Below, piece by piece: positions 1-56,661 of a stretch of DNA of 56,661 bases (the stretch's first letter is position 1; every line of letters begins with the position of its first letter). The stretch lies in NCBI GenBank assembly GCA_039679645.1, contig JBDKUO010000059.1:1-56661 (forward strand). Reading direction: 5' to 3'. The DNA comes from Armatimonadota bacterium (GTDB lineage: Bacteria; Armatimonadota; UBA5829). The translations under genes were made by a program, and so were the position numbers. Under the pieces are notes generated by a model. The model did no database searches, was not told the DNA's origin, and was given only the letters and a program-made list of their open reading frames with translations.

Positions 1-44
1 CAGAGGCAAAGCCTCTGGTGGGAGTCTGAGGGTGAAACCCTCAG
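1..44. repeat. Two adjacent small perfect hairpins
   Basis: Bases 1-17 form a 7-bp perfect inverted repeat around AAA (CAGAGGC/GCCTCTG). Bases 26-44 form a second one (CTGAGGGT/ACCCTCAG around GAA). They lie just before atpC and are not followed by a T-run, so they do not read as ordinary terminators. Similar short-loop dyads occur near 47.8 kb. The upstream gene is outside the window, so they could belong to its 3' end. Confidence 0.6.
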
Positions 45-64
45 TAAGACAGGGCTTTAGAACT

Positions 65-481
65 ATGGCAGAACGAACATTCAAACTTGAAGTGATAACA
101 CCGGACCGCAAGGTCCTTTCCGACGACAAGATCGTATCGGTGACGCTGCCGGGTATCGAAGGATATCTGGGAGTGCTGGCAAACCATGCGCCCCTGATGA
201 CTGCTCTGGGCTGCGGTGAACTCGATTTTCGCAGAGCGGACGACACTAACGATGCGATGGCAATCTGCGGCGGGTTTGTGGAAGTGCTGGACAACAAAGT
301 CACCGTCCTATCGGACAGCGCGGAACTTGTGAGCGAGATCGACCTCGACAGGGCCAAGCAAGCCGCTCAAAGGGCTGAGCAGAGGATCGCCGCGCACGAA
401 GCCGACATCGATATGGACCGCGCCCAGGCTGCGCTTATGAGGGCTCTCAATAGAGTCAAAATAGCGGAACGGCATGTATAG
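65..481 (+). CDS. atpC: ATP synthase F1 epsilon subunit
   Basis: 138 residues, the usual length for the epsilon subunit of F-type ATP synthase. This subunit sits on the central stalk, couples rotor to F1 and can inhibit ATP hydrolysis. The N-terminal beta-sandwich (about 1-85) shows family motifs: FKLEVITPDR near the start, VTLPGIEGYLGVLANHAPLM, and GGFVEVLDNKVTVLSD. The helical hairpin (about 90-138) is rich in Ala, Arg and Glu. I chose ATG 65. An in-frame GTG at 32 lies inside a hairpin and would add 11 residues unlike the family. The rest of the atp operon should lie to the left, outside the window. Confidence 0.95.
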   Translation: MAERTFKLEVITPDRKVLSDDKIVSVTLPGIEGYLGVLANHAPLMTALGCGELDFRRADDTNDAMAICGGFVEVLDNKVTVLSDSAELVSEIDLDRAKQAAQRAEQRIAAHEADIDMDRAQAALMRALNRVKIAERHV

Positions 482-529
482 TCTTTGTGGTATGATAGTG
501 TAAGTTTAGCTATCATATCAGGAGGCGCT

Positions 530-1957
530 ATGCGACGCAGAGCCGTTGTTGTCCTTACGATTATGCTCATCACTATTGCCGCACGAGCCGGCGCATTCGA
601 TATCCCATATGAGACCTGGATGGGCTCGTATGTGGGTGATAAAAAGATCGGCTATATGTCTTACAAGATTGACGACGCCGTCTTTGAAGGGACCAAGGGC
701 TATCGGATAGCAAGTGTCCTCAATAACCGTCTCACTATCCTCGGAGCGGACCTCACACAACTTGTAACCACCGTAGTCTACACAGACACCAAATACGCTC
801 CGCTTCGTGAAGACTTCTCAGTGTCAAGCGGCGGCAAGACCACTACTATTCGAGCAATATACAACAAAGATTCTATCGATTGTGTGGTATCGGCAGGAAG
901 CGGTGTATCAAATCAAAGTGTGCCGATCCCCAAGGGTATCAGCCTTGTAGGCGACGCAATGTTCGTGATGCCGGATGCCAAGCTGGAAGTGGGAAACGAA
1001 TATACGCTGCATTACTTCAATCCCCTCACACTCGCGATCGAGGACCTTAATATCAAAGTCGAGCGAAGAGAAAAGATCACAGTCGGAGGCAAAGAATACG
1101 ACACGGTCGTCCTGACAAATACAACGGGTATGGGCGATATGACAATCTGGCAGGACAAGGACGGCGATTGTATCCAGCTTCAGGCTGTGATGGGAATCCG
1201 GATGATAAAGCAGACCGAAGATGAGGCAACATCGGGTCTTGAATCGGCTGCATCCGAAGACTTCGCGGTCCTCACCAGTGTAAAGCCGGATAAAGAGATT
1301 GCCGACCCCCGTAATCTTAAGAATCTGGATATCGTATTTACCGGCCTGGACAAGCAGATGGCCATGAGCGACAATCGGCAGAAAGCTGCTTCAATTGACG
1401 AGGAATCAAAGAAGGTGCGAGTCTGTATTAAAGCATCGGATTTCGATTCGGGCAAGTCTATAACGCTGCCGGTTGATAACAAGGAATTTGCAGACGAGTT
1501 GGCAAGCACTGCATATCTGGATTGGGACACGTCCGCACTACGAGAGCAGGCGCACAGTATTGTCGGCACGGAGACTAACGCTTACAAGGCATGCACGAAA
1601 ATCCGCGATTGGATATACGCCAATATGAGCGTGGACAAAACTATAGGGATTACGCGTTCGGCCTCCGATGTGTTAAAATCTAAGAGAGGTGTGTGCAGGG
1701 ACTATGGAATTCTGTTTGCGGCTCTTGCTCGCGCGGCCGGAATTCCGTCTCGGATTGTCGCAGGGCTGCTCTACACCGATAACGCTTTCTACTATCACGT
1801 GTGGACCGAGTGTTATGTGGGCGAGTGGGTTCCATTTGACTCTACGCTGCCTACGGATTTTGTGGACGCCACACACGTCAAGCTGGCTGAAGGCGACGCG
1901 CCGACTATGTTCGGTTTGGCGAAGGTGATCGGCAGCTTGAAAGCGGAAATTAAATAG
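530..1957 (+). CDS. Secreted transglutaminase-like cysteine protein
   Basis: 475 residues starting at ATG 530, four bases after a clear AGGAGG (520-525); the in-frame TTG at 485 lacks support. A signal peptide (MRRRAVVVLTIMLITIAARAGA) predicts export. The middle (about 25-330) is beta-rich and unassigned. The C-terminal part carries a transglutaminase-like core (Pfam Transglut_core type) with the complete triad: Cys389 in GVCRDYG, His423 in YYHVWTE and Asp437 in PFDST. Such proteins may crosslink, deamidate or cleave peptides; the substrate cannot be told. It lies 48 bases after atpC and 94 bases before nuoA, so it may be cotranscribed with atpC, but no functional link is evident. Confidence 0.85.
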   Translation: MRRRAVVVLTIMLITIAARAGAFDIPYETWMGSYVGDKKIGYMSYKIDDAVFEGTKGYRIASVLNNRLTILGADLTQLVTTVVYTDTKYAPLREDFSVSSGGKTTTIRAIYNKDSIDCVVSAGSGVSNQSVPIPKGISLVGDAMFVMPDAKLEVGNEYTLHYFNPLTLAIEDLNIKVERREKITVGGKEYDTVVLTNTTGMGDMTIWQDKDGDCIQLQAVMGIRMIKQTEDEATSGLESAASEDFAVLTSVKPDKEIADPRNLKNLDIVFTGLDKQMAMSDNRQKAASIDEESKKVRVCIKASDFDSGKSITLPVDNKEFADELASTAYLDWDTSALREQAHSIVGTETNAYKACTKIRDWIYANMSVDKTIGITRSASDVLKSKRGVCRDYGILFAALARAAGIPSRIVAGLLYTDNAFYYHVWTECYVGEWVPFDSTLPTDFVDATHVKLAEGDAPTMFGLAKVIGSLKAEIK

Positions 1958-1963
1958 AGTCAT

Positions 1964-2033
1964 AGAGTCTAAAAGTCGAAAAGCTCGGGAGGGGCTATTC
2001 CAACTTTTGACCTTTTGACATTATAACTTTTCA
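1964..2033. repeat. 8-base unit repeat arms in the spacer before nuoA
   Basis: The left arm reads as AGTCATAG, AGTCTAAA, AGTCGAAA. The right arm (about 2006-2033) reads as ACTTTTG, ACCTTTTG, ACATTATA, ACTTTTCA. The arms are roughly inverted copies around a GC-rich centre (GCTCGGGAGGGGC). The nuoA ribosome-binding site follows at once. Similar arrays occur at 5520, 12358, 15224, 15414, 33313, 49127 and 51646. Confidence 0.6.
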
Positions 2034-2051
2034 ACTCGTCCGGAGGACATT

Positions 2052-2429
2052 TTGCTTGCTAAAGATTTTCTTGCGGTAGCAATTTTTCTAATAGTCGGTA
2101 TTGCGTTTGTTGCGATCACGCTGATCGCGGCATGGTTTTTCAGGCCATACAGGCCGTCAGATGAAAAACTCAAAACCTACGAGTGCGGCGAGGAGCCGAT
2201 AGGCCCCGCGTGGGTGCAGTTTCGGGTAGGGTATTACATCTATGCGCTCGTTTTCCTGATATTTGACGTGGAAGCCGTATTTCTCTTTCCGTGGGCGGCA
2301 AAAATGCTGGACTTCAGCAAAAACCATGCGCTGGCCGTCCTTGGCCTGGTAGATATGGTGATATTTGTCGCGGTGCTCGCGGTGGGCCTTATTTGGGCGT
2401 ATAAGAAAGGTGTTTTGGAATGGAAGTAG
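2052..2429 (+). CDS. nuoA: NADH-quinone oxidoreductase subunit A
   Basis: 125 residues, typical for NuoA/NdhC, a three-helix membrane subunit of respiratory complex I. Three hydrophobic segments lie at about 7-30, 60-82 and 92-115. The family-conserved loop YECGEEPIG and the stretch [20 protein letters not shown] are present. The start is TTG 2052, preceded by GGAGG at 2042-2046. The stop overlaps nuoB by 10 bases, which suggests translational coupling. It begins a nuoA-B-(insert)-C-D operon. Confidence 0.95.
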
Positions 2430-2917
2430 ACCGCCCGTTTGATTATCTAGAAAGAGTGCCCGGCGGGGCGATCATAACCACGACTGTGGATAAAGTCTTT
2501 GAGTGGGGGCGGGAGTCCTCACTGTGGTATTTTGCGTTCGGCTTGGCGTGCTGCGCTATCGAGATGCTGATGGCCGCAGGCGCGGCCAGATATGACCTCG
2601 ACCGGTTCGGAATGATGTTCCGCTCGACACCGCGCCAGAGCGATCTTATGATAGTGGCGGGAACAGTCACCAAGAAGATGGCCCCACGAGTAAAAAGGCT
2701 CTACGAGCAGATGGCTGAACCGAGATACGTGATCGCCACCGGAAGCTGTGCCAATGCGGGTGGGCCGTTCGCTGACTCTTACGCGGTCGTCAAAGGTGTG
2801 GACAAGATCATCCCGGTGGACGTCTATGTTCCCGGTTGCCCGCCGAGACCTGAAGCCATTATGTATGCAGTCGCTCAGCTCAAAGAGAAGATGAGAGCTG
2901 AAGTGGGGCGGAAGTAA
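2420..2917 (+). CDS. nuoB: NADH-quinone oxidoreductase subunit B
   Basis: 165 residues. NuoB carries the terminal iron-sulfur cluster N2 that passes electrons to quinone. All four expected cysteine ligands are visible: adjacent Cys44-Cys45 (GLACCAIEM), Cys110 ([11 protein letters not shown]) and Cys140 ([14 protein letters not shown]). The start ATG lies inside the end of nuoA. The next gene, an MntA-like antitoxin, begins only three bases after this stop instead of nuoC, so the complex I gene order is interrupted by about 1.06 kb. Confidence 0.97.
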
Positions 2918-2920
2918 TAT

Positions 2921-3232
2921 ATGAGTGCACGAATCTCAATTGATCATGAAAAGCTTGTCGAATTCTGCAAGCGATGGAGTATCACGGAACTGGCGCTATT
3001 TGGATCAGTTCTCAGAGATGATTTTCGTCCTGAAAGCGATGTGGACGTGCTTGTCAAATTCGCACCGGAGGCGCGTTACAACCTGTTTGATATGGTGCGC
3101 ATGCAGGACGATCTGAGCACGATTCTTGGACGTGAGGTAGACCTGGTTGAGCGCGAGGATGTAGAGCGCAGCGAGAACTACATCCGCCGCAAGCATATAC
3201 TTAACAATATGGAAGATGTTTATGTGGCGTGA
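2921..3232 (+). CDS. MntA-type nucleotidyltransferase antitoxin
   Basis: 103 residues of the minimal nucleotidyltransferase (MNT) family. The active-site pattern GS-x10-DxD is intact: Gly28-Ser29 and Asp40-Val41-Asp42, with a likely third acidic ligand at Asp74 (REVDLVE). In characterised HepT/MntA pairs, MntA blocks the HEPN toxin by transferring AMP to a tyrosine near the toxin active site; I infer the same here. It starts three bases after nuoB and overlaps the HEPN gene by 17 bases, the usual compact arrangement. There is no nuo-related function in the sequence, so it is an insertion into that operon. Confidence 0.9.
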   Translation: MSARISIDHEKLVEFCKRWSITELALFGSVLRDDFRPESDVDVLVKFAPEARYNLFDMVRMQDDLSTILGREVDLVEREDVERSENYIRRKHILNNMEDVYVA

Positions 3233-3557
3233 TGATGCATATCTGCTGGATATTGTTGTGGCAGCGCGCAAGATTGTCAAGTTCACTGACGGTGTGGCAC
3301 GTGAGCATTTCGACGCAGATGAGGTTCTCCAGAATGCTGTAATGCGGTTGCTGGAAATCATAGGAGAGGCTGCAAGAAGCATATCGCAAAACACAAAAGA
3401 TGTGCATACAGAAATACCATGGCGGGAAATTGTCGGTATGCGCAATCGGCTGATCCATCATTATTTCAGAGTAGACGTTGAAAAAGTGTGGGACACGATT
3501 ACAAACGATATCCCAACTCTTATCATGCTGATAGAGCCATTGGTACCTAAAGACTAG
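3216..3557 (+). CDS. HEPN (HepT/DUF86-type) toxin RNase
   Basis: 113 residues, all helical by appearance, matching the HepT-like family. The RNase motif R-x4-H-x-Y is exact: Arg76, His81 and Tyr83 in RNRLIHHYF. Tyr83 is the residue expected to be AMPylated by the partner MNT protein (established for HepT/MntA). The start is ATG 3216; ATG 3222 is an alternative. It overlaps the antitoxin gene by 17 bases. In contrast to many toxin-first or stand-alone loci, the pair sits in the same transcript as nuoA-D, so respiration genes and a potential RNase are co-expressed. Confidence 0.9.
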   Translation: MFMWRDDAYLLDIVVAARKIVKFTDGVAREHFDADEVLQNAVMRLLEIIGEAARSISQNTKDVHTEIPWREIVGMRNRLIHHYFRVDVEKVWDTITNDIPTLIMLIEPLVPKD

Positions 3558-3577
3558 CTCGAATTTGTTGGTAGCCC

Positions 3578-3970
3578 ATGAGCACACAAAATCCAGTTGA
3601 TCATGACAACTATTTCTTTCTGGTAGGCCGTTACCGTTCAGTGCGTATATTATTCGCCCTGATCGCTTTGGCACTCGGCATATGGATATCTGTATCTGGA
3701 TATGATGACTTGGGTTCGCTGAGTATTACAGCGGGCATTGCATTTATAACGAGTGGAATATTGCTATTCACCAAGCTCTGGAAACTCGGGGTGCCTTTTT
3801 TCTGGGCTGGTGCTGGCTTTGATTGGCTTGGCAGAGGAATACATTCAGAAGAAAAGCAATTTATACCCATTATTATGGGTGGCACGCTAGTTGTATCTTG
3901 GGGCGTGCTAATTATAATTGCGTTAGTCAAAATGTGCATTACGCATCGACAGAGATCACAAACTAACTGA
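3578..3970 (+). CDS. Small multi-pass membrane protein of unknown function
   Basis: 130 residues that I do not recognise. Hydrophobic segments lie at about 22-40 (VRILFALIALALGIWISV), 47-65, 68-85 and 95-118, suggesting three or four membrane helices. The N-terminus is polar and the C-terminus basic. ATG 3578 has no good ribosome-binding site. It lies 20 bases after the HEPN toxin and 10 bases before nuoC, inside the 1.06-kb insert in the nuo operon. It may be a passenger of the toxin-antitoxin insertion or a membrane partner; the sequence does not decide. Confidence 0.6.
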   Translation: MSTQNPVDHDNYFFLVGRYRSVRILFALIALALGIWISVSGYDDLGSLSITAGIAFITSGILLFTKLWKLGVPFFWAGAGFDWLGRGIHSEEKQFIPIIMGGTLVVSWGVLIIIALVKMCITHRQRSQTN

Positions 3971-3980
3971 GAAAAATATT

Positions 3981-4424
3981 ATGTCTGAAATTATAGAAAA
4001 AACAATAAGAGATAGCTTCCCCGATGCCGTCTTAGAGAGTAAAGACGTCTTCGGGACGCTCAATATCAAGATCAAGCCGGAGGCTCTTTTTGGGGTGTGC
4101 GAGATGCTCCATTCGCTCGACCAGACGCCGCTGGATTACCTGGCTGATATCACGGCTATCGACTGGCAGGACCGAATCGAAGTGGTCTATCAGTTGACGG
4201 CTCTGGCAAGCAACACAAAACTTGCGCTGAGGGTCGATCTGGACAGGAACGAACCGGCCGTCGGGTCCGTAACAGGCATCTGGAAGGGAGCGAACTTTCA
4301 GGAGCGCGAAGTCTACGATCTGATGGGGGTAGTATTCACATCTCACCCGGACCTTCGCCGAATTCTGCTGCCGGAAGACTGGCAGGGTTATCCATTAAGG
4401 AAAGATTATGTCATCGAGGATTAA
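3981..4424 (+). CDS. nuoC: NADH-quinone oxidoreductase subunit C
   Basis: 147 residues, a short NuoC as found when C and D are separate genes. NuoC is in the peripheral arm of complex I. The diagnostic C-terminal stretch is present: EREVYDLMGVVF, then HPDLRRILLPEDW, then PLRKDY. The start ATG 3981 has no strong Shine-Dalgarno site. The stop region overlaps nuoD by 17 bases. Its separation from nuoB by the toxin-antitoxin insert is the unusual point. Confidence 0.96.
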   Translation: MSEIIEKTIRDSFPDAVLESKDVFGTLNIKIKPEALFGVCEMLHSLDQTPLDYLADITAIDWQDRIEVVYQLTALASNTKLALRVDLDRNEPAVGSVTGIWKGANFQEREVYDLMGVVFTSHPDLRRILLPEDWQGYPLRKDYVIED

Positions 4425-5514
4425 AACCGAACTACTCGAACTAAATATGGGTCCGCAGCACCCGAGCACGCATGGAGTCCTAAGGCTGGCAACCAAGCTG
4501 GACGGCGAAGTAGTGGTGGAGTGTCACCCGGACGTAGGGTATCTGCACAGAGGAATAGAAAAACTTGCCGAGATGCGGCAGTATATACAGTTTATTCCGA
4601 TCACCGACAGGCTCGATTATCTGGCATCTATGCTCGGCAATATGGCGTATGTCGGTGCGGTTGAAAGGCTCGCAGCCATCGAGGTCCCCGAGCGCGCTCA
4701 ATATATCCGCGTGATCATGATGGAGCTTAACAGGATCGCAAGCCACCTGATCTTCTACGGATCGATGGGGCTTGACTTGGGAGCGACAACACCATTCATA
4801 TACGGCATGCGAGAGCGTGAGGATATACTCGACCTCTTTGAAATGACATGCGGAGCAAGGCTGACATATAACTATTTCAGACCCGGCGGAGTCTCCAAAG
4901 ACCTGCCGGCCGGATTTTATGAGAAGTGCAAGGCCTACGTCAAGAAGCAGCGCGAGAAGCTTGTTGAGTATGATGATCTGCTGACTAACAACCAGATCTT
5001 TAAGGCGCGCATGCATAATGTTGGAATTATCTCAGCCGAAGAAGCGATCAACTACTCCATGAGCGGCCCGAGCCTGCGGGCGTCGGGGGTAGCATACGAT
5101 GTGCGAAGAGCCGATCCTTACTGTATATATGATAAACTGGACTGGCAGGTCGTCACTCGCACTGAAGGCGACAGCCTGGCGCGTTATCTGTGTCGTCTCG
5201 ACGAGATCAGGCAGAGTTTGAATATTATAGAACAGGCTTTGGATATGATCCCTGAGGGCGAACTCAATTACAAAACTCCGCTCAAACAAAAAGTCCCGGC
5301 AGGAGAGGTATACTTCCACATCGAATCTGCAAGAGGAGACGTTGGGGTATATCTGGTGAGTGACGGCTCCGATAAGCCATACAGGCTCAAATGGCGCGCC
5401 CCGTCTTTTATCAACCTGGGAGCCGTAAATGAGATGGTAAAAGGCTGGAAAATAGCCGATATCGTAGCTGTCGTCGGCAGCATTGATATTGTGATGGGTG
5501 AAGTCGACAGATAA
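4408..5514 (+). CDS. nuoD: NADH-quinone oxidoreductase subunit D
   Basis: 368 residues. NuoD lines the quinone-binding cavity together with NuoB and descends from the hydrogenase large subunit. MGPQHPSTHGVLRL at the N-terminus, DVGYLHRGIEKLAE, and the C-terminal SIDIVMGEVDR are diagnostic. It overlaps nuoC, so translation is likely coupled. No nuoE to nuoN genes follow; the next gene is unrelated, so the remaining subunits must be encoded elsewhere if complex I is complete. Confidence 0.97.
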   Translation: MSSRIKTELLELNMGPQHPSTHGVLRLATKLDGEVVVECHPDVGYLHRGIEKLAEMRQYIQFIPITDRLDYLASMLGNMAYVGAVERLAAIEVPERAQYIRVIMMELNRIASHLIFYGSMGLDLGATTPFIYGMREREDILDLFEMTCGARLTYNYFRPGGVSKDLPAGFYEKCKAYVKKQREKLVEYDDLLTNNQIFKARMHNVGIISAEEAINYSMSGPSLRASGVAYDVRRADPYCIYDKLDWQVVTRTEGDSLARYLCRLDEIRQSLNIIEQALDMIPEGELNYKTPLKQKVPAGEVYFHIESARGDVGVYLVSDGSDKPYRLKWRAPSFINLGAVNEMVKGWKIADIVAVVGSIDIVMGEVDR

Positions 5515-5519
5515 AATAA

Positions 5520-5554
5520 TTTAGTATTTTAGATTTTGTATTTTATATTTATTT
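5520..5554. repeat. Five tandem degenerate heptamers
   Basis: The spacer between nuoD and the PIN-TRAM gene reads as TTTAGTA, TTTTAGA, TTTTGTA, TTTTATA, TTTATTT: five units of exactly seven bases. A strong ribosome-binding site (AGGAGGTGAT) follows at 5561-5570. It could be simple low-complexity sequence, but the exact 7-base period recurs in other spacers. Confidence 0.65.
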
Positions 5555-5574
5555 GTAGAAAGGAGGTGATATGA

Positions 5575-6765
5575 ATGGCAATCAGCAGCAGGCGGATCAG
5601 ACCATTATTCACTCTAGCATTTGTCATCATAGGTGGAGTCATAGGCCATGCTCTTGCTTATCAGACGCTTCAGAGGTTCGATGCTTATCTTAAGGGACCA
5701 AGCAGTGAAGCCCTCAAGTTCCTGGGTTTTATTCCCATAAATCCTGTAGCATTGAGCTCGGGGGAAAAATGGCGCCTGTATGGAGTATTCATTGTTGCCG
5801 GAGCGCTGCTTGGCTTCGCGCTCGAACGATTTGCATTTTTGCAGATCAAGGGCACAAAGTCCAAGTGGGATATCATGGCTCCTCAGGAAAAGATCGGGGC
5901 GGTCTCCGGTCTTGTATTAGGTCTTTTACTAACATTACTTCTGCGCAGCATTCTTCCCATACCGTCATGGGTCAACATTATAATCGCCGTCTCGTTATGT
6001 TATATGTCTATGGTGGCGCTTGTCAGCCTGATGGAACAGGTCAGGTTCTACTTTCCCGGCTCCATGCCGTCCTCCAAGGGGAGTCTGCACATAAACAGCC
6101 ACCCAAAAATACTCGATACCAACGTAATAATAGATGGGCGGATCGCGGATATAGCACGTGCTGGTTTTGTAGAAGGACCGGTATATATCCCAAAATTCGT
6201 GCTTGAGGAGCTTCAACAAATAGCCGACTCAAGTGACTCGCTCAAGCGTGCAAGGGGTAGAAGAGGCCTGGATATCCTGAACCAGATGCAAAAAGAGATG
6301 GAACTGCAAATACCGGAGTTCTCATCTGTCGATCCGAATGATGAAGTGGACGCGAGGCTGGTCGTGGCGGCTCGTGAAGTGCACGGAGCAATAGTCACAA
6401 ATGACTACAATCTCAATCGTGTGGCTGAGCTGCAGGGCGTGGATGTATTGAACATAAATGAACTCGCCAATGCGCTTAAACCGGTCGTGCTGCCCGGTGA
6501 AGAGATGCGCGTTACCATTATCCGCGAGGGTAAAGAGAAGGACCAGGGAATCGGGTATCTCGACGACGGCACTATGATCGTGGTCGAGGGCGGCAGAAAG
6601 CTGATCGGCGAAACCCTGGATGTGGCCGTAACGAGTGTTTTGCAGACCGTGCAGGGAAAGATGATCTTTGGAAAGAGCAAGGAAAACTCGGATCAGGAAA
6701 ACGATGCGATTGATGAAGGCATGCGCTCTTATACCGGCGGCAGGACGAGGAGAAAGATTCGGTAG
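5575..6765 (+). CDS. Membrane PIN-TRAM domain protein (YacL family)
   Basis: 396 residues. Four membrane helices (about 10-30, 68-88, 108-128, 133-153) are followed by a PIN nuclease-like domain (about 178-300) with acidic residues Asp181 ([10 protein letters not shown]), Glu211/212, Asp259 and Asp277 (VTNDYN), then a TRAM RNA-binding domain (about 305-366). This is the layout of Bacillus YacL, a probable membrane-bound RNase whose physiological RNA target is uncertain. The AGGAGGTGAT site is spaced eight bases before ATG 5575. The 3' end overlaps ispDF, the same neighbour order as yacL-ispD-ispF in Bacillus (established synteny). Confidence 0.9.
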
Positions 6766-7864
6766 GGGCATAAATAAAGTGTTTGCCGAAATAGCAGGCA
6801 GACCCGTTCTCGCGCATACCCTATCGGTCTTTGATTCGTGCGAAGCCATCGGTGAAATTATAATAGTAACAGGTAAAGATGAGATCGAGGCGGTCGGCGA
6901 GTTAGTCGACCGCTTCGGTTTTAGCAAGGTCGCGCATATTGTCGCAGGTGGAAAAGAGCGGCAGGACTCTGTTTATCTGGGGCTTGAAAAGGTCGGCTCG
7001 GAGATTGTCGTCATACACGATGCAGCCAGACCTATGGTTACATGCGATATTATCGTGCGATCTATTGATGAGGCGAAAAGGTCGGGGGCATGCATTGCCG
7101 CCGTGCCTGTGATTGATACGATAAAGTCGGCAACATCTGAGCATATCGTTTCGGATACAATTGATCGCTCCAACCTCTACTCCATACAGACACCTCAGAC
7201 ATTCAGGACCGATCTTATTCGCAGAGCCTATGAGAAGGCGTACGCCGACGGCTTTTATGCTACGGATGACTCGACGCTGGTTGAGAGACTGGGAGAAAAA
7301 GTGACCATAGTGCAGGGATCGTATGACAACATCAAGATCACGACTCCATCCGATATAGAATTGGCGTCAATGAAACTTGGCGGAGGCGTTCACAGGACTG
7401 GGATCGGCTTTGATGTGCATGCGCTTGCCCAAGGCCGAAAGCTGATCTTGGGCGGAGTCGATATACCATACGAGAAAGGCTTGATGGGCCACTCGGATGC
7501 GGATGTGCTGGTTCACGCAATAATGGACGCTCTGCTGGGTGCGGCTGCTCTCGGCGACATCGGCAGGCACTTTCCGGACTCGGATGCGGCGTACAAAGGC
7601 ATTTCCAGCATCAAACTGCTTGCGCATGTCGGCAAGCTCATTGCAAAAGATGGCTGGCATATTAGTAACATCGATGCGGTAGTCATCTGTGAACACCCAA
7701 AAATTGCTCCGTATGTAAGAGAAATGGTCGGGAACATAGCAGGCTGCCTGGAAATAAAGCCATGCTGCGTAAGCATAAAAGGCACTACAACTGAGAAACT
7801 GGGATATACCGGCAGAGGCGAAGGTATTGCCTGCCAGGCAATAGCGGCACTGCACAGACTCTGA
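6704..7864 (+). CDS. ispDF: Bifunctional IspD-IspF (MEP isoprenoid pathway)
   Basis: 386 residues. The IspD part (about 5-225) makes CDP-methylerythritol from MEP and CTP: nucleotide-binding loop [11 protein letters not shown], then [10 protein letters not shown] and [10 protein letters not shown]. The IspF part (about 229-386) makes the 2,4-cyclodiphosphate: metal ligands Asp237 and His239 (GFDVHA) and His271, with GHSDADV and GDIGRHFPD. Both halves look intact. The start ATG 6704 has AGGA five bases upstream; ATG 6713 is also possible. The gene begins inside the PIN-TRAM gene (62-base overlap). Fused IspDF is known mainly from Alphaproteobacteria and Campylobacterota, so here it is either an independent fusion or a transfer. 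Confidence 0.95.
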
Positions 7865-7885
7865 TCCAATAATAGACAAAATAAT

Positions 7886-7914
7886 GACCGGGCTCATATC
7901 GCGAACACCCGGTC
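7886..7914. terminator. Hairpin between convergent genes
   Basis: GACCGGG (7886-7892) and CCCGGTC (7908-7914) form a 7-bp stem with a 15-base loop, between ispDF and a convergent minus-strand gene. No T-run follows on either strand, so termination is only suggested by position. Confidence 0.35.
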
Positions 7915-7930
7915 CAACTCTCACTTCAAT

Positions 7931-8338
7931 TCAGCCTGACTCTCTACCGACTCTGGGAGGACAACACATAGTCACCAGCGCCAGTCTCGCCGATTCTCCA
8001 ATAGAGACCCAAGCCAGTAAATTAACCGTATCGCTGCGATCTGCCTCATATGCACTGAGGAAATCCTCCAGCTTTTCCCATATACGTGAGAAAAAGCTGC
8101 GTATACAGAATCTGCCTCCCACGACCGGAGGCTGCTCACCTCCGTCAAAGAGGAACCTGAGGTCGCGATATAATCTGATCCGCGCTTCCTCAGGAAGGTC
8201 TTTTGCCTTCTCTACACGATGCATCCTCATGTGCTTTTCAATTATCCTGGCGGCACGATTCGCCTGAGTCTGAGGCACATCCGGCGTTTCGGGAAATAGC
8301 TTCTTCACTGATTTTACCTCAGAGCGCAGTGAGATCAC
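7931..8338 (-). CDS. Hypothetical protein
   Basis: 135 residues that I do not recognise, with no signal peptide and no clear membrane helix. The N-terminal half is highly charged and probably helical (ARIIEKHMRMHRVEKAKDLP, then EEARIRLYRDLRFLF), followed by a short Gly/Pro segment and another helical region. The start is GTG 8338. It overlaps the upstream minus-strand gene by 20 bases, so the two form a small operon. The C-terminal tail (about 110-135) is less convincing as protein; the gene is supported mainly by the overlap and the charged composition. Confidence 0.5.
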   Translation of the reverse strand: MISLRSEVKSVKKLFPETPDVPQTQANRAARIIEKHMRMHRVEKAKDLPEEARIRLYRDLRFLFDGGEQPPVVGGRFCIRSFFSRIWEKLEDFLSAYEADRSDTVNLLAWVSIGESARLALVTMCCPPRVGRESG

Positions 8339-8564
8339 TCACCATACTTACCTTCTGCTCGGGGCACAGCGTGTTGGGCCTTAGCTCCCGGCCTTGCAAC
8401 TTTGATTCAAAATCGAGATGTCTATCGATCACATCCGTCATCTTGTCGGCTCTCTGGACCAGGCTCTCCCAGTCCTCAGCCACAGGCAGAGGAAACTCCT
8501 CAAACTCTTTGCTCGGAGATTCCTGCCCGGTTTTGGTCAATAACAAGCGGCTGGGTTCCCGCAT
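8319..8564 (-). CDS. Hypothetical protein, 81 residues
   Basis: 81 residues from ATG 8564, preceded by a strong Shine-Dalgarno sequence on the minus strand (GAGAGGTGAT). Longer in-frame starts upstream would add a Cys/Phe-rich stretch unlike protein and ignore this site. The sequence is acidic and polar (KEFEEFPLPVAEDWESLVQ), without membrane helix or motif. It is the first gene of a two-gene minus-strand unit. Function unknown. Confidence 0.55.
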   Translation of the reverse strand: MREPSRLLLTKTGQESPSKEFEEFPLPVAEDWESLVQRADKMTDVIDRHLDFESKLQGRELRPNTLCPEQKVSMVSDLTAL

Positions 8565-8805
8565 TTTTATCACCTCTCTCAAGTTGAAGACGCCCAAAGA
8601 AGGGTTACCCACGCGCCAGGTAATGTAAACGAGACGACAAGAGAACTTAAAGTATAGTTTGCAACATCGAAACAAGCACATACTAAGGAATAATTCTATG
8701 GAAGAAATAATGAAACGCGGGAACATTTCGAGCGTCTATACACTCATAGAAACAGGTGCAGAAAAAAGATGGCAGGCTACCCAATGCAAATTGGGAGAGA
8801 TTGTG

Positions 8806-8834
8806 TTGACTTTGAGAATCAAGTGTGGTATGGT
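8806..8834 (+). promoter_or_regulatory. Candidate sigma-A promoter for the FG-GAP protein gene
   Basis: TTGACT (8806-8811), a 17-base spacer and TATGGT (8829-8834) match a housekeeping promoter. It would give a leader of roughly 180 bases before the gene at 9024. In the remainder of this non-coding stretch (8565-8805) I see nothing further. Confidence 0.55.
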
Positions 8835-8884
8835 TAATGACAGAAGAATAATTGGCTGAACCACTTCTACTTGATTTTCCACAC

Positions 8885-9000
8885 GTGATATGGGTCCGCC
8901 ATGGACTTGCAGCACCAAAATATCACAAAGGCGACAAAAGGATGAGCTTCTGGCAGGGCTTTCCAAATGTCTTGAGTGCGAAAGCACTCTCACAGTCGCC
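8885..9000 (+). promoter_or_regulatory. Structured 5' leader, possible riboswitch-like RNA
   Basis: Nested inverted repeats fill the leader. GTGATA (8885-8890) pairs with TATCAC (8921-8926) around a GTCC/GGAC hairpin. GGCGAC (8930-8935) pairs with GTCGCC (8995-9000) and encloses an imperfect GGATGAGC/GCTTTCC arm and a perfect GAGTGC-GAAA-GCACTC hairpin (8974-8989) with a GNRA tetraloop. The second block thus looks like a three-way junction. I could not match it to a riboswitch class that I know; in particular the c-di-GMP-I core sequences are absent. It ends 23 bases before the start codon. Confidence 0.45.
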
Positions 9001-9023
9001 CAGGGTGGAAAAGGGGGAGTTCC

Positions 9024-12000
9024 ATGAGAACTCTGCGGTTGGGCGTTGCAACATTTCTTGTACGTACACTACTACAATTGTCAGCGGCTGTATGCGTCTT
9101 GTTATTTGCGTGCGGCAGCTCGATAGGACAAAACGCCTCCGCATCCACCATTTTTTCCACAGGCAAATACTCAACAGTGCTGGCCAACATCAAAAGATTG
9201 CCTGATGGCGCATACGTTTACTTGAATCAGAAGATTGTTTCCTGCATTACGAGCGATATCTTCTACATAGAAGAACCTGACAGGTCAGCCGGCATTAAGG
9301 TAGTAATGAGTTCAGGTCATTACGTCCCGGCAACGCTCAAAAGAGGCAACCTCGTAACTTTTTCAGGTCACATGTCCACCAGAAACAACGAACGAGTCAT
9401 TATAGCGGAGGGCGACCCTGAAGTCGACTACAGCTCATCTGTAATGATACACCCCATAGGTATGAATACGGCCGCCATTATGGGGTGGCCTGTGAAATAC
9501 AAGGAGCCCTTCGGTCCGAGAATGACCGGCCTCGTTCCTAATGGCCTGTATATTAGACTGTGGGGAAAAACAACACAGGGAAGCACTTACGATGAAAATG
9601 CTAATGTCTTCTGTTATATTGACGACGGTTGGGGCAAGTTCGACGGCAGTGACATCAATGCCGCGGGTATAAGAATATACACGAACAATACACTGGACGT
9701 GGGACAAACAATGTGCGCTAATGGAGTTCTCAGCACTAAATTGTGCGATCCTGACTCAAATGTTACGAATGATGAGTTTTATATTCCCTGTGTGTTAACC
9801 ACAGAAGATGCCGATCTGGCTCCCCCTGATTCTTCATCCACAACTCCCAGCTATGCACCGGTCACCGGACGGGTTCGACTTGTTGGAGAGCAAACCGGCA
9901 GGTCTGTCCGCGTATATTCAGAGAATAACAGCATCATCTTAAACAATGTGACTGATCAATGGACCCCGTTTACACTCAGGAATATTCCGTCGGGCGGAAC
10001 AAACGTGTGTGCTGGCGCTAATGGCTATAAATCCGCAACCCGGGTAGTAAACATTGGTGATACTGGTGTAGATTTTGAATTGCAGCCGTCCGACGCTTAC
10101 ACCGAAATCTTGAGTGATAAGGATTCGATAGCGATTTGCAGTGAAGATACCGCCCTTGTATGCGCTTTGCGGCGCGATTGCGAAGGGAAGGGATTGGAAG
10201 GAAAGCAGGTGCGACTTACCACCACGAGGGGCATCTTTACGGAATCGAACTCAACCGAGTTTATCGGCACAACCGATTCCACAGGATGTTTTTACGCACA
10301 TCTTTCGGCAGGCTCAGACGGCAGGGGCACGGCAACGCTTAGAGCGGAAACGTATCCGTCAGCAGATCAGTCGTCTGAAACAAGTATTGAACTGGTTGGG
10401 CCAATAGTCAGTGTATCGGCTTCGCCTAATGTTATCGATACCGCCGGTTCATCAACAATCACTGCACATGTAGAATTAAACGATGCGGTTTTGCCGAATG
10501 TCCCGCTTACCTTTATGACTGATAAAGGACACTTCGAGGAAAACAGCTCTCAAAGCTATACCGTGCTTGCCGACGGCAGTGGTATTGCGACTGCCAATCT
10601 GATGATTACAGAACCCGGAACCGCGAAGATATTGGTGAAATATGAAAATAATTGCTCATATACGGCTATAGACTGGTCAGTAGTTGCACTCGCGGACCAA
10701 CCATGGTATGACGAGCCGATTAAGCAATCGCATCCTCTGGTGGTGGATTTGGATGGCGATGTGGATGGAAAAAAAGAAGTTGTGACGCTGACGGGCGAAG
10801 GATATCTGGCGGCGCTGAAGGCAGATGGAAACCTGATCTGGTCAAAAGGTCCGTTCCGCACAGACAGCAGCAACTATGGCAACACCAGTCCTTCATGCTC
10901 CCCGATGGACAGCGAGCGTTCAGGCAGACCGTGTATATTCCTGCCGACGGAAACCCCAAAGGCAATCTACGCATATTCATACAATGGAAATCCTATAGCC
11001 GGCTGGCCGACATACGCACGCTATTCGTTTTTCGATATGGCATGCTCAATCGGCGATATAAACCTTGATGGAAGCCCGGAATTTGTCTGCGGCGATCAGT
11101 CGTGTTATGTTTGGTCATGGAATCCAACCGGAAACTGGACGGCAACTACCGACACAGATGCGCCGTGTCTCTGGCTTAACCTGACGAGTAACGGCAACAC
11201 CGTCATCCACAGCTCTACCTGTGCTTTGGGAGATATGGATAATGATGAAAAAGGCATTCTCGACGTAGTTGTAGGGACTGTAACCTCGCCGGGAAATCTA
11301 TTCGGTTTTCCAGGAGATGCCTGGGGTAACTTTTCAAGCAGCGGCTATTATCTCGACAACTGGCCAAAAACCGGCGGCGGACAGATCGAGACGGCTCCGG
11401 CCATTGGGGACATAGACGGGGACGGCAAAAATGACGTGGCCTGGGGAGCCGGAGACGGCAACTTGCATATTTTGCTATCAAGCACGAACTCTCAGCTACT
11501 GATCAATATAAGTAAAGCAGCTAAATCTTCGCCGGCATTGGCCGACCTGGATGGTGACGGCAAGCTGGACGTTATAATCGGTTCGGATACCGGCAATGTA
11601 TATGCATTCAATTATCTTGGACAGGCGCTTCAGGGTTGGGAAGGCGGCGTCTGTCTCGACCCGGAAGGAAATCATCCCATCAACGCACCGGTAAGCGTCG
11701 GTGATGTAACAGGAGACGGACAGCCGGATGTGGTCGCTGTCTGTGAAGATGGTTTTGCCTACGCCATCTATGCTGACGGTAGAAACCATGCAAATAACAC
11801 CGGCCCCATTGCTTGGGCGGGATGCTGCATCAAGTCAAGCACTGCTTCATTGAAAGCATACAGCGCACCTGTAATTGACGATATAGATAATGATGGGCTG
11901 GTTGAAATCTTGGTGGCAGGAAGTCAGGGAATCTACCTCTTCCAAACAAATGCGTCATACTCATCAAATGCCTCGCTTTATCCATGGCCGACATTCCATC

Positions 12001-12353
12001 GGGACAACCGGCGGTCGGGATGTGCGACCAGTGTTCCGGCGCCGGTCAACGCTTCCATTCAGGGCATAATAAGTCACAACGGAATACCGATCCCCGAAGC
12101 GAAAATTTATATCTACAAAAACAATGGTTCATCGGTTTATGTGCCCTACTCTAGTCCTTCAGTCGCGCGCAGCTATGTTCTCTCCGTAGGCAGCACTGAT
12201 ACGAACGCCGTGGGTGTAGGCGCATATTGCATTAGCCAGCTCGAACCCAACCAGACATACAAAATCAAGGTCGTGACCACGAACTATGCAATTAAATGGG
12301 TCACCGATATTGCTGCAACGACTGGTTTGGTCAGGGTCGATGTTGAGCTGTAA
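9024..12353 (+). CDS. Large secreted FG-GAP/VCBS repeat protein
   Basis: 1109 residues from ATG 9024, after AAGGGGGAG. A signal peptide is visible (LLQLSAAVCVLLFACGSSIG). The N-terminal part (about 35-260) has an OB-fold-like look (YVYLNQKIVSCITSDIFYIE). Next come a short carboxypeptidase-regulatory-like segment and Ig-like domains of the invasin/Big_1 type (about 360-550). About seven FG-GAP-type calcium-binding repeats follow, for example IGDIDGDGKNDVAWG, LADLDGDGKLDVIIGSD and VGDVTGDGQPDVVAV, consistent with a beta-propeller. A final Ig-like module covers about the last 110 residues. A surface or extracellular adhesion role is inferred; no anchor is seen. The structured leader upstream may control it. 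Confidence 0.85.
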   Translation: MRTLRLGVATFLVRTLLQLSAAVCVLLFACGSSIGQNASASTIFSTGKYSTVLANIKRLPDGAYVYLNQKIVSCITSDIFYIEEPDRSAGIKVVMSSGHYVPATLKRGNLVTFSGHMSTRNNERVIIAEGDPEVDYSSSVMIHPIGMNTAAIMGWPVKYKEPFGPRMTGLVPNGLYIRLWGKTTQGSTYDENANVFCYIDDGWGKFDGSDINAAGIRIYTNNTLDVGQTMCANGVLSTKLCDPDSNVTNDEFYIPCVLTTEDADLAPPDSSSTTPSYAPVTGRVRLVGEQTGRSVRVYSENNSIILNNVTDQWTPFTLRNIPSGGTNVCAGANGYKSATRVVNIGDTGVDFELQPSDAYTEILSDKDSIAICSEDTALVCALRRDCEGKGLEGKQVRLTTTRGIFTESNSTEFIGTTDSTGCFYAHLSAGSDGRGTATLRAETYPSADQSSETSIELVGPIVSVSASPNVIDTAGSSTITAHVELNDAVLPNVPLTFMTDKGHFEENSSQSYTVLADGSGIATANLMITEPGTAKILVKYENNCSYTAIDWSVVALADQPWYDEPIKQSHPLVVDLDGDVDGKKEVVTLTGEGYLAALKADGNLIWSKGPFRTDSSNYGNTSPSCSPMDSERSGRPCIFLPTETPKAIYAYSYNGNPIAGWPTYARYSFFDMACSIGDINLDGSPEFVCGDQSCYVWSWNPTGNWTATTDTDAPCLWLNLTSNGNTVIHSSTCALGDMDNDEKGILDVVVGTVTSPGNLFGFPGDAWGNFSSSGYYLDNWPKTGGGQIETAPAIGDIDGDGKNDVAWGAGDGNLHILLSSTNSQLLINISKAAKSSPALADLDGDGKLDVIIGSDTGNVYAFNYLGQALQGWEGGVCLDPEGNHPINAPVSVGDVTGDGQPDVVAVCEDGFAYAIYADGRNHANNTGPIAWAGCCIKSSTASLKAYSAPVIDDIDNDGLVEILVAGSQGIYLFQTNASYSSNASLYPWPTFHRDNRRSGCATSVPAPVNASIQGIISHNGIPIPEAKIYIYKNNGSSVYVPYSSPSVARSYVLSVGSTDTNAVGVGAYCISQLEPNQTYKIKVVTTNYAIKWVTDIAATTGLVRVDVEL

Positions 12354-12357
12354 AACC

Positions 12358-12395
12358 TCTAAAATACTAAAAAAAGCCTAAATTCCAAATATTTC
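12358..12395. repeat. Degenerate A-rich heptamer stretch
   Basis: After the FG-GAP gene the spacer can be read as CTAAAAT, ACTAAAA, AAAGCCT, AAATTCC, AAATATT. The 7-base period is weaker here than at 5520 or 51646. It is listed because its style and location match the other spacer arrays. Confidence 0.35.
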
Positions 12396-12503
12396 ATTCG
12401 TGTGTGCAGGTATATAGAAGGATATCTTGCGGTCATCGTTGAAAAATAGCCCAGGGGGGCAGACATAAACCCTCCGCACCAAGAGAAGGAAGGTGATTGG
12501 CAA

Positions 12504-12644
12504 ATGGAAGCTTATTGCGTTAAGTGTAAGGCAAAGAGGGAAATGAAGGACGCGAAAGCCGTCACGATGAAGAACGGTAAACCCGCGACTCAGGGCATTT
12601 GTCCGACCTGTGGAACCAAGATGTTCAAGATCGGTAAGGCCTAA
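12504..12644 (+). CDS. Small four-cysteine protein, DUF5679-like
   Basis: 46 residues, basic, with two CxxC knuckles: YCVKCKAK at the N-terminus and GICPTCGTKMF near the C-terminus, so it probably binds zinc as a compact ribbon. The spacing and the KNGKPATQGICPTCGTKMF core resemble the DUF5679 family, whose role is unknown. A strong ribosome-binding site (GGAAGGTGAT) stands at the right distance from ATG 12504, and a good terminator follows at 12674. It is therefore a well-formed single-gene unit despite its length. RNA or DNA binding is a guess. Confidence 0.85.
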   Translation: MEAYCVKCKAKREMKDAKAVTMKNGKPATQGICPTCGTKMFKIGKA

Positions 12645-12673
12645 TAGCTGTTTCCCATAAGTTTTTTATCCTT

Positions 12674-12703
12674 GGCGGGACCGAATGGGTTCCGCCTCTT
12701 TTT
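12674..12703 (+). terminator. Rho-independent terminator
   Basis: GGCGGGACC, loop GAAT, then GGTTCCGCC forms a 9-bp stem with one G-T pair, followed by TCTTTTT. It ends the small DUF5679-like gene. Confidence 0.85.
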
Positions 12704-12780
12704 GCGTGTTGGGGTAAGATAAAGTGCGATGCAGCCGATAATAGTGGATGGTAACAATCCAACACTATGGGAGCTGCGGC

Positions 12781-13680
12781 ATGATGGGAGTTCGAGAACT
12801 GAGTAAACCATATCAAAAAGGACTGGAATTTTATGACCAGGGTTTGCTGCTTGACGCAATCACGGCATTCGAGGAAGCGTTAGACGCTGCTGTCGAGGGC
12901 AGCCCGGAAGCCAAACTGGCCGCTTTCTATATTGGCCAGGCGCACGCAGCCCTCGCTGAAGATAATCTCAATCGAGGGGCGCGATCACGCGCAGAAGAGC
13001 ATCTGAGAGAAGCAATTGCCCACAACCCAAAATTTCCCGATCTACATTACCAGTTGGCTGAAATAATCGCCGAATCGGGGGCAATCCATGAGGCGATGGT
13101 CGAGCTTGAGGCCGCCCTGGAACTTAACCCGAACTATGCCAAGGCTCTGCTTATGCTTGGTGTGCTCGCATATGGGATCGGTGAGTATGCTGCCGGAGCC
13201 GAGCACATAGCACATGCAGTCGAACAAGAACCTCGATATGATACACAGACATATAACGATGGTCTTGCGGCTCATAAGAAAGACGACCATCGCAGAGCGC
13301 TGGAGCTTTTCAAGGAGATGCTGGTCACTAATGTGGATGATATTTCATTCCACTTCGGTGTTGGAAAGAAGCTGTATCGCATGGGTGAATACAAAGAGGC
13401 TGCCGAAGCTTTTGAACAGGCGCTCAGTTTCGAACAAAACTACCCGGACATACGTAACTGGTATGGTCTTGCTTTGATGGCTTGCGCAGAGCCCCAGCGA
13501 GCTTTTGATCAGTTCCAAAAGGCGCTGGACACCAACCCAAACTATACGGCAGCGATCATCAACGCGGGCATCGCTTGCGAAATGATGAAAATTCCTGATG
13601 AAGCTTCTCTTTTCTATAAGAGAGTGCTGGAGATAGACCCGGATAATTTAGAGGCGCGCGAACGGCTTGACCGGCTGTAG
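12781..13680 (+). CDS. TPR repeat protein
   Basis: 299 residues with about six to seven tetratricopeptide repeats covering nearly the whole chain, for example the units around FYDQGLLLDAITAFEEAL, HYQLAEIIAESGAIHEAMVE and GKKLYRMGEYKEAAEAFEQA. TPRs are protein-binding scaffolds. There is no signal peptide or membrane segment, so it is probably cytoplasmic. I chose ATG 12781, which has GGGAG seven bases upstream; ATG 12748 lacks a good site. The partner cannot be inferred; the neighbours (small zinc-ribbon protein, gltX) are housekeeping-like. Confidence 0.8.
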   Translation: MMGVRELSKPYQKGLEFYDQGLLLDAITAFEEALDAAVEGSPEAKLAAFYIGQAHAALAEDNLNRGARSRAEEHLREAIAHNPKFPDLHYQLAEIIAESGAIHEAMVELEAALELNPNYAKALLMLGVLAYGIGEYAAGAEHIAHAVEQEPRYDTQTYNDGLAAHKKDDHRRALELFKEMLVTNVDDISFHFGVGKKLYRMGEYKEAAEAFEQALSFEQNYPDIRNWYGLALMACAEPQRAFDQFQKALDTNPNYTAAIINAGIACEMMKIPDEASLFYKRVLEIDPDNLEARERLDRL

Positions 13681-13712
13681 GCCGAGCTAAAACTAATGAC
13701 TGACTTAACCGA

Positions 13713-13743
13713 CCCGTGGTATAATACCACGGGTTTTATTTTT
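13713..13743 (+). terminator. Perfect palindrome with T-run; also contains TATAAT
   Basis: Bases 13713-13733 are a perfect 21-base palindrome (CCCGTGGTAT/ATACCACGGG around one A), followed by TTTTATTTTT. This fits a terminator for the TPR gene. The centre contains TATAAT (13720-13725) with ATGACT 18 bases upstream, so it could also be the gltX promoter. The gltX start codon follows 15 bases after the T-run. Confidence 0.6.
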
Positions 13744-13758
13744 GAGAGGTATTTCGTT

Positions 13759-15231
13759 TTGAGCAAACCAAGAGTGAGATTTGCGCCGAGCCCGACAGGT
13801 TCTCCGCACATCGGTAATATAAGGACCGCCGTATTCGACTATCTCTTTGCCGAGCATGCTGGTGGGACATTTATACTTCGTGTCGAAGACACGGACCGCA
13901 CGCGCTACGTCGAAAACTCCCTTGAGGAGATGATGGCAGGGCTGAGGTGGCTGGGGCTGCAGTGGGACGAGGGGCCTGAGGTCGGCGGAGACTTTGGGCC
14001 GTATTTCCAGTCAGAGAGGCTTGACCTGTATCACAAATACGCTCAACAGCTTGTAGATGAAGGCAAGGCGTATTACTGCTACTGCTCGCGTGAGAGGCTC
14101 GATCAGATGCGCAAGGTCCAGGAAGCGGCCAAAAGGCCGACCGGCTATGACAGGCGGTGCCGCGATCTTACCGAGGCCGAGCGCGAGGAGTATGCAAAAG
14201 AGTGCCCCACCCCTGTCATCAGGTTCAAGATGAAGCTTGAAGGGCGCACTGAGTTTGATGACACTGTCCGCGGCAGAATCGAGTTTGATAACACCCTTCA
14301 GGACGACTTTATCATAATCAAAGCAGACGGGTTTCCGACCTATCACTTCGCCTCGGTAGTAGACGATCACCTAATGCAGATCACACACGTTATCCGGGGT
14401 GAAGAGTGGCTCTCCAGCGCACCCAAGCACGTTCAGCTATATGAAGCTCTCGGATGGGAGCAGCCGACATGGGTCCACTCAACCTCTATACTCGATACAT
14501 CCGGTAAAAGGCTTGCCAAACGCAGCGGCGTCTCCACAGCATTTATTGACTACATAGAGCAGGGATATCTACCCGATGCGATGCTCAACTTCCTGGCGAC
14601 TATGGGTTGGAGCGCAGGTGAAGACAAGAAGCTCTACAGCCGCAGTGAGCTGATTGAAAAATTCAGTCTGGAGGGTATTGTAAATCATCCGGCGATATTT
14701 GACCTTGCCAAGCTCAACGACCTCAACGGCGAATATATTCGAATGATGAGCATTGATGAGCTTGCGAGCATGATATTGCCCAGGCTACAGGCGGCTGGAT
14801 ATGTGAGCGGGCCACCTACGGAAGACGAAATGGCTTATCTAAAGAGCGTGACTGCTCTGATTCAGGACAGGCTCGTTACGCTGGCGGATGCTGTTGATAT
14901 GGTCTCATTCTTCTATGTCGACGATTTCGGGTATGACGAAAAGGGCGCAAAGAAACATCTGATGAAGGAGGGCGTGCCCTCTGCATTGAAGTCGGTTAGT
15001 GAAAAGCTGGTTGGCGTTCAAACATGGGATGTTGAGTATATCGGGACAGCGATCCGCGAGGGCGGAGCAGAGCACAGCCTTGAAGGCGGGCGTATCATCC
15101 ACCCTGTCCGTATGGCTGTGACTGGCCGAACATGGGGGCCGGGTCTCTTTGAGCTGATGCACGTAATAGGCAAAGATAGATGCATCGCGCGTCTGAACAG
15201 AGCGGCAAAAGAATTTGAGTCAAAAGTCTAA
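13759..15231 (+). CDS. gltX: Glutamyl-tRNA synthetase
   Basis: 490 residues. It charges tRNA with glutamate (class I synthetase, cytoplasm). The HIGH-type motif is in FAPSPTGSPHIGNIRTA, RVEDTDRTR follows, and the KMSKS-type loop appears as KRLAKRSGVS. The C-terminal anticodon-binding part (about 330-490) is present, including GRIIHPVRMAVTG. I start at TTG 13759 because a GAGAGGT site lies at the right distance and homologues begin with xKPRVRFAPSPTG; earlier in-frame ATGs lie across the terminator. Whether it is discriminating cannot be read directly. Confidence 0.95.
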   Translation: MSKPRVRFAPSPTGSPHIGNIRTAVFDYLFAEHAGGTFILRVEDTDRTRYVENSLEEMMAGLRWLGLQWDEGPEVGGDFGPYFQSERLDLYHKYAQQLVDEGKAYYCYCSRERLDQMRKVQEAAKRPTGYDRRCRDLTEAEREEYAKECPTPVIRFKMKLEGRTEFDDTVRGRIEFDNTLQDDFIIIKADGFPTYHFASVVDDHLMQITHVIRGEEWLSSAPKHVQLYEALGWEQPTWVHSTSILDTSGKRLAKRSGVSTAFIDYIEQGYLPDAMLNFLATMGWSAGEDKKLYSRSELIEKFSLEGIVNHPAIFDLAKLNDLNGEYIRMMSIDELASMILPRLQAAGYVSGPPTEDEMAYLKSVTALIQDRLVTLADAVDMVSFFYVDDFGYDEKGAKKHLMKEGVPSALKSVSEKLVGVQTWDVEYIGTAIREGGAEHSLEGGRIIHPVRMAVTGRTWGPGLFELMHVIGKDRCIARLNRAAKEFESKV

Positions 15232-15270
15232 ATTACCCGGTCCTGCTAGACTTTGCTTTTCGACTTCGTA
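15224..15270. repeat. AGTCAAAA / TTTTCGACT spacer arms after gltX
   Basis: The end of gltX and the following bases read AGTCAAAAGTCTAAA. After a short GC-rich core (CCCGGTCCTGC) comes TAGACTTTGCTTTTCGACTT. The design of inverted 7-8-base units around a GC-rich centre is the same as before nuoA. Confidence 0.4.
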
Positions 15271-15295
15271 AGAACGAATTGCAGAAGGCATACTC

Positions 15296-15374
15296 GTCAT
15301 TTCGAGCGTCATGAGGGACTTGCTTATTCTAGCGTCATGTTCAAAGCAGATTCCTTGACTTCGCTCGGAATGAC
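15296..15374. repeat. Dispersed inverted-repeat element, copy A
   Basis: The 79-base segment begins GTCATTTCGAGCG and ends CGCTCGGAATGAC, near-perfect terminal inverted repeats. It carries TTCAAAGCAGATTCCTTGAC inside. It matches copy B at 20592-20766 and remnant C at 38332-38393. There is no coding capacity, and it sits between gltX and trxA. Confidence 0.7.
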
Positions 15375-15413
15375 TTATCTTGAGACGTTTTTAGTCTATT
15401 GATTGGCTCCTTG

Positions 15414-15455
15414 CTTTCAAACTTTTTGACTTTCTAACTTTCAAACTTTTTGACT
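15414..15455. repeat. 8-base unit array before trxA
   Basis: CTTTCAAACTTTTTGACT occurs exactly twice (15414-15431 and 15438-15455), and the whole stretch reads as ACTTT-NNN octamers (CTTTCAA, ACTTTTTG, ACTTTCTA, ACTTTCAA, ACTTTTTG). The trxA ribosome-binding site follows at 15461. Confidence 0.65.
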
Positions 15456-15474
15456 ACGATAGGAGGTAGTGGAT

Positions 15475-15798
15475 ATGTCAGCAGCAGCGGCTATTACAGC
15501 CGACAAATTTGAGCAGGAAGTTCTTAAGTCCGAAATGCCCGTATTGGTGGATTTCTGGGCGGAGTGGTGCGGTCCTTGCAAGGCTCTGGGACCTACGATT
15601 GACGAGATAGCAGCGGACTATGCGGGAAAAATGAAGATATTTAAACTGGACGTGCAGACCGAAGCGGCGATCGCCAGCAAATACGGCGTGTCGAGCATAC
15701 CAACGCTGCTGATTTTCAAGGGCGGTGAGATTGCCGACAGGATGGTCGGGCTGCAGCCAAAGGGCAACATTACCTCACGTCTGGATGCGCTTTTATAA
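15475..15798 (+). CDS. trxA: Thioredoxin
   Basis: 107 residues, the normal length for a single-domain cytoplasmic thioredoxin that reduces protein disulfides. The redox motif WCGPC is in LVDFWAEWCGPCKALGP. The cis-proline loop is SIPTLLIFKGGE. ATG 15475 follows AGGAGG (15461-15466) by eight bases and is preferred to the in-frame GTG at 15469. It is a single-gene unit with a very strong hairpin right after the stop. Confidence 0.95.
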   Translation: MSAAAAITADKFEQEVLKSEMPVLVDFWAEWCGPCKALGPTIDEIAADYAGKMKIFKLDVQTEAAIASKYGVSSIPTLLIFKGGEIADRMVGLQPKGNITSRLDALL

Positions 15799-15810
15799 AT
15801 GCTCACGCGC

Positions 15811-15851
15811 AATATTATCCCTCCAGGTAGAATACCTGGAGGGATAATATT
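15811..15851. repeat. Perfect 19-bp hairpin with GAA loop
   Basis: Bases 15811-15829 are exactly complementary to 15833-15851, with only GAA between. The position after trxA fits a transcript end, but no T-run follows on either strand. The right arm contains GGAGGG, and an ATG begins at 15852, so the stem would hide a ribosome-binding site. Confidence 0.85.
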
Positions 15852-15908
15852 ATGGCAATGGAGCAAAAGCAAGGCGCAAGTCGTCTAATAAGAGAAACAA
15901 TGACATAA
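15852..15908 (+). CDS. Possible 18-residue ORF behind the hairpin
   Basis: ATG 15852 opens an 18-codon frame ending at TAA 15906-15908. The product is polar (MAMEQKQGASRLIRETMT). It has GGAGGG eight bases upstream, but inside the 19-bp hairpin stem. It may be chance; it is listed because the site spacing is good and the arrangement would make translation depend on melting the stem. Confidence 0.2.
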   Translation: MAMEQKQGASRLIRETMT

Positions 15909-15998
15909 TACTTGAGCTTAATTGAAAACTTGGGTATCATGGAATAGAAATGCTCCGGGCAGTCTGCTCTGCTCGGGATTTGGAAGGTATAAGTCACA

Positions 15999-16415
15999 AT
16001 GCCGGATGATGACAGACTGGATCTGAGTGTAGACCTCGATAAAATAGGCGAAGACCTGCTTGCTGACGTCAAGAAGGCTGCCGAAGAGGTTAAAAGCAGG
16101 CGCGCTTCCGATAAAGCTAAAGAAGCCAAGTCGGTAGAAAAAGAAAAATCACGCAAAATATCCGCTGTGATGGTGGCAGTCGGAGTGGTTGTCGTGCTGG
16201 TGATTGCGTACTTTGTGGTTTTCGCCAAGCCGGAGGCGCCTGCGCCGACAACATATCAGACCAGAACACCTGCGCCGGCGATCAAGCCACCCGCAGTTAC
16301 TCCACCGGTGTCAAACACTAAGCCATCGACAACAATGCCGATGCAGCAGCCGTCACGCCCAGGCTCAAATACAAATCAGCCGTCTGATGACTACGAGCAG
16401 CCAAATGGAATGTAG
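15999..16415 (+). CDS. Single-pass membrane protein with Pro-rich tail
   Basis: 138 residues. The N-terminal 50 residues are acidic/basic and probably coiled coil (IGEDLLADVKKAAEEVKSRR). One membrane helix follows (about 54-74, ISAVMVAVGVVVVLVIAYFV), then a Pro/Thr/Ser/Gln-rich extracytoplasmic tail of about 60 residues. With the charged N-terminus inside, the tail faces out. GGAAGG stands upstream of ATG 15999. I do not recognise a family. It converges on the export cassette below, and no functional tie can be shown. Confidence 0.7.
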   Translation: MPDDDRLDLSVDLDKIGEDLLADVKKAAEEVKSRRASDKAKEAKSVEKEKSRKISAVMVAVGVVVVLVIAYFVVFAKPEAPAPTTYQTRTPAPAIKPPAVTPPVSNTKPSTTMPMQQPSRPGSNTNQPSDDYEQPNGM

Positions 16416-16442
16416 ATTCATCTGGTAACGTCAGGCAATAAA

Positions 16443-17258
16443 TCACCGGCTACTGCGTCGAATGCGCTCAATGGTAATATATGACTTGTCGGGGTTGTAG
16501 CTGTCGTTAAAGTGACGCCAGGTGTATTCGCGCCTGCCGGTCAGAGGCTCGCCGATCACGATGCAATTCTTGTCCTTATGAAGCAGCACTACCACATGAC
16601 CCAGATTTCCCATATGCACGCCTAGAATACTGGGAACAGGAGCGGCCTTGATCGAGCGTAGCCTGTTATATGTCGATTCGTAGCCGCGCTTTCTTAGTGC
16701 TCGCATCATATACAAGTACTCAGTGCCGCTCCTGATAGTACCCGCCGCGCGCGCAAGCTCGGCCTCGGTGATCCTGCCTCCATGAAGACGCACCAGGGTT
16801 GCAGCGCATGCCGGCACGCATGTGTAGCCGCTTGTCTGCAGACAGATATCATCTTTCCACTTATCCTTTAGAGAAGAATAGTCTACAGAATCATAGAGCT
16901 GCTTCATGAATGGAGTCAATAGAAGCGTGAATGAGACCACACTCCAGATGATCAGTATACATCCATTGATCTTGTTCGGCCTCAGCTTATCGGAGGCAAA
17001 CATTATACCCGAAAGCGCTCCAACTAACCCTGACGAGACTTCAGCGCCTGGAAATGCATGGAATTCGTAGAACCAGTCGGCATAGGGAATGTAGAGAAGA
17101 TAGTTGCTCGCAAAAAGCACTGATGGAACCATCATTGCAAGCGAGAGCATAATCAGCACGGCTCGCGAAAATGGCGAATTGGCGCGAAAATACCACCATC
17201 TGAACAAAACAAATACGCATGCGCCCAATAGCAACGCGGGAATGAAGTTTGCTCTCAT
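16443..17258 (-). CDS. Membrane-anchored C39-like cysteine peptidase
   Basis: 271 residues. Four hydrophobic segments (about 5-20, 32-58, 75-90, 97-118) precede a C-terminal C39-like papain-fold domain (about 135-271). Visible active-site residues are Gln141 (oxyanion), Cys147 in SGYTCVPACAATL and His221 in GHVVVLLH; the third position is Glu237 (GEPLTG) where Asp is usual. C39 peptidases cleave leader peptides of exported peptides, often fused to ABC exporters. Here the peptidase is separate but starts two bases after the permease gene and is clearly in the same operon. Its substrate is unknown. Confidence 0.75.
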   Translation of the reverse strand: MRANFIPALLLGACVFVLFRWWYFRANSPFSRAVLIMLSLAMMVPSVLFASNYLLYIPYADWFYEFHAFPGAEVSSGLVGALSGIMFASDKLRPNKINGCILIIWSVVSFTLLLTPFMKQLYDSVDYSSLKDKWKDDICLQTSGYTCVPACAATLVRLHGGRITEAELARAAGTIRSGTEYLYMMRALRKRGYESTYNRLRSIKAAPVPSILGVHMGNLGHVVVLLHKDKNCIVIGEPLTGRREYTWRHFNDSYNPDKSYITIERIRRSSR

Positions 17259-17259
17259 G

Positions 17260-19791
17260 TTATCCTATATCCTTTGTCGCCCTGGCAAGCTCAATCTTGC
17301 GGATATAACGCAGTCCGGGAATCTGGGCTAACAGGACCGTTACCAGAATTCCGAAAACGGCAATCACGTATGTCTTAGTGAAGATCACCGGTTGAAGGCT
17401 GAATGACTCGCTGTCATACATGTGCACGAAAACGCCTGCAAGCCATGTACCGAACGGCAGCCCGATAATAAGCCCGCATACAAAAGCCAGCAAGTTCTCG
17501 ACGAGGATCATCACGGCTACGGACCCGACGCTTATTCCCACCGTGCGAAGAGTAGCTATCTCCCGCGTGCGCTCAATAACGTTCATCAGGGTAGAATTGA
17601 ACATAATAATCCCGGCAAGTGCTATAGAAAACGAGAGCATAATGTAGAAAAACACGCGCGACGACTTCATCATCTCAGTGATCTCGTCATATATCTCCTT
17701 AGTAACTACAACGGCAGCCACATCGTGCATGTTATAGAGCTTGTGTTTAATTACGCCCATATACTTCGGGTCAGCGTCTATTGCCACTGTATTTATCGCC
17801 TTGGGAGGCAGTTCCATCGCGCCGCCGTACCATCTTCTAGTCTGATCAATTGACGCATATGCGGAGTTGCCGACAGGCTCGTAGGCAATCGATTCTATCG
17901 GGACCAGGCGGTCCATATTGACCTCCAACAGCGACCGGCTGGGCTTGAGCACGGTGTCGCTGTAAGTTTCCAGGTTAAGCCAGCTCAAAGGATAGCCCAG
18001 CATCAGCGACTGCGAAAGAGAAGTATGTTGGTCGTCGGCTAGTTCGGCAAGCTCAGGCATGGTCTTTTCAGGCAGGGTCAGATGGACTCTTCCGCCTTTC
18101 CAGAGGCCGAGCCGGTTCGCAGTCGAACTAGCGAGCATAAGTCCGGTTCGCGGGATTGGGACGGACTTCATATTCGAGTCGGTCAAAGACAGCAGTCTAT
18201 CGCCGGGGCGCAGTCCGTAGATGAGGATTGTCTTTGAGATGTCCCCCTTCACCAGTTTCCCTGAAACGACCAGTGCAGGCTCTACCCGTCTTACGCCCTT
18301 CCAGGTCGCGATCCGGCTGATCTTCGACTCGCTCTGAGCGTTGAGGTAGGACGCCATTGCGCTGTAGTGCATGCTGTGTTTGAAATAGAAGTCTACTGCG
18401 GACACGCTGGAGTCGAGCATGGAGGCGGCGACCAGCACCAAAGTTAGCGCCGAGGCTACACCCGCTACAGTGGAAAACGTTCTACGCGGGTTTCTTATAA
18501 AATTGCGCATCGGCAGACGTGTCATAAGTGACAGAGATTGCAGGAACGGCAGGATATTCTCAACTATCGGCGTTCGGCCTCCTGCCGGAACCTCTATGCC
18601 TATCGCATCGGCGGGCGCGAGGTTTGCCGCATGAATCGCGGGCTGTATTCCAGCGATCAGCATGACCGCGCCGGTCATGATAAAGCCCGCTGCAACGATA
18701 CTCCAACGCGGGCTGGCATCGATATATGGCACCTGAATGAAGCTGGTGTAGTATCTGGTGGTCAGTATGCCGAGATAGTGACCGGCAAGGCTGCCTATCA
18801 GACCACTGGAAATGCCTATAATCAGCGAGAACTGTGCGTAGTGGATAGCTATGGCTGCCTTTGAAAAACCGACTGCGCGCAAAAAGCCGATCTGGCCGCG
18901 CTGGGCATGTACCATTCGTCCGAGCATGTTATATATGCTGAGGCTGGATATGGTGAGAAAGAGTATAGGAAAAAAGACAGCAAGCGCCTGTGTGCTCTGC
19001 AGATCCATCCGTAGAAACTCGACACTGGGCTGCTTTTCGCGAGGGACTACTTCATCTGCGCCGTAAGGCTTCATTATGTGCTCGGCAAGGCGCATGGCAG
19101 TGCGCCGATTGCCGCCGGAAGCCATGGTAATCTGGACATCGTTGATAGAGCCGTCCGTGCCGAAAAGCTCATCGACTGTGGCTGTGCGCGCCCACATCAC
19201 ACCGAATGTGCGGGAATTTGAAAAAGAGTCCTCACTGCTTCGGACGACGTAAATATACTCCGGGCTCTGGACGATCCCCGTGATCTTGAAATGAATCTTC
19301 TCGTCCATCACCACAATATTGATCGTATCGCCCGGCTTGTAGTGATGATACTGCGCGAACCCCGCCTCCATGAGCACTTCGTGGGAGTTTCCGGCTCGCG
19401 GGTAAGCGCCGGAGATCAGCTTAAGCTGGTTCATTGCAGGCTTGTCATAGTCAGGCAGGCCGATTATTCGCCCGATCACCTTCTTGCTTGGCGAAAGCGG
19501 CTGGTCTATCTCGATCTCCTGGACAGTGCGGCCCTGCACATCTCGCACACCGGGAATCCGCCTGAGGGTCTTTACTATGTCATCGGGAGCGCTCTGCATT
19601 TGAATACTGAAATCGGCCAGTTTAAGCTTTTCGTAGGAAAGCTCATACGATCTGCCAAGGTTTATAGAAAGCTCATAGCCCGTTCCGAAAAGTGTGATTC
19701 CGACCGCTGCAAGCAGCACGATACCAAGAAACATCCACGGCGAGGAGCGCAAATCACGCAGGAGCTTTAGGTTGAGCTTTGAGCCTACCAC
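17260..19791 (-). CDS. ABC transporter permease, FtsX/MacB type
   Basis: 843 residues. The layout is that of large duplicated FtsX permeases: a first helix (about 17-40), an extracytoplasmic MacB-PCD-like domain (about 45-260), three helices (about 265-385), then a second helix-domain-helix unit (about 425-840) ending in an FtsX domain (IMLSFSIALAGIIMFNSTLM, then TREIATLRTVG). Such permeases drive lipoprotein or peptide extrusion by mechanotransmission. The start is GTG 19791, overlapping the ATPase gene by seven bases. It works with the ATPase and HlyD-like adaptor encoded upstream. Confidence 0.9.
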   Translation of the reverse strand: MVGSKLNLKLLRDLRSSPWMFLGIVLLAAVGITLFGTGYELSINLGRSYELSYEKLKLADFSIQMQSAPDDIVKTLRRIPGVRDVQGRTVQEIEIDQPLSPSKKVIGRIIGLPDYDKPAMNQLKLISGAYPRAGNSHEVLMEAGFAQYHHYKPGDTINIVVMDEKIHFKITGIVQSPEYIYVVRSSEDSFSNSRTFGVMWARTATVDELFGTDGSINDVQITMASGGNRRTAMRLAEHIMKPYGADEVVPREKQPSVEFLRMDLQSTQALAVFFPILFLTISSLSIYNMLGRMVHAQRGQIGFLRAVGFSKAAIAIHYAQFSLIIGISSGLIGSLAGHYLGILTTRYYTSFIQVPYIDASPRWSIVAAGFIMTGAVMLIAGIQPAIHAANLAPADAIGIEVPAGGRTPIVENILPFLQSLSLMTRLPMRNFIRNPRRTFSTVAGVASALTLVLVAASMLDSSVSAVDFYFKHSMHYSAMASYLNAQSESKISRIATWKGVRRVEPALVVSGKLVKGDISKTILIYGLRPGDRLLSLTDSNMKSVPIPRTGLMLASSTANRLGLWKGGRVHLTLPEKTMPELAELADDQHTSLSQSLMLGYPLSWLNLETYSDTVLKPSRSLLEVNMDRLVPIESIAYEPVGNSAYASIDQTRRWYGGAMELPPKAINTVAIDADPKYMGVIKHKLYNMHDVAAVVVTKEIYDEITEMMKSSRVFFYIMLSFSIALAGIIMFNSTLMNVIERTREIATLRTVGISVGSVAVMILVENLLAFVCGLIIGLPFGTWLAGVFVHMYDSESFSLQPVIFTKTYVIAVFGILVTVLLAQIPGLRYIRKIELARATKDIG

Positions 19792-20507
19792 TGCAGTTCA
19801 CCGGGGTCCTGCGGAGTTTGATTAACTTGGACACTCGCGATCTCGCCGCTGCGCATTCGCACCACTCGGTTGGCTATAGGCGCGAGGGCGGAGTTGTGAG
19901 TGACCATAACGACAGTGATATTGCCGGATTTGGTTAGGTCGGATAAAACCTTGAGGACTTTGATGCCTGTCTCAAAATCCAAATTCCCAGTTGGCTCGTC
20001 CGCCAGCAGGATCACAGGACGCTTGACCAGCGCACGGGCTATTGCGACCCTCTGCTGTTCGCCGCCGGAGAGTTCGCTTGGAAAGTGATCGCCCCTGTCG
20101 CCCAGCCCCACCGACTCAAGGACTTCGGTCGAGCCTAGAGGATTATCAACTAACTCGGCCACCAGATCGACATTCTCGCGCGCGGTGAGGGTAGGAACCA
20201 GGTTAAAGAACTGAAACACGAACCCGACACTGTAGCGGCGATAATCGGTAAGCTCGTCGTCAGTCATCGAGGCCAAGTCCTGGCCCTCGAATATGACCCT
20301 GCCCTCGGTGGGTATGTCGATACCGCCTATGATGTTGAGCATGGTCGTCTTGCCAGACCCGCTTGGACCCAGCACTATCAAAAACTCGCCCTGCATCACA
20401 GAAAAGGTGGTCGGTTTGAGCGCGGGGACACTCACCTCGCCCATCTCGTATGTCTTGGCCGCGCAATCAAGTTGAAGTAGAGTTTCATTGATACTCACTG
20501 ATTCCAC
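19785..20507 (-). CDS. ABC transporter ATPase, LolD/MacB type
   Basis: 240 residues with every nucleotide-binding motif: Walker A in LGPSGSGKTTMLNIIGG, Q-loop in VFQFFNLVPTL, signature LSGGEQQRVAIARAL, Walker B ILLADEPTGNLD and the H-loop VMVTHNS. The FFNLVPTLTARENV region is typical of the LolD/MacB/FtsE class. The start is GTG 20507. It overlaps the permease gene, so they form one transporter. The adaptor gene lies upstream across a 279-base gap that holds a repeat element. Confidence 0.93.
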   Translation of the reverse strand: MESVSINETLLQLDCAAKTYEMGEVSVPALKPTTFSVMQGEFLIVLGPSGSGKTTMLNIIGGIDIPTEGRVIFEGQDLASMTDDELTDYRRYSVGFVFQFFNLVPTLTARENVDLVAELVDNPLGSTEVLESVGLGDRGDHFPSELSGGEQQRVAIARALVKRPVILLADEPTGNLDFETGIKVLKVLSDLTKSGNITVVMVTHNSALAPIANRVVRMRSGEIASVQVNQTPQDPGELQW

Positions 20508-20591
20508 CAGGTTTCTTAATCACTAAAAGACAGAATAAGGAGAAACATGGAAGTAAATTCTGGTTGCTGCCCATAAAAAGCATGTTGCTCT

Positions 20592-20766
20592 GTCATTCCG
20601 AGCCCCTAGTAGGGGTTGCCTACTTGTTTCGATTAGGAAAACATCTGTATGCGAACCGTTTGTTTGTCATCCGCACATAGACGTTTTCTTAGGAGGAGAA
20701 CCGGCAAGGAATCTGCTTTTTACAACGTTGGGTTCAAAGCAGATTCCTCACTACGCTCGGAATGAC
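20592..20766. repeat. Dispersed inverted-repeat element, copy B
   Basis: This is the fullest copy, 175 bases. It starts GTCATTCCGAG (20592-20602) and ends CTCGGAATGAC (20756-20766), exact terminal inverted repeats. A second perfect 12-bp pair, GGAATCTGCTTT (20708-20719) and AAAGCAGATTCC (20736-20747), lies inside. It has no coding content. It separates the HlyD-like gene from the ATPase gene in one transcription direction, so it may be transcribed and fold. Confidence 0.8.
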
Positions 20767-20786
20767 GGTGAGCGGGCACTCTGATC

Positions 20787-22208
20787 TCATTTTGTTTTTA
20801 CCTCAATACCATCGGAGAGTTTGTCTATATCCGTGACTGCCCGGTCGCCTTTTTTAAGTCCTGAAAGAATCTGGGTGGAATCGAAGTTGGACTGGCCGAC
20901 TTTCACTTCAACGCGGTGTGCCTTTTTGCCCTTGATCACATAGGCAATGTCCTTGTCGCCGTCGTGCATTACGGCATCATTCGGGACGAGAAGCGTGCGC
21001 CCGCCAGTCGGTATGGAGCCGTTGACATCTACCTCCATACCGGGTCGAAGTGAAACGCTCTTATCCTCGATACGTATCTTTGCGCGGACTATCTTTGCAC
21101 GCACTCGACCGACATCCTTCGACTCAGCAATTCGAGACACCATAATCACGCGACCGGGTATCTTTCGCCCGGGGTAGGCGTCCAGAGTGATATCGACTCT
21201 CTGGCCTAAAGCCACCGCGGCGGCGTCCTCTTCGTCGACCTCAGCCGTCACCCATATCTTATCCAGAGCAGAGACTGTGTAAATCGGGTCGAGAGGCATG
21301 GATGTCTCGCCGACCTCTTTATGCTTTCGCGCGACTATGCCTGTGACCGGGCTGGTGATGGTGGTAAATGATAGCTGAGACTGCGCATTTGCCAAAGCCG
21401 CGCGCGCCTCGGCTGCCCTGGCTCTGGCTGCCTGAACCTGGCGCTTACTTGCTGAAGCCCTATGCATTGAAGCCTGAGACTCTCGCAGAGCCGCTTCGGC
21501 TTCCCTGACCTGGGCGCGGGATGCGTCTATTGTCTCTTTTCTAGGGCCTGCTATTAGTCTATTGAGCTGCTGCTGGGCTGAATCGACTGCAGCTTGAGCG
21601 GCATCGTCACTTGCCTTGGCGCTGTCGCGCTCCTGCGCTGAGATTGCTCCGCCTTTAAGGAGTGTTTCGGCTCGCTGATATTTCTGCCTGGCGTCAGCCG
21701 CATTTGCTTTTGCTTGAGCAAGAGATGCTCGCTGTGCGGCAATATCTTCCGAACGCGAACCGGCTTCCAGATCGCGGAGGTTATGTCTGGCAGCATTAAG
21801 AGCGGCGCGGGCGCGGTCGACTGCGGCGTATAGCTGCCCTGAATCGGCCTGTGCCGAATCCACGGCTACTTCCACATCCTGACCGGCTGCGGCTGCGGCT
21901 GCCCGCGCGCTATCCACTGCCGCCAGCAGATCGCTGTCCTCAAGCTGGGCAAGAGGCTGGCCTTTGCGGACCTGATCGCCCTCCTGCACATAGAGCTTCA
22001 CTATTCTCGCCGTTACCCTGGGACTGATATCTGAAAGCTCACCCTCGACTACGCCGGTGCTCGAAAGGTTTAATGTCAAGACACCTTCGGTCACAGGAAC
22101 GGTTCTGACTTCCAGCGGCCTTGGTATAGCCGAATTGACGATCAGTGCCGCTACCGCGACCACGATAAGCACCCACCATGGGAATCTGCGTTTACGCCTG
22201 GATTTCAA
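20787..22208 (-). CDS. HlyD-family efflux/export adaptor (membrane fusion protein)
   Basis: 473 residues. A single N-terminal membrane helix (about 10-27) anchors it. Beta-barrel/lipoyl halves flank a long Ala/Gln/Arg-rich coiled-coil hairpin (about 95-275; DSARAAAAAAGQDVEVAVDS region). The lipoyl motif is seen as VKLYVQEGDQVRKGQPLAQLED and its partner as ITSPVTGIVARKHKEVG. It links an inner-membrane transporter to the envelope or outside. The start is TTG 22208 after GAGAGGG. It is first in the operon adaptor, ATPase, permease, C39 peptidase, which is MacA-MacB-like with split ATPase and permease. Confidence 0.9.
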   Translation of the reverse strand: MKSRRKRRFPWWVLIVVAVAALIVNSAIPRPLEVRTVPVTEGVLTLNLSSTGVVEGELSDISPRVTARIVKLYVQEGDQVRKGQPLAQLEDSDLLAAVDSARAAAAAAGQDVEVAVDSAQADSGQLYAAVDRARAALNAARHNLRDLEAGSRSEDIAAQRASLAQAKANAADARQKYQRAETLLKGGAISAQERDSAKASDDAAQAAVDSAQQQLNRLIAGPRKETIDASRAQVREAEAALRESQASMHRASASKRQVQAARARAAEARAALANAQSQLSFTTITSPVTGIVARKHKEVGETSMPLDPIYTVSALDKIWVTAEVDEEDAAAVALGQRVDITLDAYPGRKIPGRVIMVSRIAESKDVGRVRAKIVRAKIRIEDKSVSLRPGMEVDVNGSIPTGGRTLLVPNDAVMHDGDKDIAYVIKGKKAHRVEVKVGQSNFDSTQILSGLKKGDRAVTDIDKLSDGIEVKTK

Positions 22209-22280
22209 TGAAATGCGTCCCTCTCGGATTTATACTTCGTAATTAAACAAGAGGTTGCATAAGTCCTTTTTCGACATTTG

Positions 22281-24131
22281 TTATTCGGTTTTTAGTGGAC
22301 TGTATTTTGGAGTGGTTATACTTTCAATATTAATATTCTGCTCAACAAAGCTATATACAAACTGCTTATTGACATCATTCTTTGTGCCTTTTATCGCGAC
22401 GGAACTTTTTCCATCCCACCAGTTCAGATATTTTGCTGCATTTTGCTTCTGATCGCGGGGCAGGCTCGCAAGGTCAAGACCCTCTTTGGTATAGAGCGCA
22501 GCGCGTTGAGTGGAACTGACGGTCGCGTAAAAACGCAGAAACGACTTGTGCTGCTGCAACAACCACCTGAGAGTGTCCCCGCCCAGGATTTCATCTTTTG
22601 TGATATTCATCTTATACTGAGCAGACTCGCCGACAAGCACGGCCATTTCCGCCAGATCATCTATATCCAGTGTGCCGGTCGTCTTGAAATTATCGCGCCA
22701 CTTCACAAGCCATGCCTCGGGGATCTCCAGTGAACGTTTGCGGAACCAGTATCTGTCGCGAAGTTCGATAGTAGAGCCGCGCTTCCACCAGTTATAGGTG
22801 TTCACAATCTCCAGTCCTTGCAGTACCGCTTTTGCCGGTTGCTTGCCTGAGGACAAATCGTTAATTTCATCAGTAAAACAATCGGATACGACATTAAGCC
22901 CGGTGGCCTCGGCAAGCTTTTCGAGTTTCTCTTCAAAAAGCAGCGGATCTGCCCGATCTTTACCATTTTGAGAGAAATCCACCTCGCCGGGTATATCCAA
23001 GTCTTTTTCATGCTCCACGACAGGTTCGCCGAAGTTGACTTTTTTCATTTCATCAGGGTCCAGTTTCAAGTTAATGGAATATCCATTCTTGATATTGGTT
23101 GAGCCGACATCCATGGCGTCGGCCATTGCTCTTCCGAACGCGCTGCCGATGCTTGTGCTCGGATCAAAGATCGGAAAACCAAACTCGCTTTCACCTAAGT
23201 CATTTCCATCAGAATCGATCCTCATATATTTAAAGTCGATCTCACCAAGCATAAACCGAGAAAGAATATTACTAGCAACATTTTCACTATCGCTGTCGTA
23301 GGCAGGCTGCACACTTATCTCCTGCAGAATATCAGGATTGGACGAAAGATTATCCTCCGATACATCCGATATGCCTGGGGTCAGTCGTACAATACCTTTG
23401 GCTACGCCGAGCATGGCGCTGCGCGTCTCATCCGATGTGGTAGCAGCGCTTATATGCGTCACACTGCCGTCTATAAATGAATCAAGCATATCAGGCATAT
23501 TGCTGAATACCTCTCCCAGCGACGAAGCCATGCCCGATTTCGCCAAAGCATACATCATGGGGTCTTCTGCTTTCAGCTTTGCCATATCCGCATCCGAAAG
23601 ATCGGCCACACTCTTAAGTTCATCGGCTATTGCTTCGCGCTTTTGAGACTGTTCACGACGGAAGCGCTCCTCTTCACGATATGCCTGTGCCTCAGCGTTT
23701 ATCAGAGTGTTGCGGTCCATATAAAGCCGGTAGCTGTAGACGCCGCTGCTTTTTGTGCGCATCCAATCGAACTTCATTACCCGTGCGATCGACTGCATAA
23801 GGTTGGCAAGCGGCATTTCTTTAGCAAATATTATCATTTTACGGTCGCGTACTTGCCAGTCCTGCTCGCTTATGCCCGTATCGATCTTGACGCCGGTGTT
23901 TTCACTGATCTGCGAGATGATGGAACAGACAGTTTGGCGTTTTGCCTGAACACCGACTTTCTGTGCCAGGCGCTCGTCCGCCGTCCAGAATCCCTCTTTG
24001 ACGGAAGCTTTCGCCAATGCTTCGGGAGTGTTGGGGTCCATTGTGATCTTACCAACAGCGTCAGCCGATGTTGCGAGCGATATCAGTAGTGAGGAGATTA
24101 TAAGCAGAACAAACCCAGACCGACTCTTCAT
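22281..24131 (-). CDS. Secreted protein with STN-like domain, function unknown
   Basis: 616 residues from ATG 24131, six bases after AGGAGG. A signal peptide is clear (LLIISSLLISLATSADA). Residues about 55-125 resemble the secretin/TonB short N-terminal (STN) fold: CSIISQISENTGVKIDTGIS, then KMIIFAKEMPLANLMQSIARV. A charged coiled-coil stretch follows (about 135-180, EEERFRREQSQKREAIADEL). The C-terminal half has another STN-like piece (LEKLAEATGLNVVSD). It has no secretin pore domain, so it is not a secretin itself. Similar proteins accompany sigma factor loci in some environmental bacteria (my recollection, uncertain). Confidence 0.65.
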   Translation of the reverse strand: MKSRSGFVLLIISSLLISLATSADAVGKITMDPNTPEALAKASVKEGFWTADERLAQKVGVQAKRQTVCSIISQISENTGVKIDTGISEQDWQVRDRKMIIFAKEMPLANLMQSIARVMKFDWMRTKSSGVYSYRLYMDRNTLINAEAQAYREEERFRREQSQKREAIADELKSVADLSDADMAKLKAEDPMMYALAKSGMASSLGEVFSNMPDMLDSFIDGSVTHISAATTSDETRSAMLGVAKGIVRLTPGISDVSEDNLSSNPDILQEISVQPAYDSDSENVASNILSRFMLGEIDFKYMRIDSDGNDLGESEFGFPIFDPSTSIGSAFGRAMADAMDVGSTNIKNGYSINLKLDPDEMKKVNFGEPVVEHEKDLDIPGEVDFSQNGKDRADPLLFEEKLEKLAEATGLNVVSDCFTDEINDLSSGKQPAKAVLQGLEIVNTYNWWKRGSTIELRDRYWFRKRSLEIPEAWLVKWRDNFKTTGTLDIDDLAEMAVLVGESAQYKMNITKDEILGGDTLRWLLQQHKSFLRFYATVSSTQRAALYTKEGLDLASLPRDQKQNAAKYLNWWDGKSSVAIKGTKNDVNKQFVYSFVEQNINIESITTPKYSPLKTE

Positions 24132-24185
24132 CAAAAGCCTCCTTGCCTGTTTGACTGGTATTATACAACATGTTTTCTAAAAAGT

Positions 24186-24225
24186 TGACGCGCCAAAGAC
24201 AAGGAGAGATGACTTTGGCGCGTCA
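24186..24225 (-). terminator. Terminator of the 1116-residue surface protein gene
   Basis: TGACGCGCCAAAG (24186-24198) pairs perfectly with CTTTGGCGCGTCA (24213-24225). Read on the minus strand, the stem is followed by ACTTTTTAG, fitting an intrinsic terminator that separates this operon from the STN-like gene. Confidence 0.85.
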
Positions 24226-24237
24226 GCATCGAGGGGA

Positions 24238-27200
24238 TCACTTGACCAAAACTACCGTATCCTTGCCCGCTTTTACGGTCAATTTGGTCTTGACCTGCCA
24301 GAGATTGGCTTTATTTTTTACACTATAGTTAAAAGTATCCCTTAAGACCGCCTCAAGCAGATACGTGCCGGGCTTTATCGGAATAGCGAGGTCATCACCT
24401 GGCTTTGGAGCAATCTTACCGCCCCACTCCGGCCCATAATGACCGGCAAGCACGCTCTTGCCTGTAGCGGCATCGCTGATCGAGTACCCTATCCAGGCTC
24501 CACTCTTCTGCTCCTCACCCGGACGACGCCAATCCCGCTGTTTTTGCGTCCAGTCAAGCTTGGCAAATTTGCTGTTCTTCGGCACCTTAAAAACGATCCG
24601 CTGCCTGGCCTTCGGCACTTTGATCTGCACCTTGGCAGTCTTACCGGGTTTGATCTCCAGATCGGAGCAGACCTGAATATGGCGGCCATCGGACGGCTCT
24701 ATCCAGAGTTTGTATTTACCGGCAGGAAGTTGCGCCGGAACACCTGATTTGGCTGGATAGGCCACTGCAAAACTTTCGGATGTCATTACTGTTGAAACCC
24801 ATCTGTCCAAAAACTTACCGGAAAGTTGGTCGAGAATTTTGAGGTCGATAAACCCGGGCTTGCCTACAGACAGAGCCAGGTTGTCTATACTGCCGTCTTT
24901 AGTTATCTTAAGTGGAGCGCTGACATACTCCATCGAGCCGTAAGGCCCGCCGACGGTGACAAACACCTCGCCCTCCGATATTCCATCCAATGTGAATGTA
25001 CCGCCATCTCTTGTTTCACCATAGCTCTGGCAATTGACATATGTATTGGATGATGTCCAGGGATAATCATATGATTTGCCTGAAATTCGATTTGCCCAGC
25101 GCCTCGCCTGGACTTTTTTTCCTATAAGCGGCTGGCCTGTACCCGCATCTATTACACTTCCAGAAACTATCCCGCCGGGAAGCGCAATGTCAAACCTGTT
25201 CTCACCCGGCTTGAGATCAATCTTGGAATAGTCACTTCTGCTGCAACCATCAATCTGGCTTTCATACCAATTGACGGCGACAGCCCCGGTTTTTTGAAGG
25301 GCAAGATCATACTCACCCAGATCATTAGTCCCGCATGAGACTCTATCATCACCCTGGCTGGTCTCAACAGCGACGTTGGGCACCGGAATGCCGCGTCTTG
25401 TAGCTGTTCCATGCAGCTTCACCGGACGGGGTATATTATCAATATCCAAAACCATGTTCTGACCGTCCGCCAGGCTCACCGGCATGAAAGTAGAGTGTCT
25501 GCCGATCGTCACTTGCAGCCGGTATCTGACGGGCATGAGGTTTTTGTATATGGCCTTTCCATTCTCAGATTGATCCGCCGTCTGGAAAGTATCGTCCATA
25601 GCCGACAGATATATATAGTTTGACTCTCCTCCAAGGCCATCTGCTCTTACTTCCAGAGTCGCAGCCTTAGTAAGTGTGACATTGACCGGTTTTGTAACAT
25701 CCACATTCTTCAACACTGATTTAGCAAAGCCGTCCTTTTCAACTATCACAACAGCCACGTGGGACAGAGCGCTGTCCATACGAAACTTCCCATCGGCGTC
25801 GGTGACAGCCGTAAGCCTGGGAGAGCCTTGGGTTATGGATGTGGAATATGTCTCAAGAGAATCGTTTTGAGCAATTGTGACATTTGCACCTGCAATGTCT
25901 TTGCCCGCTGAGTCGACAACTTTACCTATAATCGGCGATGCTTTTTGCAGCTTGAAAACGTTTGAGTAATCGACATTGGGCCACTCGGTCGTTTTTATGG
26001 TTTTCTCTTCAGCCAGGTAACCCTTTGCGGAAACAACCACATTGTAACCGGTCTCGTAGAACCTGTTTTCATCGATCTGCACTTTGAACGTGCCGTCTGG
26101 AGTATCAAAGACAGAGTTATCGAGATAGCTCGTTTCCCATTTCGCTGTGAAGCCGTGTATTGGCACTCCGGTTGCGGCATCCACAACTTTGCCAGCGATC
26201 ATCGGCTTGCCGTGCATTACTATGACATTGTCATCTGAGTCGACGCAGATGGGAGTGCTATCCGGCGCAGTGTGGTTCTCTTCCCACATACCCAATACCA
26301 CACCATCGGCAGGCAGGTCTTTGAGGCTGAACTCGCCATATGCATCAGTCCTGATGTTCGATTCCAGCCAACGATAAATATCCGCGCCTATTACGTGATT
26401 TGTGTCATACAACCTTCCGAGAACGGGGGTCTTTGCATTAACGCTGATGCCGACATTGGGGATCGGCTTGCCGGAAGCATCAACTATTTTGCCCTTTGCA
26501 AAGTGAGGCTTGCCCAGTACGGCGTCCAGTTTCTGATCTTTATCAGCTTCCACAGACAGGAAGGCAGGAGCATAACCCTTGCACTGCACCAGGATCATAT
26601 CCGCTCTTGGGCTGGCATTATCTATTCTGTAATTGCCGTCAGCATCAGTTGCAGTTGTTTTTTTGTTGCCTGCACAGGTGCTTGTTCCAAAAGAAATGGC
26701 AGCGCCGGGTATGGGCGATCCGTTTGAATCCGTCACTCTGCCGGTGATATTCCTAAATATTGTTCGCTTGATGGAGAAATCGAGTGTTATCTCTTTGCTC
26801 CCTGTCGCAAACTGGGCTGTCTTTGGAATTGAACTGGAATAGCTGTCTGCTGAAACATACACTGTAGAATCTGCAGATGTATCCACATCGCGCAGTTCAT
26901 AGAGGCCGTCGGCAGCAGTCTTGGCACATACTCCATACACCTGATCCTGCACAGCCCGAACCTCTACGCCCTGAATAGGCTCGCCTTTTTCGTCAGTCAC
27001 CCTGCCGCGGATAACTCCCCCAGGCTTCAAGGCGACTCTGAAAGCCATGCTGTCTTTACCTTCGGCGCTAAAGTTGGTGCGGGTCGTCACATAGCCGCTT
27101 TTGCTCACTTCCAACTGCAGGCCCGCAACAGGCAGCACACGCAGCTTAAAGGTGCCGCTGCTTTCGGACTTGGTCTCGGCGCCGTATGCCATATAGACAC

Positions 27201-27588
27201 CCACATGCGCGCCTTCAATAGGCTGATATGTATTTGCGTCCGTGACTTCACCTAAAATAAGGCAGGCGTATTGTAGTTTGATCTCCGGTTTGGTGATGAC
27301 CTTGCCGTCGTCGGAAACGCTCGTCCGGCACGTGCCGACATAATCACCTATAGTGGCATCCAGGTAGTATGTGCCCGGCTTTGCTTGAAACGTGAAGACA
27401 CCGGAATTATCTGTAGTGACATACTTATCGCTGCAAGTGTTGGACATAACATATTCCACTTTTGCGCCTGCGGCCGGCCTGCCGTCGGGATATACAACTG
27501 TACCGCTCAGCTCGACATCTGCATAAGCCCGAAGGCACATCAACAGCAATATAACAGCAAACACATTGCATAATCTGTTTGGTCTCAT
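24238..27588 (-). CDS. Giant secreted protein of carboxypeptidase-regulatory-like repeats
   Basis: 1116 residues with a signal peptide (LCNVFAVILLLMCLRAYA). The chain is a string of about ten beta-sandwich modules of the CarboxypepD_reg type, each beginning with a pattern like GxVxDxxGxPIxGAxV, for example IRGRVTDEKGEPIQGVEVRA, ITGRVTDSNGSPIPGAAISF and IIGKVVDSAGKDIAGANVTI. Such modules stiffen or space surface proteins and bind carbohydrate or protein. There is no catalytic domain and no obvious anchor. Its ATG overlaps the anti-sigma stop by four bases (ATGA), so it is translated with its regulator genes. I infer it is the main output of this sigma unit. Confidence 0.85.
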   Translation of the reverse strand: MRPNRLCNVFAVILLLMCLRAYADVELSGTVVYPDGRPAAGAKVEYVMSNTCSDKYVTTDNSGVFTFQAKPGTYYLDATIGDYVGTCRTSVSDDGKVITKPEIKLQYACLILGEVTDANTYQPIEGAHVGVYMAYGAETKSESSGTFKLRVLPVAGLQLEVSKSGYVTTRTNFSAEGKDSMAFRVALKPGGVIRGRVTDEKGEPIQGVEVRAVQDQVYGVCAKTAADGLYELRDVDTSADSTVYVSADSYSSSIPKTAQFATGSKEITLDFSIKRTIFRNITGRVTDSNGSPIPGAAISFGTSTCAGNKKTTATDADGNYRIDNASPRADMILVQCKGYAPAFLSVEADKDQKLDAVLGKPHFAKGKIVDASGKPIPNVGISVNAKTPVLGRLYDTNHVIGADIYRWLESNIRTDAYGEFSLKDLPADGVVLGMWEENHTAPDSTPICVDSDDNVIVMHGKPMIAGKVVDAATGVPIHGFTAKWETSYLDNSVFDTPDGTFKVQIDENRFYETGYNVVVSAKGYLAEEKTIKTTEWPNVDYSNVFKLQKASPIIGKVVDSAGKDIAGANVTIAQNDSLETYSTSITQGSPRLTAVTDADGKFRMDSALSHVAVVIVEKDGFAKSVLKNVDVTKPVNVTLTKAATLEVRADGLGGESNYIYLSAMDDTFQTADQSENGKAIYKNLMPVRYRLQVTIGRHSTFMPVSLADGQNMVLDIDNIPRPVKLHGTATRRGIPVPNVAVETSQGDDRVSCGTNDLGEYDLALQKTGAVAVNWYESQIDGCSRSDYSKIDLKPGENRFDIALPGGIVSGSVIDAGTGQPLIGKKVQARRWANRISGKSYDYPWTSSNTYVNCQSYGETRDGGTFTLDGISEGEVFVTVGGPYGSMEYVSAPLKITKDGSIDNLALSVGKPGFIDLKILDQLSGKFLDRWVSTVMTSESFAVAYPAKSGVPAQLPAGKYKLWIEPSDGRHIQVCSDLEIKPGKTAKVQIKVPKARQRIVFKVPKNSKFAKLDWTQKQRDWRRPGEEQKSGAWIGYSISDAATGKSVLAGHYGPEWGGKIAPKPGDDLAIPIKPGTYLLEAVLRDTFNYSVKNKANLWQVKTKLTVKAGKDTVVLVK

Positions 27589-28391
27589 TGTAATGGCTCC
27601 TTATCTGCCGTATCGCCGAGGTTTTCCCGGTTTATCTCCGGCTGCAAGAGTCTGTAATATTGGCTATGAGTGTGGACGCCGTCATGAGAGATGATCTCCA
27701 TCTTGGCGACAATTGTGCCCAGCATGCGATTATCCGGTATGGGAGGCAATAGACCTGCCTGGCTCGCTGTCCCATAGCTTGCGGGCGTCTGCACGGTATC
27801 GGCATCGACATACTCGACGCTGATCTGTGCGGTCTCAACAGATATGGGCGCATGTTCCGGTTTGGAAGCTGGGGTTTTCTTAGCCTGCAGCCGATTGTGC
27901 TCGGGCAGCTTCGCATAGACGGACTTGCGGACAGGTCTCAATTTTGGTTTTTGTTCAGCCAAATGGACCGGCGCAGTCTTCCGTTTTGCTTGGAGATTCG
28001 GCTGGACCGGTTGATTTATAGGTTCGGCAGACCGCTTAGGTGCAACTCTTGCAGTGACCGGCAGGGATGTATGCTCGTGCTCCTGCATTCGCATATACGC
28101 ATATGATCCGAGCACAAGAACAATCAGCGCAGCAGCAACTGCCCAAACTCGGCCAAACGAAAGCCTCTGCCTGGGTCTGATAACCCGGCTGACATCGGGA
28201 AGATGGTCCGGCAGGTCGTCACAGTCCGCCAGGGCAAGTGATATGCCCTTTTGCAGTGACAGATATTCGTTATACACACCGGCACAGCTTTTGCAGGCTC
28301 TTATGTGTGCCCGGACATCTGCCGCACGGCGCTCATCAAGCTCGCCGTCGGCAAGCATAGATATCAGTATTTCATATTCGCTGCATGTCAT
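27585..28391 (-). CDS. Anti-sigma factor with zinc-finger domain
   Basis: 268 residues. The N-terminal domain has the zf-HC2 anti-sigma signature H-x3-C-x2-C (HIRACKSC, about residues 28-35) in a helical context. One membrane helix (about 82-100, VWAVAAALIVLVLGSYAYM) follows, then a basic Pro/Lys-rich extracytoplasmic part (about 105-268) without a recognised fold. It should hold the upstream sigma factor at the membrane and release it on an envelope signal. It overlaps the sigma gene by 20 bases and the surface protein gene by four. Confidence 0.85.
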   Translation of the reverse strand: MTCSEYEILISMLADGELDERRAADVRAHIRACKSCAGVYNEYLSLQKGISLALADCDDLPDHLPDVSRVIRPRQRLSFGRVWAVAAALIVLVLGSYAYMRMQEHEHTSLPVTARVAPKRSAEPINQPVQPNLQAKRKTAPVHLAEQKPKLRPVRKSVYAKLPEHNRLQAKKTPASKPEHAPISVETAQISVEYVDADTVQTPASYGTASQAGLLPPIPDNRMLGTIVAKMEIISHDGVHTHSQYYRLLQPEINRENLGDTADKEPLQ

Positions 28392-28917
28392 CGGCGTCCA
28401 CCTTCATTCGTGCGCGCAGCATCTCTTTTGCTCTGTGCAGGCGCACCCCAATATTCGATACACTCTCACCAAGAACCTCGGCTATCTCGGTGTAGCTCAT
28501 ATCCTCGAGATATTTGAGGACGATAACGTAGCGGTAGACAGAAGGCAGCTCGCGGATCAATGCTTTCAGCTCAGCGGACTCAATGGCGCTTATGACAGAC
28601 TCACTGACGCTGTCTGTTTCATGGCCCGGCATCTCGTCTATTTCATCAAGAGATATAACAACCGGGCGGGTCTTTTTCAGACACACGTTTATTGTAATCC
28701 GCCTCAGCCAGCCCCAAAACCGCCCAGACTCACTATAGCCGGAGATGTTTTTAAATGCGCGAATGAAGACTTCCTGGACAGCGTCCTCGGCTTCATCCCT
28801 GCCGAGAATGCTGCACGCCAGGCGGTATACCGGCCTGCGATAGCGTGAGAGCAGCTCGTCAAAAAGCTCCACCCGCCCCTGCACGATCATATCGACTATT
28901 CGTTCATCGCTAAGCAA
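28372..28917 (-). CDS. ECF-type RNA polymerase sigma factor
   Basis: 181 residues with region 2 (LFDELLSRYRRPVYRLACSI, GRDEAEDAVQEVFIRAFKNI) and region 4 (LPSVYRYVIVLKYLEDMSYT, EIAEVLGESVSNIGVRLHRA), and no region 1 or 3, so it is an extracytoplasmic-function sigma factor. The start is TTG 28917 after GGAGAAGA. It leads the operon sigma, anti-sigma, 1116-residue secreted protein. Its own promoter type cannot be told; it is divergent from a PadR gene with a 174-base shared spacer. Confidence 0.92.
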   Translation of the reverse strand: MLSDERIVDMIVQGRVELFDELLSRYRRPVYRLACSILGRDEAEDAVQEVFIRAFKNISGYSESGRFWGWLRRITINVCLKKTRPVVISLDEIDEMPGHETDSVSESVISAIESAELKALIRELPSVYRYVIVLKYLEDMSYTEIAEVLGESVSNIGVRLHRAKEMLRARMKVDADDMQRI

Positions 28918-28987
28918 ACATCTTCTCCGTAGGTGCCTCTCTTGCCGTTACAATAACATAAACTCCGGAAGTATGCGAGTTATTACA

Positions 28988-29073
28988 GAAACTGCTTAGC
29001 TGTTTCCATATTTCTGAAAATAGAGGTTGACAAACCCCTAATTAGTGATATAATACATCTGAGTGCGATGCAT
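28988..29073 (+). promoter_or_regulatory. padR promoter with possible operators
   Basis: TTGACA (29027-29032), a 16-base spacer and TATAAT (29049-29054) form a near-consensus promoter for the PadR gene. ATACAT (29053-29058) and ATGCAT (29068-29073) form an imperfect inverted pair overlapping the -10, a plausible self-repression site of a PadR protein. A further imperfect dyad, GAAACTGC/GCTGTTTC (28988-29006), lies between this promoter and the divergent sigma gene. Confidence 0.6.
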
Positions 29074-29091
29074 ATATAAAGGAGGTATCAT

Positions 29092-29430
29092 ATGCCGGCT
29101 CCAACAGAATTAGTGAAGGGGAATGCGCTGGTCTTGATATTATCGTGCCTGGCGATTGAGCCTATGCATGGATATCGAATAGTGAAACAGCTTGAGCAGG
29201 CAAGCGAAGGATATTTTCAAATGCGGGAAGGAACGCTCTACCCGCATTTGCATCAGCTTGAAAAAGACGGCTTGATCGAAGGTTATTGGGAGAGTTCGTC
29301 CGGCGGACGTGAACGCAAGATGTACGCTATTACTGAACATGGGAAGAAGGAGCTTGCCCGCAAACTAAACGAGTGGAAAGAATTTCAGAATAACGTAAAC
29401 CATGTGCTCGGGCTTGCGCAGGGATCATAA
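29092..29430 (+). CDS. PadR-family transcriptional regulator
   Basis: 112 residues. A winged helix-turn-helix of the short PadR class (subfamily 2): LILSCLAIEPMHGYRIVKQL, then FQMREGTLYPHLHQLEKDGL and the wing REGTLYP...SSGGRERKMYAIT. These usually repress neighbouring membrane protein or efflux genes. ATG 29092 has GGAGGT at the right distance. The next gene overlaps slightly in sequence space (its start lies 10 bases after this stop), the classic PadR plus HAAS-type membrane protein pair. Confidence 0.93.
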   Translation: MPAPTELVKGNALVLILSCLAIEPMHGYRIVKQLEQASEGYFQMREGTLYPHLHQLEKDGLIEGYWESSSGGRERKMYAITEHGKKELARKLNEWKEFQNNVNHVLGLAQGS

Positions 29431-29440
29431 GGAGGAGCTG

Positions 29441-30577
29441 ATGCATTTTCTTACGAGAGTCGAAAAGCTATTGGATATACCTCCCGTCGAAAAGAAATTT
29501 GTGATGCGGGAGCTTAAATCTCACTATTTTGATCTTCAGGATGAGCTGATTGCCTCAGGCATGAGCGCCACAGAAGCGGCGGATGAAGCAGAAAAGAGGC
29601 TGGGCTCGCCGGAGGACGTGGCGGCAAGGCTGGCTCCGGTGCACAATTCGGCAAGTTGGCGGTCGGCGCTGCTGGCAGCTGTGCCATTCCTGGCATGGGG
29701 CATGATCTCACTTATCGGCGCGCCGAGTACAGGCTATAGGCTAGCTGAAGTATTAACCTTGCTGGTCGGTACAGTGATGATTGTCGGGAGCATGAGGGAA
29801 TTGCAAGCCAGCCGTCGGCCAATATGGCTGGCGACCTGGCTTGCCGGGGCTCTTATTACTGTGAGGCCGCTTTCCTCCATCTTGTTAAGAATCAGCGGTA
29901 TGGATAATAATACCCTGGGGATCTTAGACTATGCGTTTCAAGAGATCCTAATTGCCATTATTATGCTTGCAGCTCTCTGGAGGACGCCAAAATGGCGAGT
30001 AGCTGGTATTGCATTGTGTGCAATCGTCGTATTTGGTGCTGCGTTTATGGTAGCGCATGCGCTAAGCGGCCGCCCGATCACATTCTATGTAATATCTACC
30101 CAGGCAATGTGGCTTGCCGGTACTGCGCTACTTGTTCTGTTCGCGATGCGAGTATTTATGCTGAATGATTACGGAAGTGCGGCGCAGGCGACACTTTTTA
30201 TGCTGGCTTGGTGTACCGTTTTTCACTCTATTCCAGGGCAATTCGGCACTGCTTTGACTGTGTGCAGCACATTGATGAGTGCAGCGATAATGGTGTTTTT
30301 TGCTCGTGTGTCAAATTGGCAGCTCAAGATTATGGCAGCTTTGGCAGGTCTGACGACATACTACAGCATGGTGGCCATACATAATGTGATTGGCCTGAGG
30401 CATGGAGTAGTTATAAATGTATATGATCTAGTGACCCTGCGACCTGGCGGGCAGATTGCTTACGGGTTGATTGCCACGTTTATGATTATGAGCGTGTTCG
30501 CGGCCTTGCCCGTTTGCTTCCCAATCATTCTGGAGCGTCTGAAACGGCGCAGGGACCGTATCGAGATAGCACAGTAA
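29441..30577 (+). CDS. HAAS-type (DUF1700-like) multi-pass membrane protein
   Basis: 378 residues from ATG 29441 after AAGGAGGAG; a longer in-frame start at 29402 lies inside padR. The N-terminal 80 residues are a cytoplasmic helical HAAS-like domain (RELKSHYFDLQDELIASGMS, EAEKRLGSPEDVAARLAP). The rest holds about nine or ten membrane helices. PadR and HAAS-domain proteins are commonly encoded together, and the HAAS domain is thought to touch the PadR protein or a signal. The membrane part's substrate is unknown. Confidence 0.8.
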   Translation: MHFLTRVEKLLDIPPVEKKFVMRELKSHYFDLQDELIASGMSATEAADEAEKRLGSPEDVAARLAPVHNSASWRSALLAAVPFLAWGMISLIGAPSTGYRLAEVLTLLVGTVMIVGSMRELQASRRPIWLATWLAGALITVRPLSSILLRISGMDNNTLGILDYAFQEILIAIIMLAALWRTPKWRVAGIALCAIVVFGAAFMVAHALSGRPITFYVISTQAMWLAGTALLVLFAMRVFMLNDYGSAAQATLFMLAWCTVFHSIPGQFGTALTVCSTLMSAAIMVFFARVSNWQLKIMAALAGLTTYYSMVAIHNVIGLRHGVVINVYDLVTLRPGGQIAYGLIATFMIMSVFAALPVCFPIILERLKRRRDRIEIAQ

Positions 30578-30610
30578 TGCACTCCACAATCTGAAATTGC
30601 GAATTTCTTA

Positions 30611-30637
30611 TCGGGCTGGATCAGATATCCAGCCCGA
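30611..30637. terminator. Hairpin between convergent genes
   Basis: TCGGGCTGGAT and ATCCAGCCCGA form a perfect 11-bp stem around CAGAT, between the HAAS-type gene and the end of clpB. It lacks a clear T-run, but the convergent position suggests a shared transcript end. Confidence 0.55.
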
Positions 30638-30653
30638 ACATAGCTATTCATAA

Positions 30654-33290
30654 TTAACCAGACGTGCTCTGCCCGGCGTGCTCAAAGACGATCTCGCCTT
30701 TATCGTTCGCATCGACAGTGATGCGGTCGCCCTCCTTGAACTTGCCTTCCAACAGCTCCATCGCGAGCTTATCTTGAATTTCACGCTGAATTGCACGCTT
30801 GAGAGGCCGCGCGCCGTAGACCGGATCGTAGCCGTCCTTTGCAAGAGCATCCTTTGCTGTGTCAGTCAGCTCGATATCCAGGTGCCTGTCGGCCAGCCGC
30901 TTCTTAAGCAGAGCTATCTGGATATCCACTATCTTCTTGATGTGCTCCTCGCTCAGAGAGTTGAACACTATGATCTCATCTACACGGTTCAAAAACTCCG
31001 GCCTGAAGCTCGCCTTCAAGGCATCCATCACAGTCTGTTTGATCTTGTCATCAGTCGTCTTTTGATCGATCCCGCCCCTGAAACCCAGCACATTGTGCTC
31101 TCGTATAGCGTCCGAGCCTATATTGCTGGTCATGATAATCACTGTATTCTTGAAGTCCACCGTGCGGCCCTGACCATCTGTAAGACGGCCGTCTTCCAGT
31201 ATCTGCAACAATATGTTGAACACATCCTGATGAGCCTTTTCGATCTCATCGAAGAGGATCACGCTGTATGGGCGACGTCTGACATGCTCGGTCAGATATC
31301 CGCCCTCTTCATAGCCGACATAGCCCGGAGGTGCCCCGATAAGACGAGCCACGGAGTGCTTCTCCATAAACTCGGACATATCTATACGGATCATGGCGCG
31401 CTCGTCATCGAACAGGAACTCGGCCAGCGCCCGTGCAAGCTCGGTCTTACCGACACCTGTCGGGCCCATGAAGATAAAGCTGCCTATAGGGCGATTCGGG
31501 TCCTGCAGACCGGCTCTCGCCCGGCGTACTGCATTCGAGATGGCGACAATAGCCATTTCCTGACCGATCACTCGTTCTCCAAGTCGCTGCTCCATATGAA
31601 CGAGCTTTTCGATCTCACCCTCCATCATCCGGGTGACCGGGACACCCGTCCATTTGCTCACAACTTCGGCTACATCCTCTTCGTCGACCTCTTCCTTGAG
31701 CATCTTATGGTCTTTTTGAAGATCAGTCAATCTGGCATCAAGCTCGGAAAGCTCGTGCTCAAGACCAGGAATAGTGCCGTGGCGAAGCTCAGCCGCTTTG
31801 GCGAGGTCGCCCCCGCGCTCCGCATTCAACTCATTCTGTTTTGCCTCTTCTATCTTGGCCTTGACCTCGCGGATTTTGGTGATGGCGTCCTTTTCATTCT
31901 GCCAGTGCGCCTTCATCTCACCCGAACTCTCGCGCAGGTCGGCAAGCTCCTTTTCGAGCTTTGCAAGCTGCTTCTTTGAAGAAGCGTCCGTCTCTTTCTT
32001 GAGCGCTTCACGCTCGATCTCAAGCTGCCTGATCCGACGTTCTACTGTGTCGATCTCACTGGGCATGCTGTCGATCTCGATACGCAATCTGGAAGCGGCC
32101 TCATCGATCAGGTCTATAGCTTTATCCGGCAAAAATCGGTCGGATATGTATCGGTCAGAAAGAACGGCTGCCGCTACCAGAGCGGAGTCTTTGATCCGAA
32201 CTCCATGGTGAGCCTCGTATTTTTCCTTAAGACCACGCAGGATAGCGATAGCATCTTCCACACTGGGTGGATTTACCATAACCGGCTGGAAACGGCGCTC
32301 CAGAGCAGCATCCTTCTCAATATGCTTACGATATTCGTCCAAAGTAGTCGCGCCGACGCACTTCAGCTCACCTCTGGCAAGCATCGGTTTGAGAAGATTG
32401 GCTGCATCTACCGATCCCTCAGCGGCACCAGCGCCTACTATCGTGTGAAGCTCGTCTATGAACAGGATGATCTCGCCTTCGGCTTCTTTGATCTCTTTTA
32501 GTACTGCTTTGAGCCTGTCCTCGAACTCACCCCTGTATTTTGTGCCCGCGACCAGACCGCCAAGGTCAAGAGCGACCACTTTCTTATTCTTCAGTGATTC
32601 AGGGACGTCACCGTTCACGATCCGCTGTGCAAGACCCTCGACGATAGCTGTTTTGCCTGTGCCAGGCTCGCCGATGAGGACAGGGTTATTTTTTGTCCTT
32701 CGGCTCAGGACCTGAATCACCCGGCGGATCTCCTCGTCACGGCCTATTACAGGGTCGAGCTTACCTTTATGAGCCTCTTCTGTGAGATCACGGCCATAAC
32801 GCTCCAGGGCCTGGTACTTATCCTCAGGGTTCTGATCCGTGACACGCTGAGTGCCGCGGACCTCTGCCATCGCCTGGTAGATGGCGTCACGCGTTGCACC
32901 TACGGAGTTTAATATCTGCGACGCCTTGCCGGTTGTCTCAGAGGCAATACCTATGAGCAGGTGCTCCGTGCTTATATATTCGTCTTTCAGACGTTCGGCT
33001 TCTTCAAACGAAGTCTCAAGGACACGCTGCAGGCGCGGGCCTATCTGCGAACCCGCCACCGCCCCCGTGACCTTGGGCATTTTGTCTATCTCCTGCTGCA
33101 CCCGTGCAGCAAGGGTCTGTGGGCCTGCGCCCAGCTTCTCCAGAATCGGGTCTACAATCCCACCCTCCTGCTGAAGCAGCGCCAGAAGCAGGTGCTCGGG
33201 TTCTATCTGCTGCTGGCCGCTTTCTGTCGCGATATGCTGCGCGTCCTGCAGCGCGTCTTGAGCTTTAATCGTAAGCTTATCCAGCCTCAT
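30654..33290 (-). CDS. clpB: ClpB disaggregase chaperone
   Basis: 878 residues, full length. It is a hexameric AAA+ machine that pulls polypeptides out of aggregates together with DnaK. In order: Clp N-domain repeats (1-145), NBD1 with Walker [10 protein letters not shown] and Walker [15 protein letters not shown], the coiled-coil M-domain (about 405-525), and NBD2 with [17 protein letters not shown] and [11 protein letters not shown], then the C-terminal small domain. The pore loop [10 protein letters not shown] of NBD1 and GYVGYEEGG of NBD2 are present. The ATP hydrolysis motifs look intact. The upstream region carries a HAIR-like operator, so heat control by HspR is likely. Confidence 0.97.
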
Positions 33291-33312
33291 GTTCGTTCTC
33301 CTTAAATAGTTG

Positions 33313-33333
33313 AGAGCGGAGAGTGGAGAGTGA
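33313..33333. repeat. Three heptamers upstream of clpB
   Basis: AGAGCGG, AGAGTGG, AGAGTGA in exact 7-base register, just upstream of the clpB start. A similar AGTGGAG-type array stands at 49127. Confidence 0.5.
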
Positions 33334-33407
33334 AAAGCCCAGACACATAACCGCTCAGTCAGCTGTTTCGGGAACGGAAAAACCGCACCCGACCTTAGAC
33401 TGTATAC

Positions 33408-33437
33408 AATATACTACTTGAGTGTATTGATGTCAAG
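33408..33437 (-). promoter_or_regulatory. clpB promoter overlapped by HAIR-like operator
   Basis: On the minus strand TTGACA (33436-33431), a 17-base spacer and TATATT (33413-33408) form a sigma-A promoter. Bases 33417-33437 read on the minus strand as CTTGACA-N7-ACTCAAG. The HspR-binding HAIR consensus is CTTGAGT-N7-ACTCAAG, so one arm is perfect and the other has 5 of 7. It overlaps the -35 and spacer, the expected position for repression. hspR is not in the window. Confidence 0.75.
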
Positions 33438-33488
33438 TCATATATTCCCAGTTTAAGCAGAATCTAAACAACAGTCCCAAGTATTAAA

Positions 33489-33615
33489 AAGCAAATCCCT
33501 CAGCTGCGCTCCTAAGAAACCTGGTGAAAGTGTTGATGACAAAACGTTGTTTCGCAACCAAACTCGGTTTCCAATTGACGCAAGTGGGCAACCCCCACTG
33601 GGGGCTCGGGATGAC
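33489..33615. repeat. Degenerate dispersed element, copy D
   Basis: The left end (AAAGCAAATCCCTCAGCTGC region) resembles the inner right arm of copy B, and 33602-33615 (GGGCTCGGGATGAC) resembles its right terminus. The middle is diverged. The 436-base non-coding stretch 33291-33726 holds only this, the heptamers and the clpB control region. Confidence 0.4.
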
Positions 33616-33726
33616 TTGTAGCGGCAGGCTCACCTTCTCTCGACAATTCTGATTTATCGTTCCTACTCCATTCAGTTTCAATATCACTCGGCAAAGGGTA
33701 ATTTTATTGTAGAGGAAGTGATTGTC

Positions 33727-34170
33727 ATGAAAGAAGACAGAATGCGGGATGAAACAGACAGGATACAAAATCCTGAAGATATAATCAGCAAACACGATGA
33801 GCGCAGAGCGCATTATGCGGGGGATGTAGACGCCTTTGAACCAGATGTTGAGATTGACGAAGAGCTGGATGTTGATGATGTACTCACATTTCCGCACCCA
33901 AAGCACAAAAAAACCGGCGAGATCGGTCCTGCCTATAGCAGAGAAGACACAGATGAAGACTGGGACTTGATAGATCAGGACTTCCAGCCGGAGGACTATG
34001 AGCACGGCTATGAAGACGGAAGCACGACCTTTGCCACAGACAACATGGACGAGATCGTGGAGGAAAGAGTGCATGAGATGGGGCATATGGTCTCTGAAGA
34101 TGTGCCGGTTGAAGCCAGTGTGGAAGTAATGCCAAACAAATTCGAGCCGGACAAGGAAACTGAGGTATAG
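33727..34170 (+). CDS. Acidic hypothetical protein
   Basis: 147 residues, strongly acidic (many Asp and Glu; DVEIDEELDVDDVLTFPH, then REDTDEDWDLIDQDFQPEDY). No signal peptide, no membrane helix, probably largely disordered and cytoplasmic. ATG 33727 is about 10 bases after a GAGGA site; an in-frame GTG at 33718 is also possible. I do not recognise a family. It stands 60 bases before the PtsI-like gene. Confidence 0.65.
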   Translation: MKEDRMRDETDRIQNPEDIISKHDERRAHYAGDVDAFEPDVEIDEELDVDDVLTFPHPKHKKTGEIGPAYSREDTDEDWDLIDQDFQPEDYEHGYEDGSTTFATDNMDEIVEERVHEMGHMVSEDVPVEASVEVMPNKFEPDKETEV

Positions 34171-34230
34171 CTGATTAAGGTAATTTGAAGTGGGTTACCA
34201 CAATCTGTGATAAATCGGTAGTGCGCAGAG

Positions 34231-35337
34231 ATGATTACTATTCAAGGCAAGGCTCGAAAAGACGGTGTCGCTATTGCCGTGGCGGCTCTCGTCGACACCA
34301 AAAACGGCATTAACGGAGTAGCTCACAGCATTCTTGAAGAGGGACTCCATGCGCTCAAACAGGGCATATCGGCGCAGGATTATCCTGAAGCAGTTATCGT
34401 ATGTGATAACCTGATAATGGGAATGTCGCTTCACATCCCAGGCATAAGCACTATTGGGATCGCAGCAGAGCAGGACTTGGACATCCCCGGCATAAACCCT
34501 GAAGTGCCGTCCGTGACCGGCGCGGAAGGCATCATGGCATCGGTCACGGCAGGAGATATTGTGATCCTCGACGGCAACAACGGTATGGTCTACATCGACC
34601 CCGATCCGCAGACGCTTATCCACTATCAAAAGATAGAAGATCAAAGGCATACAGCGCCCAAGATATTCATCGCCTCGGAGCATATACCGGCTCGCACCCA
34701 GACCGGTCACACTGTCAGCGTGTTTGCCTACATCAAGAACGAGGGCGAGATCGATCAGGCGCTGGCTGAAGGCGCGGACGGGCTTCTGCTGGATATCAGA
34801 GGCAAAAGTGAAGACGCAGACTATTACAAAGCCATCATGCGCGCCGCGCCGGGCAAGCCTCTTGTATTTGCGGCCGACTTCGGATGCGCACAGCTCCTCA
34901 AGACAGCCTCGCAGTATTCAGGCTCCGGCCAGGTAACGGTTGTATTTCCGACCGACAAGTTTGAAGTACTATTCAGCGAGATCGATCCCGTTTTGGCCGA
35001 CATTGAAAATGACCCGGAAGCCGCAACAGTGGATATCGGGACTATAGCGCTTGGGACGGAAACCGACGCGCCCATAATTACCACGACTCGAAGGCTTGTG
35101 CTCGACCTCAGAAAGTCAAAAATTATCGAAGAGACCGATATAGAGGAACTGTCCGAAAAAGCTGCTGCCTGGCTGCGCGGTAGAGAACCGGAAGACGTAA
35201 TTTTGCTCATAGGCAGGCGGACCAATCATCTGGAAAAGCTTGTGATTGCAGGGGCTAGAACGGTCGCTGTACTGCCGGATAAAGTGGCGGCATCCAAGTA
35301 TAAGATCCGCACAATAAACGAAGAGGAAGAGTTGTGA
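34231..35337 (+). CDS. PtsI-like protein lacking the phosphohistidine
   Basis: 368 residues. Residues about 55-135 resemble the PEP-utilizing mobile domain (GDIVILDGNNGMVYIDPDPQ, then TLIHYQK), and about 160-250 the start of the enzyme I barrel (TQTGHTVSVFAYIKNEGEID, ALAEGADGLLLDIRG). In functional enzyme I the mobile domain carries GGxTSHxAIxAR with the phosphorylated His; here the aligned stretch is about STIGIAAEQDLDIPG, with no His. The barrel is short and the usual PEP-binding arginines are not evident. I infer a non-phosphorylating relative. No HPr gene is near. Its stop overlaps the dehydrogenase start by four bases. Confidence 0.6.
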   Translation: MITIQGKARKDGVAIAVAALVDTKNGINGVAHSILEEGLHALKQGISAQDYPEAVIVCDNLIMGMSLHIPGISTIGIAAEQDLDIPGINPEVPSVTGAEGIMASVTAGDIVILDGNNGMVYIDPDPQTLIHYQKIEDQRHTAPKIFIASEHIPARTQTGHTVSVFAYIKNEGEIDQALAEGADGLLLDIRGKSEDADYYKAIMRAAPGKPLVFAADFGCAQLLKTASQYSGSGQVTVVFPTDKFEVLFSEIDPVLADIENDPEAATVDIGTIALGTETDAPIITTTRRLVLDLRKSKIIEETDIEELSEKAAAWLRGREPEDVILLIGRRTNHLEKLVIAGARTVAVLPDKVAASKYKIRTINEEEEL

Positions 35338-36308
35338 AGTTCGTAATTTGGCGTGCGTATCACCTGGAATCGAAAGAAATCATTGACGACTATATCTCAA
35401 GAATCCAAAAATTGCTAAGCGGGCATGAACTTGCAGTCTGTGAGAATGTAGAGACAATCAAACGAGAGATTGCCGATGCGGATGTAATGATCGGCTGGAG
35501 GATTACACCCGAAGTATTTGCCGAGGCAAAAAAGCTAAAGTGGATTCAGTTCGGAAGCGCGGGCATAGACCACACTGTCTTTCCTGAACTTGTAAAGAGC
35601 GATATTGTCCTCACTACATTGAGTGGGATTCATACCACAGTCGTCGCAGAACACGTGCTTGGGATGATGCTCGCCTTGGCTCGCAGGTTCGATGTGGCAG
35701 CGCGTCTGCAGGCCGCCCATAATTATGATCGCATCGAACTGGCGGGCACAAGCACCGAACTGGCAGATAAGACGATTGGAATAATAGGTCTGGGCAAGAT
35801 AGGGCTCAATATAGCCCGACTGGCGAAGGCTTTCGGGATGCATGTAGTCGGAACAAAGCGGACAGTCCGAGGCGATCTGCCGAATGTAGATGAACTCTAC
35901 CCCGCCAGTAATCTCGATAAGATTCTCCCTATATCCGACTATCTGGTAATTGCTGTACCGCTAACGTCGGACACCAGCGCCCTGATCGGCCCGGATCAGA
36001 TAAATAAGATGAAACAGGGAGCTTATCTGATAAATGTGGCGCGAGGGGCTATGGTCGACCATGAAGCGCTCGGTAAAGCTCTGAAAAATGGCAAACTGGG
36101 CGGAGCAGCGCTCGATGTGTTTCCTGCCGAACCGCTTCCCTCCGGCAGCCCAATCTGGGATTTGCCCAATACTATAATCACGCCGCACACAGGCGCATCC
36201 AGCGCACGCTACGGTGAGCGCGCAATAAAAATACTAAGGCACAACCTGGACGCTTTCCTGACGGGCAAGCAAATGATTAACATCTACCAGAAAGAAAGAG
36301 GATATTGA
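35334..36308 (+). CDS. D-isomer-specific 2-hydroxyacid dehydrogenase
   Basis: 324 residues, normal length. The NAD-binding fold shows GIIGLGKIGLNIARLAKAFG. The catalytic set is visible: Arg in NVARGAMVDHEAL, Glu in the DVFPAEPLP region and His in TPHTGASS. These enzymes interconvert 2-keto acids and D-2-hydroxyacids (glyoxylate/hydroxypyruvate, phosphoglycerate and others); the substrate cannot be assigned. The start is GTG 35334, coupled to the PtsI-like gene. GH36 begins six bases after its stop, so these three form one operon, probably sugar-related. Confidence 0.9.
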   Translation: MKFVIWRAYHLESKEIIDDYISRIQKLLSGHELAVCENVETIKREIADADVMIGWRITPEVFAEAKKLKWIQFGSAGIDHTVFPELVKSDIVLTTLSGIHTTVVAEHVLGMMLALARRFDVAARLQAAHNYDRIELAGTSTELADKTIGIIGLGKIGLNIARLAKAFGMHVVGTKRTVRGDLPNVDELYPASNLDKILPISDYLVIAVPLTSDTSALIGPDQINKMKQGAYLINVARGAMVDHEALGKALKNGKLGGAALDVFPAEPLPSGSPIWDLPNTIITPHTGASSARYGERAIKILRHNLDAFLTGKQMINIYQKERGY

Positions 36309-36314
36309 TCAGAA

Positions 36315-38300
36315 ATGACCAATCAAGAACAGCAAAAAGCAAAAACCTGGTTTGAGGAGCATTTCAAATCTACAGATTGCAGACTTCCATTTTCGTTTAT
36401 TTACAACGATAATAAATCGGCATCTTTCCTGAAGAGTTGGAAGTCTGAGTGGAGCATGGGCAAGTCAGAGGCGGGTTCGTCTCAGCAGACCCTCACTCTC
36501 AGCGATCCAGAGACGAAACTCCAGTGCAGGTGCGAGGTCACCACATTCGATAAATATCCGGCGGTCGAGTGGGTCATCTACTTCAAAAACAACGGCAGCA
36601 CCCCTACGCAAATTATAGAAGACATTCTGCCGCTGGATACGGACCTGGAAATTGGAAAAGAACAGCCCGCGATAGTCCACTATGCAAAGGGCAGCGACTG
36701 TAAGATTGACGATTTCGAGCCCCTCAAGAGCAAGATCGGAATAATCTACCCGCTGCATCTGGCACCGCAGTGCGGAAGATCGTCCGATGGAACGCTTCCG
36801 TTCTTTAACCTGGAGATGGGCAGCGAAGGCGTGATCGGAGCAATAGGCTGGACCGGCGCATGGAAAGCCGATATAACTCGACTCGAAGATGACACTCATC
36901 TTAATATCAGTGCCGGAATGAAGAAAACTCATCTAAGGCTGGAGCCTGGTGAGGAAATCCGCACTCCTCGTATCCTGCTGCTGTTTTGGGAAGATGACAT
37001 GACGGGCGCACATAACATGCTGCGGCAGTTTATCCTGGCTCATCACAGCCCATATTATGATGGAAAAGTCCTTCAGGGGCCGATCTGCGAAGCAGCCTGG
37101 GGAGCGAATATGGACTACCGGCAAATACAAAAGGCGCGGTGGTGGAAAGATAACAATCTCCCTGTTGAATATTTCTGGATAGACGCGGGCTGGCACGGTG
37201 ACGGCGATTATGACGAGAATTCAGATACATTCGGTGGTGAGTGGTGGAAGCACGTCGGCAACTGGTGGCCGAACAAGACCACTTATCCCAACGGTCTGAA
37301 GCCTGTCGGAGACACATTGAAGGAGATGGAATACAAGTTTTTGCTGTGGATGGAACCTGAGAGAGTCTTTAAGGATACTTATTTCACTCGCGAACATCCG
37401 GAATGGCTCCTGGGTCCGGATGGAGACAACTATCTCTTCAATCTGGGTCTGCCTGAAGCGCGCCGGGCATTGACGGATCTGGTATTGAATACTTTGACTG
37501 AGGGCAGTGTTACATGCTACCGGCAGGATTTCAACTTCGACCCGTCTCCATACTGGGAAAAGGCTGATGCGCCGGACAGGGTCGGAATGAGTGAAATACG
37601 TCATATAGAAGGGCTATACGCTTTCTGGGACGAGCTGAGAGCAAGAATGCCTAACCTGGTTATAGATAACTGCTCCAGCGGAGGACGCAGGATAGACCTG
37701 GAGACGATATCGCGCAGTATCCCGTTATGGCGAAGCGATTATCAGTGCGCCCTTGATTTTGACCCGATTGGAATGCAAGGTCAGACGCAGGGCCTTGCGC
37801 CTTGGATTCCATTAAGCACCGGCTGCTATAATCGCAAAGACGCTCCCGATAAATACGCATTCAGAAGCGCGCTTGGACCCGGTATTGTAATGAATTTGAA
37901 TATTTACGGGCCCGAGCCATCCTGCCAAATCCCGTTCGAGTGGATAAGAGATGCTATGAACGAAGAGTTTGAGGTGCGTAAGTACTTCTATGGAGATTTC
38001 TATCCGCTGCTCTCATACAGCCTGGCTGACGACTTATGGGCAGCCTGGCAGTATGACAGGCCGGATTTGGGTGAGGGGATAGTTGTGGCTATGCGCAGAC
38101 CAAAGAGCCCTTTTACCAGCATGAACACGCCATTACATGGCCTCGATGCTAGCGCTCTGTATGAAATCCGTTCTGCCGATGGAGGCGACTCGATTCGGGC
38201 TAAGGGAAGCGAGCTTGCGCAGGGCGGGCTGAAAATTGAGATCAACGACAAGCCCGGCAGCGCCCTGTATATATACAGGATTGTGAAAAGCTGCAAATAG
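36315..38300 (+). CDS. Alpha-galactosidase, GH36-type
   Basis: 661 residues without a signal peptide. The N-terminal beta-supersandwich (about 1-250) precedes the (beta/alpha)8 catalytic domain (about 255-560). The nucleophile is Asp405 in CYRQDFNFDP and the acid/base is Asp475 in LWRSDYQC, with the conserved NCSSGGRRID between. GH36 releases alpha-linked galactose from oligosaccharides; a related specificity (for example N-acetylgalactosaminidase) is possible. The N-terminus begins directly after the dehydrogenase gene. It is cytoplasmic by sequence, so an importer for its substrate must be encoded elsewhere. Confidence 0.9.
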   Translation: MTNQEQQKAKTWFEEHFKSTDCRLPFSFIYNDNKSASFLKSWKSEWSMGKSEAGSSQQTLTLSDPETKLQCRCEVTTFDKYPAVEWVIYFKNNGSTPTQIIEDILPLDTDLEIGKEQPAIVHYAKGSDCKIDDFEPLKSKIGIIYPLHLAPQCGRSSDGTLPFFNLEMGSEGVIGAIGWTGAWKADITRLEDDTHLNISAGMKKTHLRLEPGEEIRTPRILLLFWEDDMTGAHNMLRQFILAHHSPYYDGKVLQGPICEAAWGANMDYRQIQKARWWKDNNLPVEYFWIDAGWHGDGDYDENSDTFGGEWWKHVGNWWPNKTTYPNGLKPVGDTLKEMEYKFLLWMEPERVFKDTYFTREHPEWLLGPDGDNYLFNLGLPEARRALTDLVLNTLTEGSVTCYRQDFNFDPSPYWEKADAPDRVGMSEIRHIEGLYAFWDELRARMPNLVIDNCSSGGRRIDLETISRSIPLWRSDYQCALDFDPIGMQGQTQGLAPWIPLSTGCYNRKDAPDKYAFRSALGPGIVMNLNIYGPEPSCQIPFEWIRDAMNEEFEVRKYFYGDFYPLLSYSLADDLWAAWQYDRPDLGEGIVVAMRRPKSPFTSMNTPLHGLDASALYEIRSADGGDSIRAKGSELAQGGLKIEINDKPGSALYIYRIVKSCK

Positions 38301-38331
38301 CAAGCGTTCTAGTATGTGTCGGAAGCTAGTG

Positions 38332-38393
38332 AGAAATCTGCTTTTTTGAGATGTCTGGCTTAAAGCTGATTCCTCGGCTTCACTTGGAATGAC
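38332..38393. repeat. Dispersed element, remnant copy C
   Basis: AAATCTGCTTTTTT, then TTAAAGCTGATTCCTC and a terminal TTGGAATGAC follow the same order as the right half of copy B (20708-20766). The left terminus is missing. The last bases overlap the possible esterase start codon at 38389. Confidence 0.6.
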
Positions 38394-39051
38394 TAAATCT
38401 GAAACGTTAAGTGGTATCTATATGAGCAAATCTCAACTAAAATACAGCATATATCTGCCTCAAGGTTATGATGAGGAAAAAAACAAACTCTGGCCGCTTG
38501 TGTTTTTTTTGCACGGCGCAGGCGAGAGGGGCGATGACCTTGAAAAGCCGAAAGTGCACGGTCCCCTAAAACTGGCTGCGCAGGGCAGGCAGTTTCCGTT
38601 TATAATCCTGGCTCCGCTTTGCCCTGAGGACAGTTGGTGGAATAACGAGATCGACAAAGTCATAGATTTGCTCGATGATATAGAGTCAAATTATAACGTG
38701 GATAAGAGCCGGATATATCTGACTGGAATAAGCATGGGCGGTTACGGCACATGGGGCCTTGCGGCCAGAATTCCAGAAAGGCTGGCAGCTATAGCGCCGA
38801 TCTGCGGTGGAGGCAATCCGGCGAACGCGCCTCTAATTAAAGATATCCCCATGTGGGTCTTTCACGGCGACGCAGACCCGACTGTCCCGCTTGAAAAGTC
38901 TCAGGAAATGGTTGATGCGGTGCGATCAGCAGGCGGCAGCCCAAAGTTTACTATATATCCCAGTGTTGAGCACGACTGCTGGACGGCTACTTATGAGAGT
39001 GATGAGTTTTGGAAGTGGCTGCTGGGTCAGAGACGATCTTCCGGCAGGTGA
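38389..39051 (+). CDS. Alpha/beta-hydrolase, carboxylesterase type
   Basis: 220 residues. Ser-Asp-His triad: Ser115 in LTGISMGGYG, Asp163 in HGDADPTVP and His195 in SVEHDCW; the oxyanion strand is FFLHGAGERGDD. The pattern matches the dienelactone/PHB-depolymerase-like esterases often annotated as prolyl-oligopeptidase-like, acting on esterified sugars or polymers. No signal peptide. The start is unsure: ATG 38389 lies in a repeat remnant and ATG 38422 (209 residues) has no ribosome-binding site either. The 3' end overlaps the convergent rex gene by 25 bases. It follows the GH36 gene after 88 bases. Confidence 0.85.
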   Translation: MTKSETLSGIYMSKSQLKYSIYLPQGYDEEKNKLWPLVFFLHGAGERGDDLEKPKVHGPLKLAAQGRQFPFIILAPLCPEDSWWNNEIDKVIDLLDDIESNYNVDKSRIYLTGISMGGYGTWGLAARIPERLAAIAPICGGGNPANAPLIKDIPMWVFHGDADPTVPLEKSQEMVDAVRSAGGSPKFTIYPSVEHDCWTATYESDEFWKWLLGQRRSSGR

Positions 39052-39662
39052 TAAGAAAGCACAGCCAGTTCCTGCAAGAAATCAACATTTCGCACAGTGA
39101 TACCTGCGGGCAGGCGGAGCAATGTGGGGGCGAAATTGAGAATTGCTGTAACTTTTGCCTCTACCAGCTTATCCGCAACCTCCTGGGCGGCAAGCGCCGG
39201 GACAGCTATGATCCCGATCCTGGCGGAAAGTAGCTTGTTCTGCTCCACTATATCGGCGATATCCATTATTGCAAGGTCCCAAAGCTGTCTGCCGATCTTG
39301 TTGGGGTTGCTATCGAACGCCGCTACAATGTGGAAGTTTTCCGCCCTAAGAGGCTGATAACGCGCCAGAGCCGAGCCTAAATGACCCGCGCCGACCAGCA
39401 CCACAGGCTGAGGCTTCTCTATCTTGAGAATATGGCTGATGCGCGAGTGCAGCTCATTGACGTTATAGCCTATCCCCGGACGGCCAAACTCACCGAAATA
39501 TGATAAGTCCTTCCTGAATGCAGCCGCGCTGACACCCGTGCGCATCTCGATATCAGCAGAGGATATCGTCTCGATATTCCTGATTTTGAGATCGGTAAGA
39601 ATTGTCAGGTAGGTCGCCAGCCGTTCGAGTGTCGGCATGGGGACCTTGATTCCGCTCGGCAT
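39027..39662 (-). CDS. rex: Redox-sensing repressor Rex
   Basis: 211 residues, standard length. The winged-helix DNA-binding domain is N-terminal (TLERLATYLTILTDLKIRNI, SSADIEMRTGVSAAAFRKDL, SYFGEFGRPGIGYNV). The Rossmann fold has VVLVGAGHLGSALARY, and the C-terminal swapped helix follows FLQELAVLSYHL. Rex senses the NADH/NAD ratio and represses fermentation and respiration genes. The start ATG 39662 has AAGGTGG; longer frames upstream lack support. A candidate operator overlaps its own promoter region. Complex I genes at 2-5.5 kb could be targets, but no site is seen there. Confidence 0.95.
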   Translation of the reverse strand: MPSGIKVPMPTLERLATYLTILTDLKIRNIETISSADIEMRTGVSAAAFRKDLSYFGEFGRPGIGYNVNELHSRISHILKIEKPQPVVLVGAGHLGSALARYQPLRAENFHIVAAFDSNPNKIGRQLWDLAIMDIADIVEQNKLLSARIGIIAVPALAAQEVADKLVEAKVTAILNFAPTLLRLPAGITVRNVDFLQELAVLSYHLPEDRL

Positions 39663-39675
39663 ATTGTAACCACCT

Positions 39676-39693
39676 TTGTGAAATATTGCGCAA
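39676..39693 (-). promoter_or_regulatory. Candidate Rex operator in rex leader
   Basis: On the plus strand TTGTGAA-ATAT-TGCGCAA: the first half matches the Rex consensus half-site TTGTGAA exactly, and the second matches TTCACAA at 5 of 7, with the expected N4 spacing. On the minus strand it overlaps the ribosome-binding site and a TTGATA-16-TATTTC promoter-like pair, so autorepression is plausible. Confidence 0.5.
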
Positions 39694-39806
39694 ACCAAGT
39701 ATATCAAACGCTTGCTGCCGGGCGCAAACGAAATTGCAAACAATGTTTATTGCCTATGAATTGACAGTGGCAGGAAGTGGATTCCGGCCCATCATTATTG
39801 CTGCTA

Positions 39807-40283
39807 TCAATTACGTGGTATATTCTTTACACCAGCCTGCTTGAGCCCTTTAATAAATGTTGGGCCAAAGCAGTCTACTCGCACTCCTTGCCCAAAGCCG
39901 AATGGACCTATTACTTTTCCATCTTTCATGATCAGAGTAATATGATAGACACGGTTCAAACGGTATTCAGGCGGACGCTTTGCTTCTTTTAAACCTCTCA
40001 GCAATAATGCGATAGCAGCCAGATTGGTTTTGTACTTGTAATGAAATCCGGGTTGCATTCCCAGAATTTTTGTATCAGGTCTTTTTCCATTGGGCGTGAT
40101 AATAAGCATATCAGAAAGTACTTCCAAGCGAATAGCCGCAATTTGATCGGGAGATATACTTGCCACAGCATGTCTTATGTCTTCATCAGGTTGTAGCTGA
40201 GCATTCTTGGCCGTGTAGTTGTGATAAATAACTAGAGTGACAGCTATGGTCAGCACAAAAATGATTGTAACAGCTTTTTTCAT
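39807..40283 (-). CDS. Secreted or anchored hypothetical protein
   Basis: 158 residues. A hydrophobic N-terminus (VTIIFVLTIAVTLVIY) is a signal peptide or anchor. The rest is a small domain with alternating strands and one helix (NLAAIALLLRGLKEA) and a Gly-rich end (GPFGFGQGVRV). AGGAGG precedes ATG 40283. Its layout (a DxIAAIRLEVLSD-type strand, LLRGLKEA helix, then YHITLIMKDGK) loosely matches the N-terminal part of the 330-residue protein at 41803-42795. Function unknown. Confidence 0.65.
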   Translation of the reverse strand: MKKAVTIIFVLTIAVTLVIYHNYTAKNAQLQPDEDIRHAVASISPDQIAAIRLEVLSDMLIITPNGKRPDTKILGMQPGFHYKYKTNLAAIALLLRGLKEAKRPPEYRLNRVYHITLIMKDGKVIGPFGFGQGVRVDCFGPTFIKGLKQAGVKNIPRN

Positions 40284-40367
40284 CGTAACCCCTCCTTTTA
40301 CACTATCGCTTTGTTCAACTTAGATGAATCTTTAGCGACTATGCATAGGTATACAAAATAACACTAT

Positions 40368-40392
40368 TGGGCCGGAAGGAGATTCCGACCCA
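40368..40392 (-). terminator. Hairpin after the serpin gene
   Basis: TGGGCCGGAA and TTCCGACCCA form a 10-position stem with one mismatch around GGAGA, downstream of the minus-strand serpin gene. A weak T-rich stretch follows on that strand. A similar GGAA/TTCC hairpin (39769-39788) ends the preceding minus-strand gene. Confidence 0.45.
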
Positions 40393-40418
40393 TAGCCTAG
40401 TCAATCTATATGTCGATC

Positions 40419-41660
40419 TCACAATATGCCAGCATCCATCGCAGGATCAACGACAGTGCCCATAAAGAGGATCGTGCCGGTCATATCGTCTCTAATAGCG
40501 TAGAAGAACGGTCTGTTAGCCCGGACTTCTGGAGTTGCACACCTGGCCTTTAGAACCATAAAGGTGGCTGCGGCAGCTTCTGTGCCCTCTTCGTTGACTT
40601 CAATAAATGCCTTCTGCTTCAGCGAACTTATGTAAACGTCGTTTCGATCACTTTTGCAAATTCCACTGAAGTCACATTTTCCTGAGTCAAAGATATTCCC
40701 CATACCCAAATCCGTGCACGGGGGTATAAGATTGGTCTCGCACTCAAGCTTCCAGCGAGGCAGCGTAACTCTCACCTTCTGCTCTTGAAAACTGGGCAGC
40801 CATTTATTCCAGTTCTTTGCATTCAAGGTCTTTAGAAATTCACTAAGACTGCAGCCTTCACATGGAACAAATATATACATGCTCATTCGTTTGCTGCCAT
40901 AGGGCAGTGCGGCAGCTTCAAAATTTTGGCCCATGCAATATCTAAATCTGCCCTCTTGGGACATCATAGGCACGCTCTTTATCTTGCCGTCTTCGAGCAT
41001 GAACGGCTCTGCCTGCGTCTCATTCTTGTCAAAGCGAAAAGTCCATGTGCCCTTGAAATAGATCGCGTTGGCAAGGCAGAGTACGGTCAAGCCGCCGAGG
41101 TCTTCGGCAATATTGTCTATCCGGCCGTGCGTCTTTTTCCTGACCCAGCCATCTATTGCAGACTTTGCGGAACGGTGGGTGAAATCAAGGCTGGCAACTT
41201 CGGCATCATAATATTTTCTGGATATATCGATAAAGCTGGGCACAATAGGAAATACCTTGCCGGTCCACATGCCATTTGCTGCTGAAATATTTACTCCCCT
41301 GCCTGGATTGTTGAGGTTTACGAGCAGGTTCGCGTTGGAATTGTTGATCTCATGCAGGCTCATCTTATCTAGTCCTAAAACAGCGCCCATCAGCTTGCGC
41401 GTATCGCCTTTGGAGCCGTTGTAGGCCATTGCAAGAGACATTGAAACGCTGCTTGGAGATATCAGGGTATTGCGTCCCGATCGCCTGGAGGCAATATCCT
41501 TGAACAGCCGGATTGAAAAGTCAGTATTGGCGGAAATCAGTTTCTTATTTACCGGCAAAACTTTTCCCATAGCGCGTTTTGCTTGAAAATGTCGAGCGCA
41601 TAAAGCAGCGGTCACCGCCAGTAATCCCGCAAAGACAAATAACCAATAGCGTTTTTTCAT
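40419..41660 (-). CDS. Serpin, secreted or membrane-anchored
   Basis: 413 residues. A hydrophobic N-terminus (YWLFVFAGLLAVTAALC) serves for export. Serpin signatures are intact: NTLISPSSVSMSLAMAYNGS, LANAIYFKGTW, then the reactive-centre hinge EEGTEAAAAT (357-366), which has the small residues of inhibitory serpins, and a canonical 17-residue loop that places Arg373 at P1 and Cys374 at P1'. The distal hinge is NRPFFYAIRDDMTGTILFMG. I infer inhibition of trypsin-like or Arg-specific cysteine proteases. It sits between two secreted unknowns on the same strand. Confidence 0.93.
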   Translation of the reverse strand: MKKRYWLFVFAGLLAVTAALCARHFQAKRAMGKVLPVNKKLISANTDFSIRLFKDIASRRSGRNTLISPSSVSMSLAMAYNGSKGDTRKLMGAVLGLDKMSLHEINNSNANLLVNLNNPGRGVNISAANGMWTGKVFPIVPSFIDISRKYYDAEVASLDFTHRSAKSAIDGWVRKKTHGRIDNIAEDLGGLTVLCLANAIYFKGTWTFRFDKNETQAEPFMLEDGKIKSVPMMSQEGRFRYCMGQNFEAAALPYGSKRMSMYIFVPCEGCSLSEFLKTLNAKNWNKWLPSFQEQKVRVTLPRWKLECETNLIPPCTDLGMGNIFDSGKCDFSGICKSDRNDVYISSLKQKAFIEVNEEGTEAAAATFMVLKARCATPEVRANRPFFYAIRDDMTGTILFMGTVVDPAMDAGIL

Positions 41661-41802
41661 GAGAGCGCCTCCTGATCACAACATAAGCCCATCCGCATTG
41701 GATGAAACAATTATATTAAGAAAAAACAACTGCTATTGCCTTCATCAATTTGAATCGATGCATAGCCCCTCTATAAGCAATTTATAGCAGGCGGCTTATA
41801 TG

Positions 41803-42795
41803 CTACTTGCCAGGACCACCACTAATATTCTTAGCGTGTTCCTTGTACGCGTTTTTCGTCAGAGATTGAAGCTCTTCATAAAGGATAGCCAGAGTTTTGG
41901 AGTTCTTGCCACTTTCTATGTCTTTGCGTGTCATAAAATCTCTTAGCAGATAGCAGTTGTCGGCTCGATCACGAAGAACAACTATCGGAGGCTTGTAGTT
42001 ACCATAATCCATAACGAGAAAGCTCTCACAACCAAACTGCTTGCGGGCGAGGTTCCAACCAATTGGATCAGTATAGTAACCAGTCTGAGTGATAAAAAGC
42101 TTTGCCGAATCAATTACAGTAATATCGAGTCTAAACAACTCGCTTGATTCCAACGTAACACAGCCAAACTTGCCCTGAGCAATAGCAATATCACTCGACT
42201 TGACCTCTTCTGCCCATACGCTTCGTATGTCCAGCGAATAGAGTATTGATTGTGCCTTAGCAATCACAGCACAGCCTGCACTAGATGATTCGGGAACAAT
42301 TACAGAATCCATATGCGAAAGACGCAGTGAAAGCTTTTTTACCTTGAACTGCGGAATTTGTGAATCGAGCTTTGCCGCTACAGCATCGTGTTTGAGATCA
42401 TCAAGGAACTCCACCATCCCCGGCACCAAGTAACCTCCTGCCATCGTTATTATGTCATGTCTGTCGTCTACTGGTTTACGACCGAATAACATCCAAACAA
42501 CCTTGCTGCTCGCTAGATTAATAGTCAAAGTGGCATATCTGCCAACAGGGCCAGCATCCGGGCGGTCTTCCCGAATACCCGAAAGAAGCGAGTAAAGACG
42601 CTTCATTGACTGCGGATTACTTTTTGGCGTCAGTTTATAAATCCCATCACAAGAAGAGATAATTACAGAATCTATACCATCAAGACTTGTAATGCCTGCT
42701 CGATTAAGAATAGCGGTGCCTATCTGTTCTTTGGCCATGACAAAGGAGCATGAGAATACAAATACAGTCAATATGATTCCGAACAATAAACGCAT
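41803..42795 (-). CDS. Secreted hypothetical protein
   Basis: 330 residues with a signal peptide (LLFGIILTVFVFSCSFVMA; a lipobox is not convincing). Two or three small mixed domains are visible; the first (about 40-140: SVIISSCDGIYKLTP, then MKRLYSLLSGIRED, then YATLTINLASS) resembles the layout of the 158-residue protein at 39807. The C-terminal part is helical and basic. No enzyme motif is seen. It is first in a minus-strand set with the serpin and the 158-residue protein, each separated by a spacer, so possibly three separate units. Confidence 0.65.
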   Translation of the reverse strand: MRLLFGIILTVFVFSCSFVMAKEQIGTAILNRAGITSLDGIDSVIISSCDGIYKLTPKSNPQSMKRLYSLLSGIREDRPDAGPVGRYATLTINLASSKVVWMLFGRKPVDDRHDIITMAGGYLVPGMVEFLDDLKHDAVAAKLDSQIPQFKVKKLSLRLSHMDSVIVPESSSAGCAVIAKAQSILYSLDIRSVWAEEVKSSDIAIAQGKFGCVTLESSELFRLDITVIDSAKLFITQTGYYTDPIGWNLARKQFGCESFLVMDYGNYKPPIVVLRDRADNCYLLRDFMTRKDIESGKNSKTLAILYEELQSLTKNAYKEHAKNISGGPGK

Positions 42796-42959
42796 TATCT
42801 TCCTCCCTTAATACAAAAAACGCTACCCCAATACGCAACTTCATCATAATTTCTTCTCATAATCGAGCATGCAAGCTGTATGTTGGACTACAACGGTGAA
42901 CATATTGTTTCCTTCGTTTGCTTAGTGGCTGCATAGAGATAAGAGGGTCTTACAAAGAC

Positions 42960-43075
42960 ACATCGTAAGGATGCGGTGAAGGCAAACCGTGAGGGATACA
43001 GCAGAAAGTCGCAATCACCAGAGCATTTATAACATCACCCGACCTGCTGCTGGTATCAGGCGTATATTACGATGT
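42960..43075. promoter_or_regulatory. Long-range inverted repeat, possible structured RNA
   Basis: ACATCGTAA (42960-42968) pairs exactly with TTACGATGT (43067-43075). Inside, GATACAGCAG (about 42995-43004) pairs with CTGCTGGTATC (about 43047-43057) with one bulge, GTCG pairs with CGAC, and CGGT pairs with ACCG as a small hairpin. It lies in the 418-base spacer (42796-43213) between divergent genes, so it could be a leader of either. Apart from this fold I see no coding content there; a 61-codon frame at 42989 looks spurious. Confidence 0.4.
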
Positions 43076-43213
43076 CAGTGTGCTGCCGATATGGGTGCAA
43101 TCGGTATCCAAACTCTCCCCCCTTGGGCTGTTTGTTTTCGGAAAGGCAGAGGTATATTGCAAGAGAACGGGTAAGCTTAAAAGGAGTGGATAGTCGGCAT
43201 AGGAGGGATTAAT

Positions 43214-43726
43214 ATGCATAGGCTAATAGCTCTCATTTGCGCAGTGTTTGCAATATCGGCCATCCCGGCGCAGGCTGAGGATTATCCGATCGTCATAAGC
43301 CCTAAGACTGTCGCCGAACTCACAAAAAAGCTTAGCGACAAGATCACAGCCGATTCTGCATGGTCTACGTCAAAAACTGTCGCGATCCTTGATTTTGAAC
43401 TTATCCCCCAAAAAGACGGCCAGAAAATCGATAAGGCAGTTGCGCGCGATCTGAGCGAGGACCTCTCGACATCCATGAGCGAGATAAAAAACGTCAAGCT
43501 TGTCGAACGAGGCCAACTCAAAAATGCGCTGTCGAGCGCCAGGCTCGATCAGAGCGATATTATCGACCCCAAAACCGCTAAGCAGCTCGGAAAAATGCTC
43601 TCTGCCGATTGCATTCTCTGCGGCAGCATATCAGACAGGGGAACGTTTGTCGTGATAAATGCAAGGATGCTAGACGCTCAGACGGGTGAGGTCAAATTCT
43701 CGGTTTCGGTGGATTTCAATAAATAA
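43214..43726 (+). CDS. Periplasmic FlgO/CsgG-like protein
   Basis: 170 residues with a signal peptide (LIALICAVFAISAIPAQA). The rest matches the FlgO/CsgG N-like fold: KTVAILDFEL, a helix with LSEDLSTSMSEIKNVKLVER, then AKQLGKMLSADCILCGSISD and NARMLDAQTGEV. Such domains occur in outer-envelope assembly proteins and as stand-alone periplasmic factors. ATG 43214 has AGGAGGG. There is no lipobox and no CsgG pore region, so curli secretion itself is not indicated. Confidence 0.75.
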   Translation: MHRLIALICAVFAISAIPAQAEDYPIVISPKTVAELTKKLSDKITADSAWSTSKTVAILDFELIPQKDGQKIDKAVARDLSEDLSTSMSEIKNVKLVERGQLKNALSSARLDQSDIIDPKTAKQLGKMLSADCILCGSISDRGTFVVINARMLDAQTGEVKFSVSVDFNK

Positions 43727-43744
43727 ACCAGGAAGCAATTGCTT

Positions 43745-44152
43745 ATGATCCGGCTTGCCGTAATTGATGACCTTGATTTTCTACTAGAGCATGACCAGCA
43801 TATCCAGCGCGAGCTAATGAAGTGTAAAATCCTAGACTCACAAGTCTACATCGCAACGACAGAAGCTGATGGTATCGTGGGATGGCTGCGCTACGGTCTG
43901 TTCTGGGATGAAATCCCTTTTATGAACATGCTTTACTTTCTTGAGCAGCACCGCCGCAAAGGTCTGGGACGACAAGTTGTCAAGCAATGGGAAGAAGACA
44001 TGAGGCAACTGGGGTACCACATGGTGCTTACATCAACGCAATCAAACGAAGATGGCCAACACTTTTACAGACGCCTCGGCTATGTTGATTCAGGCGTACT
44101 GCTGCTACCGAATGAACCGGCGGAAATCATTCTTCAAAAGGACCTGGCATAA
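43745..44152 (+). CDS. GNAT-family acetyltransferase
   Basis: 135 residues from ATG 43745 (AGGAAG nine bases upstream; TTG 43739 is too close to it). The acetyl-CoA-binding motif A is RRKGLGRQVVKQWEEDM, with the beta-bulge strand before it (IPFMNMLYFLEQH), and the C-terminal motif is GQHFYRRLGYVDSG. Substrate unknown; a small-molecule or protein N-acetylation is possible. It is monocistronic or cotranscribed with the FlgO-like gene (18-base gap). Confidence 0.9.
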   Translation: MIRLAVIDDLDFLLEHDQHIQRELMKCKILDSQVYIATTEADGIVGWLRYGLFWDEIPFMNMLYFLEQHRRKGLGRQVVKQWEEDMRQLGYHMVLTSTQSNEDGQHFYRRLGYVDSGVLLLPNEPAEIILQKDLA

Positions 44153-44254
44153 CCGGAAAGTACCATCCGCGCGGTAAGCAGTGTCAATAACCTCCAAGTG
44201 ATGCATTCGCTCTATATAATTGGACGAGGTATGTTGTGAAACATCGGCGTGGCC

Positions 44255-45895
44255 CTACAAGGCACCCTTTCGCTTGAAGACTACCACATTATATGTAGAC
44301 TGCAGTGAGTAATCTGCAGCAGCAGCACCCCAGACATATTCGGTATGGTCCGCTGTTATGTCTGCTACCCCAACAGGAACAAAATTCCTGTTTGCATATT
44401 GACTCGCCCAGTCGAAAATCAGTGTCTTTGACGTCGGTACGGCAAGCCATGACGTGGGAACTTTAACTAATAAAAGAAATGTAGGTTTTGCCTCATCAAT
44501 TTCCCTGATCATATCGCGCTGCATACTCAAGGCATACTTCTGGTTTTCCATCAAACTGTAGGTATAAATGTAGCTGGTCGCAGAATGCCTGTCTGAGTAG
44601 AAATAGATCTCAGGCTCGGAACCTATGACTGCAACAGTGTCATTTTTATTTGAGTGCTTCTTGATGTAGTCTGCAATTCTGACCGCCTCAGGAAAAGGGT
44701 TTATATTATATACAACGGCACTCACTTGATCTGGGCTCAGCATAAAAAACACTTCTTTTTGTAGGCCTACCGTGTGGACAAAAGCTGCAAAGAATATCGC
44801 TATCGGTAGAAGCAATATGATCTTAGGAACCTTTGAATTATAAAGTATTCGTCTGCAAGAGCTTACAGCGACCCCGGCAAGTATGGCTAGAGCAGGAATA
44901 AACTGAATAAAATAGTGCCTGCGGAAATAGAACGCTGGGCACACAGCCAGAAACGCGCAAATTGAAAATCCAACTACGAAGCCAGATTTCGGGCGTGCGT
45001 TTTTATCCAAAAAGAGAGCAACTACACCCAGCCCGGAAATAACCCAGAGCATATAGGCAGGACCAACCACTGAGGAAACTGCGCTCTCAAGGACGCGAAA
45101 AGCCATTGAGATGGGTATTTGCGAAGAGTATTCACGCGCGTAAGACACTGTCCAGAACCAAAACCTGTTAAAAACTCCCGCATCCCAAAGTATTAAGAAT
45201 GTTAAGCCCAGAGGCAAAAATATACCGAGCAGCAATATACCGATGTTGGAAAACCGAGCGCGCGATGCCACAGCATTTGCCTTTTTCTGCACGCAAAGTA
45301 GATAAGCCACGGCAAACAACGAGAAAAACACTCCCGATTGCTTCATCAGTATCGCTGTTCCGAACAACAAGCCACTCAATAACAAGTGACTGCGTTTGCC
45401 CGAATCAATAGCCTTAAGCAGCAGTAGTGTTCCGCCGACAGCAGCCAACACCACAAAGTGAGTGGCATGCCCTGCCTGACCATAAAAAGCAGAGCTTGCA
45501 GACAAAATTCCATAAGTCGCTCCGGCAACAACCCCGGCAAGCGAATCAAAAAGACGCCTGGTCAGTAGAAACATCAGAATAATAGTAACCGCGTTGGCAA
45601 GCATCAGGCCAATATGCACACCGGATATGCTCTGACCGAACAGCGCCATTATTAAAGCGTAGGCTGCATACGTGCCCGGAAATTTCATATTGCAGGCCAG
45701 TTTATATGGAGGTATGCCCTGGAGCATAAGTTGACCCATATATGCGTATTCGCCTTCATCGCGCTCCAGCGGAGTATGCAGCAGGCGGATTCGTATTATT
45801 GCAGTGAACAAAACAACCAACGATATAGCTATCCACGCCCAATATCCGGTAAAAGGACCGGCTTTGTTTATCTTGAGTTTTCTGATACTAACCAT
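44255..45895 (-). CDS. GT39/ArnT-type membrane glycosyltransferase
   Basis: 546 residues with about 11-12 membrane helices. Near the N-terminus the first periplasmic loop has the catalytic acidic motif of the dolichyl-phosphate-mannose (PMT) / ArnT superfamily, ERDEGEYAYMGQ. The C-terminal 120 residues form an extracytoplasmic domain. These enzymes transfer sugars from polyprenyl-phosphate donors to protein or lipid. It begins three bases after the upstream exporter gene's stop, so it belongs with the MsbA-like transporter, suggesting envelope glycan or glycolipid work. Confidence 0.85.
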   Translation of the reverse strand: MVSIRKLKINKAGPFTGYWAWIAISLVVLFTAIIRIRLLHTPLERDEGEYAYMGQLMLQGIPPYKLACNMKFPGTYAAYALIMALFGQSISGVHIGLMLANAVTIILMFLLTRRLFDSLAGVVAGATYGILSASSAFYGQAGHATHFVVLAAVGGTLLLLKAIDSGKRSHLLLSGLLFGTAILMKQSGVFFSLFAVAYLLCVQKKANAVASRARFSNIGILLLGIFLPLGLTFLILWDAGVFNRFWFWTVSYAREYSSQIPISMAFRVLESAVSSVVGPAYMLWVISGLGVVALFLDKNARPKSGFVVGFSICAFLAVCPAFYFRRHYFIQFIPALAILAGVAVSSCRRILYNSKVPKIILLLPIAIFFAAFVHTVGLQKEVFFMLSPDQVSAVVYNINPFPEAVRIADYIKKHSNKNDTVAVIGSEPEIYFYSDRHSATSYIYTYSLMENQKYALSMQRDMIREIDEAKPTFLLLVKVPTSWLAVPTSKTLIFDWASQYANRNFVPVGVADITADHTEYVWGAAAADYSLQSTYNVVVFKRKGAL

Positions 45896-45897
45896 AC

Positions 45898-47685
45898 CTA
45901 ACTTAGTTCCTCATTGAGTTTGAACTGCATAGCGTACATCTGGGAATAAACGCCGTCCTGATTAAGGAGCGATTTGTGATCGCCGACCTCTGTAACCCGG
46001 CCATGCTCAAGAGTAATTATCTGATCGGCATTCTTTACGGTCGACAGACGGTGGGCAATGACGAACGTAGTGCGCCCCTCCATCAACCGGTCCATAGCGC
46101 GGTGGATAAGGTATTCGCTTTCGGAATCAACGGAGCTGGTCGCCTCATCTAGGATCAATATTCTCGGGTCGGATAAAATCGCCCGCGCGATGGCCAGTCT
46201 CTGCTTCTGGCCGCCGGAGAGCTTGATACCCCGCTCGCCGATCTCGGTATCATATCCCTGGGGCATGGTCTCTATAAACTCGTTCGCGTTGGCTGCCTTG
46301 GCTGCGCCGGCAATCTCCTCGTCGGTCGCATCGAGTTTGCCGTAGCGGATGTTCTCGCGGACCGTGCCATTAAACAAAAAAGTATCCTGCAGCACCATTG
46401 CGACCTGACGTCTGATCGACGTCTGCCTGACGCTCTTGACATCTATGCCGTCGATCAGCACGCGTCCGGCGCTTGGATCGTAAAAACGCGGGATGAGGTT
46501 CACTATACTTGTTTTGCCCGCGCCACTTCTGCCGACCAGAGCCACAATCATCCCCGGCTCAGCCTTAATAGATATATCTCTAAGCACATATTCGCCGTCT
46601 TCATATTTGAAATCGACATGGTCGAGCTCCACCCTGCCCTCTATCCGCGGCATGTCTATAGCGTCATCGGGGTCGGCAATTGCAGGCTCCTCGTCTATCA
46701 CCTCGAATATACGCTCGGCGGCTGCCAGTGACCGTTGAATGGTGTCGTTTATCCTGGCGAGGTTGCCCACAGGCTGGTAGAGCATTCCAAGGTAGAATGT
46801 GAAGATAACCATCGATCCGAGAGTCAGGCTGCCGTTCATTATCATAAGCGCGCCGACAATCCATATCCCCAGGTTACCGAATTGGATGAGCAGGTCCACG
46901 CAGGGAAAGAAACTGGTCCACATTCGCACGGCCTTGACACGCTGATCGTAATAGGAATTGACATCCGCCGTGAAGTTATCATACTCGAAATCCTCCCGGG
47001 CGAAGGCTTTGACTACGCGCACACCGCCTATCCTCTCCTGCACGTTTGCGCTTATCTCCGCCAGCCTCTCGCGCACCGCCCGGTAGATTCCCCTGATCCG
47101 ACGCGCGAACCTGTATGCCAGAAAGAAAAGCACAGGCACCGGTAACAGAGCAATCAGCGCAAGCTTGCTCGACAGATAAAACATCACGGCACACATAGCC
47201 AGCAGCCGAAAAATATCCGAGACAAGAGTATCCGCGGCATGGTTTACAAACTCTTCAACCATCTGGGTGTCGTTGGTGACGCGGGACATGATCTCGCCGG
47301 TCTGCCGGGAATCGAAATATGAGACTGAAAGCTTCTGCAGCCGGGCAAAAATTTGCCTTCGCAGGTCGCGAATGATCTTCTCTCCCAAGACATGCATTAT
47401 GTAGCCGCGAGTAAATGAGAGTAACGCGCTGCTGATGTAGATCGCAAGCAGAACAACAATGGAAAAAAACAGCAGACGGGCACGATGGCCGAAAGGCCGC
47501 CCGGTTGCCATGATCACCTGATCAGTGATAAGCTTTCCATAGATGAGTGGAGGCACCAGTCCTATCAGCCCGATCCCGACATTTGAAATGATGCCTATCG
47601 TAACGGGGCCCTTATACGGCTTGAGATATCCTAGAAGCCGTCCGAATGCGGCGCGTTTGTCTTTGGGTTTGTTTCGTTCGTCCAT
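45898..47685 (-). CDS. MsbA-like ABC exporter (fused TMD-NBD)
   Basis: 595 residues. Six membrane helices (about 20-310) then an ATPase with Walker A LVGRSGAGKTSIVNLIPRFY, Q-loop MVLQDTFLFNG, signature LSGGQKQRLAIARAIL, Walker B ILILDEATSSVD and IAHRLST. It is a homodimeric half-transporter. Lipid-linked glycan, lipid A-like or drug export are the usual roles; the adjoining GT39 gene favours a lipid-linked substrate. I start at ATG 47685, eight bases after ATAGGA; an in-frame ATG at 47703 is less well placed. Confidence 0.93.
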   Translation of the reverse strand: MDERNKPKDKRAAFGRLLGYLKPYKGPVTIGIISNVGIGLIGLVPPLIYGKLITDQVIMATGRPFGHRARLLFFSIVVLLAIYISSALLSFTRGYIMHVLGEKIIRDLRRQIFARLQKLSVSYFDSRQTGEIMSRVTNDTQMVEEFVNHAADTLVSDIFRLLAMCAVMFYLSSKLALIALLPVPVLFFLAYRFARRIRGIYRAVRERLAEISANVQERIGGVRVVKAFAREDFEYDNFTADVNSYYDQRVKAVRMWTSFFPCVDLLIQFGNLGIWIVGALMIMNGSLTLGSMVIFTFYLGMLYQPVGNLARINDTIQRSLAAAERIFEVIDEEPAIADPDDAIDMPRIEGRVELDHVDFKYEDGEYVLRDISIKAEPGMIVALVGRSGAGKTSIVNLIPRFYDPSAGRVLIDGIDVKSVRQTSIRRQVAMVLQDTFLFNGTVRENIRYGKLDATDEEIAGAAKAANANEFIETMPQGYDTEIGERGIKLSGGQKQRLAIARAILSDPRILILDEATSSVDSESEYLIHRAMDRLMEGRTTFVIAHRLSTVKNADQIITLEHGRVTEVGDHKSLLNQDGVYSQMYAMQFKLNEELS

Positions 47686-47779
47686 GATTTTGTATCCTAT
47701 CATGCCGCAAGTCGAATGGCAAGATAATGTTGGAAACTGGCCAGGGCGAACGCATCTTAAGAAATATGTCTCCGCTTTG

Positions 47780-47918
47780 TTCGGGCAGATTTAAAATCTG
47801 CGCCGAAAAGGGCCAAATGGCATCTCTGATGCCACTACCTAGCACTTATATGCTGGCTTAGCGGTTAACGGAATCTCAGATCCCGAGATTGCCCCAAAGG
47901 GGCCAGATTGCAAATCTG
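47780..47918. repeat. Cluster of short hairpins in a 312-base spacer
   Basis: At least five dyads stand in a row: a long one at 47780-47807 (TTCGG...CAGATTT-A-AAATCTG...CCGAA), GGCATC-TCT-GATGCC (47819-47833), AATCTC-N7-GAGATT (47872-47890), GCCCC-AAA-GGGGC (about 47891-47903) and CAGATT-GCA-AATCTG (47904-47918). Two share the CAGATT/AATCTG stem with different loops. No gene is visible between 47704 and 48015. Confidence 0.65.
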
Positions 47919-48015
47919 CCCCAACAGAAATTAGATGCGTTAGCCCTGGGAAACTGGCTTGGAACTGGCTGTTATCCAGCCATCGTAGAATATTATGTAA
48001 ACTCTGGAGGTTGTA

Positions 48016-49128
48016 ATGCACCGCACCAAAGCCGTGTTACGCGGCAGACTGCTTTACGTAGTCATCCTCACACTCTTATCTCTCTCCTGCTATGCGGCTG
48101 ACGCGCCTAAAAACATCGTCTTTCTTATCGGCGATGGAATGGGAATAGGCGTCATTACGGCGGCACGATGCGCCGGACCCGGTCAGAACGGTCAGCTTGC
48201 AATGGACAGCATGCCCGTTGTCGGATTGGTAAAGACTTACTCGGCAAATGCGCTGGTCACCGATTCAGCCGCTGCCGCGACAGCTTACGCCACCGGCGTC
48301 AAGACCAACAATGGCGAGCTTTCGGTCGACCCGTCCGGCAAGAAACTGCGCACAATCCTCGAAGCTGCCCATGACATGGGCAAGTCTACCGGAGTTGTAA
48401 GCACGAAGTTCATCACCGACGCCACCCCGGCAGCGTTTGTATCACATGTCACCAGCCGGGCTGATCGAACCGACATAGCCGTTCAAATGATCAGTTCGGG
48501 AGCTGATGTGATCATGGGCGGAGGACGTAAAGACTTTGCTTTGAAGACAGACACCAGTGACGGACGAACGGACGGGCGCGACGTTATGGCCGAAGCCGCG
48601 AAGATTGGGTTCACGGTTATAACCACGAGAGATGAAATGCCGGATGTTCACTCAGAAAAAGTGCTGGGGCTGTTCGTGCAGGATGTCATGACGGCTTTCT
48701 CGCCGGAACCGACTCTGCGCGAGATGACCACATGTGCAATAGACTGCCTGGACAACAACAAAAAAGGCTTCTTTTTGATGAGCGAAGGCGGCACGATCGA
48801 CTCCTTTGAGCACGCAAGCAACGCCGGTGACGCGGTAAAACAGACTCTGGAGTTCGACAATACGGTGCGAATGGCGCTGGATTATGCGCGTGAGCATAAA
48901 GACACGCTGGTTGTCGTGACGGCCGACCATGATACCGGAGGCATGGCTGTACTTGACCCTGATGCCGATCATCCAAAATATATGGTCGGCTGGGCACACG
49001 GCGGGCACACAGCGAATATGGTCCCGATATTCGCCTTCGGTCCGGGATCGCAATACTTTGCCGGTGTCCATGACAACACCGAAATTCCAAAGATATTTTC
49101 TAAGCTGTGGAACTGTAAGTTGAACTAG
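48016..49128 (+). CDS. Alkaline phosphatase (PhoA family)
   Basis: 370 residues with a signal peptide (YVVILTLLSLSCYAADA). Metal- and catalytic residues are in place: Asp40 in FLIGDGMG, nucleophile Ser84 in VTDSAAAATA, the STKFITDATPAAFVSHVTSR loop, EGGTIDSFEH, TADHDTGG and the late AHGGHTANMVPI. It hydrolyses phosphate monoesters outside the cytoplasm. GGAGGTT precedes ATG 48016. No PhoB box could be assigned in the spacer, whose hairpin cluster is upstream. Confidence 0.93.
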   Translation: MHRTKAVLRGRLLYVVILTLLSLSCYAADAPKNIVFLIGDGMGIGVITAARCAGPGQNGQLAMDSMPVVGLVKTYSANALVTDSAAAATAYATGVKTNNGELSVDPSGKKLRTILEAAHDMGKSTGVVSTKFITDATPAAFVSHVTSRADRTDIAVQMISSGADVIMGGGRKDFALKTDTSDGRTDGRDVMAEAAKIGFTVITTRDEMPDVHSEKVLGLFVQDVMTAFSPEPTLREMTTCAIDCLDNNKKGFFLMSEGGTIDSFEHASNAGDAVKQTLEFDNTVRMALDYAREHKDTLVVVTADHDTGGMAVLDPDADHPKYMVGWAHGGHTANMVPIFAFGPGSQYFAGVHDNTEIPKIFSKLWNCKLN

Positions 49129-49147
49129 TGGAGAGTGGAAAGTGATA
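49127..49147. repeat. Three heptamers after the phosphatase gene
   Basis: AGTGGAG, AGTGGAA, AGTGATA in exact 7-base register, beginning in the stop codon. The spacer then has TTCCACTTTCAGC, roughly the inverted form, around a short core (CGGCGTATTCTCGGACTTTCCGCC). Confidence 0.5.
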
Positions 49148-49229
49148 AGCGGCGTATTCTCGGACTTTCCGCCTTCCACTTTCAGCTATCTGTGCTATAA
49201 TTTAGAAAACATTAAATATGGGGGACACG

Positions 49230-49739
49230 ATGCACGAAGTCGTGGGGTTTGTAAAGGATTACGACGCCTATTTTTCAATAGGTTTGGTGGCGTTTAGCCT
49301 GATACTATTTATATGTGTAATAGTCCAGTCTTCACGTTTGTCTCGACTGGCACAGCGGAAAAGCGCTAAGCTGGCTGACGCAGGCGCGGAAGAGTTGGCG
49401 GAGGCGATAACGGAACAGTCCGCAATGATCAGCGATTTGCGCAACAAGCTGGACGAAGCACGCGTCAGGCAGATGGAACTTGCCGGAGCTGTAGACAACT
49501 GTCTCCAGAAAACCAACATCATCAGGTTCAATGCTTTTGAGGACGTGGGTGGAGAACAGAGCTTCGCGCTCTCTGTGCTGGATGCAAACAACACAGGAAT
49601 AATCATAAGCAGTCTGTATGGACGGCAGGACTCACGGTTGTATGTAAAGAATGTCAAAAATGGCGAAGGTGAGCGCGCTTTATCCGAGGAAGAACAACGA
49701 GCAATCGGGGCTCGTCCTAAAAAGGCGACGGTTGCTTGA
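49230..49739 (+). CDS. DUF4446 family membrane protein
   Basis: 169 residues. One N-terminal membrane helix (about 15-35, FSIGLVAFSLILFICVIV), a coiled-coil segment (about 40-85), then the conserved DUF4446 core: IIRFNAFEDVGGEQSFALSV, then LYGRQDSRLYVKNVKNGEGE and ALSEEEQRAI. The family is widespread in Firmicutes-like genomes but its job is unknown. I prefer ATG 49230, after GGGGGA, to ATG 49218. It ends 12 bases before the sigma factor gene. Confidence 0.85.
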   Translation: MHEVVGFVKDYDAYFSIGLVAFSLILFICVIVQSSRLSRLAQRKSAKLADAGAEELAEAITEQSAMISDLRNKLDEARVRQMELAGAVDNCLQKTNIIRFNAFEDVGGEQSFALSVLDANNTGIIISSLYGRQDSRLYVKNVKNGEGERALSEEEQRAIGARPKKATVA

Positions 49740-49751
49740 CGAGGTTGTGGA

Positions 49752-50369
49752 GTGCTCTTTAACACGTCCGGAACCAAAAAGAGTGTAAGCCGCACGGAAG
49801 AGCAGGCTCTTATCAGTCGGTGTAAGAACGGCGACATCAAGGCGTTCGATGAGCTTGTTACTCACTTCCAAAAGCGCGTCTATAATTTTGCTTACGGTAT
49901 CGCCGGCAACTATGACGACGCCAACGATATCGCGCAGGAGGCCTTCGTTCGGGTTTTTAACTCGATTTCCACGTTTCGAGGCGACGCCAACTTCACCACT
50001 TGGATCTACAGAATTGTCACCAACGTCTTCCTCGACGAGCGCAAAAAAGCTAAAAACCATCGCCAGGTGTCGCTCGACGAGATAATTGACCTGGATGAAA
50101 CATCCGTCTCACGGCAGATTGAGGATGAAAAACCGCTGCCGGGTGAAATCGCTGAGTCCAAAGAACGCAATAAGGCTGTACGCACCGCAATTGCATCACT
50201 GCCGGATTACCAGCGAGTCATAATGACGCTATATCACCTTCATGACCGCAGTTATGAAGAGATCGCCGATATTTTGCACCTTCCTATCGGGACAGTTAAA
50301 TCCAGGCTCAATCGCGCCAGAGGCGCATTAAAAGAAATATTAGAGTCCCAATCGGAACTTTTTGGGTAG
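49752..50369 (+). CDS. ECF-type sigma factor (RpoE-like)
   Basis: 205 residues with region 2 (AFDELVTHFQKRVYNFAYGI, DDANDIAQEAFVRVFNSI, TWIYRIVTNVFLDER) and region 4 (LPDYQRVIMTLYHLHDRSYE, EIADILHLPIGTVKSRLNRA), so a typical ECF factor. The start is GTG 49752. It follows the DUF4446 gene by 12 bases and is followed, after 206 bases, by an anti-sigma-like gene. The unit differs from the first sigma unit at 28 kb in spacing and in the anti-sigma C-terminal domain. Confidence 0.93.
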   Translation: MLFNTSGTKKSVSRTEEQALISRCKNGDIKAFDELVTHFQKRVYNFAYGIAGNYDDANDIAQEAFVRVFNSISTFRGDANFTTWIYRIVTNVFLDERKKAKNHRQVSLDEIIDLDETSVSRQIEDEKPLPGEIAESKERNKAVRTAIASLPDYQRVIMTLYHLHDRSYEEIADILHLPIGTVKSRLNRARGALKEILESQSELFG

Positions 50370-50575
50370 CTCTCAAGTCTAGAAATTGTAGATAATAAAG
50401 CGCGTAGGCGTGTTGTTTGATCTGGGAGTGTCATCCCGGCAGTTTTTTGGGCTCGGGAGGTTTATGTTCACAGCTCAGACGGTACGCTATTGCAGATAAG
50501 AAGCGCATGTGTATGCAAATTTGGGAAGTATTGCATAGTTGCCAGGATATATTTACTGATCGGAGCTAGCTGGTT

Positions 50576-51583
50576 ATGAAATGCATTAAAGCCCAGGACC
50601 TGTTTTCGGCTTATATGGAAAATACTATAGACCCCCCGCTGCGGGTGGTTTTTGAACAGCATCTTGCACAGTGCCCTGAGTGCAAAACTGATTATGAGAA
50701 ATTCCATGCATCTGTTATGATGTTGGAAGAGCTTCCCGAGTTGGACGTACCACAGGGCTTTCACGCGGCTGTGATGGCACGTGTAGAACATGAAAGAACG
50801 CACGTTCCATCGCCGGTGAGGTGGTGGAGACTCGATTGGCAGAAAGTGTTCACCATTCGAGTGCCTGTCCGCGCGGCAGCCATGGGCTTTGCTGCTCTGC
50901 TCTTGATGGTGATGGTCTTCAGACTTACACCCGCCACCACGGTCGTGGCCGACTGGCTGGGTGTGCCGAGAGTCGTTAATCATACTGTTGGCAGCGGAAG
51001 TGAAGGGCCAAAGGTAAGTCAAGCAAAACCAGACAATGATGTGGATCATTCAGGCATATCAATAAGTGTCGAGCCTGATAATTATGGCACATATGAACTT
51101 AGTCTTATCGCGAAGCAGAAGCGACCGGTATATTTCTGCATATATACGATGCCGGACATTGTTTCGGCTGATAGTGATGCTGTTAAGACATGGCAGACGG
51201 GATATGTCAGGCAGGACGAGAGCTCTACTACACGTATAGATGTAGATAAATCGGTAGGCACTCGGGTTTTGAAAGTGGCCTGGAGCTATAATCGCCGCGA
51301 CTACAATAAATATGTGTTTTTGCCTTCACAATTTGATCCGAATGCTTCTGCAAAAAGCCTGCAGCTCTCGATTGACAAGATGAGTATTTACGACGCTTTG
51401 AAACTGATATCAAACAGTTACGGCGTGGTGATCATGGCGACGGGCGATTTGCATAAAAAGATCAGCTACGCCGGTGTAAACGCAGGAGCGCCGGAAGATG
51501 CGCTTTATAGAAGTGTTATTCAGGCTAAGATGACTTGGCAGGCGGTGGACTCTTCAATCTACATGGTAGAACCTGGAAATTGA
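50576..51583 (+). CDS. Anti-sigma factor fused to a secretin-N-like (STN) domain
   Basis: 335 residues. The N-terminal zf-HC2-type finger is seen as FEQHLAQCPEC (H-x3-C-x2-C), then a membrane helix (about 102-120, VRAAAMGFAALLLMVMVFRL). The extracytoplasmic part ends in about 65 residues with the STN-like pattern MSIYDALKLISNSYGVVIMA, GDLHKKISYAGVNAGAP, ALYRSVIQAKMTWQAVDSS. In TonB systems an STN domain of a receptor signals to an anti-sigma; here it is part of the anti-sigma itself. ATG 50576 has GGAG; a strong terminator follows. Confidence 0.75.
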   Translation: MKCIKAQDLFSAYMENTIDPPLRVVFEQHLAQCPECKTDYEKFHASVMMLEELPELDVPQGFHAAVMARVEHERTHVPSPVRWWRLDWQKVFTIRVPVRAAAMGFAALLLMVMVFRLTPATTVVADWLGVPRVVNHTVGSGSEGPKVSQAKPDNDVDHSGISISVEPDNYGTYELSLIAKQKRPVYFCIYTMPDIVSADSDAVKTWQTGYVRQDESSTTRIDVDKSVGTRVLKVAWSYNRRDYNKYVFLPSQFDPNASAKSLQLSIDKMSIYDALKLISNSYGVVIMATGDLHKKISYAGVNAGAPEDALYRSVIQAKMTWQAVDSSIYMVEPGN

Positions 51584-51610
51584 GAAAACCGAACAATTAG
51601 TCGCAGGAAA

Positions 51611-51637
51611 GGCACGGACAAACGTCCGTGCCTTTTT
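51611..51637 (+). terminator. Rho-independent terminator
   Basis: GGCACGGAC and GTCCGTGCC form a perfect 9-bp stem around AAAC, followed by TTTTT. It ends the DUF4446, sigma, anti-sigma unit. Confidence 0.93.
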
Positions 51638-51645
51638 GTTAAAAT

Positions 51646-51673
51646 AATCAATACCAAATACTCAATACTAAAT
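51646..51673. repeat. Four heptamers between convergent genes
   Basis: AATCAAT, ACCAAAT, ACTCAAT, ACTAAAT stand in exact 7-base register, directly before the fliG stop (fliG is on the minus strand). Confidence 0.65.
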
Positions 51674-51675
51674 CT

Positions 51676-52698
51676 CTACACCAACACTTCGTCGTCAGAG
51701 GAGCGCAGGCTTATTTCACCGGCCTCATCGAGCTGGCGAGCAATGCTTGCAATTCTAAGCTGAGCTGCCTCTACATCCCGCAGCTTGATCGGCCCGCTGG
51801 CTTCCAGGTCTTCTTTCAAGGTTTCAACGGCGCGGCTCGACATATTGCGGAAAAATACTTCTCTCGCATCGTTGCCGGACCCCTTCAGTGCAAGACGGAG
51901 ATCCTCTTGAGGAACGTCGCGCAAGATCACCTGAATAGAGCGATCGTCCAGGGAAAGAATATCTTCGAAGACAAACATACTTTCTTTTATCTCGTTTGCT
52001 ATCTCCTCATTAACTTCAGTAAGATAGTCAAGGATCTTCTTTTCAGTGCTTCGGTCCACATTGTTAAGTATCTGGACGACCGACTTATTTCCACCGACCT
52101 CGGAAAAATTGGCGCTATCGGTCATAGCCAAGCGCTGCAACAGATTATCGGCTACATTTTTTACAGTCTCAGGATCAGTCGGCTGCATAACAGTCAATCG
52201 AAGCGCTACCTCGCCTCGAACCTCCTCCGGCAGAGCAGAAATCACCTGCGCAGCTTGTTCCGGAGGAAGGTGACCTATCACCAGCGCTGCAATCTGAGGC
52301 CGCTCATTAGTCAAACATTGAGCCAACTGCCGTGTGGGAGCAGTCCGCAGCCAGCGCAGAGCATTTCCCCCATCCGAGCCCAATTTACTGAGAACTTCCG
52401 TAGCTTTGGCTTCTCCGAGAACCTCTTCGAGCAGCTTGCGCGCATATTCAGTTCCACCGATTATGTCTGCTTTTTGCAAATCTTTGCGACACTCATCGAT
52501 GATCTGCTCGCTGGTGTTTTGATCCAGACGATTGATCATAACGATCTCACTAGTGAGCCGTTCTATTTCGTCCGGGGTGAGCTGCTCCATTATCGTTGAG
52601 GACAACTCGGTGCCGAGCGCCACCATCAGTATAGACGCTTTCCTGACGCCTGAATAATTTTTGGTATGCTTTTGAGATTGTGCTTCAGCTTCCGGCAT
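51676..52698 (-). CDS. fliG: FliG-like flagellar switch protein, orphan
   Basis: 340 residues. All three FliG domains are present: N-domain (about 15-105), middle domain with NERPQIAALVIGHLPPEQAA in place of the EHPQT-type motif, and C-terminal torque domain with MFVFEDILSLDDRSIQVILR, then ALKGSGNDAREVFFRNMSSR and the GPIKLRDVEAAQ helix, closely matching the Thermotoga-type sequence. In a flagellar motor FliG couples the rotor to the stators. No other flagellar gene is near, so either the flagellar genes are scattered or the protein has another role. Confidence 0.93.
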   Translation of the reverse strand: MPEAEAQSQKHTKNYSGVRKASILMVALGTELSSTIMEQLTPDEIERLTSEIVMINRLDQNTSEQIIDECRKDLQKADIIGGTEYARKLLEEVLGEAKATEVLSKLGSDGGNALRWLRTAPTRQLAQCLTNERPQIAALVIGHLPPEQAAQVISALPEEVRGEVALRLTVMQPTDPETVKNVADNLLQRLAMTDSANFSEVGGNKSVVQILNNVDRSTEKKILDYLTEVNEEIANEIKESMFVFEDILSLDDRSIQVILRDVPQEDLRLALKGSGNDAREVFFRNMSSRAVETLKEDLEASGPIKLRDVEAAQLRIASIARQLDEAGEISLRSSDDEVLV

Positions 52699-52887
52699 AT
52701 AATTATCCTAATGTCGCATATTCCAACTACATGAATAATCGGAATACAAAGGGCGCAAGTTTAGCCCGCGCAAATACCTGATTCTAAAAAGATGCGTTTA
52801 TGCCGACAGAAGGACTCGGAACACATGATGTCGAAATAGCTTATGTGTGGAATATGCGGTATGAGCCGCGAAGCAAGGAGACACTCT

Positions 52888-53784
52888 GTGACGGTTGCCG
52901 ACAAGGCCGCTGGAATAAACAGGCCTTTTCGCAGAAACCTATTATCTGGACTATTCGGGCTTGCGGCTGCGTGCGCATTCGTTGCCATAGTGTTGAGCTG
53001 CCGGGATAGTCTTAACCCATTACTCCTGGTGCTAACTATCTATGTCTTCCCTCTTCCCGGGGCTATCGGCATAGCGACAGGCTTGGTCGCGCCTCGCAAA
53101 GCAATCGTTTGGGCCCCATTCTGGTCGTGCATCATTACGGCTCTTGCAATGGCGCTTCTCTCAGGTCAAATAAGCGACATCGGAGTCGAGCTTTCGACCT
53201 GGAAAATAGCATTTATGGCGCTTGGGATCATTTTGGCAGGACTCGGAGGACTTGTGGGAGAACAAGCCAGTAAGCGCAGGTTTGTAGTGCAAACAGCCGT
53301 TTTGATGGCGCTTATCTGCCTGGTCATGGCTCTTGGCATACGCTGGTCGTCTGCTCAGCACGAGCTTTTTTCTGAAAAAACCGGACTTCCGCAAATCGTT
53401 GCGATTCTCAATAGAGACTACATCGAAGCACCGCTCAATCTGAGCTGGACTTTCCAGCATGACATCAAAATGGACGAGTATGTCCTCAAAACGCGATTGC
53501 ACGGCAAGATGCTTCGTGTAATGGCTAGCACTAAAGAAACAAAAATACTCGGGGTTGTATATGAGCTGGATGGCAGTGGGCAGAACATCAAGGACTGCGA
53601 TGAAGCAAGAGCTTACCTAAAGCAGTGTGGTTTTAGAGACAAACTATTAGCCAGTCTCTCTAAACAAAATGGAGCAAGGGACCTCTGGTACGCAAGCCTT
53701 GAAAACACACGACTCACACTCTCAAACACAGGCGATGTCAAACTGGAAGCGTTCCAGGAGCCTGTAGACCGACTCCCGAAATGA
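52888..53784 (+). CDS. Multi-pass membrane protein with soluble C-terminal domain
   Basis: 298 residues from GTG 52888, seven bases after AAGGAG; in-frame ATGs further upstream (52843, 52861) would add a Cys-rich piece (MCGICG) lacking a good site. About five membrane helices (about 17-37, 44-70, 77-97, 107-125, 133-150) precede a C-terminal soluble domain of about 140 residues (LNRDYIEAPLNLSWTF, then LHGKMLRVMASTKETKILGV). I do not recognise the family. Confidence 0.7.
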   Translation: MTVADKAAGINRPFRRNLLSGLFGLAAACAFVAIVLSCRDSLNPLLLVLTIYVFPLPGAIGIATGLVAPRKAIVWAPFWSCIITALAMALLSGQISDIGVELSTWKIAFMALGIILAGLGGLVGEQASKRRFVVQTAVLMALICLVMALGIRWSSAQHELFSEKTGLPQIVAILNRDYIEAPLNLSWTFQHDIKMDEYVLKTRLHGKMLRVMASTKETKILGVVYELDGSGQNIKDCDEARAYLKQCGFRDKLLASLSKQNGARDLWYASLENTRLTLSNTGDVKLEAFQEPVDRLPK

Positions 53785-53823
53785 CATTAATCAACTTTCT
53801 TTAAGACCTCGGAGGAAATTTGT

Positions 53824-54936
53824 ATGAATAACCGTATTCCTGTAATTATTCTCGCCGCACTTGTTTTAATGGCAATTGTATACCGCATTGTCAATCCTCC
53901 GCTGCCGCCTACTCCGGGGCCAAAAGGCAATATCCCAACCTGGGTCAGTATGAGCAAAGTGGGCGAGATGGGACCATGGCAGGTCAGCCCATCAGGAAAG
54001 ATGTGGGCGGGCGCGTGGAATGAGACAGGCAAAGACGGCAAGATGCGCTCCGCAATACGAGTCATCAACTTCGAGAAACCAAGCGCAAGTGAATATAATG
54101 TTGAGGACAACGCCAGAATAGAAAGCTTGAGCTGGGGCGACAACAAAACTATATATGCCCTGGCAACAAACAGCGACAGCAAAATTATAAGCATAAAGAT
54201 AAGCGGCGATACTCTCAGCGTCGGCAAATCAGTCAAAACGGACATCACTCGGGCGCCGGTATGGCCCGCCAAATCCGACATGTTTGTTGCGACCAAGAGT
54301 AATGTCGCATCAGCATGCTCGGCTGACGGAAAGACAATCGGCAAGGAAGTAACTCTGCCTGTTGACAAGGATACCGAGTATGGCACGGCAGGCGCAATCA
54401 GCGCAGGCGGCAGTCTGTTTGTGATATCGACGACAAAGGACAAGACCGGCAGCAGCCAGTCATTCTTCCTCGGCGACACAGCAGATGGGACAGCCAAGCA
54501 TATATTCGACTCAAAAGAGCTGCCGGGACGAGTGGAAGGAATATGGGTCTCGCCGAAGAGTATCCTGATAATTTGCTCCGAGCGCGACAAGTTCGACAGA
54601 GTGGTGTATGACACTGCCTCCGGGAAAGTGCAAACGCTCAAGGTCGAACAGAAGCAGGATATGTCAGTCTGGCCGGAAGCGCCTAAGAAAATGATGTTCG
54701 TCTCCTATTCGGCAGGCTATGGGCTTGAACTCGCCGACGGCAGGACAAAAAAACTGTTCGGTTTCGAGAACTTGAAGAGATCGGACGAATCTTGGCGATC
54801 AGAGGTCCAGGGCGGACGGCTCTACCCACGCAAAGACGGCAGCTATACCAGTGTGTCATTCGCGGCAGGCGCTATAGATATCAGGACCATCGCAAAAGAC
54901 GGTTCCAAGGGCGATAATATCCTACCTAGAATGTAA
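53824..54936 (+). CDS. Membrane-anchored beta-propeller-like protein
   Basis: 370 residues. An N-terminal helix (about 5-20, PVIILAALVLMAIVY) anchors or exports it, followed by a Pro-rich linker. The remainder has repeating four-strand units with Trp/Asp-rich turns (WQVSPSGKMWAGAWNET, IESLSWGDNKTIYALATN), consistent with a WD40/TolB-like propeller, though no repeat is exact. GGAGGAAA precedes ATG 53824 by a suitable distance. It may act with the membrane protein just upstream (39-base gap). Function unknown. Confidence 0.65.
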   Translation: MNNRIPVIILAALVLMAIVYRIVNPPLPPTPGPKGNIPTWVSMSKVGEMGPWQVSPSGKMWAGAWNETGKDGKMRSAIRVINFEKPSASEYNVEDNARIESLSWGDNKTIYALATNSDSKIISIKISGDTLSVGKSVKTDITRAPVWPAKSDMFVATKSNVASACSADGKTIGKEVTLPVDKDTEYGTAGAISAGGSLFVISTTKDKTGSSQSFFLGDTADGTAKHIFDSKELPGRVEGIWVSPKSILIICSERDKFDRVVYDTASGKVQTLKVEQKQDMSVWPEAPKKMMFVSYSAGYGLELADGRTKKLFGFENLKRSDESWRSEVQGGRLYPRKDGSYTSVSFAAGAIDIRTIAKDGSKGDNILPRM

Positions 54937-54955
54937 TTGGCTTGATAGTTGATAT

Positions 54956-54987
54956 GGTCGGGGGTATTCTTGCCCCCCGACCTTTTT
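54956..54987 (+). terminator. Rho-independent terminator
   Basis: GGTCGGGGG and CCCCCGACC form a strong stem around TATTCTTGC, followed by TTTTTATT. It ends the propeller-like gene and lies seven bases from the stop of the convergent gene. Confidence 0.9.
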
Positions 54988-54993
54988 ATTACT

Positions 54994-56445
54994 TTATCTG
55001 GAATTATAAAAAACCAGAGGCACTAGCCCGATAGTCGGGCGGCCCGGGGCTATTATTTCAAGTATCCCACGCGTGGTCGCCTCCGTAACCGATTCGGCCG
55101 TAATCTCTACATCAATTTCCTGCTTGGGCGGCCAATGGGTAATATAGGTATGGCTCCTAAGTCCGGTGGATGCGCTCCAACCCTCCGGCAAATGCCAGAC
55201 AAGCTCCATATGACGCGAATCGGGCATTTGATTTATAAGAGTCACTTTCATCGGCAACGGCACGCCTGCCCTAATCTCCGGCACTCCGAGATAGTCCACG
55301 ATCACCTTTGTGTGCACGAAGTCATACTCCACCGCATACGGCGACTTTTCCCATATATCGCGGGCAACTTGACCCTCATCCAGCTTCAATTCACTGATGC
55401 ACGAGGTCTCAGATTGGCCGTCAACTATCTCTACCTTTCCTTTATAGGCGTGTATCGAATGCTCGACCTCTGCCATTACCTGTTTCGTCAACTCATCGAG
55501 TGTGCCGGGAAAGACACGGTCCGCGCATGAGCCCTTGTCAATAGCTATTGTGACGATCCGGTCGCCGATCGGTTCAGACCACTCCTTTGGAATAGCATTT
55601 CTGCCCATTATGATACCCAGGGTCGCGCCCAGGGTCGCGCCGGTGCAGTCCGTATCATCACCGCAGTTGACTGCCGTGCAGATCGACTTGCCGAAGTCCC
55701 CTTCGCCATACATCCAGCCGATGATCACGAAGGCCACATTGGCCGGAGCCTGGAACCATCCGAGATCGGCGCTGTCGTCTACTACCGCTTTCCGGGCTTC
55801 TTTCCAATCCAAGCCTTTTTTATATGAGTCGAGCACGATATTTATACTCTTTGCAACCCTGCAGTCTTTAGGAATCTTGGAAAGGCCGATCTTTATGAGC
55901 TCGTCCCTGTCACCGATTACAAAAGCGGCGCTCTGCACTGCCGCTGTAAAGAGAGCCGCGTATGTGCCCTCGCCGCCGCCATGGTCCACGCATGCATCCT
56001 CATATGCATGTCTTATCGCAATATCCGGGCAGCCCGGAGCAAGGCATGCCCATATCTCCGAGCGAATCCATGCGCCGTTTGAGTTTCTCCAAAGCTCGTT
56101 GTAGCACTCACCCGAAAGCGGCGGGATCAATCCTGCGCGCATATTGGACTTGCAGATGCCGTATTCGTTCCAGTGAGGAGGAATAAAATTGAGCCAGTAT
56201 TCGCCCAGGACCTTTGCGCTCACGTCAAGCGGCCTTCTGTCCTGGACGGCTCGCAGCCAGATGAGCTGGAGATCGAGATCGTCATTAGGAAGCGGCTCAC
56301 CAGAAGCATTTTTATAGCCATGAACATCCTGCATATCGGTGCAGCATTCATACGGCATACCAAGCGTGCCGCCTATGCTCTTGCCGAGCCAGCAGCCATA
56401 GATCTTATCACGCAGTTCGTCACGGTTGATCTTTACTGTCGACAT
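54994..56445 (-). CDS. ADP-ribosylglycohydrolase-like protein with C-terminal beta domain
   Basis: 483 residues. The ARH fold is indicated by KIYGCWLGKSIGGTLGM at the start, the first metal motif Asp55-Asp56-x-Asp58 (NDDLDLQ, where the classical family has TDDT) and the second, Asp263-Asp264-Thr265-Asp266 (CGDDTDCTGATLGATLGI). Such enzymes remove ADP-ribose from proteins or nucleotides; relatives act on other substrates. The last about 120 residues (from VDYLGVPEIRAG) form a beta-sandwich, as in NPCBM-associated domains. No signal peptide. ATG 56445 is the start; it faces away from the hairpin array. Confidence 0.85.
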   Translation of the reverse strand: MSTVKINRDELRDKIYGCWLGKSIGGTLGMPYECCTDMQDVHGYKNASGEPLPNDDLDLQLIWLRAVQDRRPLDVSAKVLGEYWLNFIPPHWNEYGICKSNMRAGLIPPLSGECYNELWRNSNGAWIRSEIWACLAPGCPDIAIRHAYEDACVDHGGGEGTYAALFTAAVQSAAFVIGDRDELIKIGLSKIPKDCRVAKSINIVLDSYKKGLDWKEARKAVVDDSADLGWFQAPANVAFVIIGWMYGEGDFGKSICTAVNCGDDTDCTGATLGATLGIIMGRNAIPKEWSEPIGDRIVTIAIDKGSCADRVFPGTLDELTKQVMAEVEHSIHAYKGKVEIVDGQSETSCISELKLDEGQVARDIWEKSPYAVEYDFVHTKVIVDYLGVPEIRAGVPLPMKVTLINQMPDSRHMELVWHLPEGWSASTGLRSHTYITHWPPKQEIDVEITAESVTEATTRGILEIIAPGRPTIGLVPLVFYNSR

Positions 56446-56510
56446 ATATAACCTCTCATTATTGCTTTGCCAGGGCTAACGCACGAGTTACAAAAACATG
56501 AACGCCTGAT

Positions 56511-56639
56511 AGGTGACGATCTCCGAATCGTCACCTTAATGCCGAATCGGGGTCTCCGAACCCCGTAACCTTTGCTGGAATAGCCGGATTCGGAGATCCG
56601 GCACTGGTTCTTGGGTAAGGATTCGGAGATCCTTACCCA
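56511..56639. repeat. Array of four hairpins with identical loop and different stems
   Basis: H1 56511-56536: AGGTGACGAT-CTCCGA-ATCGTCACCT. H2 56548-56565: CGGGGT-CTCCGA-ACCCCG. H3 56583-56602: GCCGGAT-TCGGAG-ATCCGGC. H4 56612-56639: TGGGTAAGGAT-TCGGAG-ATCCTTACCCA. TCGGAG is the reverse complement of CTCCGA, so on one strand or the other every loop is CTCCGA closed by T-A. Stems are 6 to 11 bp, all perfect and all different. No gene is seen from 56446 to the window end. Confidence 0.9.
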
Positions 56640-56661
56640 TCATACGAGTGATGTGTTTGAA

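Follow-up and report, generated by a model that had tools for sequence, protein, structure and literature searches.

Near the right end of the window (the whole stretch of Armatimonadota DNA that was analysed, 56,661 nt) stand four perfect hairpins which share the loop CTCCGA, two in each orientation. We consider it highly probable that this array is a non-autonomous REP element (REPIN/BIME), that is, the two ends of a REP-associated tyrosine transposase (RAYT) transposon joined without the gene, and that the RAYT reads the loop and not the sequence of the stem.

Structure of the array

Hairpin 1 (outer left, 56511–56536, plus strand) has a stem of 10 bp, AGGTGACGAT-CTCCGA-ATCGTCACCT, and hairpin 2 (inner left, 56548–56565, plus strand) one of 6 bp, CGGGGT-CTCCGA-ACCCCG. 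The two on the right are on the minus strand: hairpin 3 (inner right, 56583–56602; 7 bp) reads GCCGGAT-TCGGAG-ATCCGGC on the plus strand, and hairpin 4 (outer right, 56612–56639; 11 bp) reads TGGGTAAGGAT-TCGGAG-ATCCTTACCCA on the same strand. Of the 28 occurrences of the hexamer in the window, the four array sites alone have a stem of at least 6 bp; elsewhere the stem is 0–1 bp. When the window was simulated 200 times with a first-order Markov model no such hairpin appeared, and the observation of four perfect same-loop hairpins, two each way, which had been made in an earlier sequence-only reading of this DNA, is thus confirmed.

The closing T-A pair does not vary either, which extends the conserved core from 6 to 8 nt; on the plus strand this core is TCTCCGAA in hairpins 1 and 2 and TTCGGAGA in hairpins 3 and 4, with a core-to-core spacing of 33/36/33. 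The left and right halves of the array align without gaps as inverted 62-nt half-units, each composed, in order, of a TGAT foot, a 10-bp outer hairpin, a spacer and a 6–7 bp inner hairpin. The left half-unit occupies 56507–56568 (plus strand, 89.3 bits with a covariance model) and the right one 56581–56642 (minus strand, 85.6 bits). The statement that the stems differ completely has to be withdrawn for the outer two, AGGTGACGAT and GGGTAAGGAT, which are related to each other, as the gapless alignment of the halves also indicates.

Copies within the genome

The window's own genome (G000) comprises 3.41 Mb in 69 contigs. The last 182 bases of the window have 33 matches there, many of them 90–100% identical across the array, and a unit of approximately 140 bp recurs in full and partial copies at about 85–100% identity. 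Using the covariance model 54 half-units were recovered. The partial forms include a single outer-inner pair, and hairpins 3 and 4 fused at a common GGATTCGGAGATCC. Most copies are intergenic, 23 of the 25 checked being located between ORFs and the remaining two overlapping just a short ORF.

Among these same-species copies the stems are kept as sequence, and therefore the variation described in the sequence-only reading is that among the four hairpins of one unit. Its contention that the whole unit is not conserved fails here, given the recurrence of the 140-bp unit; the related claim that only loop and pairing are kept is likewise incorrect within the species but holds between species, where, as described below, the stems change as pairs.

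One might suppose that the hairpins act as RNA, by terminating transcription, stabilising mRNA or binding a protein. RNA recognition would likewise conserve the loop and the pairing, and REP effects on termination and mRNA stability have been reported (PMC6006769). The window copy, however, lies 5′ of its neighbour gene (54994–56445, minus strand) and is without a T-run; other copies are found between genes of divergent, convergent or tandem orientation, and an Rfam search returned no family match. Furthermore, because the half-units are oppositely oriented, no single strand shows the four loops in the same form. We regard a role as RNA as extremely unlikely. The terminator role in particular was rejected, there being no T-run at the window copy and a placement independent of gene orientation.

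Covariation of the stems between species

The covariance model detected 25, 22 and 22 half-units in three congeners and 18–54 in four other genera belonging to the same family and order. Half-units were absent from most of the other relatives scanned with this model, and the distribution is patchy. Across 64 half-units in an alignment fitted to the covariance model the loop YTCCGA hardly varies. Pairing in the outer helix reaches 98.9%, eight of its ten pairs show two-sided changes, and double-changed cells number 103; shuffles gave 23.8 and slid controls no more than 26. Because of this fitting an independent test was used, based upon a free-arm pattern in which the core and two G/C pairs are fixed and 6 nt on each arm are free. 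The arms were perfectly complementary in 97 of the 150 matches listed, against 0.04 expected under independence, and comprised 16 different arms; since the copies are related these are not 97 separate events. The scan for CTCCGA with complementary arms which the sequence-only reading had proposed thus came out in its favour. Another 15 of the 150 matches listed pair at five of the six arm bases, and stem intermediates with a G-T wobble or a single mismatch are present. Between genera, the stems change as pairs and the loop YTCCGA stays fixed.

Such a pattern might also arise if the stems were actively rewritten around a fixed core by template switching or foldback synthesis. In keeping with this, several adjacent pairs sometimes differ at once, as with GGGTGGCGAT beside GGGTGGCTGT in genome G018, and there are mixed-arm copies such as TGGCGA with TCCTGA on contig C38 of G003. 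Multi-pair differences may, on the other hand, represent separate REP subfamilies brought by different RAYTs, and the presence of single-pair steps with G-T wobbles, and of one-mismatch copies, means that point mutation followed by compensation suffices for many of the changes. Template switching around the core, as put forward in the sequence-only reading, is not needed because these intermediates fit stepwise compensation; it may have contributed to multi-pair jumps such as that from CGAT to CTGT, and as a general explanation we consider it unlikely.

Association with RAYT genes

In the congener G004 (contig C19) two opposed half-units are found directly on either side of a gene (139699–140235 of C19) specifying a protein of 179 aa, giving an arrangement of 2+2 hairpins. 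The product is a REP-associated tyrosine transposase (NCBIfam NF047646, 104 bits, cut-off 80) in which alignment reveals the HuH motif as HVH and the Y---NP motif as YIHDNP; the best solved relative of the RAYT profile is Escherichia coli TnpAREP [PDB 4er8, E = 5.9e-10]. G000 possesses a decayed RAYT (contig C68), in which some 29 N-terminal residues are followed by a stop and a C-terminal segment, VHNNPVRKGF; remnants of TTCCGAA hairpins flank it on either side. It also has two other RAYTs of the same clade, on contigs C60 and C66, with different hairpins at their ends. An intact RAYT with exactly this core was found only in G004, none being intact in G000, and the opposed half-unit pairs of G003, G017 and G018, which were checked for further exact-core REPtrons, contain no RAYT in any case.

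Wherever the flanks of a close RAYT are readable (L124, L162/L361, L360, L362, L363 and L371), both sides show an outer hairpin and an inner one, and each RAYT has cores and stems of its own. With the G004 RAYT lying between the same 2+2 hairpins, and these close RAYTs sharing the layout, the window array is most readily interpreted as the ends of a REPtron that lack the gene, that is, as a REPIN/BIME. The invariant loop, the compensatory stems and the RAYT gene lying between such hairpins also support the other possibility raised in the earlier reading, selection on loop plus structure through recognition by a protein.

As expected of a REP or REPIN, the hairpin is dispersed and mostly intergenic, it occurs in inverted pairs, and the same hairpins flank a RAYT (G004:C19). 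The GT[AG]G tetranucleotide located 5′ of the hairpin in canonical REPs is missing, the foot here being TGAT, which is conserved mainly in the genus, or variants of it. Since this tetranucleotide is also lacking in published atypical REPs, namely those of RAYT subclass 2.6 and class 3 (PMC6006769), we place the array among the non-canonical REPs.

Other hairpin families

The window contains a second REP family at 30611–30637 (CGGGCTGGATATCTGATCCAGCCCG), of the type flanking the G000 RAYT on C66 (L127). Its core, GATATCYGATC, is constant and its stems are compensated in G000, G003 and G004; the three free pairs are all complementary in 38 of 45 instances, with six different triplets. A third hairpin of 27 bases, GGTCGGGGG-TATTCTTGC-CCCCCGACC (54956–54982), resembles the flanks of the RAYT at G004:C3 (L135/L371), in which the loop ATTCTTG or ATTCCTG recurs on different stems. 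The 19-bp perfect hairpin at 15811–15851, AATATTATCCCTCCAGGTA-GAA, may be another dispersed repeat, since a similar TATCCCTCCAGGTAAGATACCTGGAGGGAT is found upstream of the C60 RAYT (L360). Two of the copies, L062 and L064, are both preceded by a further shared repeat, GGTACGACTGTCCGGMGGCTTCGGCAG.

The outer ISAs1-type MITE

The array in the window is carried by a MITE of the ISAs1 type (56471–56661, plus strand) which ends with the contig, and which was recognized through a TIR search, full copies with both TIRs and target site duplications (TSDs), and the array-less MITE L334. Its left TIR, CAGGGCTAACGCACGA, lies at 56471–56486. The left TSD, TTGCTTTGC, occupies 56462–56470, and on contig C50 these nine bases recur after the right TIR. 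The MITE measures approximately 225 bp, with 16-bp TIRs (CAGGGCTAACGCACGA / TCGTGCGTTCGCCCTG) starting CAGGGC and TSDs of 9–10 bp (aagctggact, ggtgatagag, gtcagttctg, ttgctttgc and ggtgattRgc); both features are present in the window copy and in four or more further copies. Members of the ISAs1 family generate TSDs of 8–10 bp. The element thus has the TIRs of the family, a TSD and no coding capacity. The assignment to the ISAs1 type was made because an ISAs1-family IS in G004 (PF13808 transposase) has a similar TIR, CAGGGCAATCGCATGA, identical to that of the MITE at 13 of 16 positions, and each of its ends has the 10-bp repeat AATGAGAGCA. No PF13808 (ISAs1 transposase) domain was found in G000.

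The contig ends are places where the assembly broke within two MITE copies of almost identical sequence (window 56471–56661; C50, C60 and C33). Matching target duplications indicate the joins C59–C50, which share TTGCTTTGC and in which the right part of the window's MITE is the start of C50, and C60–C33.

An 87-bp MITE in G004 (L334) has the same TIR and is without the array, representing an empty site for array insertion. Three further MITEs with this TIR (L335, L336 and L337, from G004 and G003) carry a different RAYT hairpin cargo with the core ATATCCGAT / ATATCTGAT. Two REP families are therefore nested within one MITE family. TIR-less copies of the array recur with the boundaries CCTGATAGG and CCCATCATA, which suggests that it has also moved alone, without the MITE. 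The MITE may account for a large part of the dissemination of the window form in G000.

In view of the window copy and the four or more others with TIRs and TSDs, the array could be taken as internal MITE sequence, its hairpins being incidental or serving as binding sites for a DDE transposase, with the RAYT uninvolved. This we think very improbable: many array copies without TIRs share internal boundaries, a MITE without the array exists, the same half-units flank a RAYT gene, and the repeat is present in other genera.

Proposed mechanism

We infer from the sequences that the RAYT binds the array, where it cleaves, and that the array is mobile. In this reading both ends of a RAYT transposon, each bearing two outward-facing hairpins, have been joined without the transposase gene. 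The hairpins would fold once the locus becomes single-stranded, as it may on the lagging-strand template, and a dimer of the RAYT, an HuH/Y1 enzyme, would bind them via the fixed apical YTCCGA loop and the intact stem. Recognition is very probably by the loop rather than by the sequence of the stem. The 5′ TGAT foot is probably also read, and the enzyme would cut and join single-stranded DNA nearby, the role of the foot and the site of cleavage being guesses. The stem would drift by compensatory changes, because its sequence presumably matters just as “paired,” and the loop could not. In addition, an ISAs1-type MITE has dispersed the window copy as its cargo.

The loop triplet across the RAYT clade

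In a sample of 80 RAYT loci from many phyla, hairpins within approximately 250 bp and oriented toward the gene were classed as near and those more than 500 bp distant as far. Of the near hairpins 28% have TCC in or at the loop, versus 7% of the far ones, a fourfold difference (p = 1.6e-9); its reverse complement GGA gave 6% and 5%, respectively. Several loci display one loop on different stems, including L183 and L239 with CTCCA in four of four hairpins. The loops TGC, TCT, TGT and TCA are also common at these 80 loci, and the TCC pattern is not universal. We advance tentatively, and would put its chances a little below even, the proposal that this clade uses across many phyla a loop code (a fixed apical TCC-like triplet, free paired stems and two hairpins per end) from which species may drift to private stem dialects, with double mobility through ISAs1 MITEs in this genus.

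Relationship to known systems

The array resembles REP/BIME/REPIN sequences and REPtrons (PMC2817692, PMC3116915, PMC6006769) in its short intergenic inverted hairpin pairs present in many copies, in the flanking of a RAYT gene at one place with dispersed copies without the gene elsewhere, and in its species-specific sequences. Unlike REP/BIME/REPIN, it has two hairpins per end, a fixed apical core of 6–8 nt, free stems and a TGAT foot. With RAYT subclass 2.6 and class 3 (PMC6006769) it shares REPs devoid of the GT[AG]G foot; those have been published only as atypical structures and are compared here by description. As in subclass 2.6, the nearest relatives of these RAYTs include many Bacteroidetes, and the Y---NP motif is that of class 2. 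That the RAYTs described here may belong to subclass 2.6 is offered as a lead.

TnpAREP enzymes bind and cut single-stranded REPs and, for those of group 3, published SELEX and mutant work showed that the correct loop bases and a perfect stem are required, base changes in the stem being tolerated (PMC8266576). The array probably works like these group-3 systems of S. maltophilia and Marinomonas, with loop bases that would be essential and a stem that would have to pair but could change its bases. Unlike the array, their REPs have a GTAG foot, loops of 3–4 nt and one hairpin each, the likeness being one of working. The outer element is like the IS and MITEs of the ISAs1 family in its TIR starting CAGGGC and its TSD of 9–10 bp, and unlike ISAs1-family MITEs in carrying a REPIN as cargo. 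In the article passages covered, neither REPs nested in MITEs nor REPs with a constant loop and free stems are described.

Here, in a RAYT group whose REPs are atypical and lack the GTAG foot, the part constrained by recognition (the loop) can be told by sequence alone from the stem, which is constrained only to pair, and the constraint on the loop is tied to a two-hairpin end architecture which recurs across phyla. The natural series of compensated stems provides material for testing how these transposases recognize single-stranded DNA. That one MITE family contains two different REPIN families points to a way in which REPs could hitchhike.
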